Part shown: positions 1 to 64,000 of the stretch, piece by piece
Layout of the letters: each line of letters begins with the position of its first letter
Position numbering within the stretch: the stretch's first letter is position 1
Source: Geothrix fuzhouensis
GTDB taxonomy: Bacteria; Acidobacteriota; Holophagae; Holophagales; Holophagaceae
Direction of reading: 5' to 3'
Assembly (NCBI RefSeq): GCF_024609325.1
Contig: NZ_JANHMQ010000001.1
Location: forward strand, 310,001-374,000
DNA length: 64,000 nt
Made by a program: the position numbers and the translations under genes
Notes under the pieces: generated by a model
The model's input: the letters and a program-made list of their open reading frames with translations, nothing else
Databases searched by the model: none
Told to the model about the DNA's origin: nothing

Positions 1-390
1 GGATCCGAGGGGGTCCGTTTCTTTGATCGGCTGGGAACTTGGGGCGTAGACGAAGGCGCTGGATGCGAAGACGGCCTTGCAACCGGGAGCCCTGGCGGCC
101 AGATGGTCGAAGACCCGCGCAGTCATCCGTAAGTTGGCCATGACCAGATCCTGGGTCCAGGCCATGCCGGGCACCGAGTAGGCGGCGAGATGGATGGCGG
201 CATCCCAGGGCCTGCCATCCGGGGCCGGCAGGGCGTCATGGCCAAGGAGGTCCACTGCCTGGCAACGCAGTCGGGGGGCGCCTGCCTGGGGGGCCCGATC
301 CCAGATCTCGACCTCGTGGCCGGCCTCGAGAAGGCGGACCGTCAGGGCCCTTCCCACGAAACCGGAGCCTCCCACCACAAGGATTTTCAT
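1..390 (-). CDS. NAD-dependent epimerase/dehydratase (extended SDR), truncated by window edge
   Basis: Only the first 130 residues are visible; the gene runs off the left edge. The start ATG is at 390 on the minus strand and the frame stays open to base 1. The N-terminus MKILVVGGSGFVGRAL is a Rossmann nucleotide-binding motif of the extended short-chain dehydrogenase class (GGSGFVG, residues 7-13), followed by an acidic strand end (EIWDR) and an IHLAAYS segment. A later FASSAFVY stretch fits the region of the catalytic serine. The family usually acts on nucleotide sugars. It diverges from a glycosyltransferase, which fits a polysaccharide or glycan role, but the substrate cannot be told from the N-terminus. 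Confidence 0.88.
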   Translation of the reverse strand, partial: MKILVVGGSGFVGRALTVRLLEAGHEVEIWDRAPQAGAPRLRCQAVDLLGHDALPAPDGRPWDAAIHLAAYSVPGMAWTQDLVMANLRMTARVFDHLAARAPGCKAVFASSAFVYAPSSQPIKETDPLGS

Positions 391-447
391 GCATTCCACT
401 CCATGGACCTGAGGGTGCTCTGGTGGTTCCAACGCAACTCTGATGCG

Positions 448-466
448 GGCCTCGCCAGGCGAGGCC
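448..466. repeat. Perfect inverted repeat between divergent genes
   Basis: GGCCTCGCC (448-456) and GGCGAGGCC (458-466) form a perfect 9-bp dyad around one base, in the 140-bp region between the divergent epimerase and glycosyltransferase genes. It could be an operator for one or both promoters or simply a hairpin; no T-run follows it, so a terminator is unlikely. Confidence 0.5.
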
Positions 467-530
467 TGATGAAATGCTACCATCTAGGCCCTTCCGACTT
501 TGCTGCTGGGCGTTACATCCAGGAGGCTTG

Positions 531-1757
531 ATGCGGCTCGCCATATTCCATCCAGCTTTCGAGACGGTGGGTGGAGCAGAGCTGCTGGTAGCGGCCCAGA
601 CCAGGTATTTCCATAGCCAGGGCGCGGCCCCTGAGCTCGTGACCCTGGGCTTCGATGAGGCCCGATGGGGTTCCCGGCTACAGGGAATTCCCATTCACAC
701 GGTGCAGAAGCGGCATTGGAGCGATCCGTTGTTCGGCTGGAGTCGCCTGGCCAAGCTGCGCCGGCGGGGATTGCGGGCTGCGAAGGCACTCGAGGGATAC
801 GACCTGGTGATCGCCCACAACTTCCCCGCCAGCGCGATGCTAGGGGCAGCCCCGATACGTGCCCGCAAAATCTGGCAGTGCAACGAACCCCCGCGGGGCA
901 TCTACCAGCGGGAGGCGAACCCCACGCTGACCGCGAGGGTCCTGGCCACGGGCGGGGGAGGTCCTGAAGAGGCGACGCTCGCCTTCGCCCGGAATCTGGA
1001 ACGCCATGATCAGGAGATGGCCAGGGACACCGGGGTTCGCGCTCGCCATGCCTATGATCTGGTGGCCACGCGGAACCTGGATCTCATCTATGCCATCAGT
1101 GAGTTCAGCCGTGACAATGCCCGGCAAATTTATGGCCGGTGCCGCGATGAAGTGATCTACCCCATCGTGCGATTCCCCGCAGGGGGCCGGAACCGTGCGG
1201 GATTGGAGCGTTCCGTACGCCGGGTGCTGGTGCATTCCCGCCTGGAGGTACTCAAGAACATCGATACCGTCATCCGCGGCTTCGCCAAATTTCAGGCGGC
1301 CAGCCCGGTGCCTTGTGAGCTGCATGTGGTGGGGGAAGGGCCTCTTCACAACCGATTGGAGGCTTTGGCCGGGAACATCTGTGTCGCAGGCTCGGTACGG
1401 TTTCATGGCTATCTGACCGATGAAGACCTGCGGAAGGTCTACGATGCCTGCGATGTTTTCGCACTGCTGACGCTGGATGAACCCTTCGGAATGGTCTATC
1501 CGGAGGCTGCTGCTAGGGGGCTGCTTCTCGTGGGGCCTGATCATGGGGGTCCTTTGGAAATCCTGGACGGAGGTCGGCTCGGGTGGGTTGTGGACGCCTT
1601 CAGCCCGGAGGCACTGGCGGGTGCACTGGAGGAGGTCTGGGAACTTGACGATGTCGAAGTGGACCGACGCCGGGAAGCCGCGGATCGGGCCTGTCGAGGC
1701 CGGTACGGCGTCGACAGAGTGGGTCCTCAGCTCATGGCGCTTTTATCGGAGGCCTGA
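531..1757 (+). CDS. Glycosyltransferase family 4 (GT-B fold)
   Basis: A 408-aa cytoplasmic or membrane-associated glycosyltransferase. The N-terminus MRLAIFHPAFETVGGAEL has the GGAE-type donor/acceptor loop of GT4 enzymes. The C-terminal half carries the GT4 signature EPFGMVYPEAAARG with its E-x7-E pair, followed by a GGPLEIL segment that normally contacts the nucleotide sugar. The start at 531 is preferred over an upstream in-frame ATG at 474 because AGGAGG lies at 521-526 and because the Rossmann strand begins immediately. It is divergent from the epimerase gene and followed 14 bp later by aroC. The sugar and acceptor are not determinable from the sequence. Confidence 0.88.
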   Translation: MRLAIFHPAFETVGGAELLVAAQTRYFHSQGAAPELVTLGFDEARWGSRLQGIPIHTVQKRHWSDPLFGWSRLAKLRRRGLRAAKALEGYDLVIAHNFPASAMLGAAPIRARKIWQCNEPPRGIYQREANPTLTARVLATGGGGPEEATLAFARNLERHDQEMARDTGVRARHAYDLVATRNLDLIYAISEFSRDNARQIYGRCRDEVIYPIVRFPAGGRNRAGLERSVRRVLVHSRLEVLKNIDTVIRGFAKFQAASPVPCELHVVGEGPLHNRLEALAGNICVAGSVRFHGYLTDEDLRKVYDACDVFALLTLDEPFGMVYPEAAARGLLLVGPDHGGPLEILDGGRLGWVVDAFSPEALAGALEEVWELDDVEVDRRREAADRACRGRYGVDRVGPQLMALLSEA

Positions 1758-1771
1758 CTTAGACTTGGGGG

Positions 1772-2896
1772 ATGCTTTTCGATTCTCCTTCCTCTTTCGG
1801 CCGGGCCTTTCGCATCGTCACCTTTGGCGAGAGCCATGGGCTTGCGGTGGGAGTGGTGATCGATGGCGTGAAGCCGGGGTTGCCCTTCGATCTGGAGGCC
1901 ATCCAGAAGGAACTGGACCGCCGGCGACCGGGCCAGTCGGACCTGGTGACGCCACGGAATGAGGCAGACCGGGTGCAGGTGCTCAGCGGGGTCTTCGAAG
2001 GCCGGACGACCGGTCATCCCATTGCCTTGGCGGTGTTCAACGAGAACCAGCGGAGCGGCGACTACAAGGCGATCTCCGACTTGTTCCGGCCCGGCCACGC
2101 GGATCTCACCTATGACCGCAAGTACGGGATCCGCGATCCACGGGGCGGTGGGCGCAGCAGCGGCCGGGAGACTCTGGCACGGGTGGCGGCTGGCGCCTGG
2201 GCGAAGCAGCAGCTCGCCGCACAGGGTGTGACGGTGCGGGGCTTCAACCGGGAGATCGCGGGCATTGCGGGGTCGATGGTGGACTGGGCCTTTGTGGAGT
2301 CCAACCCGCTGCGGGTGGCGGATCCCGCAACCTTCCCGGCCCAGCGCGCCTCCGTGGAATCCGCCCTTGCCGAAGGCGACAGCGTGGGCGGCGTCTGCGA
2401 AGTTTGGATCGAGGGGCTGCCCGTGGGGCTTGGGGACCCGGCCTTCGGCAAGCTGGACGGGCTGCTGGCCCTGGCTTGCATGTCCATCGGCGCCGTCAAG
2501 GGCGTGGAATTGGGCGCGGGTTTTGAGAGCGCCCGCCGCCGCGGCAGCGAGAACAACGACCCGCTGGGACCGGAGGGGCCGCTGAAGAACGACGCGGGTG
2601 GCACCCTTGGCGGCATCAGCACGGGCGCCCCGGTGGTGGTGCGTCTGGCGGTCAAGCCCACCAGCTCCATCTCAAAGGCGCAAAAGACCATCGACCGCGA
2701 GGGCCATGCCGCCGATATCTCCACCAAGGGGCGCCACGATCCCTGCATCGCCCCCCGCATCGTCCCGGTGGCAGAGGCCATGTGCGCCCTGGTGGTCTAC
2801 GACGCCTGGCTTACCCAGCAGGCCCTCCGGGAGGGTTCGGTGGCGCCGATGGCGGAATGGAACTGGGACGCCATCGACGCGCTGTTCCCGAAATGA
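1772..2896 (+). CDS. aroC: Chorismate synthase
   Basis: A 374-aa enzyme converting 5-enolpyruvylshikimate-3-phosphate to chorismate, the last common step of aromatic amino acid, folate and menaquinone synthesis; it needs reduced FMN. Family signatures are clear: FGRAFRIVTFGESHG near the N-terminus, RRRPGQSDLVTPRNEAD, a KYGIRDPRGGGRSSGRET segment and GGISTGAPVVVRLAVKPT in the C-terminal half. Length is normal. No other shikimate gene lies nearby; it sits upstream of the heme cluster with a 40-80 bp gap, so cotranscription with hemA is possible but not shown. Confidence 0.97.
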   Translation: MLFDSPSSFGRAFRIVTFGESHGLAVGVVIDGVKPGLPFDLEAIQKELDRRRPGQSDLVTPRNEADRVQVLSGVFEGRTTGHPIALAVFNENQRSGDYKAISDLFRPGHADLTYDRKYGIRDPRGGGRSSGRETLARVAAGAWAKQQLAAQGVTVRGFNREIAGIAGSMVDWAFVESNPLRVADPATFPAQRASVESALAEGDSVGGVCEVWIEGLPVGLGDPAFGKLDGLLALACMSIGAVKGVELGAGFESARRRGSENNDPLGPEGPLKNDAGGTLGGISTGAPVVVRLAVKPTSSISKAQKTIDREGHAADISTKGRHDPCIAPRIVPVAEAMCALVVYDAWLTQQALREGSVAPMAEWNWDAIDALFPK

Positions 2897-2977
2897 TTGT
2901 GATGACCGCCACGTTCGCGGTCGCATGACGAACCGATGACCTTGCCCTCTCTGGGCCAACCGACAATCGGATCCGAT

Positions 2978-4141
2978 ATGGAACCCGTCCTACTCAGTTT
3001 CCACGCGCCCATCCACGATCTGGACCTGGTGGCCCAGCACGTGGTGCGGGATGGTGTACCCGCCCGGCTCCGCGAGTGGCAACGCGCGTCGGGTGCCCGG
3101 GAAATTGTCTACCTGGCCACCTGCCAGAGGGTTCTGTGGCTGGTCTGGGGTGGCGACCCTGGGGCCCTCGATCCGGGGCCCGGCGTGCGCCGCTATGAGG
3201 GCGAAGAGGCCTGGGTGCACCTGCTTGCCATGTCGGCCGGGCTGGAGTCCGCCAACCTGGGCGATCGCGAGATCCCGGGTCAGATGAAGAATGCTCTCGA
3301 GCAGGCCCGCCAGGTGGGCGTGGCCGGTGACGAAGCCCAGGCCGTCTTTGAGGACGTGATCCGCGAAGGTCAGCGGCTCAGATCTCGGCTGGGATTGGCG
3401 GACGGCAACGTCAGCGTCGCCACCGTCGCACTCAAACACCTGTGCGAGGGCCTTCCAGAGGGTTCCTCCATCGCACTTGTGGGGGTGGGCCCCATGACCC
3501 AGTACCTGGCCGAGCGCCTGCCAGAGCGCGGGTTCAAGGTCTCCGTGGCCAACCGCACCAAGCACAAGGCCCATGATCTGGCCGATCCCCTTGGCCTCGC
3601 TGTGGTGGACCTGCCTCAGCTCCAACGTGATCCCGCCGGCTTCCAGGCCATCGTGAGTGCCACCGCCGCCCCTGAACCGATCTTCACCTTGGATGCCTGG
3701 CAGACCCTGAAGCGGCCGATCCTCCGCATCCTTGATCTGGCCCTGCCGCCTGACTCCGAGCCCGGCTTGGAACAGCTGCCCTGGGTCCACCGCGTGGATC
3801 TGGCGGCCTTCCTCGCCGAGACCGCCACGGCGCGGGCGCAGCGGGCCGAGGCGGCCACGAAGGCCGAAGCCTTCCTCGTAGGCGCTGCGGGCCGCCTGCG
3901 CCATCGGGCCCACGCCCGGGGGCACAAGCGCCATTTGGCCAGCGCGCAGGAGCGCCTGGACTCGGCCTGGGGCGCGCTGGAGGCGGAAGTGAAGACCCTG
4001 GAGGATTCCATGCAGGGCTTGGACGAAGCCCAGCGAGAAGCCCTCAAGGAGATCCTGACCCGAGGCCGCACCCTGGCCTTCCGGGCCCTGATCCAGACCC
4101 AGCCCAAACCGGACCCGAACGGAGAGGCAGCCAAACCATGA
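2978..4141 (+). CDS. hemA: Glutamyl-tRNA reductase (divergent)
   Basis: Reduces glutamyl-tRNA(Glu) to glutamate-1-semialdehyde, the first committed step of the C5 heme pathway. The catalytic cysteine motif appears as YLATCQR (Cys49 from this start; the usual form is STCNR). GDREIPGQMKNA corresponds to the conserved GE-QILGQVK segment, and VGVGPMTQYLAERLPERGF is the NADPH-binding domain. A C-terminal helical dimerization region follows. I chose the ATG at 2978 because the conserved domain begins at once; an in-frame ATG at 2936 would add 14 unconserved residues. The stop overlaps the hemC start (ATGA). The family call rests on motifs plus context because the sequence is divergent. Confidence 0.88.
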   Translation: MEPVLLSFHAPIHDLDLVAQHVVRDGVPARLREWQRASGAREIVYLATCQRVLWLVWGGDPGALDPGPGVRRYEGEEAWVHLLAMSAGLESANLGDREIPGQMKNALEQARQVGVAGDEAQAVFEDVIREGQRLRSRLGLADGNVSVATVALKHLCEGLPEGSSIALVGVGPMTQYLAERLPERGFKVSVANRTKHKAHDLADPLGLAVVDLPQLQRDPAGFQAIVSATAAPEPIFTLDAWQTLKRPILRILDLALPPDSEPGLEQLPWVHRVDLAAFLAETATARAQRAEAATKAEAFLVGAAGRLRHRAHARGHKRHLASAQERLDSAWGALEAEVKTLEDSMQGLDEAQREALKEILTRGRTLAFRALIQTQPKPDPNGEAAKP

Positions 4142-5016
4142 AGCACGTCACCGTCGCCACCCGCGGATCCGCCCTGGCCGTGGGCCAGGCTGAGCCTCTG
4201 GTGAGGTTCCTCGAATCGAAGGGCTACGAAGTGTCCTGGCGGAAGTTCTCGACCTCTGGCGACCAGTGGCTCCAAGGCCCCCTGGACAAGCAGGTGGGCG
4301 GAGGCTTCTTCACCAAGGAACTGGAGGACGCCATGGCCGCGGGCGCGGCCGATCTCCTCATCCACAGCCTCAAGGACGTCTCATTGGAACGGCCTGCGGG
4401 CATCGTCTCCGCGTGCATCCCGAAGCGCGAGGATCCTTCCGACTGGCTGGTGATGCGCCCCGATGCGCCCGAGGGCCTCACCATCGGTACCAGCGCCGTA
4501 CGGCGGGAGCGCGTGCTGAGCCAGCTCTTCCCCAAGGCGCAGTTCACCTGGATCCGTGGCAACGTCCAGACCCGCCTTCAGCGCGTGAGGGACGGCGTCC
4601 TGCGGGAGGCGCCCCTCCACGCCACCCTGTTGGCCGCCGCGGGCCTGAAGCGTCTGGGGCTCGACCTGTCTGGCCTTACCGTGCGCCCGCTGACGCCCGA
4701 AGAGCTGCCCTCGGCACCGGGGCAGGGGGCCCTCCTGGCGGAGGCCCGGGCGGACCGCCCCGACCTGATCGAGGCTTTGGCAGAGCTCCACGACGCCCTG
4801 ACCGCCCGCTGCGTCACCCTCGAGCGCAAGGTGCTCGCGGGCATCGGCGGGGGCTGCCAGCAGCCCCTGGGTGCCCTGGCCACGCCCCAGGCGGATGGCA
4901 CCCTCCTTCTTCGCGCGGCCTATGCGCCCGAGGGTGAGCTTCGTCGTGCCGAAGCCCGTGGTACTGATGATGCGATCCTCCTGAAGACCGTTCTCCAGGG
5001 CATCGGCCTGTCATGA
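4138..5016 (+). CDS. hemC: Hydroxymethylbilane synthase (porphobilinogen deaminase)
   Basis: A 292-aa cytosolic enzyme that polymerizes four porphobilinogens into hydroxymethylbilane. The N-terminus VATRGSALAVGQAE is the standard signature. GGFFTKELEDAM and DLLIHSLKDV cover the substrate and catalytic-aspartate region. Cys240 in GIGGGCQQPLG is the expected attachment point of the dipyrromethane cofactor. Length matches the family. It overlaps hemA by four bases and hemD by four bases (both ATGA), implying translational coupling. Confidence 0.97.
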   Translation: MKHVTVATRGSALAVGQAEPLVRFLESKGYEVSWRKFSTSGDQWLQGPLDKQVGGGFFTKELEDAMAAGAADLLIHSLKDVSLERPAGIVSACIPKREDPSDWLVMRPDAPEGLTIGTSAVRRERVLSQLFPKAQFTWIRGNVQTRLQRVRDGVLREAPLHATLLAAAGLKRLGLDLSGLTVRPLTPEELPSAPGQGALLAEARADRPDLIEALAELHDALTARCVTLERKVLAGIGGGCQQPLGALATPQADGTLLLRAAYAPEGELRRAEARGTDDAILLKTVLQGIGLS

Positions 5017-5705
5017 CCTCGGTGGCCGTACTTCCCCGCCTGGCTTTGGCCCGGCCCGCCCAGCACCCGCTGGCGGACACGGTGCGCAAGGCTGGCTGGG
5101 AAGCGGTGCCCTTCGCGTTCACCTGCCTGAAGGTGTCCACGGCACCGCCGCCAATCCCCTTTGCCGAGGCCCAGGGATTGCTGGTGCTGAGTCCCTCGGG
5201 GGCCCAGGTGGCCGCGCCGCGACTCCCCGCAGGCATGCTCTGTCTCGTGCAGGGCGCAGGCACGGCGGACGCTTTAGGGCGCCACGATCTGGATGTCGAG
5301 TTGCCTTCCGAGGCCCGGGCTGAAGCCCTGTGGGAGCTGTTGCAAGCCCGGTTCCCTGAGGGCGGAGACTTCATCCTGGCCCGCGGTGAGCGGAGCCGGG
5401 AATACCTGGAATTGGCGACCCGAGGGACCGCCTGGCGGATCCATCCCTGGATCACCCATCGCGAGGTTGCGAAGGATCCACTTCCCGCTCTGCCAAAGGT
5501 GGAAGCCGTTCTGGCCTTGAGCCCCCTCCAGGCTGAGATCCTGGCCCCCATCAGCCTCGGCGTGCAGCGCTTCGCCTGGGGCGAGGCGACAGCCGTGGCC
5601 TTCGCCAAGGCCGGTGCCCCGGCTCTTGCCCACTGCGAACCGAAACCCGGCCTGCTTTGGGCCATGCTCGCGCAACACCTGAACAAGGAGGAGTCCCCAT
5701 GCTGA
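5013..5705 (+). CDS. hemD: Uroporphyrinogen-III synthase
   Basis: A 230-aa protein in the position where hemD is expected, between hemC and hemB. The family cyclizes hydroxymethylbilane with inversion of ring D and is poorly conserved. Visible support is the two-lobed alternating strand/helix pattern, an LLVLSPSGAQVAA segment resembling the conserved TS-NGV region, and the C-terminal WGEATAVAFAKAGAPA stretch corresponding to the usual G-TA-A-G motif. It overlaps hemC by 4 bp and the hemB start by 7 bp. The call depends partly on context. Confidence 0.87.
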   Translation: MTSVAVLPRLALARPAQHPLADTVRKAGWEAVPFAFTCLKVSTAPPPIPFAEAQGLLVLSPSGAQVAAPRLPAGMLCLVQGAGTADALGRHDLDVELPSEARAEALWELLQARFPEGGDFILARGERSREYLELATRGTAWRIHPWITHREVAKDPLPALPKVEAVLALSPLQAEILAPISLGVQRFAWGEATAVAFAKAGAPALAHCEPKPGLLWAMLAQHLNKEESPC

Positions 5706-6676
5706 ACCGCTCCCGCCGCCTCCGCACCAGTGCCGCCATGCGCAACCTGGTCTCCGAGACTGATCTCCGGCCGCGCCACCTCATCCAGCCCCACTTCGTG
5801 CAGCCCCAGGCGGGCAGCACCGAGATCTCCAGCATGCCAGGCATTGTCAATGCCGGCGTGGAGGAGACGCTGCGGCAAGTGGAGAAGGATCTGAAGAAGG
5901 GCTTGGCCAGCGTGCTGCTCTTCGGCGTGCCGGAGGATGCCTCCAAGACGCCGGATGCCCGCTATGCCTGCGACCACAACGGCGTCGTGCCCGTGGCCGT
6001 GAAGGCCCTGAAGAAGGCCTTCGGCTCGGACCTCATCGTCATGACTGATGTGTGCCTTTGCGGCTGCACCAGCCACGGCCACTGTGGCCTCGTGGATGAG
6101 AACGGCGTGGTGCAGAATGACGAAACCCTGCCCATCCTGGCGGAAATGGCCCTCCGCCACGCCGAGGCGGGCGCGGACGTGGCCTCCCCCAGCGACATGA
6201 TGGATGGCCGCGTGGCGGCCATCCGCACGCTCCTGGACAAGAACGGCTTCACCCAGACCAGCATCCTCAGCTACGCCATCAAGCACTCCGGTGCCTACTA
6301 TGGCCCCTTCCGCGAAGCCGCCCACAGCAGCCCCAAGTTCGGCGACCGGAAGACCTACCAGATGGATCCGCGGAATGCCCGGGAAGGCCTGCGCGACGCG
6401 CTACTCGACATCGAAGAGGGTGCCGACATGCTCATGGTCAAGCCCGCCCTGCCGAACCTGGACCTCATCTGGCGCCTGCGGGAGCGCACCCTGGCGCCCA
6501 TCTGCGCCTACCACGTGTCCAGCGAGTTCAGCAGCGTGAAGGCTGCAGATCGCCTGGGCTGGGTGAACGGCGACCAGCTGATGTACGAGCACCTCATCGC
6601 CATCCGGCGCGCCGGCGCCGACATGATCGTCACCTACGCTGGCCGCGAGGCCGTGGAGAAAGGCTGGATCTCTTGA
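5699..6676 (+). CDS. hemB: Delta-aminolevulinic acid dehydratase (porphobilinogen synthase)
   Basis: A 325-aa enzyme condensing two 5-aminolevulinates to porphobilinogen. Zinc-type active site: Cys119, Cys121 and Cys129 in DVCLCGCTSHGHCG. The Schiff-base lysines are Lys195 (SYAIKHSGAYYGPF) and Lys248 (MLMVKPALPNLD). The start at 5699 is supported by AAGGAGGAG at 5686-5694 and by MLNRSRRLRTS, which aligns with the usual N-terminus; a longer frame from 5657 would sit inside hemD. It overlaps the end of hemD, indicating one transcript with hemACD. A dispersed-type palindromic repeat follows before hemL. Confidence 0.97.
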   Translation: MLNRSRRLRTSAAMRNLVSETDLRPRHLIQPHFVQPQAGSTEISSMPGIVNAGVEETLRQVEKDLKKGLASVLLFGVPEDASKTPDARYACDHNGVVPVAVKALKKAFGSDLIVMTDVCLCGCTSHGHCGLVDENGVVQNDETLPILAEMALRHAEAGADVASPSDMMDGRVAAIRTLLDKNGFTQTSILSYAIKHSGAYYGPFREAAHSSPKFGDRKTYQMDPRNAREGLRDALLDIEEGADMLMVKPALPNLDLIWRLRERTLAPICAYHVSSEFSSVKAADRLGWVNGDQLMYEHLIAIRRAGADMIVTYAGREAVEKGWIS

Positions 6677-6682
6677 ATTTGA

Positions 6683-6751
6683 AACCGCAGATGATGCAGA
6701 TGGCGCGGATAAAAGCCGGGCCATCTTTCTTCATCTGCGACATCTGCGGTT
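6683..6751. repeat. Palindromic repeat element between hemB and hemL
   Basis: Two 20-bp arms, 6683-6702 and 6732-6751, are inverted copies differing at two bases (left arm begins AACCGCAGATG, right arm ends CATCTGCGGTT). Each arm contains two CAGATG-like units, so the element is also internally repetitive. The loop is 29 nt and contains the related word GGCGCGGAT. This CCGCAGATG-type sequence is of the kind found as dispersed intergenic repeats in various bacterial genomes; copy number here needs a genome search. The folded RNA would lie between hemB and hemL and could affect processing of the message. Confidence 0.75.
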
Positions 6752-6769
6752 AATCCCTTAGAGGTTTTC

Positions 6770-8026
6770 ATGAGTAACGACACCTTGTTCCAAGAGGCCC
6801 TGACGCACTTCCCCGGTGGCGTCTCCAGCCCGGTGCGGGCGTTCCGGGCCGTGGGCGGCACACCGAAGTTCTTCAAGAAGGCCAGCGGCGCCTGGTTCGA
6901 GGACGAGGACGGCCAGCGCTTCCTCGACCTCTGCATGTCCTGGGGACCGCTGATCCTGGGCCACGCCCATCCCGACATCCTGGCGGCCGTGACCGAGTCC
7001 ATGCAGGAGGGGCTCACCTTCGGCGCCCCCAGCCGCCGCGAGCTGGCCCTGGCCCGGAAGATCAAGGAGATGGTGCCATTCGTGGAGAAGATGCGCTTCG
7101 TGTCCTCGGGCACGGAAGCCGTCATGTCCGCGCTGCGGGCCGCCCGCGGCTTCACGGGCCGGGATCGCATCCTGAAGTTCGAGGGCTGCTATCACGGCCA
7201 CAGCGATGGCCTGCTGGTGAAGGCCGGCTCTGGCCTCATCACCTTCGGCGCTCCCACCAGCGCGGGCGTGCCCAAGGGCATTGCCGAGCTGACCTCCGTG
7301 GTCACCCTCGATGACCTGGAGACCCTGGAGCGCACCTTCGCCGAGATCGGCAATGAGCTGGCTGCAGCCATCATCGAGCCCATCCCCGCCAACAACGGTC
7401 TGCTGCTCCAGCGCCCCGAGTTCCTCAAGCGTCTGCGCGAACTTTGCACAAAGCACGGCGTGGTCCTCATCTTCGACGAGGTCATCAGCGGCTTCCGCGT
7501 GGCCCCCGGCGGCGCGGCGGAGCGCCTGGGCATCACGCCCGACCTGGCGACCTACGGCAAGATCATCGGCGGCGGCATGCCCGTCGGCCTTTACGGTGGC
7601 CGCAAGGACATCATGGGCGTCGTCGCGCCGGACGGCCCGGTCTACCAGGCGGGCACGCTGTCGGGGAATCCCGTGGCCATGGCCGCGGGCCTCGCCACCA
7701 TGGAGAAGCTGACCCCGGCCTTCTACGCCGCATTGGAAGCCAACGCCGCGAAGTGGGCCGCGGCCTTCGAGACCATTCCGGGTCTCCACTGCCCCCGCTA
7801 CGGCAGCCTGCTGTGGCCGCTGTTCCAGGATGGCGTGCGTCGCAGTGACGCAGTGAAGGGCGAGGCCATCAGTACCTTCAACCGCCTGCACAAGGCGCTG
7901 CTGGGCCAGGGCGTCTACCTGCCGCCCAGCGGCTATGAAGTGGCCTTCCTCGGCGCCGCACATGGCGAACCCGAATTGGCCCACTTCAAGCAGGCCGTGG
8001 CTGCCGTGGCCAAGGACTTCGCCTGA
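6770..8026 (+). CDS. hemL: Glutamate-1-semialdehyde 2,1-aminomutase
   Basis: A 418-aa PLP enzyme converting glutamate-1-semialdehyde to 5-aminolevulinate, the second step of the C5 pathway begun by hemA. Family features: FPGGVSSPVRAF near the N-terminus, RFVSSGTEAVMSALRAAR binding PLP phosphate, FDEVISGFR with the cofactor aspartate, and Lys264 in ATYGKIIGGGMPVG as the Schiff-base lysine. GAGG at 6761 precedes the start. Length is typical. It lies about 90 bp after hemB, separated by the palindromic repeat. Confidence 0.97.
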   Translation: MSNDTLFQEALTHFPGGVSSPVRAFRAVGGTPKFFKKASGAWFEDEDGQRFLDLCMSWGPLILGHAHPDILAAVTESMQEGLTFGAPSRRELALARKIKEMVPFVEKMRFVSSGTEAVMSALRAARGFTGRDRILKFEGCYHGHSDGLLVKAGSGLITFGAPTSAGVPKGIAELTSVVTLDDLETLERTFAEIGNELAAAIIEPIPANNGLLLQRPEFLKRLRELCTKHGVVLIFDEVISGFRVAPGGAAERLGITPDLATYGKIIGGGMPVGLYGGRKDIMGVVAPDGPVYQAGTLSGNPVAMAAGLATMEKLTPAFYAALEANAAKWAAAFETIPGLHCPRYGSLLWPLFQDGVRRSDAVKGEAISTFNRLHKALLGQGVYLPPSGYEVAFLGAAHGEPELAHFKQAVAAVAKDFA

Positions 8027-8097
8027 TTTCCGAAGGTTCAGCCCACTTCCCTGCGCGCCTTCCCTGGTTTCTGTGATGACATGTTTTTGGTGATGTG

Positions 8098-9087
8098 ATG
8101 ACTCAGCCCCTCCTCCGCGTCCTGAATGGCGAAACCCTCGACAAGCCCCCGGTGTGGTTCATGCGCCAGGCCGGGCGGTTCCTACCGGAGTACCGCGAGG
8201 TGCGGGCCAAGGTCACGTTCGAACAGCTGCTCAATGACTCGGACCTGGCCGCGGAGGTGACGCTCCAGCCCATCCGCCGGTTTCCGCAGATCGACGGTGC
8301 CATCATCTTCAGCGACATCCTGGTGATCCTGGACGCCCTGGGCTGCGAGGTGACGATTCCCGAGGGCGGGCCGCGCATCGGCAAGACGCTGGACCAGATC
8401 GACATCAACCGCCCTCTGGACGAAAAGGTCTTCGAGCCCGTCTGCAACGCCATCCGCAAGGTGAAAGCGAATCTGCCGCCCAAGGTGACCATGCTGGGAT
8501 TCGCGGGCGCCCCCTGGACCCTGCTGGCCTACGGCATCGAAGGCAAGGGCAGCAAGAGCTGGTCGAAGGCCAAGGCCTTCATCCACCAGAATCCGGTGCT
8601 GGCCCAGAAGTGGATGGACAAGCTGGCGGACGCCGCTGCCCGCCTGCTGAACCTGCACATCGAGGCCGGTGCCCAGGGCGTGCAGCTCTTCGACACCTGG
8701 GCCGGTGAGTTGGACGCCGATGACTACGCGACCTTCGCCCTGCCTTCCGTGGAGCGCACGCTATCCCAGGTGACGGTCGCCCCTACGCTGTTCTTCGCCC
8801 GCACTGGCTACCTGCCGGATTCGTTGAACAACCTGCCCTGCAAGGGGCTGGCCGTGCCCTGGCAGGTCCCCATCAGCGAGGCCCGCCGCCGCTTCCCGAA
8901 GATGGTGCTCCAGGGCAACCTGGATCCCATTGCGCTGCTTGCCGGGGCGGATACCGCCAAACGGAAGGCCCGCGCCATCGTGGACGCCATGAAGGGCCAC
9001 CCCCACATCTTCAACCTCGGCCACGGGCTGGTGCCCGAGACCGATCCCGCCGTGGTGGCAGCCGTCCTTGACGAGGTGAAGGCATGA
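8098..9087 (+). CDS. hemE: Uroporphyrinogen decarboxylase
   Basis: A 329-aa cytosolic enzyme removing four acetate carboxyls from uroporphyrinogen III to give coproporphyrinogen III. The diagnostic PPVWFMRQAGRFLPEYR is at the N-terminus, FSDILVILDALG carries the catalytic aspartate region, and GFAGAPWTLLAYGIEG and FNLGHGLVPETDP are further signatures. I use the ATG at 8098; a GTG one codon upstream is equally in frame. It overlaps hemN by four bases (ATGA). Confidence 0.97.
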   Translation: MTQPLLRVLNGETLDKPPVWFMRQAGRFLPEYREVRAKVTFEQLLNDSDLAAEVTLQPIRRFPQIDGAIIFSDILVILDALGCEVTIPEGGPRIGKTLDQIDINRPLDEKVFEPVCNAIRKVKANLPPKVTMLGFAGAPWTLLAYGIEGKGSKSWSKAKAFIHQNPVLAQKWMDKLADAAARLLNLHIEAGAQGVQLFDTWAGELDADDYATFALPSVERTLSQVTVAPTLFFARTGYLPDSLNNLPCKGLAVPWQVPISEARRRFPKMVLQGNLDPIALLAGADTAKRKARAIVDAMKGHPHIFNLGHGLVPETDPAVVAAVLDEVKA

Positions 9088-10454
9088 ACCAGCTCGCCGA
9101 TCTCATCCGCCGCTACGACCGGCCTGGCCCGCGCTACACGGGCTACCCCATGCCTCCGGTCTGGTCCGACGACTTCCCGGAGCCCGAGGTCCTCTCAGCC
9201 CTGGAGCGCGCCAATGCCCGCCAGGACGAGGCGCTGTCGCTCTACCTCCACATTCCCTTCTGTCCCCGTCGCTGCGCTTATTGCGGCTGCAACGTGGTGG
9301 TGAGCCCCCAGTACGACCCCGTGGAGGCCTACCTGGCCGCGGTGACCAAGGAACTGGACCTGGTCTGCTCCCGCCTGCCGGACCGTCGCAAGGCGCTTCA
9401 GCTCCATTGGGGTGGCGGCACGCCGACGTATCTGAAAGCGGCCGACCTCAAGCGCACGTTCAATCTGTTCAAGGAGCGCTTCGAGTTCCAGCCCGGCGCC
9501 GAGATCGCCATCGAGGTCGATCCCACCTTCCTGGAGCCCGATCAGCTGCCGGCCCTCCGTGAGCTGGGCTTCAATCGCGTGTCCTTCGGCGTGCAGGATC
9601 TGGACGAGAACGTGCAGGCGCTCATCACTCGCGGCCAGACCTGGGCCCACACCCTGACGGCCATGAAGCAGTGCCGGGACCTGGGCTTCGAAGGCGTGAA
9701 CCTGGACCTGGTCTACGGGCTGCCGGGCCAGACCATGGACACCTTCCGCCGCACGCTGGAATCCACCCTGGAGCTGTCGCCGGATCGCATGGCCATCTAC
9801 GGCTTCGCGTACCTGCCCAGCATCATGCCTTTCCAGCGGAGCATCCCCGAGGAGACCCTGCCTACCCCGGACCTGCGCCTGGATCTGCTGCTGCTGGCCT
9901 CGGACATCCTGGAAAAGGCCGGCTACGTCGCCATCGGCATGGACCACTTCGCCCACCCGGACGATCCCATGGCCAAGGCCGTGCTTGAGGGCAAGCTCAT
10001 CCGCAACTTCATGGGCTACGCCGTGAAGGCGGGCACGGACCTGGTGGGCTTCGGCCCCAGTGCCATCTCCAACGTGGCCGGGGTGTATGCCCAGAACGAG
10101 AAGATCCTCGCCAAGTGGGAGCGCAGCATCACGGACGGTCACCTGGCGGTCCACAAGGGCCACCGCCTATCCGAGGACGACGAGCTGCGCCGCTGGGTGA
10201 TCCACCACCTCATGGGGCACTTCGAGCTGAAGTGGACCGACCTGAAGGAGCGGTTCGGCGTAGATGGGCCCGTCCTCTTCGCCGACGCGGTCACCGAGCT
10301 CCAGGCGGAGGTGCCCCAGGGCACCGTGGACCTGCGTCCCGAAGGCATCTTCATCACGGATCTGGGACGGCGGTTCGTCCGCAACCTGGTGCAGCCTTTC
10401 GATGCCTATCTGGCCAAGCTCAGTGCCAAAACGCCTTTTTCCAGGACAGTGTGA
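9084..10454 (+). CDS. hemN: Oxygen-independent coproporphyrinogen III oxidase
   Basis: A 456-aa radical-SAM enzyme that oxidatively decarboxylates coproporphyrinogen III to protoporphyrinogen IX without oxygen. The HemN-type cluster motif is Cys60-x3-Cys64-x2-Cys67-x-Cys69. YTGYPMPP at the N-terminus, LHWGGGTPTYL and the YGLPGQT region are characteristic of true HemN, not the shorter HemW, and the length equals that of E. coli HemN. It is the last heme gene here; protoporphyrinogen oxidase and ferrochelatase are not in the window. Having HemN suggests anaerobic or facultative heme synthesis. Confidence 0.96.
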   Translation: MNQLADLIRRYDRPGPRYTGYPMPPVWSDDFPEPEVLSALERANARQDEALSLYLHIPFCPRRCAYCGCNVVVSPQYDPVEAYLAAVTKELDLVCSRLPDRRKALQLHWGGGTPTYLKAADLKRTFNLFKERFEFQPGAEIAIEVDPTFLEPDQLPALRELGFNRVSFGVQDLDENVQALITRGQTWAHTLTAMKQCRDLGFEGVNLDLVYGLPGQTMDTFRRTLESTLELSPDRMAIYGFAYLPSIMPFQRSIPEETLPTPDLRLDLLLLASDILEKAGYVAIGMDHFAHPDDPMAKAVLEGKLIRNFMGYAVKAGTDLVGFGPSAISNVAGVYAQNEKILAKWERSITDGHLAVHKGHRLSEDDELRRWVIHHLMGHFELKWTDLKERFGVDGPVLFADAVTELQAEVPQGTVDLRPEGIFITDLGRRFVRNLVQPFDAYLAKLSAKTPFSRTV

Positions 10455-10599
10455 CGCCTGGCATTGAATAGCTGACCCAAAGGCCTACATTAAGAACTGT
10501 GGAGACCCGCCCGCCCGGGCCTTGGCTCCGCAGCCGAAGGCCTCTCCGGTGGTCTCCGCGAACCAGCCTGGATTGCCAGGCGTTGTCGCGGAGGATTCC

Positions 10600-11106
10600 A
10601 TGTATCGGACTCTGTTCCTGCTGCTCCCGGCCCTCGTGCTCCAGGCTGAGGAATCGGCGATACCGAACGCCGTGGAGGTGCGTTCGGGCGTCTTCGTCCT
10701 GAAAGGCTCACCGAGTCCCGCGACTTGCGCGGCCATGAAGAAGGAGCACATCACCCACGTCATCGACCTCCGCCGGGACGACGAGCCTGACCTGGACTGC
10801 CAGTCTGAATCCTCCCGCCTGCAGGAACTGGGGATTCACTACATGCGGTACGCCATCAGCAAGACACCCCCTGCCTCGGATTTCGATTTTCTGAGGTCCG
10901 TGCTGCGGGACCTGCCGAAGGGCTCGAAGGTGGTCGTCCACTGCAACAACGGCAACCGCGCAGCCGCAGCCGTGTGTCCCTGGCTGGTTATCGAGAAGGG
11001 GATGCCTGTCTCCGAAGCCATGCGGATCGCTGCTGAGGCTGGGATGAAGCTCCCGGAGACGCAAGAGGCCGTGCGGCGTTACTTGGCCAAACAAGGCCGC
11101 ACCTGA
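10600..11106 (+). CDS. Exported tyrosine-phosphatase-like protein (DUF442/BLH type)
   Basis: A 168-aa protein with a probable signal peptide (MYRTLFLLLPALVLQAEE), so likely periplasmic. The core resembles the DSP/DUF442 fold: a VIDLRRDDEPD loop carrying a candidate general acid, then VVVHCNNGNRAAAAV as the phosphate-binding loop. The loop has Cys-x4-Arg, not the classical Cys-x5-Arg, as in rhodanese-like and beta-lactamase-hydrolase-like relatives, so the substrate may not be phosphotyrosine. The start at 10600 has GAGG at 10591 and begins the signal peptide. It follows hemN by about 145 bp with no obvious functional link. Confidence 0.8.
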   Translation: MYRTLFLLLPALVLQAEESAIPNAVEVRSGVFVLKGSPSPATCAAMKKEHITHVIDLRRDDEPDLDCQSESSRLQELGIHYMRYAISKTPPASDFDFLRSVLRDLPKGSKVVVHCNNGNRAAAAVCPWLVIEKGMPVSEAMRIAAEAGMKLPETQEAVRRYLAKQGRT

Positions 11107-11122
11107 GCGTTGGTCCGCAGGA

Positions 11123-12949
11123 TCAGGCCTTGGGCTCCTGGTACATCGACTCGATCTGCTTGGCGTACATCTGATTGACGACGCGACGCTTCACCTTCAA
11201 TGAAGGCGTCAGCTGGCCACCCTCAAGGGTCATCTCCTCGGGGAGGAGGACCATCTTCTTGATGCGCTCGTAGTGCGACAGGCGCTCGTTGATGCGTTCG
11301 ACGCGGCTGCCGATCTTGGCGAATACCAGGGGGTTTCGGATGAGGTCGGCGTGGTTCTTGAAGGCGATCTTCTTGTAGCCGGCCCAGCGGACAAGGCTGT
11401 CGAAGTTCGGCACGATGAGGACACTGATGAAGTTCCGCTGGTCGCCAATGAGCACGGCCTGGGAAATGTACTTGTCCACCTTGAGCAGGTTCTCGATGGG
11501 CTGGGGAGCCACCTTCTTGCCGCCGCTGGTGACGATGAGTTCCTTCTTGCGGTCCGTGATGTAGAGGCGCCCTTGATCATCAAAATGACCGATGTCGCCG
11601 GTGTGGAAATAGCCGTCCGCGTCGATGGCCTCCCGGGTGGCTGTCTCGTTGTTCCAGTAGCCAATCATGACGTTCGGGCCCTGGCAGAGGATTTCGCCAT
11701 CCTCCGCGATCTTCACGAAGGGCTTGTCATTCCATTCCGTGTACAGCGGGCGTCCCACGCAGCCGGGCATGACCTCGCCCAGGCGGTTCACGGTGATGAC
11801 TGGGCTGGTTTCAGTGAGGCCGTAGCCTTCGAGGATGGGCAGCCCGAGGATCCAGAAGAATTCCATGATCTTGCCACCCAGGGGTGCGCCCCCGCTGATG
11901 GCGATCTTCATCCGGCCGCCGGTGCGCTGGCGGATCTTTTCGAAGACGACGGCCTTCGCGGTGCGGTACCACATGCCCTTCCATGAGGGCGGTTCTTCCC
12001 CCTTCAACAAATAGGGGACCGCCTGCCGACCAGCCAGCATGGCCCAGTGGAAGATCAGGCGCTTGAGGAAGCCGCCTGCGGACACGGTGTCGTAGATCTT
12101 CGCGAAGATCTTCTCGTAGATACGGGGGACCGAGGCCATGAGCGTGGGCCGGACCTCCAGCATGTCGGCCGCGACAGTGGCGACACTCTCGGCGTAGTAG
12201 ATCGAGGCACCCGCGTGGAACCACAGGAAATGGCCCGCCATGCGCTCGAGGACGTGCGTAAGTGGGAGGAAGCTCAGGGCCCGCTCGTTCTCTCCGATGT
12301 TGGTCACCGTGGCCCTGGCCGCGAGGACGTTGGACACGAGGTTGCCATGGGTGAGCATGGCGCCCTTGGGATCGCCCGTGGTGCCCGACGTGTAGATCAA
12401 GGTGAGGAGGTCGGAGGCTTTCCGCTGCTCGCCCCAGGTGCGTACCTCGGGACGGCGGGCCTCCATGGCTTCCCCTTCGCGCAGCAGGTCCGACCAAAGG
12501 AGCAGGGTCCTGTTCGTGCCCGTGGGAAGGTCGCCGTCCATCAACACTGCGGCTTCGAGATCCGGCAGTTCCTCCCAGCGCTCGAGCACCTTGTCCAGCT
12601 GGCCGCGATCAGAGCAGATCGCCCATCGCGACTGGCTGTCGCGGAGGATGTAAGCCGCCTGCTCGCTGTTCAGCGTTGCGTAGATGGTGACATCCGGAAT
12701 GCCCTGGATGGCGCAGGCGAAATCGGCGATGGCCCATTCCGGGCGGTTCTCGGACATGAAGGCCACCCGGTCACCGGGCTTGAGTCCGCGCGCCGCCATG
12801 GCCAGCGCCAGCCGCTCCACCATGGCCACCAGCTCCGCGTGGGAGATGGGCACATAGACCCCGTTCCGTTTCGACGCCAGGGCGTCCGGGAGGTTTCTTT
12901 CCGCTGCCGCATAGAAAAGCTGGGCAATGGTCTCGATGGGCTGCGCCAC
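11123..12949 (-). CDS. Long-chain fatty acid-CoA ligase (AMP-forming)
   Basis: A 608-aa acyl-CoA synthetase that activates fatty acids via acyl-adenylates, probably at the inner membrane. The AMP-binding motif is LIYTSGTTGDPKGAMLTHGN; later GYGLTETSPV, DGYFHTGDIG and DRKKELIVTSGGKK are the A5-A8-type motifs. Overall it looks like the FadD15/long-chain group. I assign a GTG start at 12949 because GGAG lies five bases upstream and IETIAQLF begins the usual N-terminus; the frame stays open upstream only because of the divergent xer gene. It is divergent from that gene with 33 bp between starts. Confidence 0.93.
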   Translation of the reverse strand: MAQPIETIAQLFYAAAERNLPDALASKRNGVYVPISHAELVAMVERLALAMAARGLKPGDRVAFMSENRPEWAIADFACAIQGIPDVTIYATLNSEQAAYILRDSQSRWAICSDRGQLDKVLERWEELPDLEAAVLMDGDLPTGTNRTLLLWSDLLREGEAMEARRPEVRTWGEQRKASDLLTLIYTSGTTGDPKGAMLTHGNLVSNVLAARATVTNIGENERALSFLPLTHVLERMAGHFLWFHAGASIYYAESVATVAADMLEVRPTLMASVPRIYEKIFAKIYDTVSAGGFLKRLIFHWAMLAGRQAVPYLLKGEEPPSWKGMWYRTAKAVVFEKIRQRTGGRMKIAISGGAPLGGKIMEFFWILGLPILEGYGLTETSPVITVNRLGEVMPGCVGRPLYTEWNDKPFVKIAEDGEILCQGPNVMIGYWNNETATREAIDADGYFHTGDIGHFDDQGRLYITDRKKELIVTSGGKKVAPQPIENLLKVDKYISQAVLIGDQRNFISVLIVPNFDSLVRWAGYKKIAFKNHADLIRNPLVFAKIGSRVERINERLSHYERIKKMVLLPEEMTLEGGQLTPSLKVKRRVVNQMYAKQIESMYQEPKA

Positions 12950-12982
12950 AATGACTCCGAAACACTTGGGGATGTGGGGACC

Positions 12983-13903
12983 ATGGTAACAGGGGAAGGC
13001 GCAGCACTGCTGGCGGAAGGCATCCAAGCCTTCCACCTGGAGCAGCGCGCGCGCGGTGTGTCTCCGCATACGGCGCGTGCGCAGCGAGGCGACCTGGAAA
13101 AACTCCTGGACCATGCCGTACGTTGTCTCTGGGTAGGTTGGGATGTCAGCCCCCGCACCTTGCGCGGCTTTGCGCTGGAACTGGGCGATCGCGGCCTGGA
13201 TCCCGCCAGCCAGGCCCGCGTCCTCTCTACGGCGCGCACCTTCTTCCGCTGGCTGTGGGAGACCCGGCGCCTTCCGAAAAATCCCGCGTCTGGCCTGCGG
13301 AATCCGAAGCAGCCCAAGCGTCTGCCCGCCTTTCTCACGGAGGGCGAGAGCCAGGCCTTGCTGGATCTTCCACCGGCCGTGGACTTTCCCTCCGCTCGCC
13401 TGGCCTGCCTGCTGGAGCTGCTCTACGCCTCGGGCCTGCGCGTCTCGGAATTGGTGGGCCTCGATCTTCAGGACCTGCTGGTGGCTGAGCGTGCTCTGCG
13501 AGTGCTGGGCAAAGGGCGCAAGGAGCGGCTGGTTCCCTACCACGCGCAGGCCGCCGGCATCCTGGATGCCTACCTCGGGTTAAGATCCGCGTTCCTCGCC
13601 CAGAAGGAGCTGCCGCCGAGTCCGGCCCTCTTCCTCAACCAACGAGGCGGCCGGCTCACGCCCACAAGCGTGCGTGCGCTCTTGCGATCCGCGTTGGAGG
13701 CGGCGGCGGTGCGCTCGCGGATCAGTCCGCACGCGCTGCGGCATAGCTTCGCCACCCACCTGCTGAACCGCGGCATGGACCTGCGCGCCATCCAGGAACT
13801 GCTGGGCCATGCGAGCCTGAGCACCACCCAGCGCTACACTCATCTGGGCCTCGAAGAGCTGGCCCGCACCTACGAAAAGGCCCACCCCAGGGCGAAAGGC
13901 TAG
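12983..13903 (+). CDS. Tyrosine recombinase of the XerC/XerD family
   Basis: A 306-aa site-specific recombinase of the type that resolves chromosome dimers at dif. The N-terminal SAM-like core-binding domain spans about residues 8-95 and the catalytic domain about 115-300. All catalytic residues are visible: Arg153 (SGLRVSEL), Lys177 (LGKGRKER), His250 and Arg253 (HALRHSFATHL), His276 (LLGHASL) and Tyr285 (TQRYTHL). The start ATG at 12983 follows GGGGA at 12976-12980. XerC and XerD cannot be separated from sequence alone, and no dif-like site was noticed nearby. No phage or integron genes surround it, arguing for a housekeeping role. Confidence 0.93.
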   Translation: MVTGEGAALLAEGIQAFHLEQRARGVSPHTARAQRGDLEKLLDHAVRCLWVGWDVSPRTLRGFALELGDRGLDPASQARVLSTARTFFRWLWETRRLPKNPASGLRNPKQPKRLPAFLTEGESQALLDLPPAVDFPSARLACLLELLYASGLRVSELVGLDLQDLLVAERALRVLGKGRKERLVPYHAQAAGILDAYLGLRSAFLAQKELPPSPALFLNQRGGRLTPTSVRALLRSALEAAAVRSRISPHALRHSFATHLLNRGMDLRAIQELLGHASLSTTQRYTHLGLEELARTYEKAHPRAKG

Positions 13904-13913
13904 GAGTTCCGTC

Positions 13914-14600
13914 ATGGCATTCGTCATCCCCGCACCGCACGTTGCGGCCCTTCCCATCGTGGATTCCGACGCCCAGTTCCCCATCCGGAGGGTTCATTGC
14001 GTGGGGAAGAACTACGCGGACCACGTCCGGGAGATGGGCGGAGATCCGGAGCGGAATCCCCCCTTCTTTTTCGGGAAGCCCTCGGATGCCGTGGTGCCGC
14101 TCGGCGGCGAGATCGCCTATCCGCCCATGACCTCGAACCTGCACCACGAGGTGGAACTGGTGGTGGCCCTGGGCAGCGGCGGGCGGGACATCCCCGCGGG
14201 GAAGGCTCTGGACTGCGTCTATGGCTATGCCGTGGGCATCGACCTCACCCGCCGGGACCTCCAGGCCAAGTACAAGGACAAGGGCCAGCCCTGGGAGATG
14301 GCCAAGGGCTTCGACCAGTCGGCGCCCGTGTCGGCGGTGATGCCGGCCTCGCGGTGCGGCCATCCGGTTGCTGGCGCCATCTGGCTATCGGTGGACGGCG
14401 TCGACCGGCAGCGCGGCGATCTGGCGCAGATGACCTGGAACGTGGCCGAAGTGATCGCCCACCTGTCGGCCTACGTGGCCCTGGCACCCGGCGATCTCAT
14501 CTTCACCGGCACGCCCGCTGGTGTGGGGGCGCTGGTCCGCGGGGCCCGGGTACGCTGCGGCATCGAGGGTATTGGCGAACTGGAGATCGTCCTGGTCTGA
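13914..14600 (+). CDS. Fumarylacetoacetate hydrolase-family protein
   Basis: A 228-aa single-domain FAH-family protein. Metal and active-site signatures are present: VGKNYADHVREMG, PPFFFGKPSDAVV, the metal-binding HHEVELVVALG and VYGYAVGIDLTRRDLQ, and near the C-terminus GDLIFTGTPAGVG. The pattern is closest to the fumarylpyruvate hydrolase/YcgM-like subgroup, but the family also contains oxaloacetate decarboxylases, so the substrate is open. GGAG precedes the start. It follows the xer gene by 10 bp and may share its transcript. Confidence 0.9.
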   Translation: MAFVIPAPHVAALPIVDSDAQFPIRRVHCVGKNYADHVREMGGDPERNPPFFFGKPSDAVVPLGGEIAYPPMTSNLHHEVELVVALGSGGRDIPAGKALDCVYGYAVGIDLTRRDLQAKYKDKGQPWEMAKGFDQSAPVSAVMPASRCGHPVAGAIWLSVDGVDRQRGDLAQMTWNVAEVIAHLSAYVALAPGDLIFTGTPAGVGALVRGARVRCGIEGIGELEIVLV

Positions 14601-14618
14601 TCCGGGGTCCGATTCCCT

Positions 14619-15437
14619 TCAGGGGGCGGGCCGCACCTTCACATGGGCGCCTTCGGACAGCCCCCAGGCCTGCATGAGCTCTCGGGGGATGCCGACATGC
14701 TTCTCGGGGAGGTCGGACAGGAACTCGACTCGCTCGACGGCGGGCCCCTTGGGCCAGATGACCCGCAGATTGTCGATGCCATGGCGGTAGGGGCCGAGCA
14801 CGGTCCACCAACCCTCAATGGCCTTGGGCAGCCCCAGGTGATCGGCCTTCTTGAAGAGACCGGTCTTCAGTTCTGCGACGGTGACATGGGCGTCCGGTTC
14901 CAGCACCTCGAGTCGGCCCGCCTCCTTGAGCAGGGAGGCCGCCTGAAGCACAGCGACATCGTTCTGTCCCGTGGCGGCCATGATCTCCTGGAAATTGCGA
15001 TAGCCGTCGAAGAAGGGCATGATCCGGCGGTCCTCGGCGTAGACCTTGATGCCTTCCAGGAGCTGGGGCGGACGCATGGTGGGCCAGGGCACCGCGGTCA
15101 GTCTGGGGAAGATTCCATGGAGGCGCCTCCGGCTGTCCTGGAGGCGCGCGGAATCCATGAGCAGGTCCTGCACCGTGCGGCGGATCGAAGCGGGGACCTG
15201 GATCTGGGTGGCGAGAAACTCGAAGTGGCCGGCGACCCACTCAAGGATCTCGAAGGCAGCGGTCTCGCCTCGAGCCGAAACAGTCTCGGCGTGAATTACC
15301 TCGCCACTCGAAAGGTAGAGAACACCGCTCGTCTTCCCAGAGGTCACCTGGAGCATGCCCGTTTTCCGGTTGACGTGCAGGAGCTGGAGCACATCGGTAA
15401 GGGCAATGCTCTCCAAGGTACCGCGGAGATTACTCAA
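14619..15437 (-). CDS. DUF4388 (PATAN-like) domain protein
   Basis: A 272-aa soluble protein. The N-terminal 100 residues are a DUF4388 domain (LRGTLESIALTDVLQLLHVNRKTG, then LYLSSGEVIHAE), a module common in Deltaproteobacteria and Acidobacteria and often tied to two-component or gliding/regulatory systems. The middle contains a winged-helix-like region, and the C-terminus (residues about 175-272) is not recognised. The start appears to be TTG at 15437: the domain begins there and TTGA overlaps the pdxJ stop, implying translational coupling. Function is unknown; a signalling role is an inference. Confidence 0.8.
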   Translation of the reverse strand: MSNLRGTLESIALTDVLQLLHVNRKTGMLQVTSGKTSGVLYLSSGEVIHAETVSARGETAAFEILEWVAGHFEFLATQIQVPASIRRTVQDLLMDSARLQDSRRRLHGIFPRLTAVPWPTMRPPQLLEGIKVYAEDRRIMPFFDGYRNFQEIMAATGQNDVAVLQAASLLKEAGRLEVLEPDAHVTVAELKTGLFKKADHLGLPKAIEGWWTVLGPYRHGIDNLRVIWPKGPAVERVEFLSDLPEKHVGIPRELMQAWGLSEGAHVKVRPAP

Positions 15438-16162
15438 GGTCTGGCCTCCGCCATGGCCGCCAGCATCTCCTCCACTGAACGTTCCAACCCCACGAGGACG
15501 GCCCGTCCGATGAGACTGTGGCCGATGTTCAACTCCTCGATTTCAGAAATAGCGGCGATGGGCCCCACATTCTGAAGGTTCAGACCGTGGCCAGCCAGGA
15601 GGCGCAAGCCCAGGCGGCTGCCCAGGCGGGCGGCGTCGCGAATCCGGCCCAGCTCAAGGGTGGCGTCGGAATCCATGGGCAGATCGCTGTAAGTCCCCGT
15701 GTTCAGTTCCACAGCGTCGGCCTCTAGTTTGGCGGCCATCTTCACTTGATCCAGCACCGGGTCCACGAACAGGCTCACGCGGATATCAGCGCTGCGGAGC
15801 TCCCGAATGACGGGACGCAGCATGCCTTGAAGGAAGATGGCGTCCAGGCCACCCTGGGTGGTGAGTTCCTCCCGGCTTTCGGGCACCAGGGTCACCCAGG
15901 AGGGGCGGAAGGGGACAATGGCCTCAAGGGCCTCGGGTGTGGCGGCGCATTCCACATTCAAGGGGATCGCCAGGACCTCCTTCAGTACGCGCAGGTCCCG
16001 GTCCTGAATGTGTCGGCGGTCGCTTCGGAGATGGACCGTAATGCCTTGGGCGCCGGCACTCTGCGCCAGCAGAGCTGCGGCCACGGGCTCGGGCTCATGA
16101 CCCCCCCGGGCCTGCCGGAGGGTAGCCACATGATCGATGTTCACACCAAGCCTGAGGTTCAA
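15434..16162 (-). CDS. pdxJ: Pyridoxine 5'-phosphate synthase
   Basis: A 242-aa TIM-barrel enzyme condensing 1-deoxyxylulose-5-phosphate with 1-amino-acetone-3-phosphate to form pyridoxine 5'-phosphate. The N-terminus LGVNIDHVATLRQARGG is diagnostic; ITVHLRSDRRHIQDRD, LNVECAAT, VTLVPE and ELNTGTYSD follow in order, and LLAGHGLNLQN is the phosphate-binding end. The start is probably TTG at 16162 with GGAG eight bases upstream, since no ATG precedes the conserved N-terminus in frame. Its stop overlaps the start of the DUF4388 gene. Confidence 0.96.
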   Translation of the reverse strand: MNLRLGVNIDHVATLRQARGGHEPEPVAAALLAQSAGAQGITVHLRSDRRHIQDRDLRVLKEVLAIPLNVECAATPEALEAIVPFRPSWVTLVPESREELTTQGGLDAIFLQGMLRPVIRELRSADIRVSLFVDPVLDQVKMAAKLEADAVELNTGTYSDLPMDSDATLELGRIRDAARLGSRLGLRLLAGHGLNLQNVGPIAAISEIEELNIGHSLIGRAVLVGLERSVEEMLAAMAEARP

Positions 16163-16279
16163 TGAGGGCTCCAGTAGCTGATCTCCCTTAGCTTACCCTC
16201 CAATCGGTTGGGAAGAAGCAGGGGGTAAGTTTCGAAAAAAGAAGTTGAAACACATAAATTTTGGAACCATCCTTGTTCC

Positions 16280-17062
16280 ATGGCCAGGTTCTCTCTTCTC
16301 CCCACGTTGTTTCTCGCTCACGGCTCACCCATGCTCGCTTTGGAGGGCGGGCCCTGGGGCGATGCAGTGGCCGCCCTCGGCCGCGAACTGCCCAAACCGC
16401 GGGGCATTCTGGTCTGTTCCGCCCACTGGGAGGCTGAAGGTCCGTTCCGCCTCTCTTCGGCCGAGATTCCGGGAGTCATGCACGACTTCGGAGGCTTTCC
16501 CGAAGCCCTCTACACCCTGAACTACCCCGCGCCCGGAGCGCCGGGCTTGGCCGCTGAGGCGGCGGGTCTTCTCGGTGCCGCGGGACTGGAGGCTCGGCTG
16601 GATGATCAGCGCCCGCTCGACCACGGGGCCTGGGTGCCCCTGCGCTATCTGTTTCCGGAGGCGGACGTGCCCGTGGTGCAGTTGTCGCTCCCGCGGGCAC
16701 GGACACCGGAACTGCTGTTGGCCGCAGGCCGCGCCCTGGCGCCCATGCGCCAGTCTGGTGTGCTGATCCTGGGCAGTGGGGGCGTGGTGCATAACCTCCG
16801 TCGCCTGGTCTGGCAGGACGCCTCCGGGCCGGAGCCCTGGGCCCTGGCCTTCCAGACCTGGGTGCGGGAGCGCCTGGCGGCCGGGGACACCGCCGGTCTC
16901 GCAGATTGGCGGAACGCCCCCGGCGCGGCGGAGTCCGTACCCACCTCGGAACACCTGGATCCGCTCTTCGTGGCGCTGGGCGCCGCCCAAGCCGTTCCCG
17001 AGCCGATCTTCGAAGGCTGGCAGCTGGGCAGCCTCAGCCTGGAGAGCTACCAGTTCGCTTGA
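16280..17062 (+). CDS. DODA-type extradiol aromatic ring-opening dioxygenase family protein (YgiD-like)
   Basis: A 260-aa metalloenzyme of the LigB superfamily. Likely metal ligands and active-site residues lie in FLAHGSPML, VCSAHWE, LDHGAWVPLRYLFP and SEHLDPLF. E. coli YgiD cleaves L-DOPA in vitro, but the physiological substrate of this group is not settled. Length is normal. The start ATG at 16280 is preceded by a short inverted repeat, GGAAC (16263-16267) and GTTCC (16275-16279), and by an AT-rich stretch likely to hold the promoter. It is divergent from pdxJ and convergent with the permease gene downstream. Confidence 0.9.
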   Translation: MARFSLLPTLFLAHGSPMLALEGGPWGDAVAALGRELPKPRGILVCSAHWEAEGPFRLSSAEIPGVMHDFGGFPEALYTLNYPAPGAPGLAAEAAGLLGAAGLEARLDDQRPLDHGAWVPLRYLFPEADVPVVQLSLPRARTPELLLAAGRALAPMRQSGVLILGSGGVVHNLRRLVWQDASGPEPWALAFQTWVRERLAAGDTAGLADWRNAPGAAESVPTSEHLDPLFVALGAAQAVPEPIFEGWQLGSLSLESYQFA

Positions 17063-17077
17063 AACTTCCAAGAAGGC

Positions 17078-18208
17078 TCAGCCCATGGTCTTCCTGAAGC
17101 GCCCGGCCGCGAGCAGCAGCATGAGGGTTCCGAGGGCGGTCAGGGCCAGCATCTGGGGCCAGAGCACCTCCAGACCCAGCCCCTTCAGGAACACGCCCCG
17201 GATGATCACGAGGTAGTACCGCAGGGGATTCAGGTAGGTGAGCAGCTGCACCACCTTGGGCATGTTGGCGATGGGATAGACGAAGCCCGAGAGCATGAAG
17301 GCCGGCAGCATGAAGAAGAACGCCGTCATCATGGCCTGCTGCTGGGTGGAACTCACGGTGGAGATGAACAAGCCCACGCCGAGGGTGCTCAGCAGGTACA
17401 GGCCCGTGCCGAGGAACAGGACCGGCGGGAAGCCGAGCATGGGCACCTTGAACCAGAAAACGGTGATGAGGGCGATGAGGGCGACGTCGGCGAAGCCGAT
17501 GACCGCGAAGGGGATGGTCTTGCCCAGGATGAACTCCAGCCGCCCGATGGGCGTGACCATGATCTGCTCCATGGTGCCCACCTCCCGCTCCCGCACGATG
17601 GACATGCTGGAGAGGATGATCGAGAGCACCGCCACGAGCATGGCCAGGACCCCCGGCACGAAGTAGTTGCGGCTGTCCAGGTTGGCATTGAACCAGGCGC
17701 GGGTGGCCAGGGTGACGGGTTCCGCGTCCAGGCGCACACCGGCCGAGCGGGCGAAGCGCTGCTCCAGGAGTGACCGGTTGAAGTCGCCCGAGATCCTGGC
17801 GGCGTACGTAAGCGCCACGCTGGCGGTGTTCGAGTCCGATCCATCCAGAAGGAACTGGGCCTGGGCGGTGCCGCCCCCGGACAGGGCCTCGGCGAAACCC
17901 CGGTTGAGCCGCAGCACGGCCTTGGCTTCTCCCGAATCCAGGACCTTCTGGATCCCCGGCTCCGAGGTGATCCGCCGGACGACATCGAAGCACCCCGAGC
18001 CCTCGAAGCGGGCGATGAGATCGCGGGTGGCTGGCGTGCGGTCCAGGTCGTAGACGGCCATGGGCACATGGCGCACGTCCGTGTTCACCGCGTAGCCGAT
18101 GATGATGATCTGGGCCACGGGCATGACGAACAAGACGGCCCGCATCCTCGGATTCCGGAGGACCTGGATGAACTCCTTGACTAGCATGTGGTAGAGGCGT
18201 TCGAACAT
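17078..18208 (-). CDS. ABC-2 type transporter permease (YbhR/YbhS-like), distal
   Basis: A 376-aa inner-membrane permease. One N-terminal membrane segment (about 24-42) is followed by a large extracytoplasmic domain of about 140 residues and then five hydrophobic segments from about residue 180, the ABC-2 layout of YhhJ/YbhR proteins. The motif VREREVGTMEQIMVTPI marks the coupling region. It is the last gene of a six-gene minus-strand operon with a second paralogous permease, two ATPases, a HlyD protein and TetR. The two permeases probably form a heterodimeric drug or lipid exporter; the substrate is unknown. Confidence 0.92.
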   Translation of the reverse strand: MFERLYHMLVKEFIQVLRNPRMRAVLFVMPVAQIIIIGYAVNTDVRHVPMAVYDLDRTPATRDLIARFEGSGCFDVVRRITSEPGIQKVLDSGEAKAVLRLNRGFAEALSGGGTAQAQFLLDGSDSNTASVALTYAARISGDFNRSLLEQRFARSAGVRLDAEPVTLATRAWFNANLDSRNYFVPGVLAMLVAVLSIILSSMSIVREREVGTMEQIMVTPIGRLEFILGKTIPFAVIGFADVALIALITVFWFKVPMLGFPPVLFLGTGLYLLSTLGVGLFISTVSSTQQQAMMTAFFFMLPAFMLSGFVYPIANMPKVVQLLTYLNPLRYYLVIIRGVFLKGLGLEVLWPQMLALTALGTLMLLLAAGRFRKTMG

Positions 18209-18218
18209 GGATTGGTTC

Positions 18219-19361
18219 CTAGGCCAGGCGCTTCTTGAAGGTGCGGACGGCGGCGAGGAGCATCAGGGCGCCGAAGGCGACCATCAGCAGGCACTCAGGC
18301 CACAGCTGCGCGAGGCCGGTCCCCTTGAGGTAGAGGCCTCGCAGGAAGGCCACGAAATAGCGGGCGGGGATGAGGTAGGTCACCACCTGCAGGGCCCTGG
18401 GCATGTTGCCGATGTCGAACATGAAGCCCGAGAGCAGGAAGGCCGGGAGGAAGGTCGCCACGAAGGCGAACTGGCTGGCCAGGAGCTGGGTCTTGGCCTT
18501 GGCGCTGATGAGGATGCCCAGGGAGAGTGCGCCCACCAGATAGACCGCGGAAACGCCGAACAGGAGCAGCAGGCTGCCCCGGATGGGCACGTCGAACAGG
18601 AAGCGCCCGGCCAGCACGGAAAGCAACATATCCACCATGCCGATGGCGAAGTAGGGCGCGAGCTTGCCCAGGATCAGCTCGCTTCCGCGAAGCGGGGTGG
18701 AGATGAGCTGCTCCATGGTGCCCGTCTCCCACTCCCGCGCCACCGTGAGTGAGGTGAGCAGCGCGGCGATGAGCATCATGATCACGGCGATGAGCCCGGG
18801 CACGATGAAGATCCGGGATTCCATGTCCGTGTTGAACCAGGCCCGGAAGCGCAGGTCCAGGGGCAGGGCGGGGGGCCGGCCCGTCAGCTGCCGTGCCTTC
18901 TCCACCAGAATCTCCTGGGAGTAGTTCCGCACGATGGCGTCGGCATAGGAGATGGCCAGGGTCGTGGTGTTGGCGTCGCTGCCATCGGTCAGCACCTGCA
19001 CCTGGACCTTCCGGCCGGAGGCGACCCGCCGCCCGAATTCGACAGGGAGCACCAGCGCCATCATCGTCTGACCCCGAGCGAGGGTATCCTCCACCTCTCC
19101 GTACGAGCCTGGCCGCGCCACGACGGAGAAGTACCGCGACCCCTCGAAGCGGCTCACCAGCTCCCGGCTCTGGGGCGTGCGGCTCTGGTCCCAGACGGCC
19201 AGGGGCACGCGGTCCAGGTCCATGGTCAGGGCGTACCCGAAGATCATCAGCATGATCATGGGCAGCACGATGGCGATGCCCAGAGCGCGCGGATCCCGGA
19301 GGACGTGGATGAACTCCTTGCGCGCCACGGCGACGAGGCGGCGGAAGTTGAGGCCGCTCAT
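18219..19361 (-). CDS. ABC-2 type transporter permease (YbhR/YbhS-like), proximal
   Basis: A 380-aa paralogue of the neighbouring downstream permease, with the same design: an N-terminal membrane segment, a periplasmic domain, and five C-terminal membrane segments. VAREWETGTMEQLISTPL is the equivalent of the conserved coupling motif in its partner. Ten bases separate it from the next gene. It overlaps the ATPase gene upstream by four bases (ATGA), so stoichiometric synthesis with the ATPase is likely. Confidence 0.92.
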   Translation of the reverse strand: MSGLNFRRLVAVARKEFIHVLRDPRALGIAIVLPMIMLMIFGYALTMDLDRVPLAVWDQSRTPQSRELVSRFEGSRYFSVVARPGSYGEVEDTLARGQTMMALVLPVEFGRRVASGRKVQVQVLTDGSDANTTTLAISYADAIVRNYSQEILVEKARQLTGRPPALPLDLRFRAWFNTDMESRIFIVPGLIAVIMMLIAALLTSLTVAREWETGTMEQLISTPLRGSELILGKLAPYFAIGMVDMLLSVLAGRFLFDVPIRGSLLLLFGVSAVYLVGALSLGILISAKAKTQLLASQFAFVATFLPAFLLSGFMFDIGNMPRALQVVTYLIPARYFVAFLRGLYLKGTGLAQLWPECLLMVAFGALMLLAAVRTFKKRLA

Positions 19362-20332
19362 GCCTTGAACTCCTTCTGCGCGCCGTCGGCGCGGTCCCGG
19401 GCCTCGATGAGGGAGACGAAGACGTCCTCCAGGGAGGGCGTGATGCGCTCCACGGCCCCCACCTGGAAACCGGCTGCTTCGAGGGCCTGACGGAGGCGGG
19501 GCGCGAGGGCTTCGGCGTCTTCCGTCATGAGGTGGATGTCCCGCCCAAACAGGGCCGCATCCCGGACGCCGTCCACGGTCGCGGCCACGCCCAGGGCCTC
19601 GTGGGAGCGGTCGCAGGAGACGCGCAACACCTGGTCGGTCATGAGGCCGCCCTTCATCTCGCCCGGCGTCCCCAGGGCCACGAGCTCACCCCGGTAGATG
19701 AGGCCGAGGCGGTCGCAGTACTCGGCCTCCTCCATGTAGTGTGTCGTGACGAAGACCGTCACCCCCTCGCCGGCCAGTTGGTAGATGAGGTCCCAGAAGG
19801 ACCGCCGACTCAGGGGGTCCACGCCCGAGGTGGGCTCGTCCAGGAAGAGCACCCGGGGCTCGTGGAGCAGGGCGCAGCCCAGGGACAGGCGCTGCTTCCA
19901 GCCGCCGGGCAGCAGGCCCGTCAAGGTGCGGCGATGCTCCTGGAGGTGGGCCATGTCCAGGACCCAGGTCTTCCGCTCGGCCTTCTTTTCCTTGGACACC
20001 CGGTAGATGCCGCTGAAGAAGTCGATGTTCTCCTCCACGGTGAGGTCGTCGTACAGGCTGAACTTCTGGCTCATGTAGCCGATGCTGCGCTTGATCTCCT
20101 CCCGCTGGGTGCGGATGTCGAGGCCCGCGACCGTGCCTTGGCCGCCGGAGGGCTCCAGGAGCCCGCAGAGCATCCGGATGGTGGTGGACTTGCCGGCGCC
20201 GTTGGGCCCGAGAAAGCCGAAGATCTCGCCTTGGCGCACGTCGAGGCTGATGCGGTTGACGGCCACGAAGTCCCCGAACCGCCGTTCCAGGTCCCGCAGC
20301 GTGACGGCGAACCTGCCCGGCGCGGCGTTCAT
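19358..20332 (-). CDS. ABC transporter ATP-binding protein (second half of a split YbhF)
   Basis: A 324-aa nucleotide-binding subunit. Walker A is GPNGAGKSTT, the Q-loop region is YMSQKFSLYDDLTVEEN, the signature motif is LPGGWKQRLSLGCALLHEP, and Walker B is RVLFLDEPTSGVD. The signature LPGGW departs from the usual LSGGQ. A C-terminal DUF4162-like extension ends at about residue 310. In E. coli YbhF two such domains are fused; here they are separate, overlapping genes. Confidence 0.93.
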   Translation of the reverse strand: MNAAPGRFAVTLRDLERRFGDFVAVNRISLDVRQGEIFGFLGPNGAGKSTTIRMLCGLLEPSGGQGTVAGLDIRTQREEIKRSIGYMSQKFSLYDDLTVEENIDFFSGIYRVSKEKKAERKTWVLDMAHLQEHRRTLTGLLPGGWKQRLSLGCALLHEPRVLFLDEPTSGVDPLSRRSFWDLIYQLAGEGVTVFVTTHYMEEAEYCDRLGLIYRGELVALGTPGEMKGGLMTDQVLRVSCDRSHEALGVAATVDGVRDAALFGRDIHLMTEDAEALAPRLRQALEAAGFQVGAVERITPSLEDVFVSLIEARDRADGAQKEFKA

Positions 20333-21249
20333 GCGGCACCGCTGGGCAGGGCTGAGGTGAAGATGTCCTCCAGGGTGGGTTCGATCACGTCCACGGCATG
20401 GCAGGCGAGTCCCTCCGTGCGCAGGATCGCCTCCACGGCGGCGCGCCCGCGATCCGCATCATCGGCCAGGACATGGACGCGGTCGCCGAAGAGAGCCACA
20501 CTGCCGACCTTTCCGGCGCGCAGGAGGACCGCAGCCCGACGGGGGGACTCGCACTGGACCTCCAGGAGCGCGCCCTTCAGCAGGCCCTTCACGCCGTCCA
20601 CGGTGTCACAGGCCATGAGTCTACCCTGGTGGAGCAGGCCGATCCGGTTGCAGCGCTCCGCCTCGTCCAGGTAGGCCGTGGAGACGAAGATCGTCACGCG
20701 CTCCTGCTGGAGCTGGTAGAGGATGCGCCAGAAATCCCGGCGGGAGACCGGGTCGACCCCGTTCGTCGGTTCGTCCAGGAAGAGCACCCGGGGCGTGTGG
20801 ATGAGGGCGCAGGCTAGCCCGAGCTTCTGCTTCATGCCCCCGGAGAGGTTGCCCGCCAAGCGGCGCCGGAAGGGGGTGAGGTTGCTGAAGGCCAGCAGCC
20901 GCTCCAGGCGTTCGCTCCGGCCGGCCTTCGGGACATCATAGAGCTCGGCGTAGAAATCGATGTTCTCCTGCACGGTGAGGTCCGGGTACAGGCCGAACCG
21001 CTGGGCCATGTAGCCGATGCGGTCCTTGATGGCCTCTGCGTCCCGCACGGCGTGCAGTCCGTCGACCCACGCCTCGCCCGAGCTGGGCTCGAGGATCCCG
21101 GTCAGCAGGCGCATGGTGGTGGTCTTGCCTGCGCCGTCCGGCCCGACGAGCCCGAAGATCTCCCCTTCTTCCACGGCTAGGGTCAGCTGCTCGAGGGCCA
21201 CGAGTTCGCCGAAGCGGCGCGTGAGCGCCTGGGTCCGAACGGTCTCCAT
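20329..21249 (-). CDS. ABC transporter ATP-binding protein (first half of a split YbhF)
   Basis: A 306-aa nucleotide-binding subunit. Walker A is GPDGAGKTTT, the Q-loop is YMAQRFGLYPDLTVQEN, the signature is LSGGMKQKLGLACALIHTP and Walker B is RVLFLDEPTNGVD, all canonical. The ATG at 21249 overlaps the stop of the HlyD gene (TGATG); a GTG directly upstream is possible. Together with the second ATPase it would form the motor of the exporter. Confidence 0.93.
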   Translation of the reverse strand: METVRTQALTRRFGELVALEQLTLAVEEGEIFGLVGPDGAGKTTTMRLLTGILEPSSGEAWVDGLHAVRDAEAIKDRIGYMAQRFGLYPDLTVQENIDFYAELYDVPKAGRSERLERLLAFSNLTPFRRRLAGNLSGGMKQKLGLACALIHTPRVLFLDEPTNGVDPVSRRDFWRILYQLQQERVTIFVSTAYLDEAERCNRIGLLHQGRLMACDTVDGVKGLLKGALLEVQCESPRRAAVLLRAGKVGSVALFGDRVHVLADDADRGRAAVEAILRTEGLACHAVDVIEPTLEDIFTSALPSGAA

Positions 21250-22241
21250 CACCGGACGTCCAGGGTGATCTCGGCGTCCACGGGCATGCCGGGCTTGAGC
21301 TCCATGGCCGGGTTGGGGATATCGATCTTGATGCGGTAGACCAGCTTCGTGCGCTCCTTGCGGGTCTGGACGGTCTTGGGCGTGAACTCCGCCTCGGAGG
21401 CGATGAAGGCCACACGGCCCTCGTAGCGCTTCCCGGGGAAGGAGTCGGAGGTGACGAACGCCTTCTGGCCCACCTTCACGCGGCCCAGGTCCGTTTCTTC
21501 CACGTAGGCGCGCAGCCAGACCTGGCTGAGATCCGCCATCGTCACGACCGCCGTGCCCGGCGAGACGTACTCCATGGGCTCGATGTTCTTGGAGAGGATC
21601 ACCCCCGCGCTCGGAGCCGTGAGGGTGGCGTAGCCCAGCTGGGTCTGCGCCAGGGCCAGGGCCTGCTGGGCCTGGTCGTAGCGCGCGCGGGCCTGGTCGA
21701 TGTCTTCCTTCCGGGGGCCCTTCCGCACCAGGGCATACTGCTGGTCAGCCTGTTGGACCTTGCCCCGGGCGGCCTCAAGGGAGGCCCGGCTGGCCTCGTA
21801 GTCGCGCACCGAGAGGATGCCCTTCTGCTGAAGGTCCCGGATGCGGGCCTCGTCGGGCTCCAGCCGGCGGAGGTCGGCCTGGGCCTGCTCTAGCGCGGCC
21901 TTGGACGCGGCGATCTCCTCCTTGCGGGATCCCGCCAGCATGGCGTCCAGGGCTGCCCTGGCCGTCGCGGCATCCGCTCGGCGCATGGCCACCTGCTGCT
22001 CCAGGTCCCGGGCGTCGAGCCGGGCCAGGAGCTGACCTGCCTGGACGACCTGGCCCTCATCCACGGGGCGCTCGATCACTTTCCCCGCCACCCGGAAGCT
22101 GGCCTCCACCTGGATGACTTCAATGTTGCCCGAGAGCTTGAGGCGGTCGGCCTGATGGCTCCCGCAGCCGGTGGCCAGGAAGGCCGCTCCGCCGAGCAGA
22201 ATCATCATGGCGATGGGAAGATGCCGGTCAGTCGGTCTCAT
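21249..22241 (-). CDS. HlyD/RND-type periplasmic adaptor lipoprotein (YbhG-like)
   Basis: A 330-aa membrane fusion protein that bridges the inner-membrane ABC transporter to an outer-membrane channel. The N-terminus has a signal anchor ending in the lipobox LATGC (Cys about residue 26). A lipoyl-like half (IERPVDEGQVVQAGQLLARLD), a long alpha-helical hairpin rich in Ala, Gln, Arg and Glu (about 75-190), the second lipoyl half (LTAPSAGVILSKNIEPMEYV) and a beta-barrel domain follow. No outer-membrane factor gene is in this operon. It overlaps the TetR gene by four bases. Confidence 0.93.
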   Translation of the reverse strand: MRPTDRHLPIAMMILLGGAAFLATGCGSHQADRLKLSGNIEVIQVEASFRVAGKVIERPVDEGQVVQAGQLLARLDARDLEQQVAMRRADAATARAALDAMLAGSRKEEIAASKAALEQAQADLRRLEPDEARIRDLQQKGILSVRDYEASRASLEAARGKVQQADQQYALVRKGPRKEDIDQARARYDQAQQALALAQTQLGYATLTAPSAGVILSKNIEPMEYVSPGTAVVTMADLSQVWLRAYVEETDLGRVKVGQKAFVTSDSFPGKRYEGRVAFIASEAEFTPKTVQTRKERTKLVYRIKIDIPNPAMELKPGMPVDAEITLDVR

Positions 22242-22945
22242 GGACGGGTCTCCTTGATGGCGGGCGTGTCAACCGTGAGCTCGGGCAGGGGCGGCAGGGG
22301 GGCGAGCGGATCCCGGGCGATGCCCCGCCAGTACAGGTCGAACCAGACATGCAATCCGGTCTCCACGGCCTGGTCATGGGGCAATCCCATGAGACGGGGC
22401 AGCACGGTGGGCAGCAGGTCGAGGATCTCGAGGTGCATCCTCGCGAGAAAGAAGGTGCCCAGCAGGGTATGGAGGTCCGCTCGCAGGTCTCCCCGGGCGA
22501 CGCCCTGGTCGAGGATGCTCCGGATGGCCATCACGATGGGGCGGATTCGTGCCTCGATGAGGTCCGAGAGCCCCTCGGCGCCACGCACGATCTCGCCCCG
22601 GATGAGGGACCGGATCGCCGGGTCGGCCTTGAGGTGCCGGTGGTAGATCCGGACGACCTCCCAGAGCCTGAGGGCGGTGGGGCGCGGATCATCGGCCGCC
22701 GCCACCACCTCGAGCTCCTGGAGGATGGGAGGGAAGCGACGGGCCAGCAGGGCGGTGAACATGGCCTCCTTGCTGTCGAAGTGGTAGTAGATCAGGGCCG
22801 GGTCGCAGCCGGCCTGCTTGGCGATGGCGCGCAGGCTGGCCGCCCGGAGGCCATCCCGGGCAAAAACCTCCTGGGCCGCATCCAGGATCCGGTCCGGGTC
22901 CATCCGAATGGGTTTGGGTCCGCGGGGGCGAGGGGCATGGGGCAT
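22238..22945 (-). CDS. TetR/AcrR-family transcriptional regulator (CecR-like)
   Basis: A 235-aa repressor-type protein. The N-terminal helix-turn-helix spans about residues 20-62 (ILDAAQEVFARDGLRAASLR, then IAKQAGCDPALIYYHFDSKE). The C-terminal domain matches the CecR/DUF1956-like effector region in length. It is the first gene of the exporter operon and presumably represses it. I chose the ATG at 22945 over an in-frame ATG at 22984 because a perfect dyad at 22955-22972 lies between them, where an autoregulatory operator is expected. Confidence 0.9.
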   Translation of the reverse strand: MPHAPRPRGPKPIRMDPDRILDAAQEVFARDGLRAASLRAIAKQAGCDPALIYYHFDSKEAMFTALLARRFPPILQELEVVAAADDPRPTALRLWEVVRIYHRHLKADPAIRSLIRGEIVRGAEGLSDLIEARIRPIVMAIRSILDQGVARGDLRADLHTLLGTFFLARMHLEILDLLPTVLPRLMGLPHDQAVETGLHVWFDLYWRGIARDPLAPLPPLPELTVDTPAIKETRP

Positions 22946-22954
22946 AGGGGTCCA

Positions 22955-22972
22955 ATTCAACGAATGTTGAAT
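22955..22972. promoter_or_regulatory. Probable TetR-type operator
   Basis: A perfect inverted repeat ATTCAAC (22955-22961) / GTTGAAT (22966-22972) with a 4-bp GAAT spacer sits 10 bp upstream of the TetR gene start. Its size and place are as expected for an autoregulated TetR operon. Binding is inferred, not shown. Confidence 0.65.
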
Positions 22973-23038
22973 GATGGGACTCACGGCCGGAGTCTGGCAA
23001 GGGTTATTTCATCATGCGTGGAAATTCAGGTGGTACAT

Positions 23039-23070
23039 GATCAGGCCCCCGGGAACCCAGGGGCCTGATC
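23039..23070 (-). terminator. Hairpin downstream of rpoZ, probable terminator
   Basis: GATCAGGCCCC (23039-23049) pairs perfectly with GGGGCCTGATC (23060-23070), and the interior GGG/CCC extends the stem apart from one C/A mismatch. It lies 15 bp past the rpoZ stop and before the TetR gene. There is no clear T-run on either side, so it may end transcription with help or act as an RNA-stability hairpin. Confidence 0.5.
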
Positions 23071-23084
23071 GCCGGCTCTGTCGC

Positions 23085-23369
23085 CTATTCGCCGGAGATG
23101 GGGACCACCGTCGTGTCCTCGATGGTGATGATCTCGGGCTCCTCGAAGGCGATGCGGTTCTCCTCAACCTCGGCCATGGCCACCTGCCCCCAGAATGAAG
23201 CGAGCTTGGGTGCATCCTGGGCCTGCCCGTGCTTGTTCACGGGAACGACCACCTCGACCTTGGGGAAGGCCCCGCGCTGGAGCTGATCGCAGCGCTTGCC
23301 CGCCACGACGACGAAGCGGTACTTGTTGGCGATTTCTTCTGGAACACGGACGATGGTGCGTTGGGTCAT
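23085..23369 (-). CDS. rpoZ: DNA-directed RNA polymerase omega subunit
   Basis: A 94-aa protein that assists RNA polymerase assembly. The fold signature is EEIANKYRFVVVAGKRCDQLQRGA, matching the conserved omega N-terminal helix region with its RCDQL (usually RARQL) motif. The C-terminal part ends in an acidic, beta-rich tail that is not conserved. It is divergent from coaBC, its common neighbour in many genomes, with 87 bp between starts. The start ATG at 23369 is the only one compatible with the family length. Confidence 0.88.
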   Translation of the reverse strand: MTQRTIVRVPEEIANKYRFVVVAGKRCDQLQRGAFPKVEVVVPVNKHGQAQDAPKLASFWGQVAMAEVEENRIAFEEPEIITIEDTTVVPISGE

Positions 23370-23456
23370 GGGCCACTCCGAACCAGGAAGCATAACACCT
23401 GCCAGGCCTTCAAGCAATGCGGCTGGAGTAGGATGAGGGCTCCAGGAGTCCCCCCG

Positions 23457-24665
23457 ATGCAGATCCTCCTCGGCATCCCCGGCGGCATCGCCGCCTACAA
23501 GTCCGCCGATCTGGCCCGGTTGCTGGCCAACCAGGGCCACCGGGTCCGCTGCATTCTCACCGAGGCAGGCGCACGGTTCATCACCCCCCTCACCCTCAGC
23601 AGCCTGACCGCCGAACCCTGCTATGGAGCCAACCCCGACCAAGGCGAGTGGCGCGCGAACCCGAGCATCGAACACATCGAGCTGGCCCGCTGGGCGGAGC
23701 TGGTGGCGGTGGTGCCCGCCACGGCCGACATCATCGGGAAAGCCGCCAACGGCTTGGCCTCGGATCTGCTCAGCACCGTGCTGCTGGCGACCCGGGCGCC
23801 GATCCTGTGGGCCCCGGCCATGAACACCGGGATGTGGGCGCACCCGGCCGTCCAGGCCAACCTCGCCCGGTTGCGCTCCTTCGACCACGCGGTGGTGGAT
23901 CCCGATGACGGCATCCTGGCCTGCGGGGAAGAAGGTTCGGGCAAGCTCGCGCAGGTGGCTTCCATCGCCGAAGCCATCCTGATGCATGGCACGCCGAAGC
24001 TCCGGGGTCTGGCGGGACGCCGGGTGCTCCTCACGGCGGGGCCCACCCGCGAGGACCTGGATCCGGTTCGCACCCTCACCAACCGGAGCACCGGCACCAT
24101 GGGCATCGAGCTGGCCCGGGCCTTCCGTGATGCGGGTGCCGAGGTGCAATTGGTGCTGGGAGGCGAGCTTCCGGCGCCCTGGGGGGTGGAGACAGTCCGC
24201 GTCCGCAGCGCCCAGGAGATGCTGGCCGCCTGTGAGGCCCGGTGGGCTGGGGCCGATGGCCTGGTGGGGGCGGCAGCGGTGGCCGATCAGCGGCCCGAGC
24301 TTGTGGCTCCGGAGAAGGTCAAGAAAGGCGACGGGCCCGAAACCCTGATCCTGGTCCGCACCCCGGATATTCTCGCCACGCTCTCCGCTGTCCGGCGACC
24401 CGGCCAGTGGATCCTGGGCTTCGCCGCTGAAAGCCAGGACCATCTGGCCCATGCCGCGGCCAAGCTGCAAAAGAAGGGCCTGGATGCGGTCCTGGTGAAC
24501 GACATCCAGGACGGCCGGGCTTTCGGAGCCCAGGTCAACACCCTGACGCCGGTCACGGCCCAGGGTCCTCAGGCCGCCATCGGACCCCTGCCCAAGGCCG
24601 AACTGGCCCGGGCCGTCGTGGAATGGTGGGGCCACCGGCTCGAGGCCCAGAAGAACGGCCAGTAG
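23457..24665 (+). CDS. coaBC: Bifunctional phosphopantothenoylcysteine decarboxylase/phosphopantothenate-cysteine ligase
   Basis: A 402-aa fusion enzyme for two coenzyme A steps. The N-terminal CoaC flavoprotein domain (about 1-180) starts ILLGIPGGIAAYKSADL, with the active-site His in IEHIELAR, the PAMNTGMW motif and the substrate-recognition clamp cysteine in ILACGEEGSGKLA. The CoaB domain (about 185-402) starts RRVLLTAGPTREDLDPVR and has the KVKKG equivalent of the conserved KIKK. CAGGAG at 23442-23447 supports the start at 23457; an ATG at 23433 is a weaker alternative. Confidence 0.96.
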   Translation: MQILLGIPGGIAAYKSADLARLLANQGHRVRCILTEAGARFITPLTLSSLTAEPCYGANPDQGEWRANPSIEHIELARWAELVAVVPATADIIGKAANGLASDLLSTVLLATRAPILWAPAMNTGMWAHPAVQANLARLRSFDHAVVDPDDGILACGEEGSGKLAQVASIAEAILMHGTPKLRGLAGRRVLLTAGPTREDLDPVRTLTNRSTGTMGIELARAFRDAGAEVQLVLGGELPAPWGVETVRVRSAQEMLAACEARWAGADGLVGAAAVADQRPELVAPEKVKKGDGPETLILVRTPDILATLSAVRRPGQWILGFAAESQDHLAHAAAKLQKKGLDAVLVNDIQDGRAFGAQVNTLTPVTAQGPQAAIGPLPKAELARAVVEWWGHRLEAQKNGQ

Positions 24666-24681
24666 CCAAGCCCCTCCCTCC

Positions 24682-25131
24682 TCAGAGTGCTGGATCCAGC
24701 CAGGGGAGCACCTCGCTGGGCCGCCCTGGCACTTCGCCCAGACGCACAGCCACGACGACGATCCAGCCCGGGGGCCGCTGCAGGGACTTCAGATCCATGA
24801 TGAGCGACTCGCCGGGCCCCGGCAGGTCCGGGCGGCGGCGCTCCAGCACCACCTCGCCCCGGGTGAAGACCTCTTCGGAGGTGGGCTTCGTGAGGCCCAG
24901 GGGCAGGTAAAGCACCCGCAGGGACTCGACGCCCGCCAGGGGGATCCCGTTCACGTCTGTGGAGGGCAGCACCAGCCGGACCTTCCGCAGCCCTTCCAGG
25001 CGGGCCTCCATGGCCTGGGCGGCCGCCCGGGGTCGCGGGACGGGGTCGCCCTTCCGCCCGCAGTGGACTGCCAGGAAGCTGAGCGTGATGGCGAACAGCG
25101 GGTTTGCTAGTCTGAGGGATCGCATCGCCAT
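24682..25131 (-). CDS. Hypothetical lipoprotein
   Basis: A 149-aa protein with a signal sequence and probable lipobox FLAVHC followed by GRKGDPVPRP. A CG-x-KG-P start to the mature chain is common in small LptM-like or related envelope lipoproteins. The remaining 120 residues contain beta-strand-like segments (VRLVLPSTDVNG, LIMDLKSL, GWIVVVAVRLG) that could form a fibronectin-III-like domain. No known family is recognised. It is convergent with coaBC and divergent from the biotin carboxylase gene, so its role is not informed by neighbours. Confidence 0.75.
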   Translation of the reverse strand: MAMRSLRLANPLFAITLSFLAVHCGRKGDPVPRPRAAAQAMEARLEGLRKVRLVLPSTDVNGIPLAGVESLRVLYLPLGLTKPTSEEVFTRGEVVLERRRPDLPGPGESLIMDLKSLQRPPGWIVVVAVRLGEVPGRPSEVLPWLDPAL

Positions 25132-25159
25132 CCATCATGCCCGATTCCGAGGTCCAACC

Positions 25160-26653
25160 ATGACCGTGACCAAGATCCTGATTGCGAACCGCGGGGAAAT
25201 TGCAGTTCGTGTGATCCGCACCTGCCGCGAAATGGGCATCCCCACCGTGGCGGTGTACTCGGAAGCCGATCGAGGGGCCCTGCACGTCCGCATGGCGGAT
25301 GAGGCCTACTGCATTGGCCCGGCCGCGGCCCGGGAGAGCTACCTGGTGCTCGAGAAGATCCTGGACGTCTGCAAGCGCAGCGGCGCTGACGCGGTCCACC
25401 CGGGCTACGGTTTCCTATCTGAGAACGCAGGAGCGGCACGGGCTTTCGCGGCCGCGGGCATCACCTTCATCGGGCCGCGACCCGAATCCATCGAGAGCAT
25501 GGGCTCCAAGACCGCCGCCCGAGTCGTCGCCCTGCAAGCGGGCTGCCCCGTGGTGCCGGGCATCCAGGAAACCATGGCCGACGAAGAACTGCTCGTGGCC
25601 TCCCAGAAGATCGGCTTCCCGGTGATGCTCAAAGCCGCCATGGGCGGTGGTGGCAAGGGCATGCGGCTGGTGCACAAGGCCGAGGAATTCACCTCCTCCC
25701 TGGCCCGGGCCCGGGGCGAGGCCTTGTCGTCCTTCGGCGACGACAGCGTGTACGTGGAGAAGGCCATCCTCCAGCCACGCCATATCGAGATCCAGATCTT
25801 TGGGGATACTCACGGCAATCATGTCTACCTACACGAACGGGAATGTTCCGTGCAGCGCCGCCACCAGAAGGTGATCGAGGAGGCCCCCAGCCCTCACGTG
25901 ACGCCTGAGATGCGCAAGGCCATGGGCGAGGCGGCCTTGAAGGTGGCCAAGGCCGTGGACTATGTGGGTGCGGGCACCGTCGAGTTCCTGGCGGACGCCG
26001 ACCGCAACTTCTATTTCCTGGAATTGAACACCCGCCTGCAGGTGGAACATCCCGTCACGGAATGGATCACGGGTCTCGACCTGGTGAAGTGGCAGATCCT
26101 CGTGGCCCAGGGCGAGAAGCTGCCCATGAGCCAAGAGGAGATCCCCCTGAATGGCTGGGCCATCGAGTGCCGCGTCTATGCGGAAGATCCCGACAAGAAT
26201 TTCATGCCCAGTCCCGGGAAGATCACCTTCCTGCGCACGCCAAGCGGGCGCAACGTGCGTGACGACGGCGGCGTCTACGAAGGCGCGGAAGTTCCCATGT
26301 TCTACGACCCGATGATCAGCAAGCTGAGCACCTGGGGCCCCACGCGCCTGGAGGCCATCGAGCGCATGCGCGCGGCCCTGGGCGAGTACCGCATCGGGGG
26401 CATCCGCCACAACATCGCCTTCCACGAAGCGCTGATGGAGCACGAGCCCTTCCGCGAGGGAGCACTGCACACGGGCATGCTCGACAAGCCCTTCTGGAAG
26501 AAGAAGCAGCAGGGCCCCGACCTGAAATTCGCGGTGGCCGCCGCATTGCTGCATGAGCTTGAAACCGAACAGCGCCGGGCCGCCCAGCCTGCCGCCAGCG
26601 CCGATGGGAAACCCGATGCCTGGAGGCATTGGGGCCGGTTCAACCGGTTGTAG
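25160..26653 (+). CDS. Biotin carboxylase subunit of an acyl-CoA carboxylase
   Basis: A 497-aa ATP-dependent carboxylase that carboxylates biotin on its carrier protein. KILIANRGEIAVRVIRTCREMG is the classic N-terminus; GGGGKGMRLV is the ATP-grasp glycine loop; EKAILQPRHIEIQIFGD, RECSVQRRHQKVIEEAP and NTRLQVEHPVTE are catalytic-region signatures. At 497 aa it is longer than E. coli AccC (449 aa) and closer to acetyl/propionyl-CoA carboxylase alpha subunits. The partner carrier gene follows by 10 bp; no carboxyltransferase gene is nearby, so the final acceptor is unknown. Confidence 0.95.
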   Translation: MTVTKILIANRGEIAVRVIRTCREMGIPTVAVYSEADRGALHVRMADEAYCIGPAAARESYLVLEKILDVCKRSGADAVHPGYGFLSENAGAARAFAAAGITFIGPRPESIESMGSKTAARVVALQAGCPVVPGIQETMADEELLVASQKIGFPVMLKAAMGGGGKGMRLVHKAEEFTSSLARARGEALSSFGDDSVYVEKAILQPRHIEIQIFGDTHGNHVYLHERECSVQRRHQKVIEEAPSPHVTPEMRKAMGEAALKVAKAVDYVGAGTVEFLADADRNFYFLELNTRLQVEHPVTEWITGLDLVKWQILVAQGEKLPMSQEEIPLNGWAIECRVYAEDPDKNFMPSPGKITFLRTPSGRNVRDDGGVYEGAEVPMFYDPMISKLSTWGPTRLEAIERMRAALGEYRIGGIRHNIAFHEALMEHEPFREGALHTGMLDKPFWKKKQQGPDLKFAVAAALLHELETEQRRAAQPAASADGKPDAWRHWGRFNRL

Positions 26654-26663
26654 GGAGGATCAG

Positions 26664-27188
26664 ATGAAACGCACCCTTCTCATCGGCAAGGACTCCCACG
26701 AGGTGGAACTCCTCCGCCAGGACGGCGCCACCACGCTGGTCTGGGAGGGGCAGAGCCACCCCATCGACATCCTCGAGTTGGAACCCGGCTGCTACTCGAT
26801 CCTTCTGGATGGCCGCTCGGTGGAGGTTCGCCTGGACCAGGCCAAGTCACCGGATCCGGAGGCGCACGCCTACCGTGCCATGCTCTACGACGGTGCCTAC
26901 GAGTTCGCCCTGGTGGATCCTCGGAGAGCCCTGCTGGCCGGTGCCGGCGGTGCGGGGGCCGGGGGTGGCCTACTGTTGTCACCCATGCCCGGCAAGATCG
27001 TGAAGCTGCTCGTGAAACCGGGCGACGCCGTCCAGGAAGGCCAAACCCTCCTCGTGATGGAAGCCATGAAGATGCAGAACGAGTTGAAGACTAGCACCAC
27101 TGGAACCGTGGCGACCGTGCATGTGCAAGAGGGCGCCACCGTGGAGACGGGGGCAGCGCTCATCACAGTTGTGGCGCCCGAGGCCTGA
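26664..27188 (+). CDS. Biotin carboxyl carrier protein
   Basis: A 174-aa carrier subunit. The N-terminal region (about 1-90) resembles the BT/linker domain of acyl-CoA carboxylases. A Gly/Ala-rich hinge (AGAGGAGAGGG) precedes the lipoyl-like biotinyl domain (about 100-172) with SPMPGKIVKLLVKPGD and the biotinylation site EAMKM, Lys136. GGGAGGAT precedes the start. It forms a pair with the upstream biotin carboxylase. The last 35 codons are partly duplicated downstream at 27228. Confidence 0.95.
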   Translation: MKRTLLIGKDSHEVELLRQDGATTLVWEGQSHPIDILELEPGCYSILLDGRSVEVRLDQAKSPDPEAHAYRAMLYDGAYEFALVDPRRALLAGAGGAGAGGGLLLSPMPGKIVKLLVKPGDAVQEGQTLLVMEAMKMQNELKTSTTGTVATVHVQEGATVETGAALITVVAPEA

Positions 27189-27202
27189 AGGGGAGGCCTT
27201 GC

Positions 27203-27221
27203 GTATCGCCGCAGGCGATAC
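27203..27221. repeat. Perfect small hairpin
   Basis: GTATCGCC (27203-27210) and GGCGATAC (27214-27221) flank a GCA triloop, 14 bp after the biotin-carrier stop codon. It could serve as the 3' end or a stabilising hairpin of the carboxylase mRNA; no T-run follows, so I do not call it a terminator. Confidence 0.6.
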
Positions 27222-27227
27222 CAAGAG

Positions 27228-27330
27228 GATGCAGAACGAGTTGAAGACCAGCACCACCGGAACCGTGGCGACCGTGCATGTGCAAGGGCGCCACCGTGGA
27301 GACGGGGGCGGCGGGCATGCCTGTTGTGCC
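27228..27330 (+). pseudogene. Decayed duplicate of the biotin carboxyl carrier 3' end
   Basis: Bases 27228-27313 repeat 27071-27158 of the intact gene with three substitutions and one 2-base deletion; weaker similarity continues to about 27330. The deletion (GA lost in the QEG codons) breaks the reading frame, and the biotinyl Lys136 codon itself is not included intact. All three substitutions are synonymous third-position changes when read in the original frame (two ACT to ACC, one GCA to GCG). The fragment has no start or ribosome site of its own and is not expected to make a functional protein. Confidence 0.85.
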
Positions 27331-27530
27331 AAAGAATCTGAGGGTAGGGACCTGGCTCTACCGAAGGTCAATATGTGATGCTAAGGACTCAAATCCGTAT
27401 GAGATTCAAGGCAGATTTGGCCGACGCAGGCGCGGGATGAATGATTGAATCATCGGTTTATTCACATAGGCAGACGATACTCCGTTGGTTCTAGGTAACA
27501 GCATAAAAAATGAAGTAGGGTCTTTTTTTG
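27331..27530. other. Gene-free stretch upstream of the OmpA-family gene
   Basis: Part of a 407-bp gap between the biotin carrier and OmpA-family genes. After the decayed duplicate it becomes AT-rich compared with its surroundings and has short A and T tracts around 27505-27530. No open frame with a credible start and no RNA gene was recognised here. Confidence 0.5.
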
Positions 27531-27560
27531 TTGAAGCAATATGCGGTTCGGGACTAACTT
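27531..27560 (+). promoter_or_regulatory. Possible promoter of the OmpA-family gene
   Basis: TTGAAG at 27531-27536 and TAACTT at 27555-27560, spaced 18 bp, are a weak sigma-70-like pair in the most AT-rich part of the gap, 36 bp upstream of the start codon. Confidence 0.3.
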
Positions 27561-27565
27561 GTGGC

Positions 27566-27579
27566 GTGATGTTAATCAC
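27566..27579. promoter_or_regulatory. Crp/Fnr-family binding site candidate
   Basis: GTGAT-GTTA-ATCAC is a perfect 14-bp dyad. Read as CGTGA-N6-TCACA it differs from the Crp consensus at one base, and read as TGAT-N4-ATCA it contains the core of the Fnr site. It lies 17-30 bp before the OmpA-family start codon and downstream of the putative -10, so it would more likely repress. No Crp/Fnr gene is in the window. Confidence 0.42.
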
Positions 27580-27595
27580 AATCAGCGGAGGCAGC

Positions 27596-28684
27596 ATGAA
27601 AAAAACGCTCCTATTCCTACTGGCGGGGTCGGCGATCACCCTATCCGCCCAGGAGGGCCAGGCCTGGGTAATGGGCCATGTCGGCCAGACCGTTTTCGAG
27701 AATGACGCCAACCTAAAGGACAAGCTGCACTACGGAATTGGTGTGGGGCACTGGTACACCAACCGGTGGGGCCTCGATCTGCGCGCCCTGCAGAACGACC
27801 TGCAGCTTGACCCCAACCCCTTCGGGATCGGCTCGGCCAAGCAGACGCATCTGCTGGCCTCGGGCCTCTTCAACTTCCGTCCCGGCGCGGAGAACTGGTA
27901 TCCCTACCTGGCCGCTGGCATTGGCGGCACCAATGTCGAATCCCCCTACTCCGGCAAGAGCGACGCCACCACCCGCCTCAACTTCCACGGCGGTTTCGGC
28001 GTCATGGGGAAACTGGCCGAGCACTTCATGCTCGATTTGAGCGCGAAGGCGGTCCGGGTGGAACTGCCTGAGTCCCGCACCGAGTATCTGGCCACGCTGG
28101 GCCTCGGGTACACCTGGGGCGGCGCCAGGAAGGCTGCGCCCGTACCGCCACCTCCTCCTCCAACTCCCGAGCCAGCGCCGGCACCCGAGCCAGTCGCTCC
28201 GCCGCCGCCCCCCCCGCCTCCGCCGGCTCCTGCGCCGCCGAAGGAAGTGGCCAAGCCTGTGCCGCCGCCGCCAGCCAAGATCGTCCTAGACGAAGCCGTG
28301 CTGCACTTTGCGAATGGCAAGGCGGATCTGGGTCCTGCGGCCACCACCGCCATCCAGAAGGTGGCTGATAGCCTCAAGAGCTACCCCGGCGACTACACCC
28401 TGGAAGTCAGTGGCCACACCTCTTCCACGGGCAGCAAGGCCGTGAACAAGGCCTTGTCCAAGCGCCGGGCTGACGCCGTGGCCAAGGTCCTGATCGACTC
28501 TGGCATCCCCGCTGCCAAGGTCACGACGGTGGGTGTGGGCCCTGACAAGCCCATCGCCGACAACAAGACCAAGGAAGGCCAAGCCAAGAACCGCCGCGTC
28601 GAGATCGACGTGAAGGTGAAGGACGGCAAGGCCGAGGTGCGGCAGATCACCACGGACACCGTGGACGCGGCCCCCAAGAAGTAG
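27596..28684 (+). CDS. OmpA-family outer membrane protein
   Basis: A 362-aa protein with a signal peptide ([19 protein letters not shown]). Residues about 20-170 form an OmpA-like eight-stranded barrel with alternating aromatic strands; residues about 178-225 are a proline-rich linker (runs of Pro with Ala, Glu and Val); residues about 230-345 are an OmpA C-terminal peptidoglycan-binding domain with the helix motif [12 protein letters not shown] and the terminal [10 protein letters not shown]. It likely tethers the outer membrane to peptidoglycan. GCGGAGG is just upstream of the start. A terminator follows. Confidence 0.93.
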
Positions 28685-28691
28685 CTGATGA

Positions 28692-28720
28692 AGGGCGGGG
28701 GCCTTCATTGCCTCCGCCCT
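28692..28720 (+). terminator. Intrinsic terminator after the OmpA-family gene
   Basis: AGGGCGGGGGC (28692-28702) pairs with GCCTCCGCCCT (28710-28720) through 11 positions including one G-T wobble, with a 7-nt loop and ATTTAT after it. It begins 7 bp past the stop codon and before mscL. Confidence 0.7.
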
Positions 28721-28740
28721 ATTTATCCCGGAGCAACGCC

Positions 28741-29124
28741 ATGTCCATGAGAGACGAATTCAAGGCCTTCATCATGAAGGGCAATGTAGTCGACTTGGCC
28801 ATTGCCGTGGTCGTGGGCAGCGCCTTCGGCAAGATCATCACCGCCTTTGTGGATGGCATCGTGATGCCCCTGGTGACCATCGTTCTCCCCGCCAACATTA
28901 AATGGGAGGAATGGGTCCTGGGCAAGTTCCGCATCGGTGCGGTGCTCGGCGCCACCGTGAACTTCCTGATCATCGCCCTCGTGATCTTCCTCGTGTTGAT
29001 CAAGTTCCTGGGCAAGTTTGTGAAGAAGGAAGTCGCCGCCCCCACCACCAAGGAGTGTCCCGCCTGCCTGGAGCAGGTGCCCCTCAAGGCAACCCGCTGC
29101 AAGTACTGTACGAGCCAGCTCTAG
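28741..29124 (+). CDS. mscL: Large-conductance mechanosensitive channel with C-terminal zinc ribbon
   Basis: A 127-aa inner-membrane channel that opens under extreme tension to release solutes. [30 protein letters not shown] is split here only by convention: the amphipathic N-helix and TM1 are intact, then a periplasmic loop and TM2 ([17 protein letters not shown]). Instead of the usual charged C-terminal helix bundle it ends with Cys106-x2-Cys109 and Cys120-x2-Cys123, a zinc-ribbon pattern. The start is at 28741, not the in-frame alternative at 28708, which would fall inside the terminator hairpin. Confidence 0.96.
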
Positions 29125-29142
29125 AGACGCCATGAGGAACGG

Positions 29143-29167
29143 AAAGGGCCCGGGTTCCGGGCCCTTT
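29143..29167 (+). terminator. Intrinsic terminator after mscL
   Basis: AAAGGGCCCGG (29143-29153) and CCGGGCCCTTT (29157-29167) form a perfect 11-bp stem with a GTT loop, followed by CTCTTGTG. It lies 18 bp past mscL and separates it from ileS. Confidence 0.8.
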
Positions 29168-29255
29168 CTCTTGTGAAGACAGGCCCTTCCGTGCTGAACT
29201 GAAAGTTCAACCTCAGGGGCGCTCGGGTGCGCTCCTCCGACGCACGAGGGCGCCG

Positions 29256-32048
29256 ATGAGCGAGCAAGCTCCGGTCAAAAAATACACTGTCTTCCTCCCG
29301 AAGACCGATTTCCCCATGAAGGCCGACCTGCCGCAGCGCGAGCCTAAGCGCTTGGAGCGCTGGAAGGCTGAAAACCTTTACGCCCGCATCGAGGCGAAGC
29401 GCAAGGCCGACAACGCGGCCGGAAAGGGCAGGGGGCGCGAGGTGCTGCACGATGGCCCGCCTTATGCCAACGGCGCCATCCACATGGGTCACGCCCTCAA
29501 CAAGATCCTCAAGGATGTGGTGGTGAAGTCCCGCTGGATGGAGGGCTACGAGTCCCCCTACGTGCCGGGCTGGGACTGCCACGGTCTGCCCATCGAGCAC
29601 GCGGTGGAAAAGGATCTGGGGCCCAAGCGCCGCGAGCTGAGCCGCGCCGAGTTCCTCCAGAAGTGCCGCGCCTACGCCCAGAAGTGGATCGACACTCAGC
29701 GCACAGCGTTCCAGCGCCTGGGTGTGCTGGGGGCCTGGGAACAGCCCTACGTCACCATGGATCCCCGATACGAAGCTGAAACGGTGCGCCATCTGGCCAA
29801 GCTCTTCGAGAGCGGCTCCGTCACCCGCAAGCTGAAGGTGGTGCATTGGAGCTACGGCGCCCGCACGGCCCTGGCCGAAGCCGAGGTCGAGTACGCCGAC
29901 AGGACCAGCCCCGCCATCACGGTGGCCTTCCCGGTGACAGATGCCGCGGCGAAGCACATGGAACTACCGAGGCCCCTGTTCCTCCCCATCTGGACCACCA
30001 CGCCCTGGACGTTGCCCAGCAACCTGGCCGTGGCCATGCATCCGGACCTGGAGTACGCCGTGGTCCGTGCGGACGGACGCCACTACATCGTGGCCGTGAC
30101 TCTGCGGGAAGACTTCGCGAAGAAGCTCGGCCTGCCACTTCACACCGTGGAGATCCGCAAGGGGAAGGAGTTTCAGACCCTCGTGGCACGCCACCCCTGG
30201 ATCGACCGGGACAGCCCGGTGCTGCTCGGCGACTACGTCACTGCCGACGCCGGCACGGGCTTGGTGCATACAGCTCCGGACCACGGCGTGGACGACTTCA
30301 ACCTCGCCCACCACCTGGGTCTGCTGCAGCTGGTGGGGCCCGATGGCAAGTTCCTGCCGGCCGTGAACGATCCCGAGCTGGAGGGGAAGAACATCTTCGA
30401 GTGCAATCCCCTGGTGGTGGACAGGCTGCGCCGGATCGGTGCCCTGCTCCACGAGGAGACGCTCACCCACAGCTATCCCCACTGCTGGCGCACCAAGACG
30501 CCCATCCTCTTCCGCGCCACCGAGCAGTGGTTCATCACCATGGATTCGGAACTGGCGGGGAATGGCCGCAGCCTGCGGGAGCTTGGCCTCGAGGGCGTGG
30601 AGCAGACCCAGTGGGTGCCCGCCCAGGGCCAGAACCGTATCTACGCCATGATCTCCGGCCGCCCCGATTGGTGCATCAGCCGCCAGCGCGCCTGGGGTAC
30701 CCCCATCACCGTGCTGCGCTGCGAGGCGTGCGGAGAGCCCCTGGTGGCCGACTCGATTTTCGAGAAGGCCGCTGCCGCCATCGAGCAGGGCGGCATCGAA
30801 GCCTGGTCCGAGCTGCCCGTCGAGGTTCTGCTGCCCGCCGGAGCCCGGTGCAAGTGTGGATCCACGGCCTTCCAGAAGGAGACGGACATCCTTGATGTCT
30901 GGATCGATTCGGGTGTCAGCGCCTCCGTGGTGTGTGCCTCTCATCCGGAACTGAATCGCGAGGATTACAGCCAGTTCATCTACCTGGAGGGCTCAGACCA
31001 GCACCGGGGCTGGTTCCACAGCTCGCTGCTGTTCAACCTGGCCGCCACCGGTACCAAGCCTTATAAGCAGGTGGTCACCCACGGTTTCGTTCTGGACGGC
31101 AAGGGCCAGAAGATGTCCAAGAGCCTTGGGAACGTCATCACGCCCGAGGAGATCCTCAAGACTCTGGGTGCCGACATCCTGCGCTGGTGGGCCGCCAGCA
31201 GTGACTACAGCGAGGACATCCGCATCTCGAAGGAGATTCTCGACCGCGGCGCCGATGCCTACCGCAAGACCCGCAATACCCTGCGCTTTCTCCTGGGGGC
31301 CCTGGCGGACTTCGATCCTGCGAAGGATGGGGTGGCGCCTGGAGACTTGGCGCCCCTGGACCGCTGGGTCCTGGACGCCTTCGGCCGCATGGCCCAGGAG
31401 GTGCGCGACGCCTATACCCGGTTCGAGTTCCTCCGTGCCACCCAGGCCCTCCTGAGCTTCTGCCAGCTCGAACTCTCGGGCCGGTACTTCGAGATCATCA
31501 AGGATCGTCTCTACTGCGATGCTCTCGATTCGCCCCGCCGCCGCAGCTGTCGCCAGGCCTGCTGGGAGCTCGCCAAGGGGCTCTGCACCCTGCTGGCTCC
31601 CGTCATGAGCTTCACCGCCGACGAGGCCTGGGAGCAGATCCCGGGTTGCTCCGGCAGTGTGCATGAGCAGCGGTTCCCCGAGGCCAGCAGCATTGCCACT
31701 GATCCCAAGTGGGAGAAGCTCTGGGAGGTGCGGGAGGCCGTTCAGGCGGCCATGGAACCCCACCGCGCTGCCAAGACCATCGGCACCAGCCTGGATGCGG
31801 CGGTGGAGATCACCTTGAATCAGGCGGAATGGGACCAGTTGGATGGCCTCGGCGAATCCCTGGACGACCTGTTGGTGGTTTCTTCCATCGCTCGAATCGC
31901 AGGCTCGAGCGCAGCTGCCGCTCCCATCGTGACGGTCGCCTCCCATCAGGGCACCAAGTGTCCCCGCTGCTGGAACCGCAAAGGCGGACAGGGGAAGGGT
32001 GAGGACGCGGCGCTCTGCGCCCGCTGTGCGACGGTGGTGGCCGGGTGA
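29256..32048 (+). CDS. ileS: Isoleucyl-tRNA synthetase
   Basis: A 930-aa class I aminoacyl-tRNA synthetase that charges tRNA(Ile) and edits valine. The HIGH box is HMGH at His76, the KMSKS loop is at 619-623, and the editing (CP1) domain lies between them with the TTPWTLPSN and GTGLVHTAPDHG motifs. The C-terminus has a zinc-binding module with CPRCW and CARC. Length and order fit the bacterial type. It overlaps lspA by four bases, a frequent pairing. Confidence 0.98.
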   Translation: MSEQAPVKKYTVFLPKTDFPMKADLPQREPKRLERWKAENLYARIEAKRKADNAAGKGRGREVLHDGPPYANGAIHMGHALNKILKDVVVKSRWMEGYESPYVPGWDCHGLPIEHAVEKDLGPKRRELSRAEFLQKCRAYAQKWIDTQRTAFQRLGVLGAWEQPYVTMDPRYEAETVRHLAKLFESGSVTRKLKVVHWSYGARTALAEAEVEYADRTSPAITVAFPVTDAAAKHMELPRPLFLPIWTTTPWTLPSNLAVAMHPDLEYAVVRADGRHYIVAVTLREDFAKKLGLPLHTVEIRKGKEFQTLVARHPWIDRDSPVLLGDYVTADAGTGLVHTAPDHGVDDFNLAHHLGLLQLVGPDGKFLPAVNDPELEGKNIFECNPLVVDRLRRIGALLHEETLTHSYPHCWRTKTPILFRATEQWFITMDSELAGNGRSLRELGLEGVEQTQWVPAQGQNRIYAMISGRPDWCISRQRAWGTPITVLRCEACGEPLVADSIFEKAAAAIEQGGIEAWSELPVEVLLPAGARCKCGSTAFQKETDILDVWIDSGVSASVVCASHPELNREDYSQFIYLEGSDQHRGWFHSSLLFNLAATGTKPYKQVVTHGFVLDGKGQKMSKSLGNVITPEEILKTLGADILRWWAASSDYSEDIRISKEILDRGADAYRKTRNTLRFLLGALADFDPAKDGVAPGDLAPLDRWVLDAFGRMAQEVRDAYTRFEFLRATQALLSFCQLELSGRYFEIIKDRLYCDALDSPRRRSCRQACWELAKGLCTLLAPVMSFTADEAWEQIPGCSGSVHEQRFPEASSIATDPKWEKLWEVREAVQAAMEPHRAAKTIGTSLDAAVEITLNQAEWDQLDGLGESLDDLLVVSSIARIAGSSAAAAPIVTVASHQGTKCPRCWNRKGGQGKGEDAALCARCATVVAG

Positions 32049-32536
32049 AACGCCTTCTCTGGTTGCTGCTTCCTGCCACCGCCCTCGCCGCGGATATCGG
32101 CTCCAAGGCCTGGATTTTGCGGACCCTGGGTGAGGGCGAATCCCTGCCGGTCATCAAGGGATTCTTCTACCTGACCCTGAACTTCAACCGGGGTGCCATC
32201 TTCGGCAGCCTGACCTGGTTGCCGGAAGTGGCCCGATTCGCCGTGTTCGGCCTGGCGGGCTTGGCGGCGCTGATCTATTTCGGCCGCCTCTTCCTGGCCA
32301 AGGGGACCTCCACCTGGGACCGCGTGGCCCTGGGCCTCATCCTCGGCGGCGCCATGGGCAACGGCCTCGACCGTCTCGTGCGGGGCGCCGTGGTGGACTT
32401 CCTGGATTTCATCCTAGGTACCTGGCACTACTGGACCTTCAACGTGGCCGACAGCTTCATCCTCATTGGCGCCGTACTCTACGGCTTGCGGATGCTCCTG
32501 GCGCCGAAGGCCGAGCATCGCCCCACGGAAAACTGA
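32045..32536 (+). CDS. lspA: Lipoprotein signal peptidase
   Basis: A 163-aa inner-membrane aspartyl protease that cleaves prolipoproteins at the lipobox cysteine. Four membrane segments are visible. The catalytic aspartates are Asp118 (GAVVDFLDF) and Asp136 (FNVADSFIL), and the conserved NRGAIFG and GGAMGNGLDRL motifs are present. It overlaps ileS (ATGA) and would process the lipoproteins encoded at 21249 and 24682, among others. Confidence 0.97.
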   Translation: MKRLLWLLLPATALAADIGSKAWILRTLGEGESLPVIKGFFYLTLNFNRGAIFGSLTWLPEVARFAVFGLAGLAALIYFGRLFLAKGTSTWDRVALGLILGGAMGNGLDRLVRGAVVDFLDFILGTWHYWTFNVADSFILIGAVLYGLRMLLAPKAEHRPTEN

Positions 32537-32544
32537 GCCGCAGC

Positions 32545-33516
32545 CTACTGTGCCTCGATGGCCTTGAGCAGGGCGGGATCCTTGGGCAGTTGATCCACCT
32601 CGGCGAGGCGGGGAACGAGGCGCTTCCAGAAGGGTTCGGCGGCGAAGACCTGCTTGAAGAGGGGCAGGGCCTCGTCGCGCTTGCCGCTGGAGGCCAGGGC
32701 CACGGCCTGCCAGAAGGGCATCTCCCAGATGCCGGGGGCCAGCTTGGCGGCTGCCTCGTAGGCGGCCTTGGCCTCGGGCCACTTGGCGGCGGTGACGAAG
32801 CCGTCACCCTCGTCCATGAGGCGATAGGCGCGGCGCAGCTGGATGAGGCGGCCCAGTTCCTTGAGCGGATCCGGGTTGTCCTCCACCCGCAGGTCGAAGA
32901 GGCGATCGTTCCATGGCTGGCCCGAGGCTTTGCCCTTCACGATGAGGATGGCGGCGCTCTGCTGGCCGCGGATGTCGCCGCCCTCGGCCTGGGCCGCGCG
33001 GAGGGCCGCCAGTAGGCGATCCGCGAGGTCGCCCTTGGCTGCGCGGAAGGCCTTGGCCATGGCCGGCCAGACCGTGGCCTTGTCCATGAGGTTGGCTTCG
33101 ACGGTGAAGCCTTCGCCGACCTCGTGGCCCGCGGCCTGGATGCACTTGGCGCCCGTATGCGCCGCGGCGCGTCCTTGGGCATCCACCATGGCCACCTGCC
33201 GCACTTCGCGGTCCGGATCCGCCGCCAGGAGGGCTTTCAGGGCCTCCGGCGCGGACTTGCCGGCCTTCATGAGGGCCAGCCCAAGGGCGCCGTAGGTGGG
33301 ATCGGTGAAGCTCTGCGTTGCCACCACACCGACGCCGGCTTCCGCCCAAGGTACCGAGGAGCCGACTGAGAACCAGTGGCTCTGTACCGCCACGCCCAAG
33401 TCTCCTGTGACGGAATCCCGGGCCACGATGGAGTAGGTATGGACGGGGCGGCGCGGGACCTCCCCCGCTCGCACGGGAAGGACCAGGGTCAAGAGGACGA
33501 GGACGGACAGGCGCAT
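32545..33516 (-). CDS. DUF1028-family protein with C-terminal TPR-like region
   Basis: A 323-aa exported protein (signal peptide MRLSVLVLLTLVLPVRA). Residues about 25-235 are DUF1028, an Ntn-hydrolase-like fold: HTYSIVARDSVTGDLGVAVQSHWF at the start and GVGVVATQSFTDPTYG follow the family pattern. Residues about 240-323 form helical tetratricopeptide-like repeats (EAKAAYEAAAKLAPG, EALPLFKQVFAAEP). The biochemical role of DUF1028 is not known to me. It is convergent with lspA (8-bp gap) and divergent from the DUF1684 gene. Confidence 0.87.
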   Translation of the reverse strand: MRLSVLVLLTLVLPVRAGEVPRRPVHTYSIVARDSVTGDLGVAVQSHWFSVGSSVPWAEAGVGVVATQSFTDPTYGALGLALMKAGKSAPEALKALLAADPDREVRQVAMVDAQGRAAAHTGAKCIQAAGHEVGEGFTVEANLMDKATVWPAMAKAFRAAKGDLADRLLAALRAAQAEGGDIRGQQSAAILIVKGKASGQPWNDRLFDLRVEDNPDPLKELGRLIQLRRAYRLMDEGDGFVTAAKWPEAKAAYEAAAKLAPGIWEMPFWQAVALASSGKRDEALPLFKQVFAAEPFWKRLVPRLAEVDQLPKDPALLKAIEAQ

Positions 33517-33578
33517 GGGAGCTCCGTGCGGAGTGGGGGTGTGTCCATCATCCTACCCTCCGCTGGTACGATGGCTCC

Positions 33579-34466
33579 ATGTACCGAACCATGTGCCTCT
33601 TCTTTGCCTGCCTCCTCCTCGGCGCGGTCGCTCCGCCTGACGCGGCCTATGTGAAAGCGGTGGACGCCTGGCACGCGGATCGGGAGACCCGGTTGGCGGC
33701 GGAAGATGGCTGGCTGAGTCTGGTGGGGTTGGACTGGCTCCGGCCTGGAGAGAACACGCTGGGGACCGCGCCTGGCTCGACCGTGCTGTTGCCCGCCGGC
33801 ACAGCCCCGGCCCAGGCGGGGACCTTCACGGTTGAAGGCGGCACGGTGAGGGTCCACCTCTTCCCCGGCAGCGGCATCCTCGTGAACGGGCAGGCCGTGG
33901 AAACCGCGACACTGAAGGCGGATGCGGACGGGAAGCCCGATGTGCTGCGGGCGGGCCGCATCATTTTCTATGTCATCCGCCGGGGCGACCGCCTGGGCCT
34001 TCGCCTGAAGGATCCCGAGGCCCCCGCCCGGAAGGCTTTCCATGGCGTGGCGCGCTTCCCGGTGGACCCGACTTGGCGCGTGGAAGCGGAGTTCATCCCT
34101 TATGCGACACCGCAGACCCGGGCCATCCCCACGGTGTTGGGTACCTCGGAGCCCATGACGGCGCCGGGACTCCTGCGCTTCAAGCTGAAAGGCCGGAAGT
34201 TCACGCTGGAACCCCTCATCGAGGATCCGGCCCACCCCGAGCTGTTCCTCATCTTCCGGGATGCCTCCAGCGGAAAGGAAACCTATCCGGCCGGGCGCTT
34301 CCTCTATGCCGCCATGCCCAAGGAAGGGAAAGTGGTCCTGGATTTCAACCGGGCCTACAACCCGCCCTGCGCCTTCTCCCACTTCGCGACCTGCCCTCTG
34401 CCGCCAAAGCAGAACGACCTCAGGATCGCCGTTCGCGCGGGGGAGAAGGACTACGGGGAGCACTGA
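33579..34466 (+). CDS. DUF1684-family exported protein
   Basis: A 295-aa protein with a signal peptide (MYRTMCLFFACLLLGAVA). The family signature is clear: EDGWLSLVGLDWLRPGEN near the N-terminus, RLGLRLKDPEAPARKAF in the middle, and the C-terminal VLDFNRAYNPPCAFS with a cysteine, followed by CPLPPKQNDL. The fold is probably mostly beta. Molecular function is unknown. A short GC-rich inverted repeat (34471-34476 with 34484-34489) follows the stop codon. Confidence 0.87.
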   Translation: MYRTMCLFFACLLLGAVAPPDAAYVKAVDAWHADRETRLAAEDGWLSLVGLDWLRPGENTLGTAPGSTVLLPAGTAPAQAGTFTVEGGTVRVHLFPGSGILVNGQAVETATLKADADGKPDVLRAGRIIFYVIRRGDRLGLRLKDPEAPARKAFHGVARFPVDPTWRVEAEFIPYATPQTRAIPTVLGTSEPMTAPGLLRFKLKGRKFTLEPLIEDPAHPELFLIFRDASSGKETYPAGRFLYAAMPKEGKVVLDFNRAYNPPCAFSHFATCPLPPKQNDLRIAVRAGEKDYGEH

Positions 34467-34595
34467 GGAAACGCGGCCGGCACCCGCGTCCGCTAGATCC
34501 TTGGTTGGAGATGTATTAGGAAAATAGATGCATTGATTGTTTTTGGGGAAACGTTATCCTTCGTTCAGACACCCCATAAACAGTCCGGAGGACCC

Positions 34596-34778
34596 ATGCC
34601 GCCCGGGAACACCCTTGCCAAGGCACCAACCAAGGTGGTCGAAAAGGTGACGGTCGAAGCCTGCATCGCCATCGCCGAGCGGGTTCAGCTTGCCCGGCGC
34701 GTCTCCGGCGATGAGGCTGGCTCCGAGGCGGCCAGCCAGATCGCCGACGTCATGCGCCAGGAACTGCTGCGGTCGTGA
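34596..34778 (+). CDS. Small hypothetical protein
   Basis: A 60-aa, probably helical, soluble protein, no family recognised. CGGAGGA at 34586-34592 gives a strong ribosome site for the ATG at 34596, which is preferred to an in-frame ATG at 34533. The upstream 130 bp is AT-rich and includes TTGATT (34533-34538) and TATCCT (34555-34560) with 16 bp between them, a plausible promoter. The C-terminal half (QIADVMRQELLRS) is an amphipathic helix. A stand-alone gene with its own promoter is the best reading. Confidence 0.7.
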   Translation: MPPGNTLAKAPTKVVEKVTVEACIAIAERVQLARRVSGDEAGSEAASQIADVMRQELLRS

Positions 34779-34792
34779 AACGGGCCTGCTGA

Positions 34793-35224
34793 TCAGACCC
34801 GGAATTCATCGGGGCGCCAGGTCTGGATGCGCTTCTTGATGGTTTCACCGTCGAGGCTTTCCTTAAGCGCTTCCCGCACGCGGTCAGAAACCTCGCCATC
34901 GGCCGCGAAACGCAGGCCCACGAGCTGCTTGACGCTCAGCTCGGGAATGCGGCCCTTCAGATCCTCGGGCAGGAGGTGGGCGAGGCGCAACTGCTCCTCC
35001 AGACGGATGAGACGGTCCTGGACCTTGAGGGCGTAGACGCGGACCTGCACGGCCAGGGCCAGCACCGCCAGGGCCAGAAGGGCGATCCAGAAGGTAGCCA
35101 GAGCCGGGCGGCGAACGAACGTGTAGATCGTGGCGACGGACGTAATCAGGAAGAAGGGAAGCAGGACGAAATGGTGCAAGGGCTCGAAGCGGCGATGGGT
35201 CGCATAGGTTTGGGGCGTGGACAT
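34793..35224 (-). CDS. DUF6526-like membrane protein
   Basis: A 143-aa protein with two hydrophobic segments near the N-terminus (FVLLPFFLITSVATIYTF and ATFWIALLALAVLALAVQV), followed by a charged cytoplasmic region (KVQDRLIRLEEQLRLAHLLP, then PELSVKQLVGLRFA). The order PLHHFVLLP, then VYALKVQDRLIRLEE is the pattern I associate with DUF6526. Function unknown. The start at 35224 is the first ATG before the membrane segments. The gene lies 26 bp downstream of arfB on the same strand. Confidence 0.78.
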   Translation of the reverse strand: MSTPQTYATHRRFEPLHHFVLLPFFLITSVATIYTFVRRPALATFWIALLALAVLALAVQVRVYALKVQDRLIRLEEQLRLAHLLPEDLKGRIPELSVKQLVGLRFAADGEVSDRVREALKESLDGETIKKRIQTWRPDEFRV

Positions 35225-35250
35225 TGGGGGCTCCGGAAGGAATTTCCAGG

Positions 35251-35676
35251 TTACTCCAGGGGCCCGCTGCGGCGTCGCTTGAGATCGGAGGACCGTTTCT
35301 TGGCATCCAGGCGGCGCTCCTTCGAAGCCTTGGTGGGCCGAGTAGCCCGCCGGGCGATGGGGCGCACCAAGGCCGCGCGGACAGCATCGGCCGCCTTCTC
35401 CCGGGCGTCCTGCAGGTTCTTGAGCTGATCGCGGGTGCGGTCGCTGATCACGATCCACAGGCCCTCGGCATCGAGGCGGTTGCGCTGGGCCACGCGCAGG
35501 CGGATCAGTGCATCTTCCGGCAGCCCCTCGATGGCCGTGAGATCGATGCGCAGCTCCACCTTGGAGGAGACCTTATTCACGTTCTGTCCGCCCGCGCCCC
35601 CGGCTCGCACCGCCTTGAAGCGGATGGCATCTCCGGGGATACGGACAGAGGTCGTGACGAAGATGGGATCAGCCAT
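35251..35676 (-). CDS. arfB: Alternative ribosome-rescue factor / peptidyl-tRNA hydrolase
   Basis: A 141-aa protein that releases stalled ribosomes lacking a stop codon. The catalytic GGQ is at residues 29-31 in RAGGAGGQNVNKVSS, and the C-terminus is a long basic tail (RPTKASKERRLDAKKR) that in ArfB enters the empty mRNA channel. Length matches E. coli ArfB. It lacks the codon-recognition domain of RF1/RF2. Its gene precedes the DUF6526-like gene on the same strand. Confidence 0.93.
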   Translation of the reverse strand: MADPIFVTTSVRIPGDAIRFKAVRAGGAGGQNVNKVSSKVELRIDLTAIEGLPEDALIRLRVAQRNRLDAEGLWIVISDRTRDQLKNLQDAREKAADAVRAALVRPIARRATRPTKASKERRLDAKKRSSDLKRRRSGPLE

Positions 35677-35697
35677 GATGCGATCCTACCGCCCCTT

Positions 35698-37011
35698 TCA
35701 GCGCATCGCCTCCATGGTGCTCAGCTTCATGGCTCGGAAAGCGGGGTAGAGGCCGAAGACCAGGGCCAGCGTCAGGGCGACGATCCAGGCGGTGATCAGG
35801 CCGACGGGATTTACCACCAGACCATAGGGGAAATGGGCGGCGAGGGCCTGGCAGAGCAGGCCGCCAGAGACGGTACCCAGGAGGGCACCGATGGCCGCCA
35901 GGACCACAGCCTCCAGCAGGAACTGGATGAAGATTTCGTGATCAGAGGCGCCCAGGGCCTTGCGGAGGCCGATCTCGAACCGGCGGTCGCTGAAGCTGAT
36001 GAGCATCACGGACAGCACGCCCACGCCGCCGACAAGCAGCACGGTGCCCGCCAGGCTCAGCAGCACCACCTGCCAGCCGTGCAATTGCTCCAGGAAGTTC
36101 TGGTAGCTCTTGGCGGCCTCCGCGTCCAGGTCCACCACCTCGGCGTCCTCGATGCCGTGATGGGCCTGCCGGACCCTGCCGAGGAGCATGGCGGACACCT
36201 CGCCCAGATCCTCGGTGTGGCGGAGTTTCACAGTGACCTGGGCTAGCTTGTGGGCGGGATCCATGCGGTCCATGTAGGCTTCCAGCGGGATGAGGATGCC
36301 ATTGGCGTCCGTGTAGTTCTCCTCGTTGAAGATCTGGCCTGGCGCTTGGACGCCCACGATGCGGAAGGGCACGCCCTCCACCACGAGGTCGCGCCCGACG
36401 GGATCGCCTCCGCCGAACAGCTTGGCGGCGAGGGTGGCGCCCACCACAGCCACCGTGGACCGCCGCCGCTGGTCGTCTTCGGTGAGTCCGCGGCCCAGGC
36501 TGATGGGGCGGTTCATCCAGATGGCATAGTCGGGCGTGACCCCTGTGACGAAGATGCGTTCGGTGTCACCGGTGATGCGCACGGAGGAGGTGCGTTGGGC
36601 TCGGGGCAGGAAGGCCAGCACCTTCGGATGGGGCGCTGTGAGGCGGGTCAGATCTTCGTTCCGCAGGCCGGGGCTCATGCTGAAGCGGCTCCGTTCTTCG
36701 GCGGTCTCGGCGGATTTGGGAGCAATGCGGACCGTCCCGTCCCAGCTCATGCCGGCAAAGCCGGTGCTGACCTTGTCCATGATGCCGTCCAGCACCGAGG
36801 TCATAACCACCAGGGCGAAGACGCCCAGCATGAGGAGGGTGAGGGTGAGGAGGCTGCGGACCTTGTGGGCCCACAACTCCACAAGGCCGGTCCGGACGAC
36901 CTCCCAGAACATGCCGAAGCTGAACCCGCGTGCCTTCGCCCGGGGCGCCGGGGCCTCGCCGTCGAGCAGGGAAGGGCCGGGGGAGCGGAGGAGGAAGGTC
37001 CCGTCACTCAT
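35698..37011 (-). CDS. MacB-type ABC transporter permease, distal
   Basis: A 437-aa inner-membrane permease of the FtsX/MacB class. A cytoplasmic N-terminus is followed by TM1 (about 46-66, LLTLTLLMLGVFALVVM), a periplasmic MacB-type domain (about 70-300) and three C-terminal membrane segments after residue 315, ending with a conserved PAFRAMKLSTMEAMR motif. It is the last gene of a four-gene operon with a HlyD adaptor, an ATPase and a paralogous permease, which overlaps it by eight bases. Substrate unknown. Confidence 0.92.
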   Translation of the reverse strand: MSDGTFLLRSPGPSLLDGEAPAPRAKARGFSFGMFWEVVRTGLVELWAHKVRSLLTLTLLMLGVFALVVMTSVLDGIMDKVSTGFAGMSWDGTVRIAPKSAETAEERSRFSMSPGLRNEDLTRLTAPHPKVLAFLPRAQRTSSVRITGDTERIFVTGVTPDYAIWMNRPISLGRGLTEDDQRRRSTVAVVGATLAAKLFGGGDPVGRDLVVEGVPFRIVGVQAPGQIFNEENYTDANGILIPLEAYMDRMDPAHKLAQVTVKLRHTEDLGEVSAMLLGRVRQAHHGIEDAEVVDLDAEAAKSYQNFLEQLHGWQVVLLSLAGTVLLVGGVGVLSVMLISFSDRRFEIGLRKALGASDHEIFIQFLLEAVVLAAIGALLGTVSGGLLCQALAAHFPYGLVVNPVGLITAWIVALTLALVFGLYPAFRAMKLSTMEAMR

Positions 37012-38251
37012 AGCGCAGGGCCTCCATGGGGGACAGCCGTGAAGCCTTCCAGGCTGGATACAGGGCGAACAGGAACCCGGAGATCGCGGCCAGCACGTAG
37101 GCCCAGAGAAAGCTGGCAGGGGTCATGTAGAGCGGAATGCCGATGCTTTTCGTGATGATCCAGGAGAAGCCCACGCCCAGCACCAATCCCGCCAGGCTGC
37201 CCAGGGCCGTGAGCAAGAGGGCCTCCGTCATGAAGCCCTTAAAGATCTCGCGGCCGGAGGCCCCGATGGCCATCTTCACGCCCACCTCGCGGACGCGTTC
37301 CTTGAGACCGGCCATCTGGATGTTCACGTTCACGATGCCGCCGCCCACCAAGGCCAGCACGCCGGAAAGCATGAAGATGATGTCGTAGACATCGCCCTGA
37401 CTTTCGCGGCGGCGGATCCGGGCCGCCACATCGTCCAGCCGGAAGTCATCCTGGAGCCGATGGTTGGCCTTTACGAGGTCGGACAATTGCTTGGCGAAGG
37501 CGCCCATCACGGCCATGTCAGGGATGCGGAAGCTGATGCGGTCGACCCGGCGGTAGGCATCCCCGTTCATGCGGCGCTGCACCAGGTTCGCAGGCACAGC
37601 GATGATGCGGTTTCGCCACCAGAACTGGTTGTGCTGGTTCTCCCGGAACCGGAACACCCGCTCTTCGAAGGTGCCGATGACCGTGACGGGAACGGCTCCG
37701 ATGCGCAGGGTCTGCCCGATGGCGTCGCCCTTCGGAAAGAAGATCTGGGCGGCCTCGGTGCCAAGGATCACCACTGGGGCGCCCGTATCCATCTCTGAGG
37801 CTGAGAAGCCTCGGCCTCGGGCCACGGCATAGCCGTTGGCGGGAATGAAGTCCCCGCCGATTCCGGTGATCTGGCGGTCCTGGTCTCCATAAGCCGAGAC
37901 CACCCGGGAGCGGGCGTTCTTCTGGCGGCTCACGCCCTGGATGGCATTTGCCTGCAGGGCCTCACCGCCAATGGCGTCGGCATCACGCAACCCCAGGTTG
38001 GCCTGCTGGAGCGCCGTCGGTTGGCCATCTCGCACGGCGGCTTTGGGCTGGAGGTTCAGCTTGTCCAGCCCGCCCATCTTCACGAACATTTCGTCGGCTC
38101 GTCGGCGCTGGCTGTCGGAAATCGAGAAACCGCCCAGCACCGAGGCCACGCCCAGCAGGACGCCCAGGGCCTGCAGGACGGAGCGGCCGAGGTTCTCCCG
38201 GATTTCCACCCAGGCTCCGAGCAGCCGCTCACGGAAGGCACCAGAGGTCAT
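37004..38251 (-). CDS. MacB-type ABC transporter permease, proximal
   Basis: A 415-aa paralogue of the following permease, with one N-terminal membrane segment (VLQALGVLLGVASVLGGFSI), a periplasmic domain and three C-terminal membrane segments, ending in YPAWKASRLSPMEALRYE. Having two different permeases and a separate ATPase, not one fused MacB, makes the system more like the DevBCA or Lol-type arrangement in gene layout. Its start overlaps the ATPase stop by four bases. Confidence 0.92.
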   Translation of the reverse strand: MTSGAFRERLLGAWVEIRENLGRSVLQALGVLLGVASVLGGFSISDSQRRRADEMFVKMGGLDKLNLQPKAAVRDGQPTALQQANLGLRDADAIGGEALQANAIQGVSRQKNARSRVVSAYGDQDRQITGIGGDFIPANGYAVARGRGFSASEMDTGAPVVILGTEAAQIFFPKGDAIGQTLRIGAVPVTVIGTFEERVFRFRENQHNQFWWRNRIIAVPANLVQRRMNGDAYRRVDRISFRIPDMAVMGAFAKQLSDLVKANHRLQDDFRLDDVAARIRRRESQGDVYDIIFMLSGVLALVGGGIVNVNIQMAGLKERVREVGVKMAIGASGREIFKGFMTEALLLTALGSLAGLVLGVGFSWIITKSIGIPLYMTPASFLWAYVLAAISGFLFALYPAWKASRLSPMEALRYE

Positions 38252-38997
38252 CGACCCACCCCGACGTAATGCTCAGCCGGATGGGTGCCCGGCTCGGAAG
38301 AGGACATCAAGTCCTCTTCCGAGCCACCCATCATGACTTTGCCATCCCTGATTTCGACCCGGCGCTCCGCCTGGGCGGCGATGGAAGGATCGTGGGTCAC
38401 CAGCAGCAGAGTGTTGCCTTGGCTGTGCAACTCACGGAAAAGATCCAGCACCTCGGCGCCAGTCTTAGAATCCAGCGCGCCCGTGGGCTCATCCGCCAGC
38501 AGGAGGGCCGGCTCATTGGCCAGGGCACGGGCCACGGCCACGCGCTGCTTCTGGCCGCCGGACAGGGTGCCCGGCAACTGGTCGGCCTTGTCGGCGATGC
38601 CCACCTTTTCGAGCAGGGCCAGGGCGCGTTCGCGGCGCTCTTTGCGGCCCACCCCGGCGTAGAGCATGGGCAGTTCCACGTTGCGGGCGATGCTGGCCTT
38701 GGGCAGCAGGTTGTAGCTCTGGAAGACAAAGCCCACCTTCTCGTTGCGGATCCGCGCCAGTTCGCCGCCCGAGAGGCCCTGGACCTGGTGGCCATCCAGC
38801 GTGTAAGTGCCTTGGGTGGGCAGGTCCAGGCAGCCGAGGATGGCCATGAGGGTGGACTTGCCCGAGCCCGAGGGCCCGATGAGGGCCACGAACTCGCCCT
38901 TGGCCACGGTCAGGTCGATGCCCCGCAGCGCGTGGACCGCCGTCCCGTTGGCACCGTACACCTTGGTCAGGGCCTGGGTCTGGATGATGGTGGACAT
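38248..38997 (-). CDS. ABC transporter ATP-binding protein (MacB/LolD-like)
   Basis: A 249-aa ATPase. Walker A is GPSGSGKST, the Q-loop VFQSYNLLPKASIARN, the signature LSGGQKQRVAVARAL and Walker B LLLADEPTGALD, all canonical for the MacB/LolD family. After the catalytic domain ends (about residue 220) it has an unusual tail, GSEEDLMSSSEPG, encoded by a near-perfect DNA hairpin at 38291-38325. The tail is not part of the family domain and may not matter for ATPase function. Confidence 0.94.
   Translation of the reverse strand: MSTIIQTQALTKVYGANGTAVHALRGIDLTVAKGEFVALIGPSGSGKSTLMAILGCLDLPTQGTYTLDGHQVQGLSGGELARIRNEKVGFVFQSYNLLPKASIARNVELPMLYAGVGRKERRERALALLEKVGIADKADQLPGTLSGGQKQRVAVARALANEPALLLADEPTGALDSKTGAEVLDLFRELHSQGNTLLLVTHDPSIAAQAERRVEIRDGKVMMGGSEEDLMSSSEPGTHPAEHYVGVGR
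38291..38325. repeat. Long perfect hairpin inside the ATPase gene
   Basis: A 15-bp arm GGCTCGGAAGAGGAC (38291-38305) is followed by a 5-nt ATCAA loop and its exact complement (38311-38325). ATGGGTG-like flanks on both sides extend the pairing after a small bulge. It lies in the last 30 codons of the ATPase gene, just before the first permease gene. Confidence 0.8.
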
Positions 38998-39014
38998 GGG
39001 AGCTCCGCGAGGCT

Positions 39015-39055
39015 GTCAGCTATCGGCGGTCAGTTATCAGTGATTGAGAGCTGAC
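39015..39055. repeat. Short imperfect repeat in exporter intergenic gap
   Basis: GTCAGCTATC (39015-39024) and GTCAGTTATC (39029-39038) are direct near-copies 14 bp apart, and AGCTGAC at 39049-39055 is an inverted copy of the GTCAGCT core. They fill the 67-bp gap between adaptor and ATPase genes. This type of sequence can be a dispersed intergenic repeat, but only a genome search would tell. Confidence 0.35.
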
Positions 39056-39064
39056 GGCTGATCG

Positions 39065-40285
39065 CTAATTGTTCTCATCATCCTTCTCGACCTTCTTCTT
39101 GCTCGGATCCTCCAGGCTCACCTGGTCGTTGGCCTTGAGACCGGAGAGAATCTCCACTCGCTCGAGGGTGGCGATGCCGGCCTGGACAGGCACCACGTCG
39201 AAGTATTCCTTCCAGTGGTCCGAGAGCCAGATGAACTTGCCGCGCCCACTGAGGCCCTCTTTGGCTTTGGCGAGGTCCTGGGGGAGGAGGTTTTCCTTCA
39301 GGCGGTAGACCACAGTCTGGCCGTCCCGGCGCTGGAGGGCCTCGAGCGGCACACTCACGGCCTTGTCCCGCCTCTCGCCGAGGATTTCCACATTGGCGCT
39401 CATGCCGGTACGGAAGGCCTCGGTAAGTTCGTCCAAGGCCACCTCCACCTTGAAGACCTTGATCTTCTCGACCAGGTCGGCGGCCGGCGCCACGAAGCGC
39501 ACCTTGCCCGTGAAAGCCTTCTGCGGATAGGCGTCCAGCGTGATCCGCACGGCCTGGCCCACCTTCACCTTGGCGATGTCGACCTCGTTGAGGTTCACTC
39601 GCACGATGAGCGAAGCCAGGTCGGCCACGGTGAAGACCACCGTGCCGGCATTGAAGGAACTGACGCCCGAGGTGATGGTGTCACCCAGTTCCACACCCCG
39701 CTTGATGACCACGCCATTCATGGGGGCGGTGACGCGGGCCAACTGGGTGGAGGCGTTCCCGCTGATGGGGATGCCGCGATCCTCGACGATCTGGTACCGG
39801 GTCTGGGCACTTTTGTAGCTCTCTTCTGCGAGGTCCCTGGTCGTCTTCGCGGTGCGGTAGGCCTGATCCGAGATGAGTCCGGACTTGAAGAGCTCGGCCT
39901 GCTGGGCGAAATCACGTTCCGCGTTCTTGAAACTCACCCGGGCCTGGGACACGCTGCCCTGCACATCAGACAGAGTCTGGGCCTGGTTCACGTCGGGTTC
40001 CACCTCCGCCAGCATTTCGCCGGCACGCACTGTGGCGCCCTCGCGCACCTTCAGCCCCACGATGCGACCGGAGACCGTGGATTTCACATCCACTTTGGTG
40101 AGGGGATCCACGACGCCCACTTCCCGGACGCTCACATGGAGGTCCTCCGCCTGGACTTTGCCCAATCGGAAGGGGGTGCTGGCCTCGGTTTTCTTGCCCT
40201 TGCCGTCGCCACCTTTGAGGGTGAAGAACATGCCTGTGACCAAGGCCAGGCCGGCCACGGACACGATGACCCATCGCTTTTGCAT
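39065..40285 (-). CDS. HlyD/MacA-type periplasmic adaptor
   Basis: A 406-aa membrane fusion protein with one N-terminal membrane anchor (about 5-24) and no lipobox cysteine. Features in order: first lipoyl half with VDVKSTVSGRIVGLKVREG, a helical hairpin (about 95-170), second lipoyl half (LARVTAPMNGVVIKRGVELGD), beta-barrel and membrane-proximal domains, and a Lys/Asp/Glu-rich tail. It is the first gene of the operon and should connect the permease pair to an outer-membrane channel, which is not encoded nearby. CAGGGGGG precedes the ATG at 40285. Confidence 0.93.
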   Translation of the reverse strand: MQKRWVIVSVAGLALVTGMFFTLKGGDGKGKKTEASTPFRLGKVQAEDLHVSVREVGVVDPLTKVDVKSTVSGRIVGLKVREGATVRAGEMLAEVEPDVNQAQTLSDVQGSVSQARVSFKNAERDFAQQAELFKSGLISDQAYRTAKTTRDLAEESYKSAQTRYQIVEDRGIPISGNASTQLARVTAPMNGVVIKRGVELGDTITSGVSSFNAGTVVFTVADLASLIVRVNLNEVDIAKVKVGQAVRITLDAYPQKAFTGKVRFVAPAADLVEKIKVFKVEVALDELTEAFRTGMSANVEILGERRDKAVSVPLEALQRRDGQTVVYRLKENLLPQDLAKAKEGLSGRGKFIWLSDHWKEYFDVVPVQAGIATLERVEILSGLKANDQVSLEDPSKKKVEKDDENN

Positions 40286-40525
40286 GAACCCCCCTGATGG
40301 GAAAGACTCCGGACCTGCCGGGTTGATGGATGACCTACGAAGCAAAGTCTCAGGTCGTTTAGGCAGGCGTCTGCCCGGGTACCGGCAACCGGTGGACCCG
40401 AACCGGCCAACGGACTGGCAGGTCGGGGGAGCGCCGCTGTGGCGTCTCGCCACAGCGATGAGGCAACGATCCTCGGTAGCGACGTTAAACCTTTCTCAAT
40501 TGTTCGGGACTAAAGATGTTGTGAG
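40286..40525. other. Intergenic region between divergent exporter and repeat-protein genes
   Basis: The 312-bp gap between the HlyD gene (minus) and the repeat-protein gene (plus) has no credible open frame. It contains several small dyads: GGCAG/CTGCC around 40362-40375, repeated ACCGG words around 40380-40406 and the 10-bp hairpin at 40435-40457. The AT-rich part, 40485-40520, is the likely zone for a minus-strand promoter. Confidence 0.45.
40435..40457. repeat. Perfect 10-bp hairpin
   Basis: CGCTGTGGCG (40435-40444) and CGCCACAGCG (40448-40457) enclose a TCT triloop. It is similar in design to the hairpin at 27203-27221, an uninterrupted stem with a three-base loop. No T-run follows. Confidence 0.6.
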
Positions 40526-40543
40526 TTGGCACGAGGACGGCAT
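40526..40543 (+). promoter_or_regulatory. Sigma-54-like promoter candidate
   Basis: TTGGCACGAGGACGGCAT contains a perfect -24 element (YTGGCACG) and the invariant GG-N10-GC spacing; the -12 element is CGGCA against the TTGCW consensus, so it matches only three of five bases. Transcription would begin near 40553, about 45 nt before the repeat-protein start codon. No rpoN or enhancer-binding protein gene is in the window. Confidence 0.4.
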
Positions 40544-40597
40544 CAGGTCGTTCCGGGACGATTCCCCTTCGCGGCCCAGCCGCAGCAGGAGCACACC

Positions 40598-41053
40598 ATG
40601 TCCAACCTTCAGAAGCGCGTGGCCCTTATCGTGGCGGCGGGCCTCATCGGCGCCTCCCTCATGGCCCAGGCCCCTGTGGTGCCCCCGCCGAGCGGCCAGC
40701 AGGTTGAGCAGAAGGGCGCGCACGTCGAACGGCGCGGCGAGGCCCAGGAGCGCAAGGGCGAGCGCCAGGAGCGCCGCGGTGCACGCAACGAACGCCAGGG
40801 CGACCAGAAGGAGCGCCAGGGCGCCCGCCTGGAAAAGCGCGGCGAGGCCCTCGAGGCCAAGGGTGATGTGAAGGTGGGAGCGGCACTCGAGCGCAAGGGA
40901 GAGCACCGCGAGGCCGCGGGCGCGGCCCAGGAGACCAAGGGCGCGCGCCAGGAGCGACGCGGAGCGCGCAACAAGCGGAAGGGCGAGCGCAAGGAACAGC
41001 GTGGCACCCGCATCGAACGCAAGGGTGAGCGCCTGGAGAGCAAGGGGAAGTAA
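40598..41053 (+). CDS. Secreted protein with strict 7-residue glycine repeats
   Basis: A 151-aa protein. Residues 1-24 are a signal peptide (ALIVAAGLIGASLMAQA). From residue 40 onward almost everything is a 7-residue repeat of the form ERxGxxx: glycines stand at 40, 47, 54, 61, 68, 75, 82 and 89, then after a 12-residue step at 101, 108, 115, 122, 129, 136, 143 and 150. Other positions are mainly Arg, Glu, Lys, Gln and Ala. The protein is very highly charged and almost balanced. I do not recognise the family. A bidirectional terminator follows directly. Confidence 0.8.
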   Translation: MSNLQKRVALIVAAGLIGASLMAQAPVVPPPSGQQVEQKGAHVERRGEAQERKGERQERRGARNERQGDQKERQGARLEKRGEALEAKGDVKVGAALERKGEHREAAGAAQETKGARQERRGARNKRKGERKEQRGTRIERKGERLESKGK

Positions 41054-41064
41054 CTGCTCCAGCC

Positions 41065-41104
41065 CTCATGAAAACGGCCCCCAGGCGGGGGCCGTTTTCA
41101 TGAG
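41065..41104. terminator. Bidirectional intrinsic terminator
   Basis: An 18-bp perfect stem, CTCATGAAAACGGCCCCC (41065-41082) with its complement (41087-41104), encloses an AGGC loop. The AAAA/TTTT tracts inside the stem give a U-rich end in both directions. It sits between the convergent repeat-protein and ackA genes and should stop both. Confidence 0.88.
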
Positions 41105-41114
41105 CAGTGAAGCG

Positions 41115-42296
41115 CTATCGCACCGTCTCCCGCGCGATCATCAATTCCTCGTTGGTAGGCACCACCGTGACCACCACGCGGGAATCCGGGGTGCTGATGA
41201 TGCGCTCGCCAGTGCCGTGCTCGTTGGCCTCGGGATCCAGCTTCACGCCCAGGAACCCCAGCTTGCTGCAGACCTTCGCACGAACGTAGGTGCTGTGCGT
41301 GCCGATACCGGCGGTGAAGGTGATGGCATCCACGCCGTCCAGGACGGTGGCGTAGGAACCAATGAACTGGCGCACGTTGTAGGTCAGCAGGTCCCGGGCC
41401 AGTCGGGCCCGGTCGTTGCCGCTGTCGGCGGCCAGCTCGATCTCGCGGAAGTCAGAGGACACGCCAGAAATGCCCAGCAAGCCCGATTTTTTGTTCAACA
41501 GGTCCGTGATGGCCGCGTAATCCAGGTGCTCCTGCTCCATGAGCATCTCCACCACACTGGGGTCGATGGTGCCGCAGCGGGTGCCCATGATGACGCCCTG
41601 GAGCGGCGTCATGCCCATGCTGGTGTCCATGCTCTTGCCCTGACCCACGGCGCAGATGCTGGTGCCGTTCCCGATGTGGCAGGTGATCACCTTCAGGGAC
41701 CGGAGGGGCCGGCAGAGCAGGATGGCCGTGCGGGCGGCCACGAAGGCATGGCTGGTGCCATGGAACCCATAGCGGCGGATGCCGTACTTTTGGCTCAGTT
41801 CGTAGGGAATGCCATAGGTGCGGGCGTGGTCAGGGATGTTGTGGTGGAAGGCGGTGTCGAAGACTGCCACATGGGGCACATCGGGAAACGTCTCCCGAGC
41901 GACCCGGATGCCCAGGGCGTTGGCTGGGTTGTGGAGGGGCGCATAGATGGCGAAGGCTTCGATATCCTGAAGCACCTCGTCTGTCACCAGCACCGAATCA
42001 CCGTACTTGGGGCCGCCATGGACCACCCGATGGCCCACGGCGTGGACGGGCGTGTCATGCAGCACGTTGGAGTGGAGGCGCTCAAGAATCGCCTCCAAGG
42101 CCTCCCGATGGGTGGGGACGGGAAAGGTCTCCTTCTTCTTCTCACCGAGGATGGTGCAGGTGAGGATGCCGTCGGCTAGGCCGATGCGTTCCGCGATGCC
42201 CTCGGCGATCGACGCCTCGTTCACCATGTCGAAGAGATTGAACTTCAGGCTCGAAGAGCCAGCATTCAAAACGAGAACAAACACAGAGTCCCCCAT
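41115..42296 (-). CDS. ackA: Acetate kinase
   Basis: A 393-aa cytosolic ASKHA-fold kinase interconverting acetyl phosphate and acetate with ATP. FVLVLNAGSSSLKFNLFD is the first phosphate-binding motif; HRVVHGGPKYGDSVLV, VAVFDTAFH, GFHGTSHAFV, HIGNGTSICAV and FTAGIGTHST follow in the expected order. Length is typical. No phosphotransacetylase gene is adjacent. A palindrome lies 56 bp upstream of the start. Confidence 0.97.
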   Translation of the reverse strand: MGDSVFVLVLNAGSSSLKFNLFDMVNEASIAEGIAERIGLADGILTCTILGEKKKETFPVPTHREALEAILERLHSNVLHDTPVHAVGHRVVHGGPKYGDSVLVTDEVLQDIEAFAIYAPLHNPANALGIRVARETFPDVPHVAVFDTAFHHNIPDHARTYGIPYELSQKYGIRRYGFHGTSHAFVAARTAILLCRPLRSLKVITCHIGNGTSICAVGQGKSMDTSMGMTPLQGVIMGTRCGTIDPSVVEMLMEQEHLDYAAITDLLNKKSGLLGISGVSSDFREIELAADSGNDRARLARDLLTYNVRQFIGSYATVLDGVDAITFTAGIGTHSTYVRAKVCSKLGFLGVKLDPEANEHGTGERIISTPDSRVVVTVVPTNEELMIARETVR

Positions 42297-42351
42297 GACA
42301 GGAAAGTCTAGCGTCCAGGGAAAGTGACCGATGACTCATTGTGGATGAATG

Positions 42352-42367
42352 GGTCCCCATGGGGACC
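42352..42367. repeat. 16-bp perfect palindrome upstream of ackA
   Basis: GGTCCCCA and TGGGGACC form a perfect 16-bp palindrome in the 80-bp gap between the E1-alpha stop and the ackA start, both on the minus strand. It could be an operator for ackA or a weak end signal for the E1-alpha gene. Confidence 0.5.
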
Positions 42368-42376
42368 AGAGTTGGC

Positions 42377-43315
42377 TTAGGTCGAGAAAACCCCCACCTC
42401 CAAGGTGGTCGGATCGGGCCAGGGGGCCGCCTCGGCGAGTTCGGCGGCGGCGAGGAGTTCGGCCTCGAGCCGGGTGCGTAAATCCGGAACTGGTGCCCAT
42501 TTCCTGCGCGTGAGCCAGGCTTCGAAGCGGGGCAGGGGATCCTTGGCGGCCCACTGGGCCAGCAGGTCGGGGTCCACGTATCGCTGATCGTCGTGTTCGG
42601 CGTGACCTTTCATGCGGAAGGTCTCGCAGACGAGGAAGACGGGGCCCTTGCCTTCCAGGCAGCGCTGCCGGGCCTGGGCGGTGGCGTCATAGACCGCCGC
42701 GGCGTCATTGCCGTCCACCGTGAGGGTGAAGGCGCCCTGGGACCGCGCGGACATGCGTCCCGCCATCTGGCGATCCGGGGGGGTGGAGAAGGCATAGCCA
42801 TTGGATTCGCCCACGACGATCAGGGGGAGCTGCTGGACCACGGCGAAGTTGAGTCCTTCATAGAACGCCCCGGTGGAGCTGCCGCCATCGCCGATCCAGG
42901 TCATCGCCACCCGCCGCTCGCCCTTCTGGCGGAAGCTGAGGGCCACGCCCGCCATCACGGGGATGAGGGCGCCGAGCATGGAGGTGGGCGCCAGAATGCC
43001 GCGCGCCACCGAGCCGAAGTGGTTGTTGTGTTCCCGGCCTCCCGTGGGGCTGGTGGCGCGGCCCAGGTACTGAAGAAAGATCTCAAGCGGGGTGGCGCCC
43101 CGGACGAACATGGAGCCCAGGTTGCGGATCATCGGCGCGATCACATCATCCGGCCCCAGCGCCATGGCCGTGGCGCAGGCGGTGGCCTCCTGACCCAGGC
43201 TACGGTAGATGCTGCCGAGGGTCTTGCCCTGGCGGAACAGCTTCACCAGCCGCTCTTCCGTCAGGCGGGTGAGCAGCATGGCCTCGTGAAGGCGGAGGGC
43301 GGTGTCCCGGTCCAT
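42377..43315 (-). CDS. Thiamine-diphosphate-dependent dehydrogenase E1 component, alpha subunit
   Basis: A 312-aa subunit resembling the alpha chain of pyruvate, acetoin or branched-chain 2-oxoacid dehydrogenase. The ThDP/Mg motif starts IGDGGSSTGAFYEGLNFA (GDG at 142-144) and ends near ESNGYAFSTP; GREHNNHFGS and TFRMKGHAEHDDQRY are further alpha-chain hallmarks. It needs a beta subunit and usually an E2, but neither is nearby. Start codons of this gene and the divergent GNAT gene are only 17 bp apart. Confidence 0.92.
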   Translation of the reverse strand: MDRDTALRLHEAMLLTRLTEERLVKLFRQGKTLGSIYRSLGQEATACATAMALGPDDVIAPMIRNLGSMFVRGATPLEIFLQYLGRATSPTGGREHNNHFGSVARGILAPTSMLGALIPVMAGVALSFRQKGERRVAMTWIGDGGSSTGAFYEGLNFAVVQQLPLIVVGESNGYAFSTPPDRQMAGRMSARSQGAFTLTVDGNDAAAVYDATAQARQRCLEGKGPVFLVCETFRMKGHAEHDDQRYVDPDLLAQWAAKDPLPRFEAWLTRRKWAPVPDLRTRLEAELLAAAELAEAAPWPDPTTLEVGVFST

Positions 43316-43332
43316 CCGGTTAGCATAGACCC

Positions 43333-43815
43333 ATGCTGAGCCTCCGTCCCGCCGTCCCCGCCGATGCCCCGCTGATCCTGCAGTACATCCGCGAACTGGC
43401 GGCCTACGAGCGCGAGCCGGAGGCGGCCGTCGCCACCGAGGCGGACCTCCAGCGCCACGCCTTCTCGGACCACCCCCTGGTGAAGGTGACCATGGCGGAA
43501 TGGGATGGCCGGGCGGCGGGCTTCGCCCTCTGGTTCCTGAACTTCAGCACCTGGGAAGGCAAGCCCGGCATCTACCTCGAGGATCTGTTCGTGCGCCCAG
43601 CCTTCCGGGGCAAAGGCATCGGCCAGGCCCTGCTCCGGCACCTGGCCGCCCTGGCAGTGAAGGAGGGCTGGACCCGCTTCGTGTGGCAGGTGCTGGACTG
43701 GAACACCCCGGCCATCGAGTTCTATGAGGCCCACGGCGCCAAGGTGATGCGGCCCTGGCTCACCTGCCGGGTGGAAGGCGAGGCGCTGGCGAAACTCGCT
43801 GGAGGCGTGGACTGA
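43333..43815 (+). CDS. GNAT-family N-acetyltransferase (diamine acetyltransferase-like)
   Basis: A 160-aa acetyl-CoA-dependent acetyltransferase. The N-terminus LRPAVPADAPLILQYIRELA and the segment YLEDLFVRPAFRGKGIGQALLRHLA match the spermidine/spermine acetyltransferase-like subgroup; FRGKGIGQALL is the acetyl-CoA pyrophosphate loop, and WNTPAIEFYEAHGA is the final motif. The actual acceptor is unknown. Its stop overlaps the start of the CCA-adding enzyme gene. Confidence 0.9.
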   Translation: MLSLRPAVPADAPLILQYIRELAAYEREPEAAVATEADLQRHAFSDHPLVKVTMAEWDGRAAGFALWFLNFSTWEGKPGIYLEDLFVRPAFRGKGIGQALLRHLAALAVKEGWTRFVWQVLDWNTPAIEFYEAHGAKVMRPWLTCRVEGEALAKLAGGVD

Positions 43816-45161
43816 TGTGGGCCCCGCTGCTCCGCCTCCAGGCGGCCCTGGGGCCCGAGGCTGAGCTGGTGGTAGTCGGCGGCGCCGTCCGGGATGAACT
43901 GCTGGGACGCCCCCACGCGGACTGGGACCTGGCCACGAAGCTGATGCCCCGAGCCGTGATGGACCGGGCGCGGGTCGCGGGGCTGAAGTCGATCCCCACA
44001 GGCCTCCAGCACGGCACCGTGACGGTGATCCTGGAGGACCGGCCCATCGAGATCACCACCTTCCGCAGTGACGGGGACTACCTGGATGGGCGGCATCCCG
44101 AATCGGTGCGGTTGGGCGTCAGCCTGGAGGAGGATCTGTCCCGCCGGGACTTCACCATCAACGCCATGGCCCTTCCCGTGGGTGGTGGCGACCTGGTGGA
44201 TCCCTTTGGCGGCCGTGCGGACCTGGAGGCCCGGATCCTCAGGGCCGTAGGTGACCCCCTGCGCCGCTTCGCGGAAGATGGCCTTCGCACCCTGCGGGCC
44301 TGCCGCTTCGCGGCCCAGCTGGGTTTCGAGGTGGAGGCTGACACCCTGGCAGCCATCCCCGAACGGCTGGAGGTGGCCCGGAAGGTGGCCGCGGAGCGGG
44401 TCCTCACGGAGCTGACGAAGCTGCTCTGCGGCGCTGAACCCAAGCAGGGCCTGGACCTCTTGGCCCAGACCGGCCTGCTGGACCTCTGGTTGCCGGAGCT
44501 GCGTCCCATGATCGGCTGCGGGCAGAACCGGCACCATCGCTGGGACGTGTGGCGCCATACCCTTGAGGTCGTGCGCTGGGCGCCGGCCGAGCCGGGGCTC
44601 CGCTGGGCGGCCCTGCTGCATGACGCCGGCAAGCCTGGGGCCAAGGGTCTGGGAACGGACGGCGAGGTGACCTTCCATGGCCACGAAGCTCAGTCCCTGG
44701 CGATCGCGACGATCATCTTGGAGCGGCTCAAGGCGGCCCATGCGCTTCGCGGCGAGGTCCTGGCCCTGGTTCGCCACCACGGCACTCATCCGGCGGCGGC
44801 GTGGAGCGATGCGGCATGCCGCCGATTCCTCCGCCGCCTCGGCGAGGATGGGTTGGATCTGGCGCGCTGGGCGGCCTTCCGTCTGGCGGACCAGCGCGCC
44901 AAAGGGTTGGAGGTCGAGGCCCGGGAGCGGGAGCATGCCGCGATCCTGGCCCGGTTGGAGTCCGTGCTGGCCGCGGCGCCGCCCCTGGCCGTGAAGGCCC
45001 TGGCCCTGGATGGCGCGGCGCTGATGGCGCTGGCCGGGCGCGGGGGTGGCCCCTGGCTGGGCAAGCTTCAGCGCGACTTGCTGGAGGTGGTGATCGAGGA
45101 TCCTTCCCTCAACACACCCGAAGCCCTGGCTGACCTGGCCAAACAGAGGCTTCCAAGCTAG
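43815..45161 (+). CDS. CCA tRNA nucleotidyltransferase / poly(A) polymerase family with HD domain
   Basis: A 448-aa class II nucleotidyltransferase. The head domain has [11 protein letters not shown] and the catalytic DxD pair Asp36/Asp38 in [20 protein letters not shown] and [18 protein letters not shown] are the nucleotide-recognition motifs. The C-terminal third holds an HD phosphohydrolase domain ([10 protein letters not shown]). This HD-bearing layout is seen in CCA-adding enzymes of several phyla. It adds or repairs the CCA end of tRNA; pure poly(A) polymerase cannot be excluded. It is convergent with ispF with a four-base overlap. Confidence 0.92.
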
Positions 45162-45649
45162 ATCCGCTCGATCAGCACCACCGCCTGGGCGGCCAGGCCC
45201 TCGCCGCGGCCGGTGAAGCCCAGCTTCTCGGTGGTGGTGGCCTTCACGTTCAAGGCCTCGGGGTGGAGGCCCAGGAGCGGGGCGATGCGCTCGCGCATGT
45301 GCTGGCGGTGGGGGCCGATCTTCGGCTGTTCGCCGATGAGGCAGACATCAGCGTTCACGACCCGATACCCACGTTCGGCAAGATCGCCCAGCACCCGTTC
45401 GAGCAGGACTGCAGAATCGGCGCCCCGGTAGGCAGGATCCGTATCTGGGAAGTGCTGGCCGATGTCGCCCAGTCCCGCGGCGCCCAGCAGGGCGTCCATG
45501 AGGGCGTGCAGCATGACGTCCGCATCGCTGTGGCCAACCAGGCCCCGGTCGTGCGGGATGGGGCAGCCCATGAGGATCAGCGGACGACCCTCTTCCGGCG
45601 TCGCGAAGCGATGGACATCGAATCCCAGGCCGGTGCGGAAGGAGGTCAT
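45158..45649 (-). CDS. ispF: 2-C-methyl-D-erythritol 2,4-cyclodiphosphate synthase
   Basis: A 163-aa trimeric zinc enzyme of the MEP isoprenoid pathway. [11 protein letters not shown] gives the zinc ligands Asp11 and His13; [33 protein letters not shown] and the C-terminal [18 protein letters not shown] are diagnostic. Length is standard. Its start overlaps the upstream histidine kinase stop by four bases; ispD is not next to it. Confidence 0.97.
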
Positions 45650-47172
45650 ACCCGTTCAGCTCCCAGGTTGCGGTGTTCGCCGGTGGACTCCTCCGAAACC
45701 TTGATCGCCCCGGTGATGGGGTGATCGGGGAGGAGGATGATCACCTCGGTCCCCTCGCCCTCCTCGCTGATGAACTCCAGGGTGCCGCCGTGCTCCTCGA
45801 CGATCTTCTTCACCGTGGCCATGCCGAGGCCCGTCCCCCGCTTCTTCCCGTAGCTGAAGAAGGGCTCGAAGATGCGCTTGACCACGCGCTTGGGGATCCC
45901 CCGGCCCTGGTCCTTCACGCGGATCTGCACCCCGCCAGTAACCTGGATCCAGCTCACCACCACTTCGCCGCTGATGCCGACGGTGGCGTCCAGGGCATTG
46001 GCCAGCAGGTTCTCCATCACCCGGGTGAAGCGACCCGGATCCAGCTTGATCAGGCAGGACTGTCCTTCGGCCCGGAGGGCCACGCCCATTTCGGCCGCCC
46101 TCGGCACCAGCGGCTCGATGATGGCCTCGAGGAAGGCGCGTAGGTCGACTGTCTCCCGGCGGGGTTCGCGTACTTTGGCGAAATCCAGCACATCCTGGCT
46201 GAGGTGGGTGAGGCGGTCGACGCATTCCAGGATCTTGCGGGAATGGTGGCGGACCTTGCTGTCTTCGGTGGATAGCTCAAGCAGATCAGCGTGGCCTCGG
46301 AGTACGAACAGCCCGTTCTTGAAGTCGTGGACGATGGAACTGGCCACCTGGCCCACCGTGGCGAGCACGTGGCTGCGCAGGTTCTCCTCGGACAGTCGGG
46401 CCCGCTCGATGGCGATGGCGCACAGCGAAACGATGGCTTCGAAGGTCGGCCGATCGGGAGGCTCGATGATGGGACGGCGGCTGTCCAGGTAGACCACGCC
46501 GATGCGCCGGCCCTGGAGCAGCAGCGGCAGGCAGAGGATGGTCTTCAGTTCGAGCCGCTGGATCGAGTGCTGGCTGAGCAATTGGCCATCTTCGGACACG
46601 TTCAGGATCCAGATGGGGTCTCCGGTTTCGAAGACCTTGTGGACGCTGGACATCGACAGCTGGATCTGACCTTCCAGCTGCTGGCCGAGGTTGCGCTGGA
46701 CCCGGCACGCCAGCTCGCTGTCCTCCAGGAGCATGAGGAAGCCCCGATCCGTCCCCGAGATGCTGAGCAGGCGGTCCAAAGTCTGTTCGAGCATGTCCTC
46801 CAGGTCCACTTCCTGGGCCAGGAGCTGGGCCGCCTCGAGAATGGCCTGAAGGTGAATCTCCGAGCTGCTGTGGTCCGTGCGAACCAGGGTCAGGGTGTAG
46901 GCGCCGTCCGCGAGACGCAAGGAGGTCCCAGGCTCCCAGGCCGCGCGGTCCAGCGGTTTCTCGTTATAGAAACTGCCATGCGTGGTGTGTAGATCCTCGG
47001 CCCACCAGGTATCGTTCTGCAACTCCAGCCGGAGGTGGTTGCGGCTGATCATGTTGTCGGACAGCACCACATCACAGAGGCTCTGCCGGCCCACCGTGAC
47101 GGAGCGGTTGATCGGCACCGTTCGCTCGAACCCGTGCCGATCTCGGATCAGGAGTTGGTAGCGCTGGGCCAC
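45646..47172 (-). CDS. FHA-GAF sensor histidine kinase
   Basis: A 508-aa soluble histidine kinase with no membrane segments. Residues about 20-95 are an FHA domain ([20 protein letters not shown], then RNHLRLE), which would bind a phosphothreonine partner. Residues about 110-260 are a GAF sensor domain. The H-box has His282 in [11 protein letters not shown], and the ATPase domain shows [16 protein letters not shown] and [12 protein letters not shown]. The start is GTG at 47172 with GGGAGA upstream. No response regulator is adjacent. Its overlap with ispF suggests shared transcription without an obvious functional link. Confidence 0.92.
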
Positions 47173-47289
47173 GGCATCTCCCGGTAGGCGTCAGGGGGGA
47201 GGGAAGAGGGATAGACAGTGAACTGCGATTCCAAGATTATCCGGCCATCGGCTGGACACAAGTGGAAGTCCCATGAGGGAATAGAGGTC

Positions 47290-48303
47290 ATGCACCGGCA
47301 CCCTGACCTCGACCCCTCCACCAACCTGGAGGACCCCATTGAATATTCGCTGAGGCCGCAGCGGCTCCAGGAATATATCGGCCAGGCCAAGGTGAAGGCC
47401 CGGTTAGAGATCGCCCTGCAGGCGGCTACGAAACGGGGCGATGTGCTCGATCACGTCCTTCTCTTCGGCCCTCCGGGACTGGGCAAAACCACCCTCGCGC
47501 ATGTGCTCGCCAACGAAATGGGCGCGCCCTGCAAGGTGATCCAGGCTCCGGCCCTGGAGAAAAAGGGCGACCTGGCGGCTATCCTCACGAACCTGGAATC
47601 CGGCGAATTCCTCTTCATCGACGAGATCCACCGCCTGTCGGCGCCCATCGAAGAGATGCTGTATTCGGCCATGGAGGACCGGAAACTCGACATCCTCATC
47701 GGCCAGGGGCCCAGTGCCCAGACGCTGAAGGTGGACCTCCGACCCTTCACGCTCGTGGGCGCCACCACCCGGGCCGGTCTCATCTCGAAACCCCTGCATG
47801 ACCGCTTCGGCCTGGTCCACCGTCTCGAGTTCTACACCCGTGCGGACCTGGCCATCATCGCCCGGCGGTCGGCGGATCTGCTGGGGATCCACCTCGCCAC
47901 CGAGGGCTCCGAGGCCATCGCCCGCCGGAGCCGGGGTACGCCACGCATCTGCAATCGCCTGCTCCGGCGCTGCCGGGATTATGCGGAGGTCAAGGGGGAC
48001 GGGACCATCACCATGGAATCTGCCGAGGCCTGCCTCAAGCTCCATGAAGTCGATGACCTGGGCCTGGATGGCCTGGATCGGGACTACCTCCAGGCCATCT
48101 GCCACAAGCACCGGGGGGGGCCTGTGGGCCTGCGAACCCTGGCCGCAGCTCTCGGCGAGGACGAGGGGGCGCTCGAAGACCTGGTCGAACCCTACCTCAT
48201 GCAGGTGGGTTTCCTGGATCGCACGCCGCAGGGCCGGAAAGCCACCGATGCGGCGTACGCCTACCTGGGAGTGAAGTCCGATCCCGGGCCGCTGTTCCGC
48301 TGA
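47290..48303 (+). CDS. ruvB: Holliday junction branch-migration helicase RuvB
   Basis: A 337-aa AAA+ motor that drives branch migration with RuvA. Walker A is GPPGLGKTT (60-68), Walker B is FLFIDEIHRLS, sensor 1 is LVGATTRAGLIS, and the C-terminal winged helix contains GGPVGLRTLAAALGE and PYLMQVGFLDRTPQGR. The ATG at 47290 follows GAGG at 47284 and gives the usual N-terminus; an ATG at 47218 would add 24 residues without family support. ruvA and ruvC are not in the window. Confidence 0.97.
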   Translation: MHRHPDLDPSTNLEDPIEYSLRPQRLQEYIGQAKVKARLEIALQAATKRGDVLDHVLLFGPPGLGKTTLAHVLANEMGAPCKVIQAPALEKKGDLAAILTNLESGEFLFIDEIHRLSAPIEEMLYSAMEDRKLDILIGQGPSAQTLKVDLRPFTLVGATTRAGLISKPLHDRFGLVHRLEFYTRADLAIIARRSADLLGIHLATEGSEAIARRSRGTPRICNRLLRRCRDYAEVKGDGTITMESAEACLKLHEVDDLGLDGLDRDYLQAICHKHRGGPVGLRTLAAALGEDEGALEDLVEPYLMQVGFLDRTPQGRKATDAAYAYLGVKSDPGPLFR

Positions 48304-48765
48304 TCAGAACTTGGTGTCAAGCGTATCGATGGGCTTCTGACCCGAGTGGGAGAGGGCGAGGGTGCCGCCTTTGGCAGTGCCAATGGTGTCCACGTTGCGG
48401 GTCTGGTCCCGACGGACACAGACGCCCTGGAGGGTGCCGCCTTCGTCCACGACGAGGGAGCCGACCTCCACGTCCCCTTCCACATAGCCGGTGCCGTGGA
48501 TTTCGAGGCATTCAGTGATCTTCATGGTTCCCTCGGCCCGGCCGGTCACCACCAGATGCTTGGCGTAAATGGTGCCTTTCACAAGGCCGCCAGGGGCGAT
48601 GGAGATCTCGCCAGTGGAATGGATGATGCCTTCAACACTGCCTTCGATGCGGAGGCTCTGGGACCCGGTCTGAATCTCCCCCGTGAGCATCACATCCTTG
48701 CCCAGCAGGGAGTGGATCGCCGGGGCGGAATCGGGTTTGGATTTGTTATTGCGGAACACGGCCAT
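48304..48765 (-). CDS. Bactofilin
   Basis: A 153-aa polymerizing cytoskeletal protein. The central domain (about 20-125) has the short repetitive beta-helix pattern of bactofilins: LTGEIQTGSQSLRIEGSVEG, GLVKGTIYAKHLVVTGRAEG and TGYVEGDVEVGSLVVDEGG. N- and C-termini are short and disordered. The gene follows an M23 peptidase gene by 18 bp on the same strand, an association seen in other bacteria, where bactofilins place peptidoglycan-modifying enzymes. It is convergent with ruvB. Confidence 0.93.
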   Translation of the reverse strand: MAVFRNNKSKPDSAPAIHSLLGKDVMLTGEIQTGSQSLRIEGSVEGIIHSTGEISIAPGGLVKGTIYAKHLVVTGRAEGTMKITECLEIHGTGYVEGDVEVGSLVVDEGGTLQGVCVRRDQTRNVDTIGTAKGGTLALSHSGQKPIDTLDTKF

Positions 48766-48783
48766 GGTGCACTCCTTCGCGGA

Positions 48784-49761
48784 TCAGAACGACTTGCCCA
48801 GCGTCCGGACCCATTGACGCTGGAGACGGAGGTAAGGCTGTGGATTTGTAGGTTTTCCGTTCAGCCGGACTTCGTAATGGAGATGAACGCCGGTGGCGTT
48901 CCCCGAGCGCCCCATGCTCCCCAGGATATCGCCCCGGGAAACCTTCTGTCCGGCTTTGACGTTCACATGATTCATGTGGGCGTACAAGGTTTCCTGCTCG
49001 TTGTTGTGCCGCACCCGGACACCCCAACCGTAGCGGTCCATCCATCCCGCCTCCTCTACTTCGCCATCGGCCGTGACCTGGATTGGCGTGTCGAGCGCGT
49101 TGCTGATGTCGATACCCGTGTGGTAGCCCAACAACCCGTCACCAGCTTCGTTGGTGCGGGAGAAGGGGTTGACCCTGACCCCGAATCCTGAACTGAGATA
49201 GCCGGCCGTGGGTGGAATGGAGGGCGTGTGCGCCCAGGCGCGGAGCACGGGTTCCATGCGGGCCCGGACCACGGCCGCCTGCTTGGCCGTGTAATCCAGA
49301 TCCCGCTTAAGGCGGGACAATCGTTCCTGGACTCCGGGGGGGACCGGGTCGGGTGTGTGAGCCGCCTGCCCCGGTGGCGCCGGGAGCGGGGCTGCTGCCG
49401 GAGCCTTGGGATCAAGCAATTTCAACAATTCCGTGTGCTGCTGGCGAAGCGTGGCGACTTCCGTCTCCAGGGCTTGAGCCTGGTCCAGGGAGGAGCGGAG
49501 CTGCTCCTGCTGTTCCCTGGTCTCCTGCTGGAGCCGTCCGAAGCTCATGATTTTCTTGGTGGCCCAGAACCCGTAGCCCGATCCGATCATGGCCAGGGCG
49601 GAAAAACCGACCACGAGGCCGATGATCCATAGCATCGTCCGGCGAGTCAGGGACCAGCGGATGGTGCGGTGGCTGAAGACGACCATCACGGTCAGCCACC
49701 CCACGGGATTGGGGCGGCTGGAGCGCACAGCGAGTCGGCGTTCGGGCTGATGAGTGGACAT
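48784..49761 (-). CDS. M23-family peptidoglycan endopeptidase
   Basis: A 325-aa membrane-anchored protein. One membrane segment (about 44-66), a coiled-coil region (about 72-118, LQQETREQQEQLRSSLDQ), a Pro/Ala-rich linker and a second helical stretch precede the LytM/M23 domain (about 190-320). Zinc-site motifs are GYHTGIDIS and HLHYEVRLNG. The domain probably cuts peptide cross-links in the periplasm. It is coupled in position to the bactofilin gene, which points to a role in cell shape. Confidence 0.94.
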   Translation of the reverse strand: MSTHQPERRLAVRSSRPNPVGWLTVMVVFSHRTIRWSLTRRTMLWIIGLVVGFSALAMIGSGYGFWATKKIMSFGRLQQETREQQEQLRSSLDQAQALETEVATLRQQHTELLKLLDPKAPAAAPLPAPPGQAAHTPDPVPPGVQERLSRLKRDLDYTAKQAAVVRARMEPVLRAWAHTPSIPPTAGYLSSGFGVRVNPFSRTNEAGDGLLGYHTGIDISNALDTPIQVTADGEVEEAGWMDRYGWGVRVRHNNEQETLYAHMNHVNVKAGQKVSRGDILGSMGRSGNATGVHLHYEVRLNGKPTNPQPYLRLQRQWVRTLGKSF

Positions 49762-49821
49762 GGCTTCTCAGCATACCTTGGAATCCACGAAGGATCGACT
49801 CGCCTTCTTACAACGAAGGAT

Positions 49822-50844
49822 CTAGATCGGCGCGAGCAGCGAGCGTGAAAGCCACCATTCCAAGGCGTGGCCGAGGAAAAACACGAGTCCAACCAGGCTG
49901 TTCAGGGTGAAGAACGCCTGGTCGATGCGGGACAGATCCCCCCCCCGTACGAGCCACTGCTCACGTGCGAGCATGGTCGCTACGGTTGCCCATCCCGCCC
50001 AGGCTACAAAGTGGCTGCCCATCAGGACATTGAACATGGCCCAGGCCGCCAGAGCCAGGAGGTGCAAGGCGCGGGACAGGGTCAGGGCACCGCTGGTTCC
50101 GAGCCTGACGGGCACGGAATGAAGCCCCTTTTGGTGGTCAAACCCCTGATCCTGGAGGGCGTAGAGGATGTCAAAGCCTGCTGTCCAGGCAAGCACCCCA
50201 CCGGAAAGCCACAGGGCCGGCGCTTCGATTCGCCCGGAGACGGCGATCCAGGCGCCCAGGGGCGCCCCGGAGAGTGAGAGGCCGAGCACCACATGGGACC
50301 AGGAGGTGAAGCGCTTGCAGAGGGAATAGCCCAGGATGATGGCCAGGGCGAGCGGTGACAGGGCCCAGGTCAGGGAACCGAGGGCACCGGCGGCCAGGCC
50401 AAAGAGGACGATGCCTGCACCCATCAGGGCCATGGCGCCGACCCGGGAGACCCGGCCCGCGGGCAGGGCACGGCCGGCCGTTCGGGGATTCTCCGCGTCC
50501 ACGTCCGTGTCCACCAGGCGGTTGAAGGTCATGGCGGCCGTGCGGGCCCCCACCATGGCCGCGAGGATCCACAGGATGGTCCGGAGCGGTGGAATCCCCT
50601 GGGCCGCGCCGAGTGCCCCCAGGAATGCGAAGGGCAGGGCGAAGACCGTGTGCTCGAACTTGATCATGTCGAGCAGTTCCATCAAGTGACTGAAAGAATG
50701 ACTGGATGTATTTGGTGCTGGTTCTTGGCCCGCGTCTGGGCCTCCGGCGGGATCCTTGGCTCCCCCGCTTGGAAGGCCTGCGTCCGTCTCGGAGGGCTCT
50801 GGGGTCTGATTGAGTGGATTTGTCGGGCTGTCCATTGGAGACAT
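49822..50844 (-). CDS. UbiA-family polyprenyltransferase (MqnP/UbiA-like)
   Basis: A 340-aa integral membrane prenyltransferase. The first 50 residues are Pro/Ser/Gly-rich and poorly structured. The UbiA motifs are MTFNRLVDTDVDAENPRT (first Asp-rich motif) and ALQDQGFDHQKGLHSVP (second, DQGFD). Eight or nine membrane segments are visible. It would attach a polyprenyl chain to an aromatic acid in quinone synthesis; the sequence fits both the 4-hydroxybenzoate and the futalosine-pathway (MqnP) groups. No other quinone gene is nearby. It follows kdpE on the same strand after 85 bp. Confidence 0.9.
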   Translation of the reverse strand: MSPMDSPTNPLNQTPEPSETDAGLPSGGAKDPAGGPDAGQEPAPNTSSHSFSHLMELLDMIKFEHTVFALPFAFLGALGAAQGIPPLRTILWILAAMVGARTAAMTFNRLVDTDVDAENPRTAGRALPAGRVSRVGAMALMGAGIVLFGLAAGALGSLTWALSPLALAIILGYSLCKRFTSWSHVVLGLSLSGAPLGAWIAVSGRIEAPALWLSGGVLAWTAGFDILYALQDQGFDHQKGLHSVPVRLGTSGALTLSRALHLLALAAWAMFNVLMGSHFVAWAGWATVATMLAREQWLVRGGDLSRIDQAFFTLNSLVGLVFFLGHALEWWLSRSLLAPI

Positions 50845-50928
50845 GATCCAGCGATTCTGGGTTGATGTCTCGGGTCTGATTCCAAAAGACCAGACCTTGA
50901 AGTGAATCCACGGGTCAGGCCGAACCTT

Positions 50929-51624
50929 TTAATCCTCCATCCTGAGTCGGTATCCCACCCCAGGCTCCGTCTGCAGGTACTGGGGCCGGGAGGGGTCCTC
51001 CTCCAGTTTGTGACGCAGCTGGGCCATGTAGACACGGAGGTAGAGGGGCTGGGCGCCCGCCACGCCGCCCCAGACCTCTTTCAGGAGTTGCCGGTGGGTG
51101 ACGACCTTCCCGGCATGGCGGATCAGGGTGGTGAAGAGCCGATATTCAAGTGGGGTGAGGTGGACCTCTTGGCCCGCGACCAGGACCTGGCGCTTGGCCA
51201 GATCCACCCGCCACCGATCCAGGACGAACAGGGGATTCTCAACAGCTCCGGGCTCCGCATGGCGCAGGGCAACCCGGATGCGGGCCAGTAATTCACTGGT
51301 GCCGAAGGGTTTAGTCAAGTAGTCGTCGGCTCCGACATCCAGGGCACCAACCTTGTCGGTTTCCTGTCCGCGGGCGGAGATCACGATGACCGGGATTTGG
51401 CTCCATGCCCGGAGCCGCTTCATGAGGTCCAGGCCATCCATGTCCGGCAGTCCCAGGTCGAGCAGGATGACATCGGGCCTGTACTGGACCGCAAGAGCCA
51501 ACCCCTCCTCTCCCGTGGGAGCTTCCAGGTAGCGGTAGCCACCACCTTCCAGGGCCACCCGCAGGAAGCGGCGCATTTGCGGCTCGTCCTCCACCAGAAG
51601 CACCTGAGGCGCCGGGCTGGTCAT
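50929..51624 (-). CDS. kdpE: KDP operon response regulator KdpE
   Basis: A 231-aa OmpR/PhoB-class regulator. The receiver domain (about 7-120) has the acidic pair EDE, the phospho-acceptor Asp56 (ILLDLGLPD) and a TKPF lysine. The winged-helix domain (about 135-230) includes LTPLEYRLFTTLIRHAGKVV and RVYMAQLRHKLEEDP. It overlaps kdpD by four bases. Its expected targets are the paired sites at 60324-60340 and 60394-60410. Confidence 0.95.
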   Translation of the reverse strand: MTSPAPQVLLVEDEPQMRRFLRVALEGGGYRYLEAPTGEEGLALAVQYRPDVILLDLGLPDMDGLDLMKRLRAWSQIPVIVISARGQETDKVGALDVGADDYLTKPFGTSELLARIRVALRHAEPGAVENPLFVLDRWRVDLAKRQVLVAGQEVHLTPLEYRLFTTLIRHAGKVVTHRQLLKEVWGGVAGAQPLYLRVYMAQLRHKLEEDPSRPQYLQTEPGVGYRLRMED

Positions 51625-54305
51625 GGTGTCTCCTTGGGGATGGCTGGAGGTGTTCCCAAGGGGAGGCTGATGAGGAATTGGGCCCCGCCCTGAGGATGGT
51701 TCACCGCCTGGATCTGGCCGCCATGGGCGGTCACGATGCCCTTGCAGATGGCCAGCCCGAGGCCGGCGCCGGGCCGGCTGGTCCCCGCTTCACCACGGAC
51801 CAGTTTCTCGAAGATGCGCGTTTCCTCTCCGGGCGCGATCCCCGGCCCCTGATCGGCGACCGAGAGCGTGAGGGATTTTCCCGCGGCCCAGGCTTTGATG
51901 TCCACCGGGGATCCGGGCGGCGAGTACTTCAATGCGTTATCGATGAGGTTCACCACGACCTGCTCCATGAGCACGGCGTCCATGGCGATCATCGGCAGGT
52001 CTTCGGGAAGGTGGGTCCTGACACGTGTGGTCTCGGAGCCCAGCTCCCGTCGGTTCAGGGCTGCGCCCACCACCTCCTCCATGGGAATCCATTCCGTATG
52101 CAATTCCAAGGATCCGGCTTCGAGCCGCGTGATATCCAGCAGATTGCTCACCAGGCGGTGCAGACGCTGGGCCTCGTCCTGGGCCGAGGTCAGGAGGTCG
52201 CGCCGAGTCACATCTGAGATGTCGGGGGTCTCCAGGACCGTACTCACTGCCCCGGTGATGACACCCAGCGGCGTCCGCAGGTCATGCGATACGGAGCTGA
52301 GCAGGGCGTTCCGCAAACGCTCCTCCTCGGCATGCCGGCGATCGGCCACACTCTGCTCGGCCAATAGCGAGCGCTCCAGGGCCAGGGCCGTCTGGTTGGC
52401 AAAGGCTTCCAACAGCTGGCGCTGGTCCGGCTCCACCCATTGGGGCGCGCCATCCGGGAGCACGCCCAGCACGCCGAGGGTGCCTTTCGAGCCTTTGAGC
52501 GGCAGATAGGTGGCGCGGGCTCCCGGGAGGGTGAGCGTCCCCAACCCGGCGGATTCCTCATGCTCGAAGACCCACTGGGCCACGCCTCGCTCCTGGTCGT
52601 TCAGCGGAAAGGCCAGGGGGTGGGCCGGCGTTTCCAGGCGACCCGAGGCGTCCGGGAGCAGCATCACCGCATGGCTCTGGAACTGAGTCGTGACGTTCTG
52701 GATCGCTGAGGTCGCCAGGTCCGTTGTTCCAGCACTGCGGGACAGTTCCTGCCCCAGGCGGAAGAGGGCCTGCGTCCGCTGTTCCCGGGCCCGGGCCAGG
52801 CGTGCCTGGGCCCGGATCCGCTCGGTGAGGTTGCCGATGACCAACCCCACCAAGAGCATCACGGAGAAGGTGCCGACGTGGCGGAAGTCGGATACCACAA
52901 AGGTGAAATAGGGAGGCACGAAGATGAAATCGAAGGCGGCCACGCTCAGAATCGAAGCCAACAGCGAAGGACCCCGGCCGAACCGGGTGGCGACCACCAG
53001 GATCCCCAGCAGATAGATCATCACGATGTCCGCCAGCTCCGTGCGGCGGAAGATCAGGCTCGCAATGGCCGTCGCGAACACCACTGCGATGACGCTGAGC
53101 AGGTAGTTCCGCAGCGGGCTCGTGATGCGGGAGCGGAGGCCCGGTGAACCGGCCTGTTCCGCCGTCTCTCCCGTGATGACATAGATGTCGATGTTCCCGC
53201 TGTGGCGGATGAGGTCATCCACCGGCGACCCGGCGAAGACATCCATCCATCGTGGGCGGGAGGGCTTCCCCACCACGATCTTGGTGATGTTGTGGTCCTG
53301 GGCGAAGGCCAGGATGTCCTCATCGGTCCTTCCGCCGCCCTCGATGACCACGGTCTCCCCGCCCAGCTTCTCGGCCAGCCGGAGGTTGGCCTCGACGCGG
53401 CTCCGCTCCGCCTCGCTGAATTTCAGGTGGCGGTGGGACTCCACGTAGAGGGCAACCCACGGCGCACCGAGGGACCCTGCCATTCGGCGCGTAGCGCGAA
53501 TGAGCCGCTCCGAAAGGCCATCCGGCCCCACACAGACCAGGAGCCGGTCGCCGGCGGCCCAGGTCTTCCGAATGCCCTCCGACTCCATGTATCGCCGCAT
53601 CTGGGCATCGACGTTCTCCGCCGTGTGGCGCAGCGCCAGTTCCCGGAGCGCGAGGAGGTTGCCCTTGCGGAAGAAGTGTTCGCGGGCGTGGCGCGCCTGG
53701 TCTGGAAGATAGACCTTGCCCTCCTTGAGCCGAACCAGCAGGTCCTCCGGTGACAGGTCCACCAGCTCGACTTCGTCCGCCCGCTCCATGACCGTGTCCG
53801 GAACGTTCTCCCGCACCGTGACACCGGTGATCTGGGCGATGACGTCCTTGAGGCTTTCCAGGTGCTGGACGTTCATCGTGGTGTAAACGTCGATGCCCGC
53901 GTCCAGCAACTCCATGACGTCCTGCCAGCGCTTGGCGTGCCGGGAGCCCATCACGTTGGTGTGGGCCAGTTCGTCCATGAGAATCAGCGCTGGCCGGCGG
54001 GCCAGGGCAGCGTCCAGGTCGAACTCGGGAAGGAACTGACCGGCGTAGGCCAGTTCCTTTCGGGGCAGGATCTCCAGCCCCTCTGTCAGGGCGGCCGTCT
54101 CACTCCGGCCATGGGTCTCGACGACCCCGACGACCAGGTCGGCTCCCTCATCTCTCCGCTCCCGGGCCTCGGACAGCATGGCGTAGGTCTTACCGACACC
54201 GGGGGCGGCGCCGAAAAAGACCTTGAGCTTCGCACGATTTTCCCGGGTCTCCTGCTCCTGCACTTGGCGCAGCAGGGCATCAGGGTCCGGGCGTTCGAGT
54301 GGCAT
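51621..54305 (-). CDS. kdpD: KDP osmosensitive potassium sensor histidine kinase KdpD
   Basis: An 894-aa inner-membrane kinase that senses potassium limitation and controls KdpE. The N-terminal KdpD domain has Walker A GAAPGVGKT (about 32-40) and LILMDELAHTN; a universal-stress-protein-like domain follows (about 250-375). Four membrane segments lie around residues 400-495, then a GAF-like region (about 525-645). His674 in SVSHDLRTPLG is the phosphorylation site, and the ATPase domain has DNALKYSPPGSP, DQGPGI and GLGLAICKGI. Length equals E. coli KdpD. The porin gene lies upstream on the same strand. Confidence 0.97.
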   Translation of the reverse strand: MPLERPDPDALLRQVQEQETRENRAKLKVFFGAAPGVGKTYAMLSEARERRDEGADLVVGVVETHGRSETAALTEGLEILPRKELAYAGQFLPEFDLDAALARRPALILMDELAHTNVMGSRHAKRWQDVMELLDAGIDVYTTMNVQHLESLKDVIAQITGVTVRENVPDTVMERADEVELVDLSPEDLLVRLKEGKVYLPDQARHAREHFFRKGNLLALRELALRHTAENVDAQMRRYMESEGIRKTWAAGDRLLVCVGPDGLSERLIRATRRMAGSLGAPWVALYVESHRHLKFSEAERSRVEANLRLAEKLGGETVVIEGGGRTDEDILAFAQDHNITKIVVGKPSRPRWMDVFAGSPVDDLIRHSGNIDIYVITGETAEQAGSPGLRSRITSPLRNYLLSVIAVVFATAIASLIFRRTELADIVMIYLLGILVVATRFGRGPSLLASILSVAAFDFIFVPPYFTFVVSDFRHVGTFSVMLLVGLVIGNLTERIRAQARLARAREQRTQALFRLGQELSRSAGTTDLATSAIQNVTTQFQSHAVMLLPDASGRLETPAHPLAFPLNDQERGVAQWVFEHEESAGLGTLTLPGARATYLPLKGSKGTLGVLGVLPDGAPQWVEPDQRQLLEAFANQTALALERSLLAEQSVADRRHAEEERLRNALLSSVSHDLRTPLGVITGAVSTVLETPDISDVTRRDLLTSAQDEAQRLHRLVSNLLDITRLEAGSLELHTEWIPMEEVVGAALNRRELGSETTRVRTHLPEDLPMIAMDAVLMEQVVVNLIDNALKYSPPGSPVDIKAWAAGKSLTLSVADQGPGIAPGEETRIFEKLVRGEAGTSRPGAGLGLAICKGIVTAHGGQIQAVNHPQGGAQFLISLPLGTPPAIPKETP

Positions 54306-54364
54306 GCAGTAAACCTATCCGGAATCCCAGGCGAGACCAACCAACTGAAGCCGCAAGGATAGGG

Positions 54365-55288
54365 TCAGAATGCCTTGGCGATGGTGAAGGTCACGGTGCT
54401 CTTCCCTAGGTTGCGCCCCATGACGTTCTCGTAGACGGTGACGTCGTTGTCTGCGGCGCGGGACTTGGCGTCCGTCTTCGTGGCGGCCAGGGTGAGGACG
54501 TAGCCCTTGATTTCATTCGCGATGCCCAGCTTGTAGTCCGAATAACTAAACAGCGCGTTGTCTCCGGTTAGGTAGCTCCCGTTGAAGAAGTAACCTGGGT
54601 TCGCCTTGGCGGAAAAGTTGGTCCGCCCCCCATGAGCCAGCACTGTCCACCCGCTTCCGCCCAGGGGGATCGCCAGGTTGAGGTCGACATAGCTCGTCCC
54701 GCCGGAGTTGTTGACGCCGAACGTATTCGCGCTGATGACCCGCGAGTACTTCAGGCTGGCCCAGGCGTAGCTCAAGCCCAGGTAGGCCTCGGTGGTGGCA
54801 GGGTTCCGGTAGGCGCCGAGGTTGTCGTAGGTGCCCGGGTAGAGGTAGCGGTAGAGCCCTACATCTAGGGTGCAGTCCTTGGCGAAGCCCCACTTGTAGC
54901 CGCCGAACAGGTCCAGTTCCACCCCGGCGGAGTTGGCCTTGCCCGGCCGGTAAAGGGGCGCGCCCACTGCCGCTGGGGATCCAAGGCCGGTGGGTGCGCT
55001 GGCCACCCCCGCGTTCTGATCGGTGAACCAGGAGATGGTGCTCAGGCTGGTGCTGAAGTAGAAGCCGGAAGGATGCACCAGGTCCAGTTCCGCCTGGACC
55101 GTGGGCTTTCCGTCCGTCTGGGTGAGGCCGCGGAAGACGTACTGGGAGCCGAAAGTGGTGGAACCGGTCAAGGCGAAGCCCAGCAGGGTAGGAGGTGCGG
55201 GCGGCGGGGGCGCGGGCGTCGCCGGGGTCTGGGCCATCAGGTGGACGGCCAGGGCCGCGCCCAGAGGAAGGGCAAGGGGAAAGCGCAC
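54365..55288 (-). CDS. TorF-like putative porin embedded in the kdp operon
   Basis: A 307-aa outer-membrane protein. A signal peptide (LALPLGAALAVHLMAQT) and a Pro/Ala/Thr-rich stretch precede a beta-barrel region with alternating hydrophobic strands and aromatic girdles; it ends in Phe (FTIAKAF), as expected for BAM-dependent insertion. The segment TFGSQYVFRGLTQTDGKPTVQ resembles the N-terminus of the TorF/Gcw_chp porin family. The start is GTG at 55288 with CGGAG upstream. Its place between kdpC and kdpD suggests a role in supplying potassium to the periplasm, which is an inference. Confidence 0.82.
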   Translation of the reverse strand: MRFPLALPLGAALAVHLMAQTPATPAPPPPAPPTLLGFALTGSTTFGSQYVFRGLTQTDGKPTVQAELDLVHPSGFYFSTSLSTISWFTDQNAGVASAPTGLGSPAAVGAPLYRPGKANSAGVELDLFGGYKWGFAKDCTLDVGLYRYLYPGTYDNLGAYRNPATTEAYLGLSYAWASLKYSRVISANTFGVNNSGGTSYVDLNLAIPLGGSGWTVLAHGGRTNFSAKANPGYFFNGSYLTGDNALFSYSDYKLGIANEIKGYVLTLAATKTDAKSRAADNDVTVYENVMGRNLGKSTVTFTIAKAF

Positions 55289-55323
55289 GGTCGTGCTCCG
55301 GAAGAATCGAATTCAGTAGGGAG

Positions 55324-55917
55324 CTACTTCGAGCCGAGTCCGTCGAGGGCCAGGTTCAGCTTGAGCACGTTCACCCGGGCTTCGCCCAGCACGCCGAACT
55401 GGGGGGGCTCGATATGGGCCGAAACCAGGTCCCGCACCTTGGCCTCGTCCAGGCCCCTGGCCTTGGCCACCCGGCGCACCTGGTAGGCCGCCGAGGCAGG
55501 GCTGATGTGGGGATCCAGGCCGCTGCCGGAGGCCGTGACCAGGTCCACGGGCACTGGGTCCCGGGTTTCGGGGTCGGCGGCCTGCAGGGCCGCGATCCGC
55601 TCCGTCACGGCTTTGGCGAGATCCGGGTTGCTGGGGGCCAGGTTGGAGCCGCCGCTGTTGGCGCCGTTGTAGGGCAGCGGCTTGTTGTTGGCATCGACCG
55701 TGGCAGAGGGACGGCTCCAGAAATCCCGAGGCGAGGTGAAGGACTGGGCGATCCATTCGGAGCCGATCACCTGGCCGCCCTTGCGGATGAGGCTGCCCCC
55801 GGCCTGGCGCGGGAAGATCGCCTTGCCCAGGCCCGTGACGAGCAGGGGATAGGCGACGCCTGTGAGGACGCTGATCGCGATGAAGGAGACAATGGCAGGG
55901 CGTAGTTGCAGGTTCAT
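55324..55917 (-). CDS. kdpC: Potassium-transporting ATPase subunit KdpC
   Basis: A 197-aa subunit with one N-terminal membrane helix and a periplasmic domain. Its signatures are GVAYPLLVTGLGKAIFP, SEWIAQSFTSPRDFWSRPSA, YNGANSGGSNLAPSNPDL and ASGSGLDPHISPASAAYQV. It stabilises the KdpFABC complex and helps ATP binding. It lies eight bases after kdpB and 35 bp before the porin gene. Confidence 0.97.
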   Translation of the reverse strand: MNLQLRPAIVSFIAISVLTGVAYPLLVTGLGKAIFPRQAGGSLIRKGGQVIGSEWIAQSFTSPRDFWSRPSATVDANNKPLPYNGANSGGSNLAPSNPDLAKAVTERIAALQAADPETRDPVPVDLVTASGSGLDPHISPASAAYQVRRVAKARGLDEAKVRDLVSAHIEPPQFGVLGEARVNVLKLNLALDGLGSK

Positions 55918-55925
55918 GGTGTCTC

Positions 55926-58049
55926 CTACGCGGCGAGGTGGAGGGCGACGAGCAGCCAGTCGATAGCCTTGATGCCGATGAAGGGCACCACCAGACCGCC
56001 GGCACCGTAGATCAGAAGGTTGCGCTGCAGCAGCTGGGCGGCACCCACGGGCCGGTACTTCACGCCGCGCAGGGCGAGGGGGATGAGCACGACGATGATC
56101 AGCGCGTTGAAGATCACGGCCGAAAGGATGGCGCTTTCGGGGCTGTGCAGTCCCATGACGTTTAGCGCGCCCAGGGCCGGGTAGGTGGCCACGAAAGCCG
56201 CCGGCAGGATGGCGAAGTACTTCGCCACATCGTTGGCGATGCTGAAGGTGGTCAGCGATCCTCGCGTCATGAGCATCTGCTTGCCGATCTCCACGATCTC
56301 GATGAGCTTCGTGGGGTTGGAGTCCAGATCCACCATGTTCCCGGCCTCCTTCGCGGCCTGGGTGCCGCTGTTCATGGCCACGGCCACATCCGCCTGCGCC
56401 AAGGCCGGAGCGTCGTTGGTGCCGTCCCCCGTCATGGCCACGAGGCGCCCGCCGGCCTGGTATTCGCGGATGAGCTTCAGCTTCGCCTCGGGCGTGGCCT
56501 GGGCGAGAAAGTCGTCCACCCCGGCCTCCGCGGCGATGGCGGCGGCGGTGAGGGGATTGTCGCCGGTGATCATCACCGTCTTGATGCCCATGCCCCGAAG
56601 CTCCGCGAAGCGCTCCTTGATGCCGCCCTTCACGATGTCCTTGAGTTGGATCACACCCAGGGCGTGAGAGCCTTCGGCCACCACGAGCGGGGTGCCGCCT
56701 GCCATGGAGATCTGGTCGACGGTGCGGCGCAGGTCGTCCGGGAATGTACCGCCGTGGGACTGGACGTAGGCTTCGATGGCCGAGGTGGCGCCCTTGCGGA
56801 TCTGGCGCGTGCCCAGGTTCACGCCGCTCATGCGGGTCTGGGCGGTGAAGGGTACGAAATGGGCATCCAGGGCGTGGATATCCCGCTCGCGAAGGCCGTG
56901 CTGTTCTTTGGCCAGCACCACGATGCTGCGACCCTCGGGGGTTTCGTCCGCCAGGGAGGAGAGCTGGGCCGCGTCCGCCAACTGCTGGAGGTCCACTCCC
57001 TCAGCGGGCAGGAAGGCCACGGCCTGCCGGTTGCCCAGGGTGATGGTGCCGGTCTTGTCCAACAGCAGCACATCCACATCGCCGGCAGCTTCCACCGCCC
57101 GGCCCGAGGTGGCGATGACATTGGCCTGGATCATGCGATCCATGCCTGCGATGCCGATGGCGCTGAGCAGGCCGCCGATGGTGGTGGGGATGAGACAGAC
57201 CAGCAGCGACACGAGCACGGTGAGGCTCACAGGGCTGCCCTGTCCAGCGGCCTTGGTGGAGAAGATGGAGTAGGGCAGCAGGGTGGCCGTGGCCAGCAGG
57301 AAGATGATGGTGAGGCCCGCCAGGAGGATATCCAGGGCGATCTCGTTGGGCGTCTTCTGACGCTTGGCGCCTTCCACCATGGCGATCATGCGGTCCAGGA
57401 AGCTTTCCCCAGGGTTGGACGAGACGCGGATCACCAGCCAGTCGGACAGCACCAGGGTGCCGCCGGTGACGGCGGAACGGTCACCGCCACTTTCGCGGAT
57501 GACCGGGGCGCTTTCGCCGGTGATGGCGCTTTCGTTCACGGAGGCTACGCCTTCGACCACTTCGCCGTCACCGGGGATGGTTTCGCCGGCCTCGACGAGC
57601 ACCAGATCGTTGATGCGGAGTTCCGGCGCGTCGACCACCTTGTGAGGGCCCAGGCGATCAGTGCCGACGAGGCGCTTGGCCTTCACGTCGCGCTTGGACT
57701 TGCGTAGCGAATCCGCCTGGGCCTTGCCCCGGCCCTCGGCCATGGCTTCCGCGAAATTGGCGAAGAGCAGCGTGAACCAGAGCCAGAGCGAGATGGCGAG
57801 GATGAAGCCGGGCCGGCCCACGCCGTGGCCGGACAGGGCCTGCAGCCAGAGCCCCGTGGTGAAGGCGCTACAGATCCACACGGTGAACATCACGGGGTTC
57901 CGCAGCTGGTGCAGTGGATTCAACTTCCGGAAGGAGTCGGCCAGCGCGCGGCGCACGATGCCCGGTTCGAAGAGGGGGCGGGCTTGACGAGAGATCCCAA
58001 CTCGCGCATGCGCGAGTTGGGGGATGTCATGCCGGGAGTGGGAAACCAT
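55926..58049 (-). CDS. kdpB: Potassium-transporting P-type ATPase subunit KdpB
   Basis: A 707-aa P-type ATPase catalytic subunit. The phosphorylated aspartate is Asp331 in [16 protein letters not shown] (actuator domain), [20 protein letters not shown] and seven membrane segments are in place. The conserved chain begins near residue 20 ([11 protein letters not shown]). The first 20 residues are an extra N-terminus, largely encoded by the 26-bp palindrome at 57996-58021. No in-frame start lies between the palindrome and the conserved region, so the extension is probably translated. CGAGGCC gives a modest ribosome site. Confidence 0.97.
57996..58021. repeat. 26-bp perfect palindrome within kdpB
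   Basis: CCCAACTCGCGCA is followed immediately by its exact complement with no spacer. In the kdpB reading frame it encodes residues 10-18 (PQLAHARVG) of the nonconserved N-terminal extension. It can form a cruciform in DNA or a strong hairpin in the mRNA about 28-53 nt after the start codon. Confidence 0.88.
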
Positions 58050-58076
58050 GAATGGCCTCGCGAAGAGTGGCGTGGA

Positions 58077-58223
58077 TTAACGGGTAAGAGACATGCCGGC
58101 CAGGAGCCAAAGAACCGGTACTGCTATGACGAGCAGGAGTCGGAACCAGGGATTCGCTTCTCCGCTCGGGAGAGGCAAAGGCTGGGAACCGTCAGAGTGG
58201 CTGGACGAGGCGGAGACAGACAT
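58077..58223 (-). CDS. Small single-span membrane protein between kdpA and kdpB
   Basis: A 48-aa protein starting MSVSASSSHSDG and ending PVLWLLAGMSLTR. The first 26 residues are Ser/Pro-rich and polar; residues about 27-43 (WFRLLLVIAVPVLWLLAG) form one hydrophobic helix. The frame is complete from ATG at 58223 to TAA at 58077. A near-ideal ribosome site precedes it (58224-58233). It is not KdpF, which is found separately upstream of kdpA. I know of no described subunit in this position; a role as a small accessory or regulatory peptide of the KdpFABC complex is inference. Confidence 0.72.
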   Translation of the reverse strand: MSVSASSSHSDGSQPLPLPSGEANPWFRLLLVIAVPVLWLLAGMSLTR

Positions 58224-58233
58224 GGATCACCTC
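58224..58233 (-). promoter_or_regulatory. Strong ribosome binding site for the 48-aa protein
   Basis: On the minus strand GAGGTGATCC is an exact 10-base complement to the usual 16S rRNA 3' end, and GAGG is six bases before the ATG at 58223. It overlaps the kdpA stop codon, so translation could be coupled. Confidence 0.75.
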
Positions 58234-59941
58234 AGCGCAGGGCCAGGTGCTCGGCGATGGGGCCGAGGGCCAGGGCGGGAATGAAGGTGAGGGCCCCCAC
58301 CAGGAGCACGACGCCGACGAGCACGCCGACGAAGAGTGGTGTATGTGTGGGCAGGGTGCCGAGGCCCTCGGGGGTGTGCTTCTTCTTCACGAGGGAGCCG
58401 GAGAGGGCCAGCACGGGCCAGATGACGCCGAAGCGGCCCAGGAGCATGGCCAAGGCCAGACCGTAGTTGTAGAATGGTGTGTTGACGCTGAGGCCACCGA
58501 AGGCGCTGCCGTTATTGTTGGAGGCGCTGCTCCAGGCGTAGAGGATCTGGCTGAAGCCGTGGGGTCCCGGGTTGCTCACGGAGGCGGCGGCGTTGGCCAC
58601 CAGCACGGAGATGGCTGCCCCGATCAGCACGGCGGCGCACGGCAGGAGGATGGCGATGGAGGCCATCTTCATCTCGAAGGCTTCCACCTTCTTGCCGAGG
58701 TATTCCGGCGTGCGGCCCACCATGAGGCCGCCGATGAAGACGCCAACTAAGGCGAACATCAGCATGCCGTAGAGGCCCGAGCCCACGCCGCCGAAGACCA
58801 CTTCGCCCAGTTGCATGAGCCACATGGGCACGAGTCCGCCCAAGGGGGTGAAGGAGTCATGCATCGCGTTCACGGAACCGTTGGAAGCCGCCGTGGTGGC
58901 CGTGGCCCAAAGGGCCGACCCGCCGGGGCCGAAGCGTAGCTCTTTGCCCTCCATGTTCCCGCCAGGCTGCTCCTGGCCTGCCACGCGGCTGGCCACCTGG
59001 GTCACGCCCAGGGGGGACAAGGCGGGGTTGCCCTTCACTTCGGCGTGCGTGCAGACGGTGAGGGCCCCCACGAAAATCAGGGTCATGGCGGCCAGCAGGG
59101 CCCAGCCCTGGCGGCGGTCCTTCACCATGTGCCCGAAGGTCACGCAGAGGGCTGCAGGGATGAGGAGGATGCTCAGGATCTGTACGAAATTTGAGAGTGG
59201 CGAGCTGTTCTCGAAGGGGTGGGCGGCGTTGGCGCCGAAGAACCCGCCGCCGTTGGTACCAAGCATCTTGATGGCGACCTGGGAGGCTGCGGGTCCCATG
59301 GCGAGTACTTGTCCGCCCGCCGTGTGGATGTAGGCGGACAGGTTCTGGATGACGCCCTGGGAGACGAGGAAGAGGGCGAAGACGAAGGACATGGGCAGGA
59401 GGATGTAGAGGGTGCTGCGCACCAGGTCCACCCAGGCATTCCCGAGGCCCGTGGCGTTGCGGCGTGTGATACCCCGGATCAGCGCCACCAGCACCGCGAT
59501 GCCCGTGGCAGCCGAGAGGAAGTTCTGCACCGTCAGGCCCAGCATCTGGGTGAGGTAACTCAACGTCGTTTCGCCGCTGTAGGCCTGCCAGTTGGTGTTG
59601 GTGATGAAGCTTACGGCTGTGTTGATGGAGAGGCCTGTCGCCACATTGGCCTGGTGTTCGGGATTGAGGGGCAGGGCGGCCTGGGTCTTCATGAGGAGGA
59701 ACACCGCCGCCAGGCCGAGGAGCTTGATGAGGGTGATGGACCAGGCGTAGGCCTTCCACCCCATGTCCTCATCCTCGCGGATGCCCATGAGGCGGTAGAG
59801 GCCTTGCTCGAGGGACCCGAGGACTGGATGCAGGAAAGTGCGTCCGCCCTCCAGAACCTTGGCCATGTAGGTCCCCAAGGGGAAGGCCAGGCTCAGGAGC
59901 AGGGCCAGGTACAGCAGGTTCTGGGACCAGGCGTGGCTCAT
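58232..59941 (-). CDS. kdpA: Potassium-transporting ATPase subunit KdpA
   Basis: A 569-aa channel-like subunit that binds and moves K+. About ten membrane segments are present. The selectivity-filter-like repeats include NTNWQAYSGE, LGTNGGGFFGANAAHPFEN, MHDSFTPLGGLVPM and SASNNNGSAFGGLS (written in order of occurrence). Length is typical. The start at 59941 overlaps the kdpF stop (ATGA). Its stop overlaps the ribosome site of the 48-aa gene. Confidence 0.97.
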   Translation of the reverse strand: MSHAWSQNLLYLALLLSLAFPLGTYMAKVLEGGRTFLHPVLGSLEQGLYRLMGIREDEDMGWKAYAWSITLIKLLGLAAVFLLMKTQAALPLNPEHQANVATGLSINTAVSFITNTNWQAYSGETTLSYLTQMLGLTVQNFLSAATGIAVLVALIRGITRRNATGLGNAWVDLVRSTLYILLPMSFVFALFLVSQGVIQNLSAYIHTAGGQVLAMGPAASQVAIKMLGTNGGGFFGANAAHPFENSSPLSNFVQILSILLIPAALCVTFGHMVKDRRQGWALLAAMTLIFVGALTVCTHAEVKGNPALSPLGVTQVASRVAGQEQPGGNMEGKELRFGPGGSALWATATTAASNGSVNAMHDSFTPLGGLVPMWLMQLGEVVFGGVGSGLYGMLMFALVGVFIGGLMVGRTPEYLGKKVEAFEMKMASIAILLPCAAVLIGAAISVLVANAAASVSNPGPHGFSQILYAWSSASNNNGSAFGGLSVNTPFYNYGLALAMLLGRFGVIWPVLALSGSLVKKKHTPEGLGTLPTHTPLFVGVLVGVVLLVGALTFIPALALGPIAEHLALR

Positions 59942-60030
59942 TGGAACTTCTCTGGCAGCAGAAGGGCGAAGGTGAGGTAGCCCAGGAGGCCAAGGGCCAG
60001 CATGGAAGCGATGAGAAGGGTGGCGTTCAT
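59938..60030 (-). CDS. kdpF: Potassium-transporting ATPase subunit KdpF
   Basis: A 30-aa single-helix membrane peptide (start MNATLLIASMLALG, end LLLPEKFQ). KdpF is a lipid-like stabilising subunit of the KdpFABC complex and usually has about 29 residues ending in a P-E-(K/R)-F motif after the helix, as here. It lies directly upstream of kdpA with a four-base overlap, its standard position. A weak AAGGA stands about 12 bases before the ATG. Confidence 0.93.
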   Translation of the reverse strand: MNATLLIASMLALGLLGYLTFALLLPEKFQ

Positions 60031-60041
60031 TGGAGGAGTCC

Positions 60042-60251
60042 TTAGTCAGATATGAACTGGGCGATCAGCCAGAAGAAGAGGGGAAGGAACATCAGGACCA
60101 ACATCCACAAGGCATTCCTCCGCCCGGTTTCTCCCTCGGTTCGCAGGTCACGCGCCGCACGGACGCCCAGCCAGGCGGCCAACGTGGCCAAGGGGAAATA
60201 CCAGGGCATCACCAGGCGCACGACGACTCCTACGGTGGACCCAGCCTTCAC
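60042..60251 (-). CDS. Small two-span membrane protein leading the kdp operon
   Basis: A 69-aa candidate with two hydrophobic segments: about 6-28 (VGVVVRLVMPWYFPLATLAAWLG) and about 46-66 (ALWMLVLMFLPLFFWLIAQF, 20 residues). A positively charged loop (RAARDLRTEGETGRR) lies between them. The start is GTG at 60251; the frame is open further upstream to 60336 but has no ATG, and no good ribosome site is visible, which lowers confidence. It ends 11 bp before kdpF and lies downstream of the putative KdpE site. The family is not recognised. Confidence 0.6.
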   Translation of the reverse strand: MKAGSTVGVVVRLVMPWYFPLATLAAWLGVRAARDLRTEGETGRRNALWMLVLMFLPLFFWLIAQFISD

Positions 60252-60323
60252 GGCCAGGGAGGAATAGGCCCGGCTTCCCGCTTTCTGAAGGCCAGCCGGT
60301 CCAACAGCATGGTTGCGACCAGC

Positions 60324-60340
60324 GTTAAGGCGCTGTTAGG
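60324..60340 (-). promoter_or_regulatory. Putative KdpE site facing kdp
   Basis: Read on the minus strand, CCTAAC-N5-CTTAAC gives two (C)TAAC half sites with an 11-bp period, the usual spacing for OmpR/PhoB-class regulators. A third half site (CTTAAC) is at 60356-60361. It is 73 bp upstream of the 69-aa membrane gene that leads the kdp operon. Confidence 0.55.
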
Positions 60341-60371
60341 AGTCAGGGCGAAACCGTTAAGTTGTCGTAGA

Positions 60372-60387
60372 GGCCAGAGGTCTGGCC
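60372..60387. repeat. Inverted repeat in kdp-kimA intergenic region
   Basis: GGCCAGA (60372-60378) and TCTGGCC (60381-60387) form a perfect 7-bp dyad with a GG spacer, between the two putative KdpE sites. It could be a site for a second regulator. Confidence 0.5.
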
Positions 60388-60393
60388 TGAAGT

Positions 60394-60410
60394 CCTAACG
60401 CCTTCTTAAC
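60394..60410 (+). promoter_or_regulatory. Putative KdpE site facing kimA
   Basis: CCTAAC-N5-CTTAAC on the plus strand, the same design and orientation relative to its gene as the kdp-facing copy at 60324-60340, with 11-bp spacing of TAAC half sites. It is 114 bp upstream of the KimA-like start codon. Confidence 0.55.
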
Positions 60411-60524
60411 ACCCTTCCTGGCCACTCTAGGGATTGGCTGGCACGGGCATTTGTGGACGGGCTGGTCGTACCGTCACTCTGTCTGGCCCAACCCAGATGG
60501 CCCAACTGCCCCAGGAACCAAGGC

Positions 60525-62414
60525 ATGCCCAATTACAGAACCCTTCTCCTGGGGCGGCGGCTCGCCAGCGAAGAAAGCCACGAGACCAAGATCAGCAACC
60601 CCATCGCCCTGGCGGTGTTCAGTTCGGACGCGCTGTCCTCTGTGGCCTACGCCACCCAGGAGATCATGGCGCCCCTCACGGCAGCCGTGGCCATCTACGG
60701 CGCGGGCGTGCTGGGCTGGTCCTGGTGGGTGGCCCTGGGCATCGTGGGGCTGCTGCTGATCCTGAACGTCAGCTACCGCCAGACCATCCACGCCTACCCC
60801 AGTGGTGGCGGGGCCTACCTGGTGGCCAAGGACAACCTGGGCGAGGTCGCGGCCCAAACGGCGGGCGCGTCTCTCCTCATCGACTACATCCTCACGGTAG
60901 CCGTATCCGTGTCGGCGGGTGTGTCGGCCATCGTTTCGGCCTTCCCGGGGCTAGCGGCCCATCGCGTCTTCCTCGCGGAGGGCCTCATCGCCTTCATCGC
61001 GCTCATGAATTTGCGGGGCGTGAAGGAAAGCGGGACGGTCTTCTCGGTGCCCACCTACGGCTTTGTGGTCTGCATCATGGGCCTCCTGCTCAAGGGGCTC
61101 TGGAATGTGGCCACGGGCCAAGCCGTGGTCGTCCACACCGCTGCGGTCCACATGGAAGGCACCACCAAGCTGGCCGCTCTCTGGCTGCTGGCGCGGGCCT
61201 ACAGCGCCGGCTGCACGGCCTTGACGGGTGTGGAGGCCATCAGCAATGGCGTCACGGCCTTCAAGGATCCCGTGTCGCGCAACGCGTCCAAGACAATGAC
61301 CTCGATGGTGACCATCCTGGGTTTGATGTTCCTCGGCATCACGTACCTGGCCAATCACTACGGCCTCACCTACCATCCGGATTCCGCAGAAACCCTGCTG
61401 TCCCAGCTCACCCGCCTCATCCTGGACGGAGCGGGCCACGGCTTTGCGAAGGTTATCTACTTGGTCACTACCGGTTTCACCATGGCCATCCTGGTCCTGG
61501 CGGCGAACACGGCCTACGCGGATTTTCCCCGCCTGGCGGCGCTTCATGCGCGGGACGGATTCCTGCCCCGCCAGTTCACCAGCCAGGGAGACCGGTTGGT
61601 CTTTTCCAACGGGATCTTCATCCTGTCCCTGGCGGCGGGATTCCTGGTTCTGCTCTTCGGCGCGAAGGAAGACCACCTGTTGCCCTTGTACGCGGTGGGT
61701 GTGTTTCTTGGTTTCACCATCAGCCAGACCGGTATGGTGCGCCGCTGGTTCCGTCTCAAAGGGAAGGGCTGGCAGCTGAAGGCGCTGATCAATGGCCTGG
61801 GGGCGGTGACAACGCTCATCGTCATGCTGGTGATCGCCGTGACACGCTTCGCCCATGGGGCCTGGATCGTGATTGTGCTTGTGCCGCTGCTGGTGATGAC
61901 TTTCTTCAACATTCACCGGCACTACATCCGCATCAAGTCCATCCTCGCCGCGAGCCGGGTGGACTTCATCGGACCCCGCCGGAACCGGGTGGTTGTGCTG
62001 GTGTCCGGCATTCACGCCGGCGTAGTGCAATCCTTGAACTATGCGAAGGTCATCGCGGAGCACGGCGAAGTCGAGGCGCTGACCGTCGACTTCACAGATG
62101 ATCACGGCCGGGACAGTGCCACGCTGGAGAAACTGCGATCCGACTGGCCGAGGTACAGCGAAGGGATTCCCCTCCGGGCCCTCCGAAGCCCGTACCGGAA
62201 GGTGGTCGAGCCCATCGTGGACGAGCTGGAGCGCATGCGGCAGGCAGAGCCGGAATACACCATCACGGTCATCCTTCCCGAGTTCGTCACCGGGCACTGG
62301 TGGGCAAACCTGCTCCACAACCAGACGGCCATGAGGATCAAGGGCACGTTGCTGCTCATGCCCAAGATCATCGTGATCTCCATCCCCTACCACGTGGAGC
62401 CGCTGGTGGAGTGA
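60525..62414 (+). CDS. KimA-like APC-family potassium transporter
   Basis: A 629-aa inner-membrane transporter. The N-terminus YRTLLLGRRLASEESHETKI and the first helix region SNPIALAVFSSDALSSVAYA match the KimA (YdaO) group of high-affinity K+/H+ symporters in the APC superfamily. Twelve membrane segments end near residue 475, and a 150-residue cytosolic domain follows (VVVLVSGIHAGVVQSLNYAK), as in KimA. The ATG at 60525 is preferred over a GTG at 60453 because the conserved chain begins there. It is divergent from kdp and shares its regulatory region. An amino-acid permease role is less likely given that context. Confidence 0.87.
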   Translation: MPNYRTLLLGRRLASEESHETKISNPIALAVFSSDALSSVAYATQEIMAPLTAAVAIYGAGVLGWSWWVALGIVGLLLILNVSYRQTIHAYPSGGGAYLVAKDNLGEVAAQTAGASLLIDYILTVAVSVSAGVSAIVSAFPGLAAHRVFLAEGLIAFIALMNLRGVKESGTVFSVPTYGFVVCIMGLLLKGLWNVATGQAVVVHTAAVHMEGTTKLAALWLLARAYSAGCTALTGVEAISNGVTAFKDPVSRNASKTMTSMVTILGLMFLGITYLANHYGLTYHPDSAETLLSQLTRLILDGAGHGFAKVIYLVTTGFTMAILVLAANTAYADFPRLAALHARDGFLPRQFTSQGDRLVFSNGIFILSLAAGFLVLLFGAKEDHLLPLYAVGVFLGFTISQTGMVRRWFRLKGKGWQLKALINGLGAVTTLIVMLVIAVTRFAHGAWIVIVLVPLLVMTFFNIHRHYIRIKSILAASRVDFIGPRRNRVVVLVSGIHAGVVQSLNYAKVIAEHGEVEALTVDFTDDHGRDSATLEKLRSDWPRYSEGIPLRALRSPYRKVVEPIVDELERMRQAEPEYTITVILPEFVTGHWWANLLHNQTAMRIKGTLLLMPKIIVISIPYHVEPLVE

Positions 62415-64000
62415 CTACCTGATCTGGAAGGTTCGTGCCGGAACCTCTGAGGAAGCCAGCCTTGCCGTGTGGGCCTCCAGCAGGTCGCTCCGCGTGAGGA
62501 TGCCGACCAGCCTGGACTCCGCGTCCAGGACGGGAAGGCGTCCCACGGCCTCGCGGACCATATGGTCGGCCGCCTGGCGGAGCGAGTTGCCCCCGAAGGC
62601 CACGGCCAGGTCCCGGTGGATCAGGTCCCGGATCGGCGCCTCCGGAGGATGAGAGGCCTCCAGTAGGTCCCGCCGCGTGAGCACGCCGATCACGGAGCCA
62701 TCTCCATCGACCACGGGAAACCCGTGGTGGGAGGCACCGTCGGCTCCCGCTTCGATCCAGCGTCGTACCGAGCCGAGCGGCTGGTCTGCCTCCAGGGTCA
62801 CCACGGGGTTCGAGGCCGCATCCTTGACCAGGACCTGATCCAGGAAGTCCGCGGAGTACTCCCCGGGGACCCGGATGCCGCGCCGGGCGAGCTTCTCCGT
62901 CATGATGCTGTTCCGCATCATCAGGGCCGAAATCAAGTAGGCGGCGGAGCATCCGCCCAGCAGGGGCAGCAGGCCCAGGGGCTGCAGGGTCGTCTCGAAG
63001 GCGAACACGGCTGAGGCGAGCATGGCCCGGGAAGCGCCCGCGAAGATGGCGGCCATGCCGACCAGCGCGCAAATTCGTGGGTCCACGCCTGCCTCCGGGA
63101 ATGCCGCGGCGATGAGGCCGCCCAGGAGGGCGCCCAGGGCGCCACCGAGGGTGAAGAGGGGAGCCAACGTTCCGCCGGACGTGCCGCTGCCGAGGGCGAT
63201 GGACCAGGAGAGGAACTTGGCCAGGCACAGGACCAGAAGGCCGGTCCCGAGGAGGTTCGCCGAAAGGATGGCCTGGATGTTGTCGTAGCCCACGCCCATG
63301 GTGTGGGGGACGAAGTAGCCGATGCCGCCGACGCCAAGGCCACCGAGGGCGGGCCACCACATCCAGTGGATGGGTAGATGCTCGAATCCGTCCTCGATCC
63401 AGTAGATGGCCCGGGTCACGTAGACCGAGGCCAGACCCACCAGGGCGCCGAGGGCGATGTAGATGGCCAGGGCGGCCCCGCCGGGGGTGCCCAGAGTGGG
63501 CATGGGGAAGACCGGCCGGATGCCGACCAGCGAGAAACGGACGCCGGTGGCGGCGACGCTGGCCAGGGCCACGGGGATGATGGAGCGCGGCCGCATCTCG
63601 AAGAGCAGCAGCTCCACGGCGAGGAGCACCGCCGAGACCGGGGACCCGAAGGTGGCCGCCATGCCGGCCGCTGCGCCCGCCGCCAGCAGCGTCTTGCGCT
63701 CCAGCGCCGTGGTCGAGAGGACCTGCCCGAGGAGGGAGCCGAGGGCGCCGCCGGTGGCGATGATGGGGCCCTCAGCGCCGAAAGGGCCACCGGTGCCGAT
63801 GGCGATGGCGGCGGAGAGGGGCTTGAGGAAGGTGATGCGGGCCGGGATGCGGCTCTCGTTGAGCAGGACCTGTTCTATCGCCTCGGGGATGCCGTGCCCC
63901 CGGATCGCCCGGGATCCGTACCGGGCCATCAGGCCGACGAGGATGCCTCCCGCGGCCGGGATGAAGATGGCCGGCCAGCCGAGGTGGTGTCCGGCCGGCG
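62415..64000 (-). CDS. ClC-family chloride channel/transporter with CBS domains, N-terminus beyond the edge
   Basis: The visible 528 residues lack the start. ClC motifs are GHGIPEAIEQ (the usual GSGIP), GPFGAEGPIIATGG (GREGP, gating glutamate kept) and GSGTSGGTLAPLF (GxFxP). Membrane helices run to about residue 350 of the visible part, then two CBS domains (DFPVVDGDGSVIGVLTR-like and RLPVLDAESRLVGILTRSDL) end the protein. It probably exchanges Cl- for H+ or conducts Cl-. It is convergent with the KimA-like gene with no gap, and may serve charge balance during potassium uptake. Confidence 0.92.
   Translation of the reverse strand, partial: PAGHHLGWPAIFIPAAGGILVGLMARYGSRAIRGHGIPEAIEQVLLNESRIPARITFLKPLSAAIAIGTGGPFGAEGPIIATGGALGSLLGQVLSTTALERKTLLAAGAAAGMAATFGSPVSAVLLAVELLLFEMRPRSIIPVALASVAATGVRFSLVGIRPVFPMPTLGTPGGAALAIYIALGALVGLASVYVTRAIYWIEDGFEHLPIHWMWWPALGGLGVGGIGYFVPHTMGVGYDNIQAILSANLLGTGLLVLCLAKFLSWSIALGSGTSGGTLAPLFTLGGALGALLGGLIAAAFPEAGVDPRICALVGMAAIFAGASRAMLASAVFAFETTLQPLGLLPLLGGCSAAYLISALMMRNSIMTEKLARRGIRVPGEYSADFLDQVLVKDAASNPVVTLEADQPLGSVRRWIEAGADGASHHGFPVVDGDGSVIGVLTRRDLLEASHPPEAPIRDLIHRDLAVAFGGNSLRQAADHMVREAVGRLPVLDAESRLVGILTRSDLLEAHTARLASSEVPARTFQIR

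Follow-up and report, generated by a model that had tools for sequence, protein, structure and literature searches.

The locus studied here raises the question whether a single response regulator, KdpE, controls two potassium importers, the Kdp pump and a KimA-like transporter, whose genes diverge from one intergenic region in Geothrix fuzhouensis. The window, i.e., the whole stretch of DNA that was analysed, comprises 64,000 nucleotides. In the initial annotation, two mirror-image KdpE-type operators, one for each importer, had been proposed between the two genes.

Genes on both sides of the intergenic region

The kdp cluster is located on the reverse strand. The first frame after the kdp-side box encodes a small protein of 69 aa (60042–60251), which has homologues at the equivalent place in L158, L159, L160, L166, L169, and L178 and matched DUF4190 below the cut-off. 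It is followed by kdpF (59938–60030, 30 aa; Pfam Potass_KdpF, 27.9 bits, cut-off 21.2), kdpA (58232–59941; TIGR00680, 768 bits, cut-off 387.7), kdpB (55926–58049 with a provisional start codon; TIGR01497, 1062.7 bits, cut-off 527.9, scored on 55926–57959), kdpC (55324–55917; Pfam KdpC, 250.8 bits, cut-off 24.1) and a gene for a TorF-family putative porin (54365–55288; TIGR02001, 114 bits, cut-off 47). The sensor kinase gene kdpD (51621–54305) encodes KdpD, Usp, DUF4118, GAF, HisKA, and HATPase domains according to Pfam and has NF007793, below its cut-off, as the best match. The response regulator gene kdpE (50929–51624) closes the set, so that kdpE is encoded together with kdpD and kdpFABC; its presence in this locus had been noted in the initial annotation. 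Among curated families the KdpE model NF007820 matched the kdpE product best (280.2 bits, E = 1e-83), yet the NCBIfam cut-off of 325 was missed; context and homology, rather than this score threshold, support classing the putative regulator as KdpE-like. Moreover, its residues R197, R204, and T219 align with R193, R200, and T215 of E. coli KdpE, which are described as important in DNA binding in the available part of PMC3264566.

On the forward strand, the gene at 60525–62414 encodes a protein of 629 aa that aligns over residues 5–624 with KimA (Protein Data Bank entry 6s3k, E = 6e-138), its sole PDB match at E ≤ 0.001. The protein matched Pfam AA_permease_2 and no NCBIfam family. This full-length homology upholds the earlier assignment of the protein as a KimA relative, for which potassium import is predicted. 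A gene for a ClC-type chloride channel with CBS domains (62415–63929) converges on kimA and also adjoins kimA in L160 and L166.

In Bacillus, KimA expression is under control of the c-di-AMP-sensing ydaO riboswitch, as stated in the accessible sections of PMC11018627 and PMC6488665. Such control of the present kimA was considered and rejected, as the window and 20 kimA-related loci yielded no Rfam match at gathering score.

Two exact boxes in the window

The kdp-side box, CCTAACAGCGCCTTAAC, lies at 60324–60340 on the reverse strand and points at kdp, and the kimA-side box, CCTAACGCCTTCTTAAC, lies at 60394–60410 on the forward strand and points at the KimA-like gene. Both match CCTAAC-N5-CTTAAC exactly, which confirms the paired motif of the initial annotation, one copy per strand, each facing its own potassium gene. 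The kdp-side box thereby shows the form expected of a KdpE operator, namely 6-bp direct repeats with a 5-bp spacer upstream of kdp.

The genome of this strain (3,318,792 bases) contains no exact copy of the motif besides these two boxes, and none at all of the reversed control pattern. With up to two mismatches allowed, the window contains three matches, two of them exact, versus 0.71 expected, and 4 of 100 shuffles reached three. At the same tolerance the motif gave 28 matches in the genome versus 126 for the reversed control and was thus without enrichment, which indicates that the signal lies in the exact box and that loose matches carry none. The one copy with a single mismatch in this genome (contig C5, L003) adjoins genes without an evident potassium link.

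Conservation of the boxes in Geothrix

Comparison with related genomes revealed that the paired motif is kept across the genus rather than lost in close relatives, with a fixed orientation and a near-fixed spacing to a -10-like element. Exact boxes were found in 30 of the 77 genomes of the family. Geothrix, represented by 47 genomes, accounts for 28 of these 30. The 47 genomes contain 44 exact boxes, all within kdp or kimA promoter regions: 23 before kimA, 20 before kdp (counting the box at the remnant kdp of G028) and one on the minus strand at the kdp promoter of G007, where it faces away from kdp. In the genus, exact copies are thus confined to kdp and kdp-type kimA. The reversed control pattern gave 15 matches across the 77 family genomes, 5 of them in the 47 Geothrix genomes. 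In the 31 genus genomes with KdpA (G028, with a kdpA fragment, was left out of this count), the kdp promoter carries an exact box in 19, a box with one mismatch in 6 and with two mismatches in 5; none was found in G022.

Outside Geothrix, the kdp box of genus g5 (G053) has one mismatch, and a search ahead of kdpA in eight loci from g3, g4, g7, and g9 yielded no direct repeat of [CT][CT]TAA[CT]. G002 and G003, two relatives with small genomes, also contain exact copies, which were dismissed as chance matches: these copies lie inside an open stretch of about 68 residues, and neither genome gave a match to KdpA or, at E ≤ 1e-50, to KdpE.

The box in front of kimA

Geothrix genomes contain additional kimA genes elsewhere, often in tandem. 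From 132 match rows, 66 kimA genes (30 returned loci and 36 fetched) were checked up to 600 bp upstream, a survey of intact genes and, in tandem pairs, of first copies, with few genera beyond Geothrix. In each of the 22 surveyed kimA genes located near kdpD, kdpE, or kdpBC, the coding strand carries an exact box 98–125 bp before the start codon, whereas this applies to only one of 44 unlinked kimA genes, "unlinked" meaning more than 100 kb away or on another contig, a definition under which fragmented drafts could hide linkage. The single exception belongs to G046 (locus L168, on a contig with no kdp within 8 kb). The remaining 43 have no box at 0 or 1 mismatch upstream; in two of them a match with two mismatches occurs on the opposite strand, 412 or 510 bp upstream. 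In G008, the kimA at a tandem locus (L138), the product of which is 87% identical, is without the box. The strain of the window itself has a tandem pair of further kimA paralogues on contig C3 (L130), the first of which has no box upstream.

In a kimA tree built by a quick method, a single branch (SH-aLRT 99) separates the 23 box-bearing genes from the others. The simplest history is thus one acquisition of the box followed by its retention, which would reflect purifying selection, not repeated gain. As the box-bearing kimA has a single origin, linkage and box amount to one evolutionary event and not to 22. For the same reason, an independent-pairs test of kdp linkage against the box had one usable pair and so no power.

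A single origin would also fit a reading in which the shared motif is a remnant of a divergent promoter, kimA having landed beside kdp without any real control by KdpE. G007 adds a point for it: two exact boxes on opposite strands, 6 bp apart, lie before kdp (L154, 2583–2622) in this genome, which has no kdp-linked kimA, so that boxes may outlive their function. The minus-strand box of G007 may be the fossil of a lost kimA promoter. What argues against a mere remnant is the constancy of the half sites. An alignment of 11 genomes, picked for a kdp-facing (in G029, kdpD-facing) box and a kimA box in one shared intergenic region, shows no variation in 23 of 24 half-site columns, as compared with 35 of the remaining 237 (Fisher p = 3e-16, the columns not being strictly independent), although the mean pairwise identity of the aligned region is 63%. 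Both boxes are exact in all nine genomes in which kimA was found divergent from kdpA. Moreover, the kimA box is kept in G033, G018, G008, G030, G036, and G046, in which kilobases or a contig boundary separate kimA from the kdp promoter. We consider the remnant reading the least probable of the alternatives. The mirror-image layout described in the initial annotation holds in the window, but not as a general feature: several relatives have their kdp and kimA boxes separated by kilobases or placed on different contigs, and the layout is incidental.

Promoter architecture

The kdp box is followed after 12 nt by the -10-like element CATGCT (60306–60311, reverse strand) and the kimA box, likewise after 12 nt, by CACTCT (60423–60428, forward strand). 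The pattern CA[TC]NCT occurs at an offset of 11–12 in 18 of 25 kdp promoters and at an offset of 12 in 19 of 23 box-bearing kimA promoters. The 25 kdp promoters correspond to 26 rows minus L044, which has a better box further upstream, and include one row (L055) from genus g5. Across relatives the distance from box to start codon is variable and the offset from box to -10-like element nearly constant. With the -10-like element 12 nt downstream, the box overlaps the -35 position. Promoters activated by OmpR/PhoB-class regulators elsewhere likewise have the operator overlapping the -35 region, and the layout looks as if an OmpR-class activator replaced the -35 element. A sigma-70 consensus promoter was not found in 60200–60560, with 0.1 expected, which is weakly consistent with activator dependence.

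A degenerate second kdp box with three mismatches lies at 60356–60372 on the reverse strand, 32 bp upstream of the first. It accounts for the third half site that had been reported at 60356–60361: GTTAAG is present there, as the 3' half of this degraded box and not as a free-standing element. A second box exactly 32 bp upstream, i.e., three helical turns, with one to three mismatches was found in 13 of the 25 kdp promoters, the window included. Eleven of these 13 have two mismatches or fewer; in 12 of the 25 the second box is absent at that position.

The fixed orientation and the near-fixed distance to CATNCT would also be expected if the boxes were core promoter elements of an alternative sigma factor instead of activator sites. 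The half sites are, however, 11 bp apart, and their distances to the -10-like element (12 nt for the 3' half, 23 nt for the 5' half) both differ from the -35 spacings usually seen. In addition, the second box in 13 of the 25 kdp promoters would not be needed by a sigma factor. These features make such an explanation very unlikely.

KdpE as the probable activator of kdp and kimA

With a probability of roughly 85%, KdpE activates both kdp and kimA, the boxes being operators for phosphorylated KdpE. Each box consists of two 6-bp half sites repeated directly at an interval of 11 bp. It would accommodate two KdpE subunits head to tail and, with a CATNCT-like -10 element following after about 12 nt, would stand in for the -35 element. 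In this position KdpE would recruit RNA polymerase to kdpFABC and, independently, to kimA; at kdpFABC the helper box 32 bp further upstream would often assist. When potassium is scarce, KdpD would phosphorylate KdpE and both importers, the ATP-driven pump and the KimA-type importer, would be made. The joint control suggested in the initial annotation is thus supported by the conserved boxes, by their orientation and spacing and by their absence from 43 of 44 unlinked kimA genes, and from these features we infer KdpE as the binder, activation as the effect, and low potassium as the signal.

A different OmpR/PhoB-class regulator, encoded elsewhere, might bind both boxes, with KdpE as a bystander. 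The genus genomes gave dozens of first-look KdpE-related candidates (38–135), KdpE itself being a putative binder of the boxes. The distribution of kdpE speaks against such a regulator: of the 36 genus genomes that have a kdpE orthologue (best E-value below 1e-100), 28 contain an exact box, versus none of the 11 others, the latter figure being partly trivial because most of these 11 are also without kdpA. In the other 8 of the 36, the boxes have one or two mismatches at best or, in G022, were not found; the fragmented assembly G025, in which no kdpE orthologue was found, has KdpA and a kdp box with one mismatch. Moreover, the same box occurs at kdp, for which KdpE is the regulator to be expected, and the box-bearing kimA adjoins kdpD even in assemblies without kdpABC. 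A bystander role of KdpE is therefore unlikely.

Assemblies without an intact Kdp pump

No KdpA match and no KdpB above cut-off were obtained for G016, G029, G039, G040, and G041, and in G028 the kdp pump is reduced to a kdpA-kdpC remnant. All six assemblies without intact kdpABC retain kdpD, kdpE, and kimA with an exact kimA box. On the kimA tree, absence of the pump requires 3 changes or more, a count to be read with the caution that drafts could hide pump genes, since G036 shows KdpA and yet no KdpB above cut-off; the assembly of G040 is 98% complete in 70 contigs. In G028 (L169, 6137–6469), short kdpC and kdpA remnants lie between kdpD and two boxes as an apparent deletion scar. G048 (L170) has kdpABC that is 63–85% identical to that of the window, versus 84–89% for kdpD/kdpE, and the rest of its kimA clade is pump-less; re-acquisition of the pump is possible in this genome.

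E. coli KdpD phosphorylates KdpB via its Walker A/B domain, for which D109 and E110 are both essential as judged by alanine changes (PMC11018627, available part). The equivalent Walker B residues in the KdpD of the window are D111 and E112, and the serine-kinase function is predicted. The KdpD Walker B motif was found in 19 of 20 loci scanned, as DE in 16 and as DD in the pump-less G039, G040, and G041 (L174, L173, and L172). In these three, the residue equivalent to E110 is D and the nearby ETHGR has changed to DTHGQ; the pump-less G016, G028, and G029 still have DE. The pump-phosphorylating arm of KdpD may thus have been altered in one pump-less lineage, the E-to-D change being suggestive only because it concerns one lineage and is a mild substitution.

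KdpDE-like genes beside kimA in Chloroflexota

A KdpE-like regulator gene was found within the flank of kimA in 8 of 16 Chloroflexota loci. Four of these regulators were tested, and all had KdpE as the best NCBIfam model, below the cut-off. Seven neighbouring kinases were tested as well; DUF4118, HisKA, and HATPase domains are present and the KdpD and Usp domains absent, six of the seven being informative on the missing domains because the kinase at L221 begins at a contig edge. KdpA was found in 2 of the 11 Chloroflexota genomes concerned, for which completeness is not given; among the 8 with linkage, 2 have it. In a class-wide draw, a KdpE-like gene occurred within about 1.5 kb of kimA in 5 of 30 loci, with the query's own locus counted. 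The Geothrix box was not found at 0–1 mismatch in the 16 Chloroflexota loci. The association of KdpDE-like genes with kimA in Chloroflexota is recurrent but patchy. The version in Anaerolineae would consist of a KdpD-like kinase without the pump-phosphorylating domain and a KdpE-like regulator beside some kimA genes, mostly where KdpA was not found.

We lean slightly towards a wider reading in which KdpDE is a portable potassium-starvation switch and not an accessory of Kdp. Geothrix would have gained kimA as a target and then lost the pump several times, with KdpDE serving KimA; in one pump-less lineage KdpD would have lost the catalytic glutamate of the pump-inhibiting serine kinase, and Anaerolineae (Chloroflexota) would have been rewired similarly and separately.

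Relation to described KdpE and KimA regulation

In the literature surveyed, as far as its text was available, KdpDE appears mainly as a regulator of one pump and KimA as an importer controlled by c-di-AMP. The E. coli KdpE operator at kdpFABC is TTTATA-N5-TTTACA, 6-bp direct repeats with a 5-bp spacer (PMC3264566, available part). Geothrix shares with it the 6-5-6 plan, the regulator beside the pump operon, and the conserved R193, R200, and T215, and differs in the half sites CCTAAC/CTTAAC, in the second target kimA, and in the frequent second box 32 bp upstream. According to the accessible part of PMC5401905, S. aureus KdpE binds promoters beyond kdp, namely those of capsule and virulence genes and of kdpDE. 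Geothrix resembles it in having targets other than kdpFABC, but a second potassium importer is not among the targets named there. The same part of that source describes for M. smegmatis KdpE one target, a 22-bp A-rich site upstream of kdpF that is conserved within the genus, as in Geothrix, with letters unlike those of the Geothrix box. This site is reported to have no noticeable similarity to earlier ones, whereas that of C. acetobutylicum resembles the E. coli site. Since KdpE sites on this evidence vary in their letters between species, the Geothrix letters alone are no objection to KdpE. In comparison with Bacillus (PMC11018627 and PMC6488665, sections available), potassium-related control of KimA is common to both, in Geothrix apparently by a DNA operator and a two-component system.

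The initial annotation had regarded a regulon of Kdp and KimA under KdpE as undescribed. In line with this, no report of KdpE control of kimA was found in the literature searched, which lay mostly outside subscription journals and included the available parts of PMC8214093, PMC11018627, PMC10117811, PMC9945522, PMC6488665, PMC11302148, PMC5401905, and PMC3264566. If true, control of two targets by KdpE through a readily identifiable box would define a potassium-starvation regulon in Acidobacteriota and explain why KdpDE is retained without Kdp in some genomes. The natural variants, pump-less or with an altered KdpD Walker B motif, could then separate the transcriptional from the pump-inhibiting function of KdpD. 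Beyond the initial annotation, the present analysis adds the confinement of exact boxes to two targets in the genus, the activator-type look of the promoters, and the apparent ability of KdpDE to outlive Kdp.

Porin genes associated with kdp

An outer-membrane-type gene lies between the box and kdp in G010, G019, G020, and G035. Its product matched a BBP2 porin in both genomes tested, G010 and G035, in which the BBP2-type porin genes (L155, 1470–2882, and L237, 2344–3693, respectively) are the first genes after the KdpE-type box. Together with the TorF-family gene of the window, these suggest, as a possibility, that kdp clusters may include a potassium-starvation porin.
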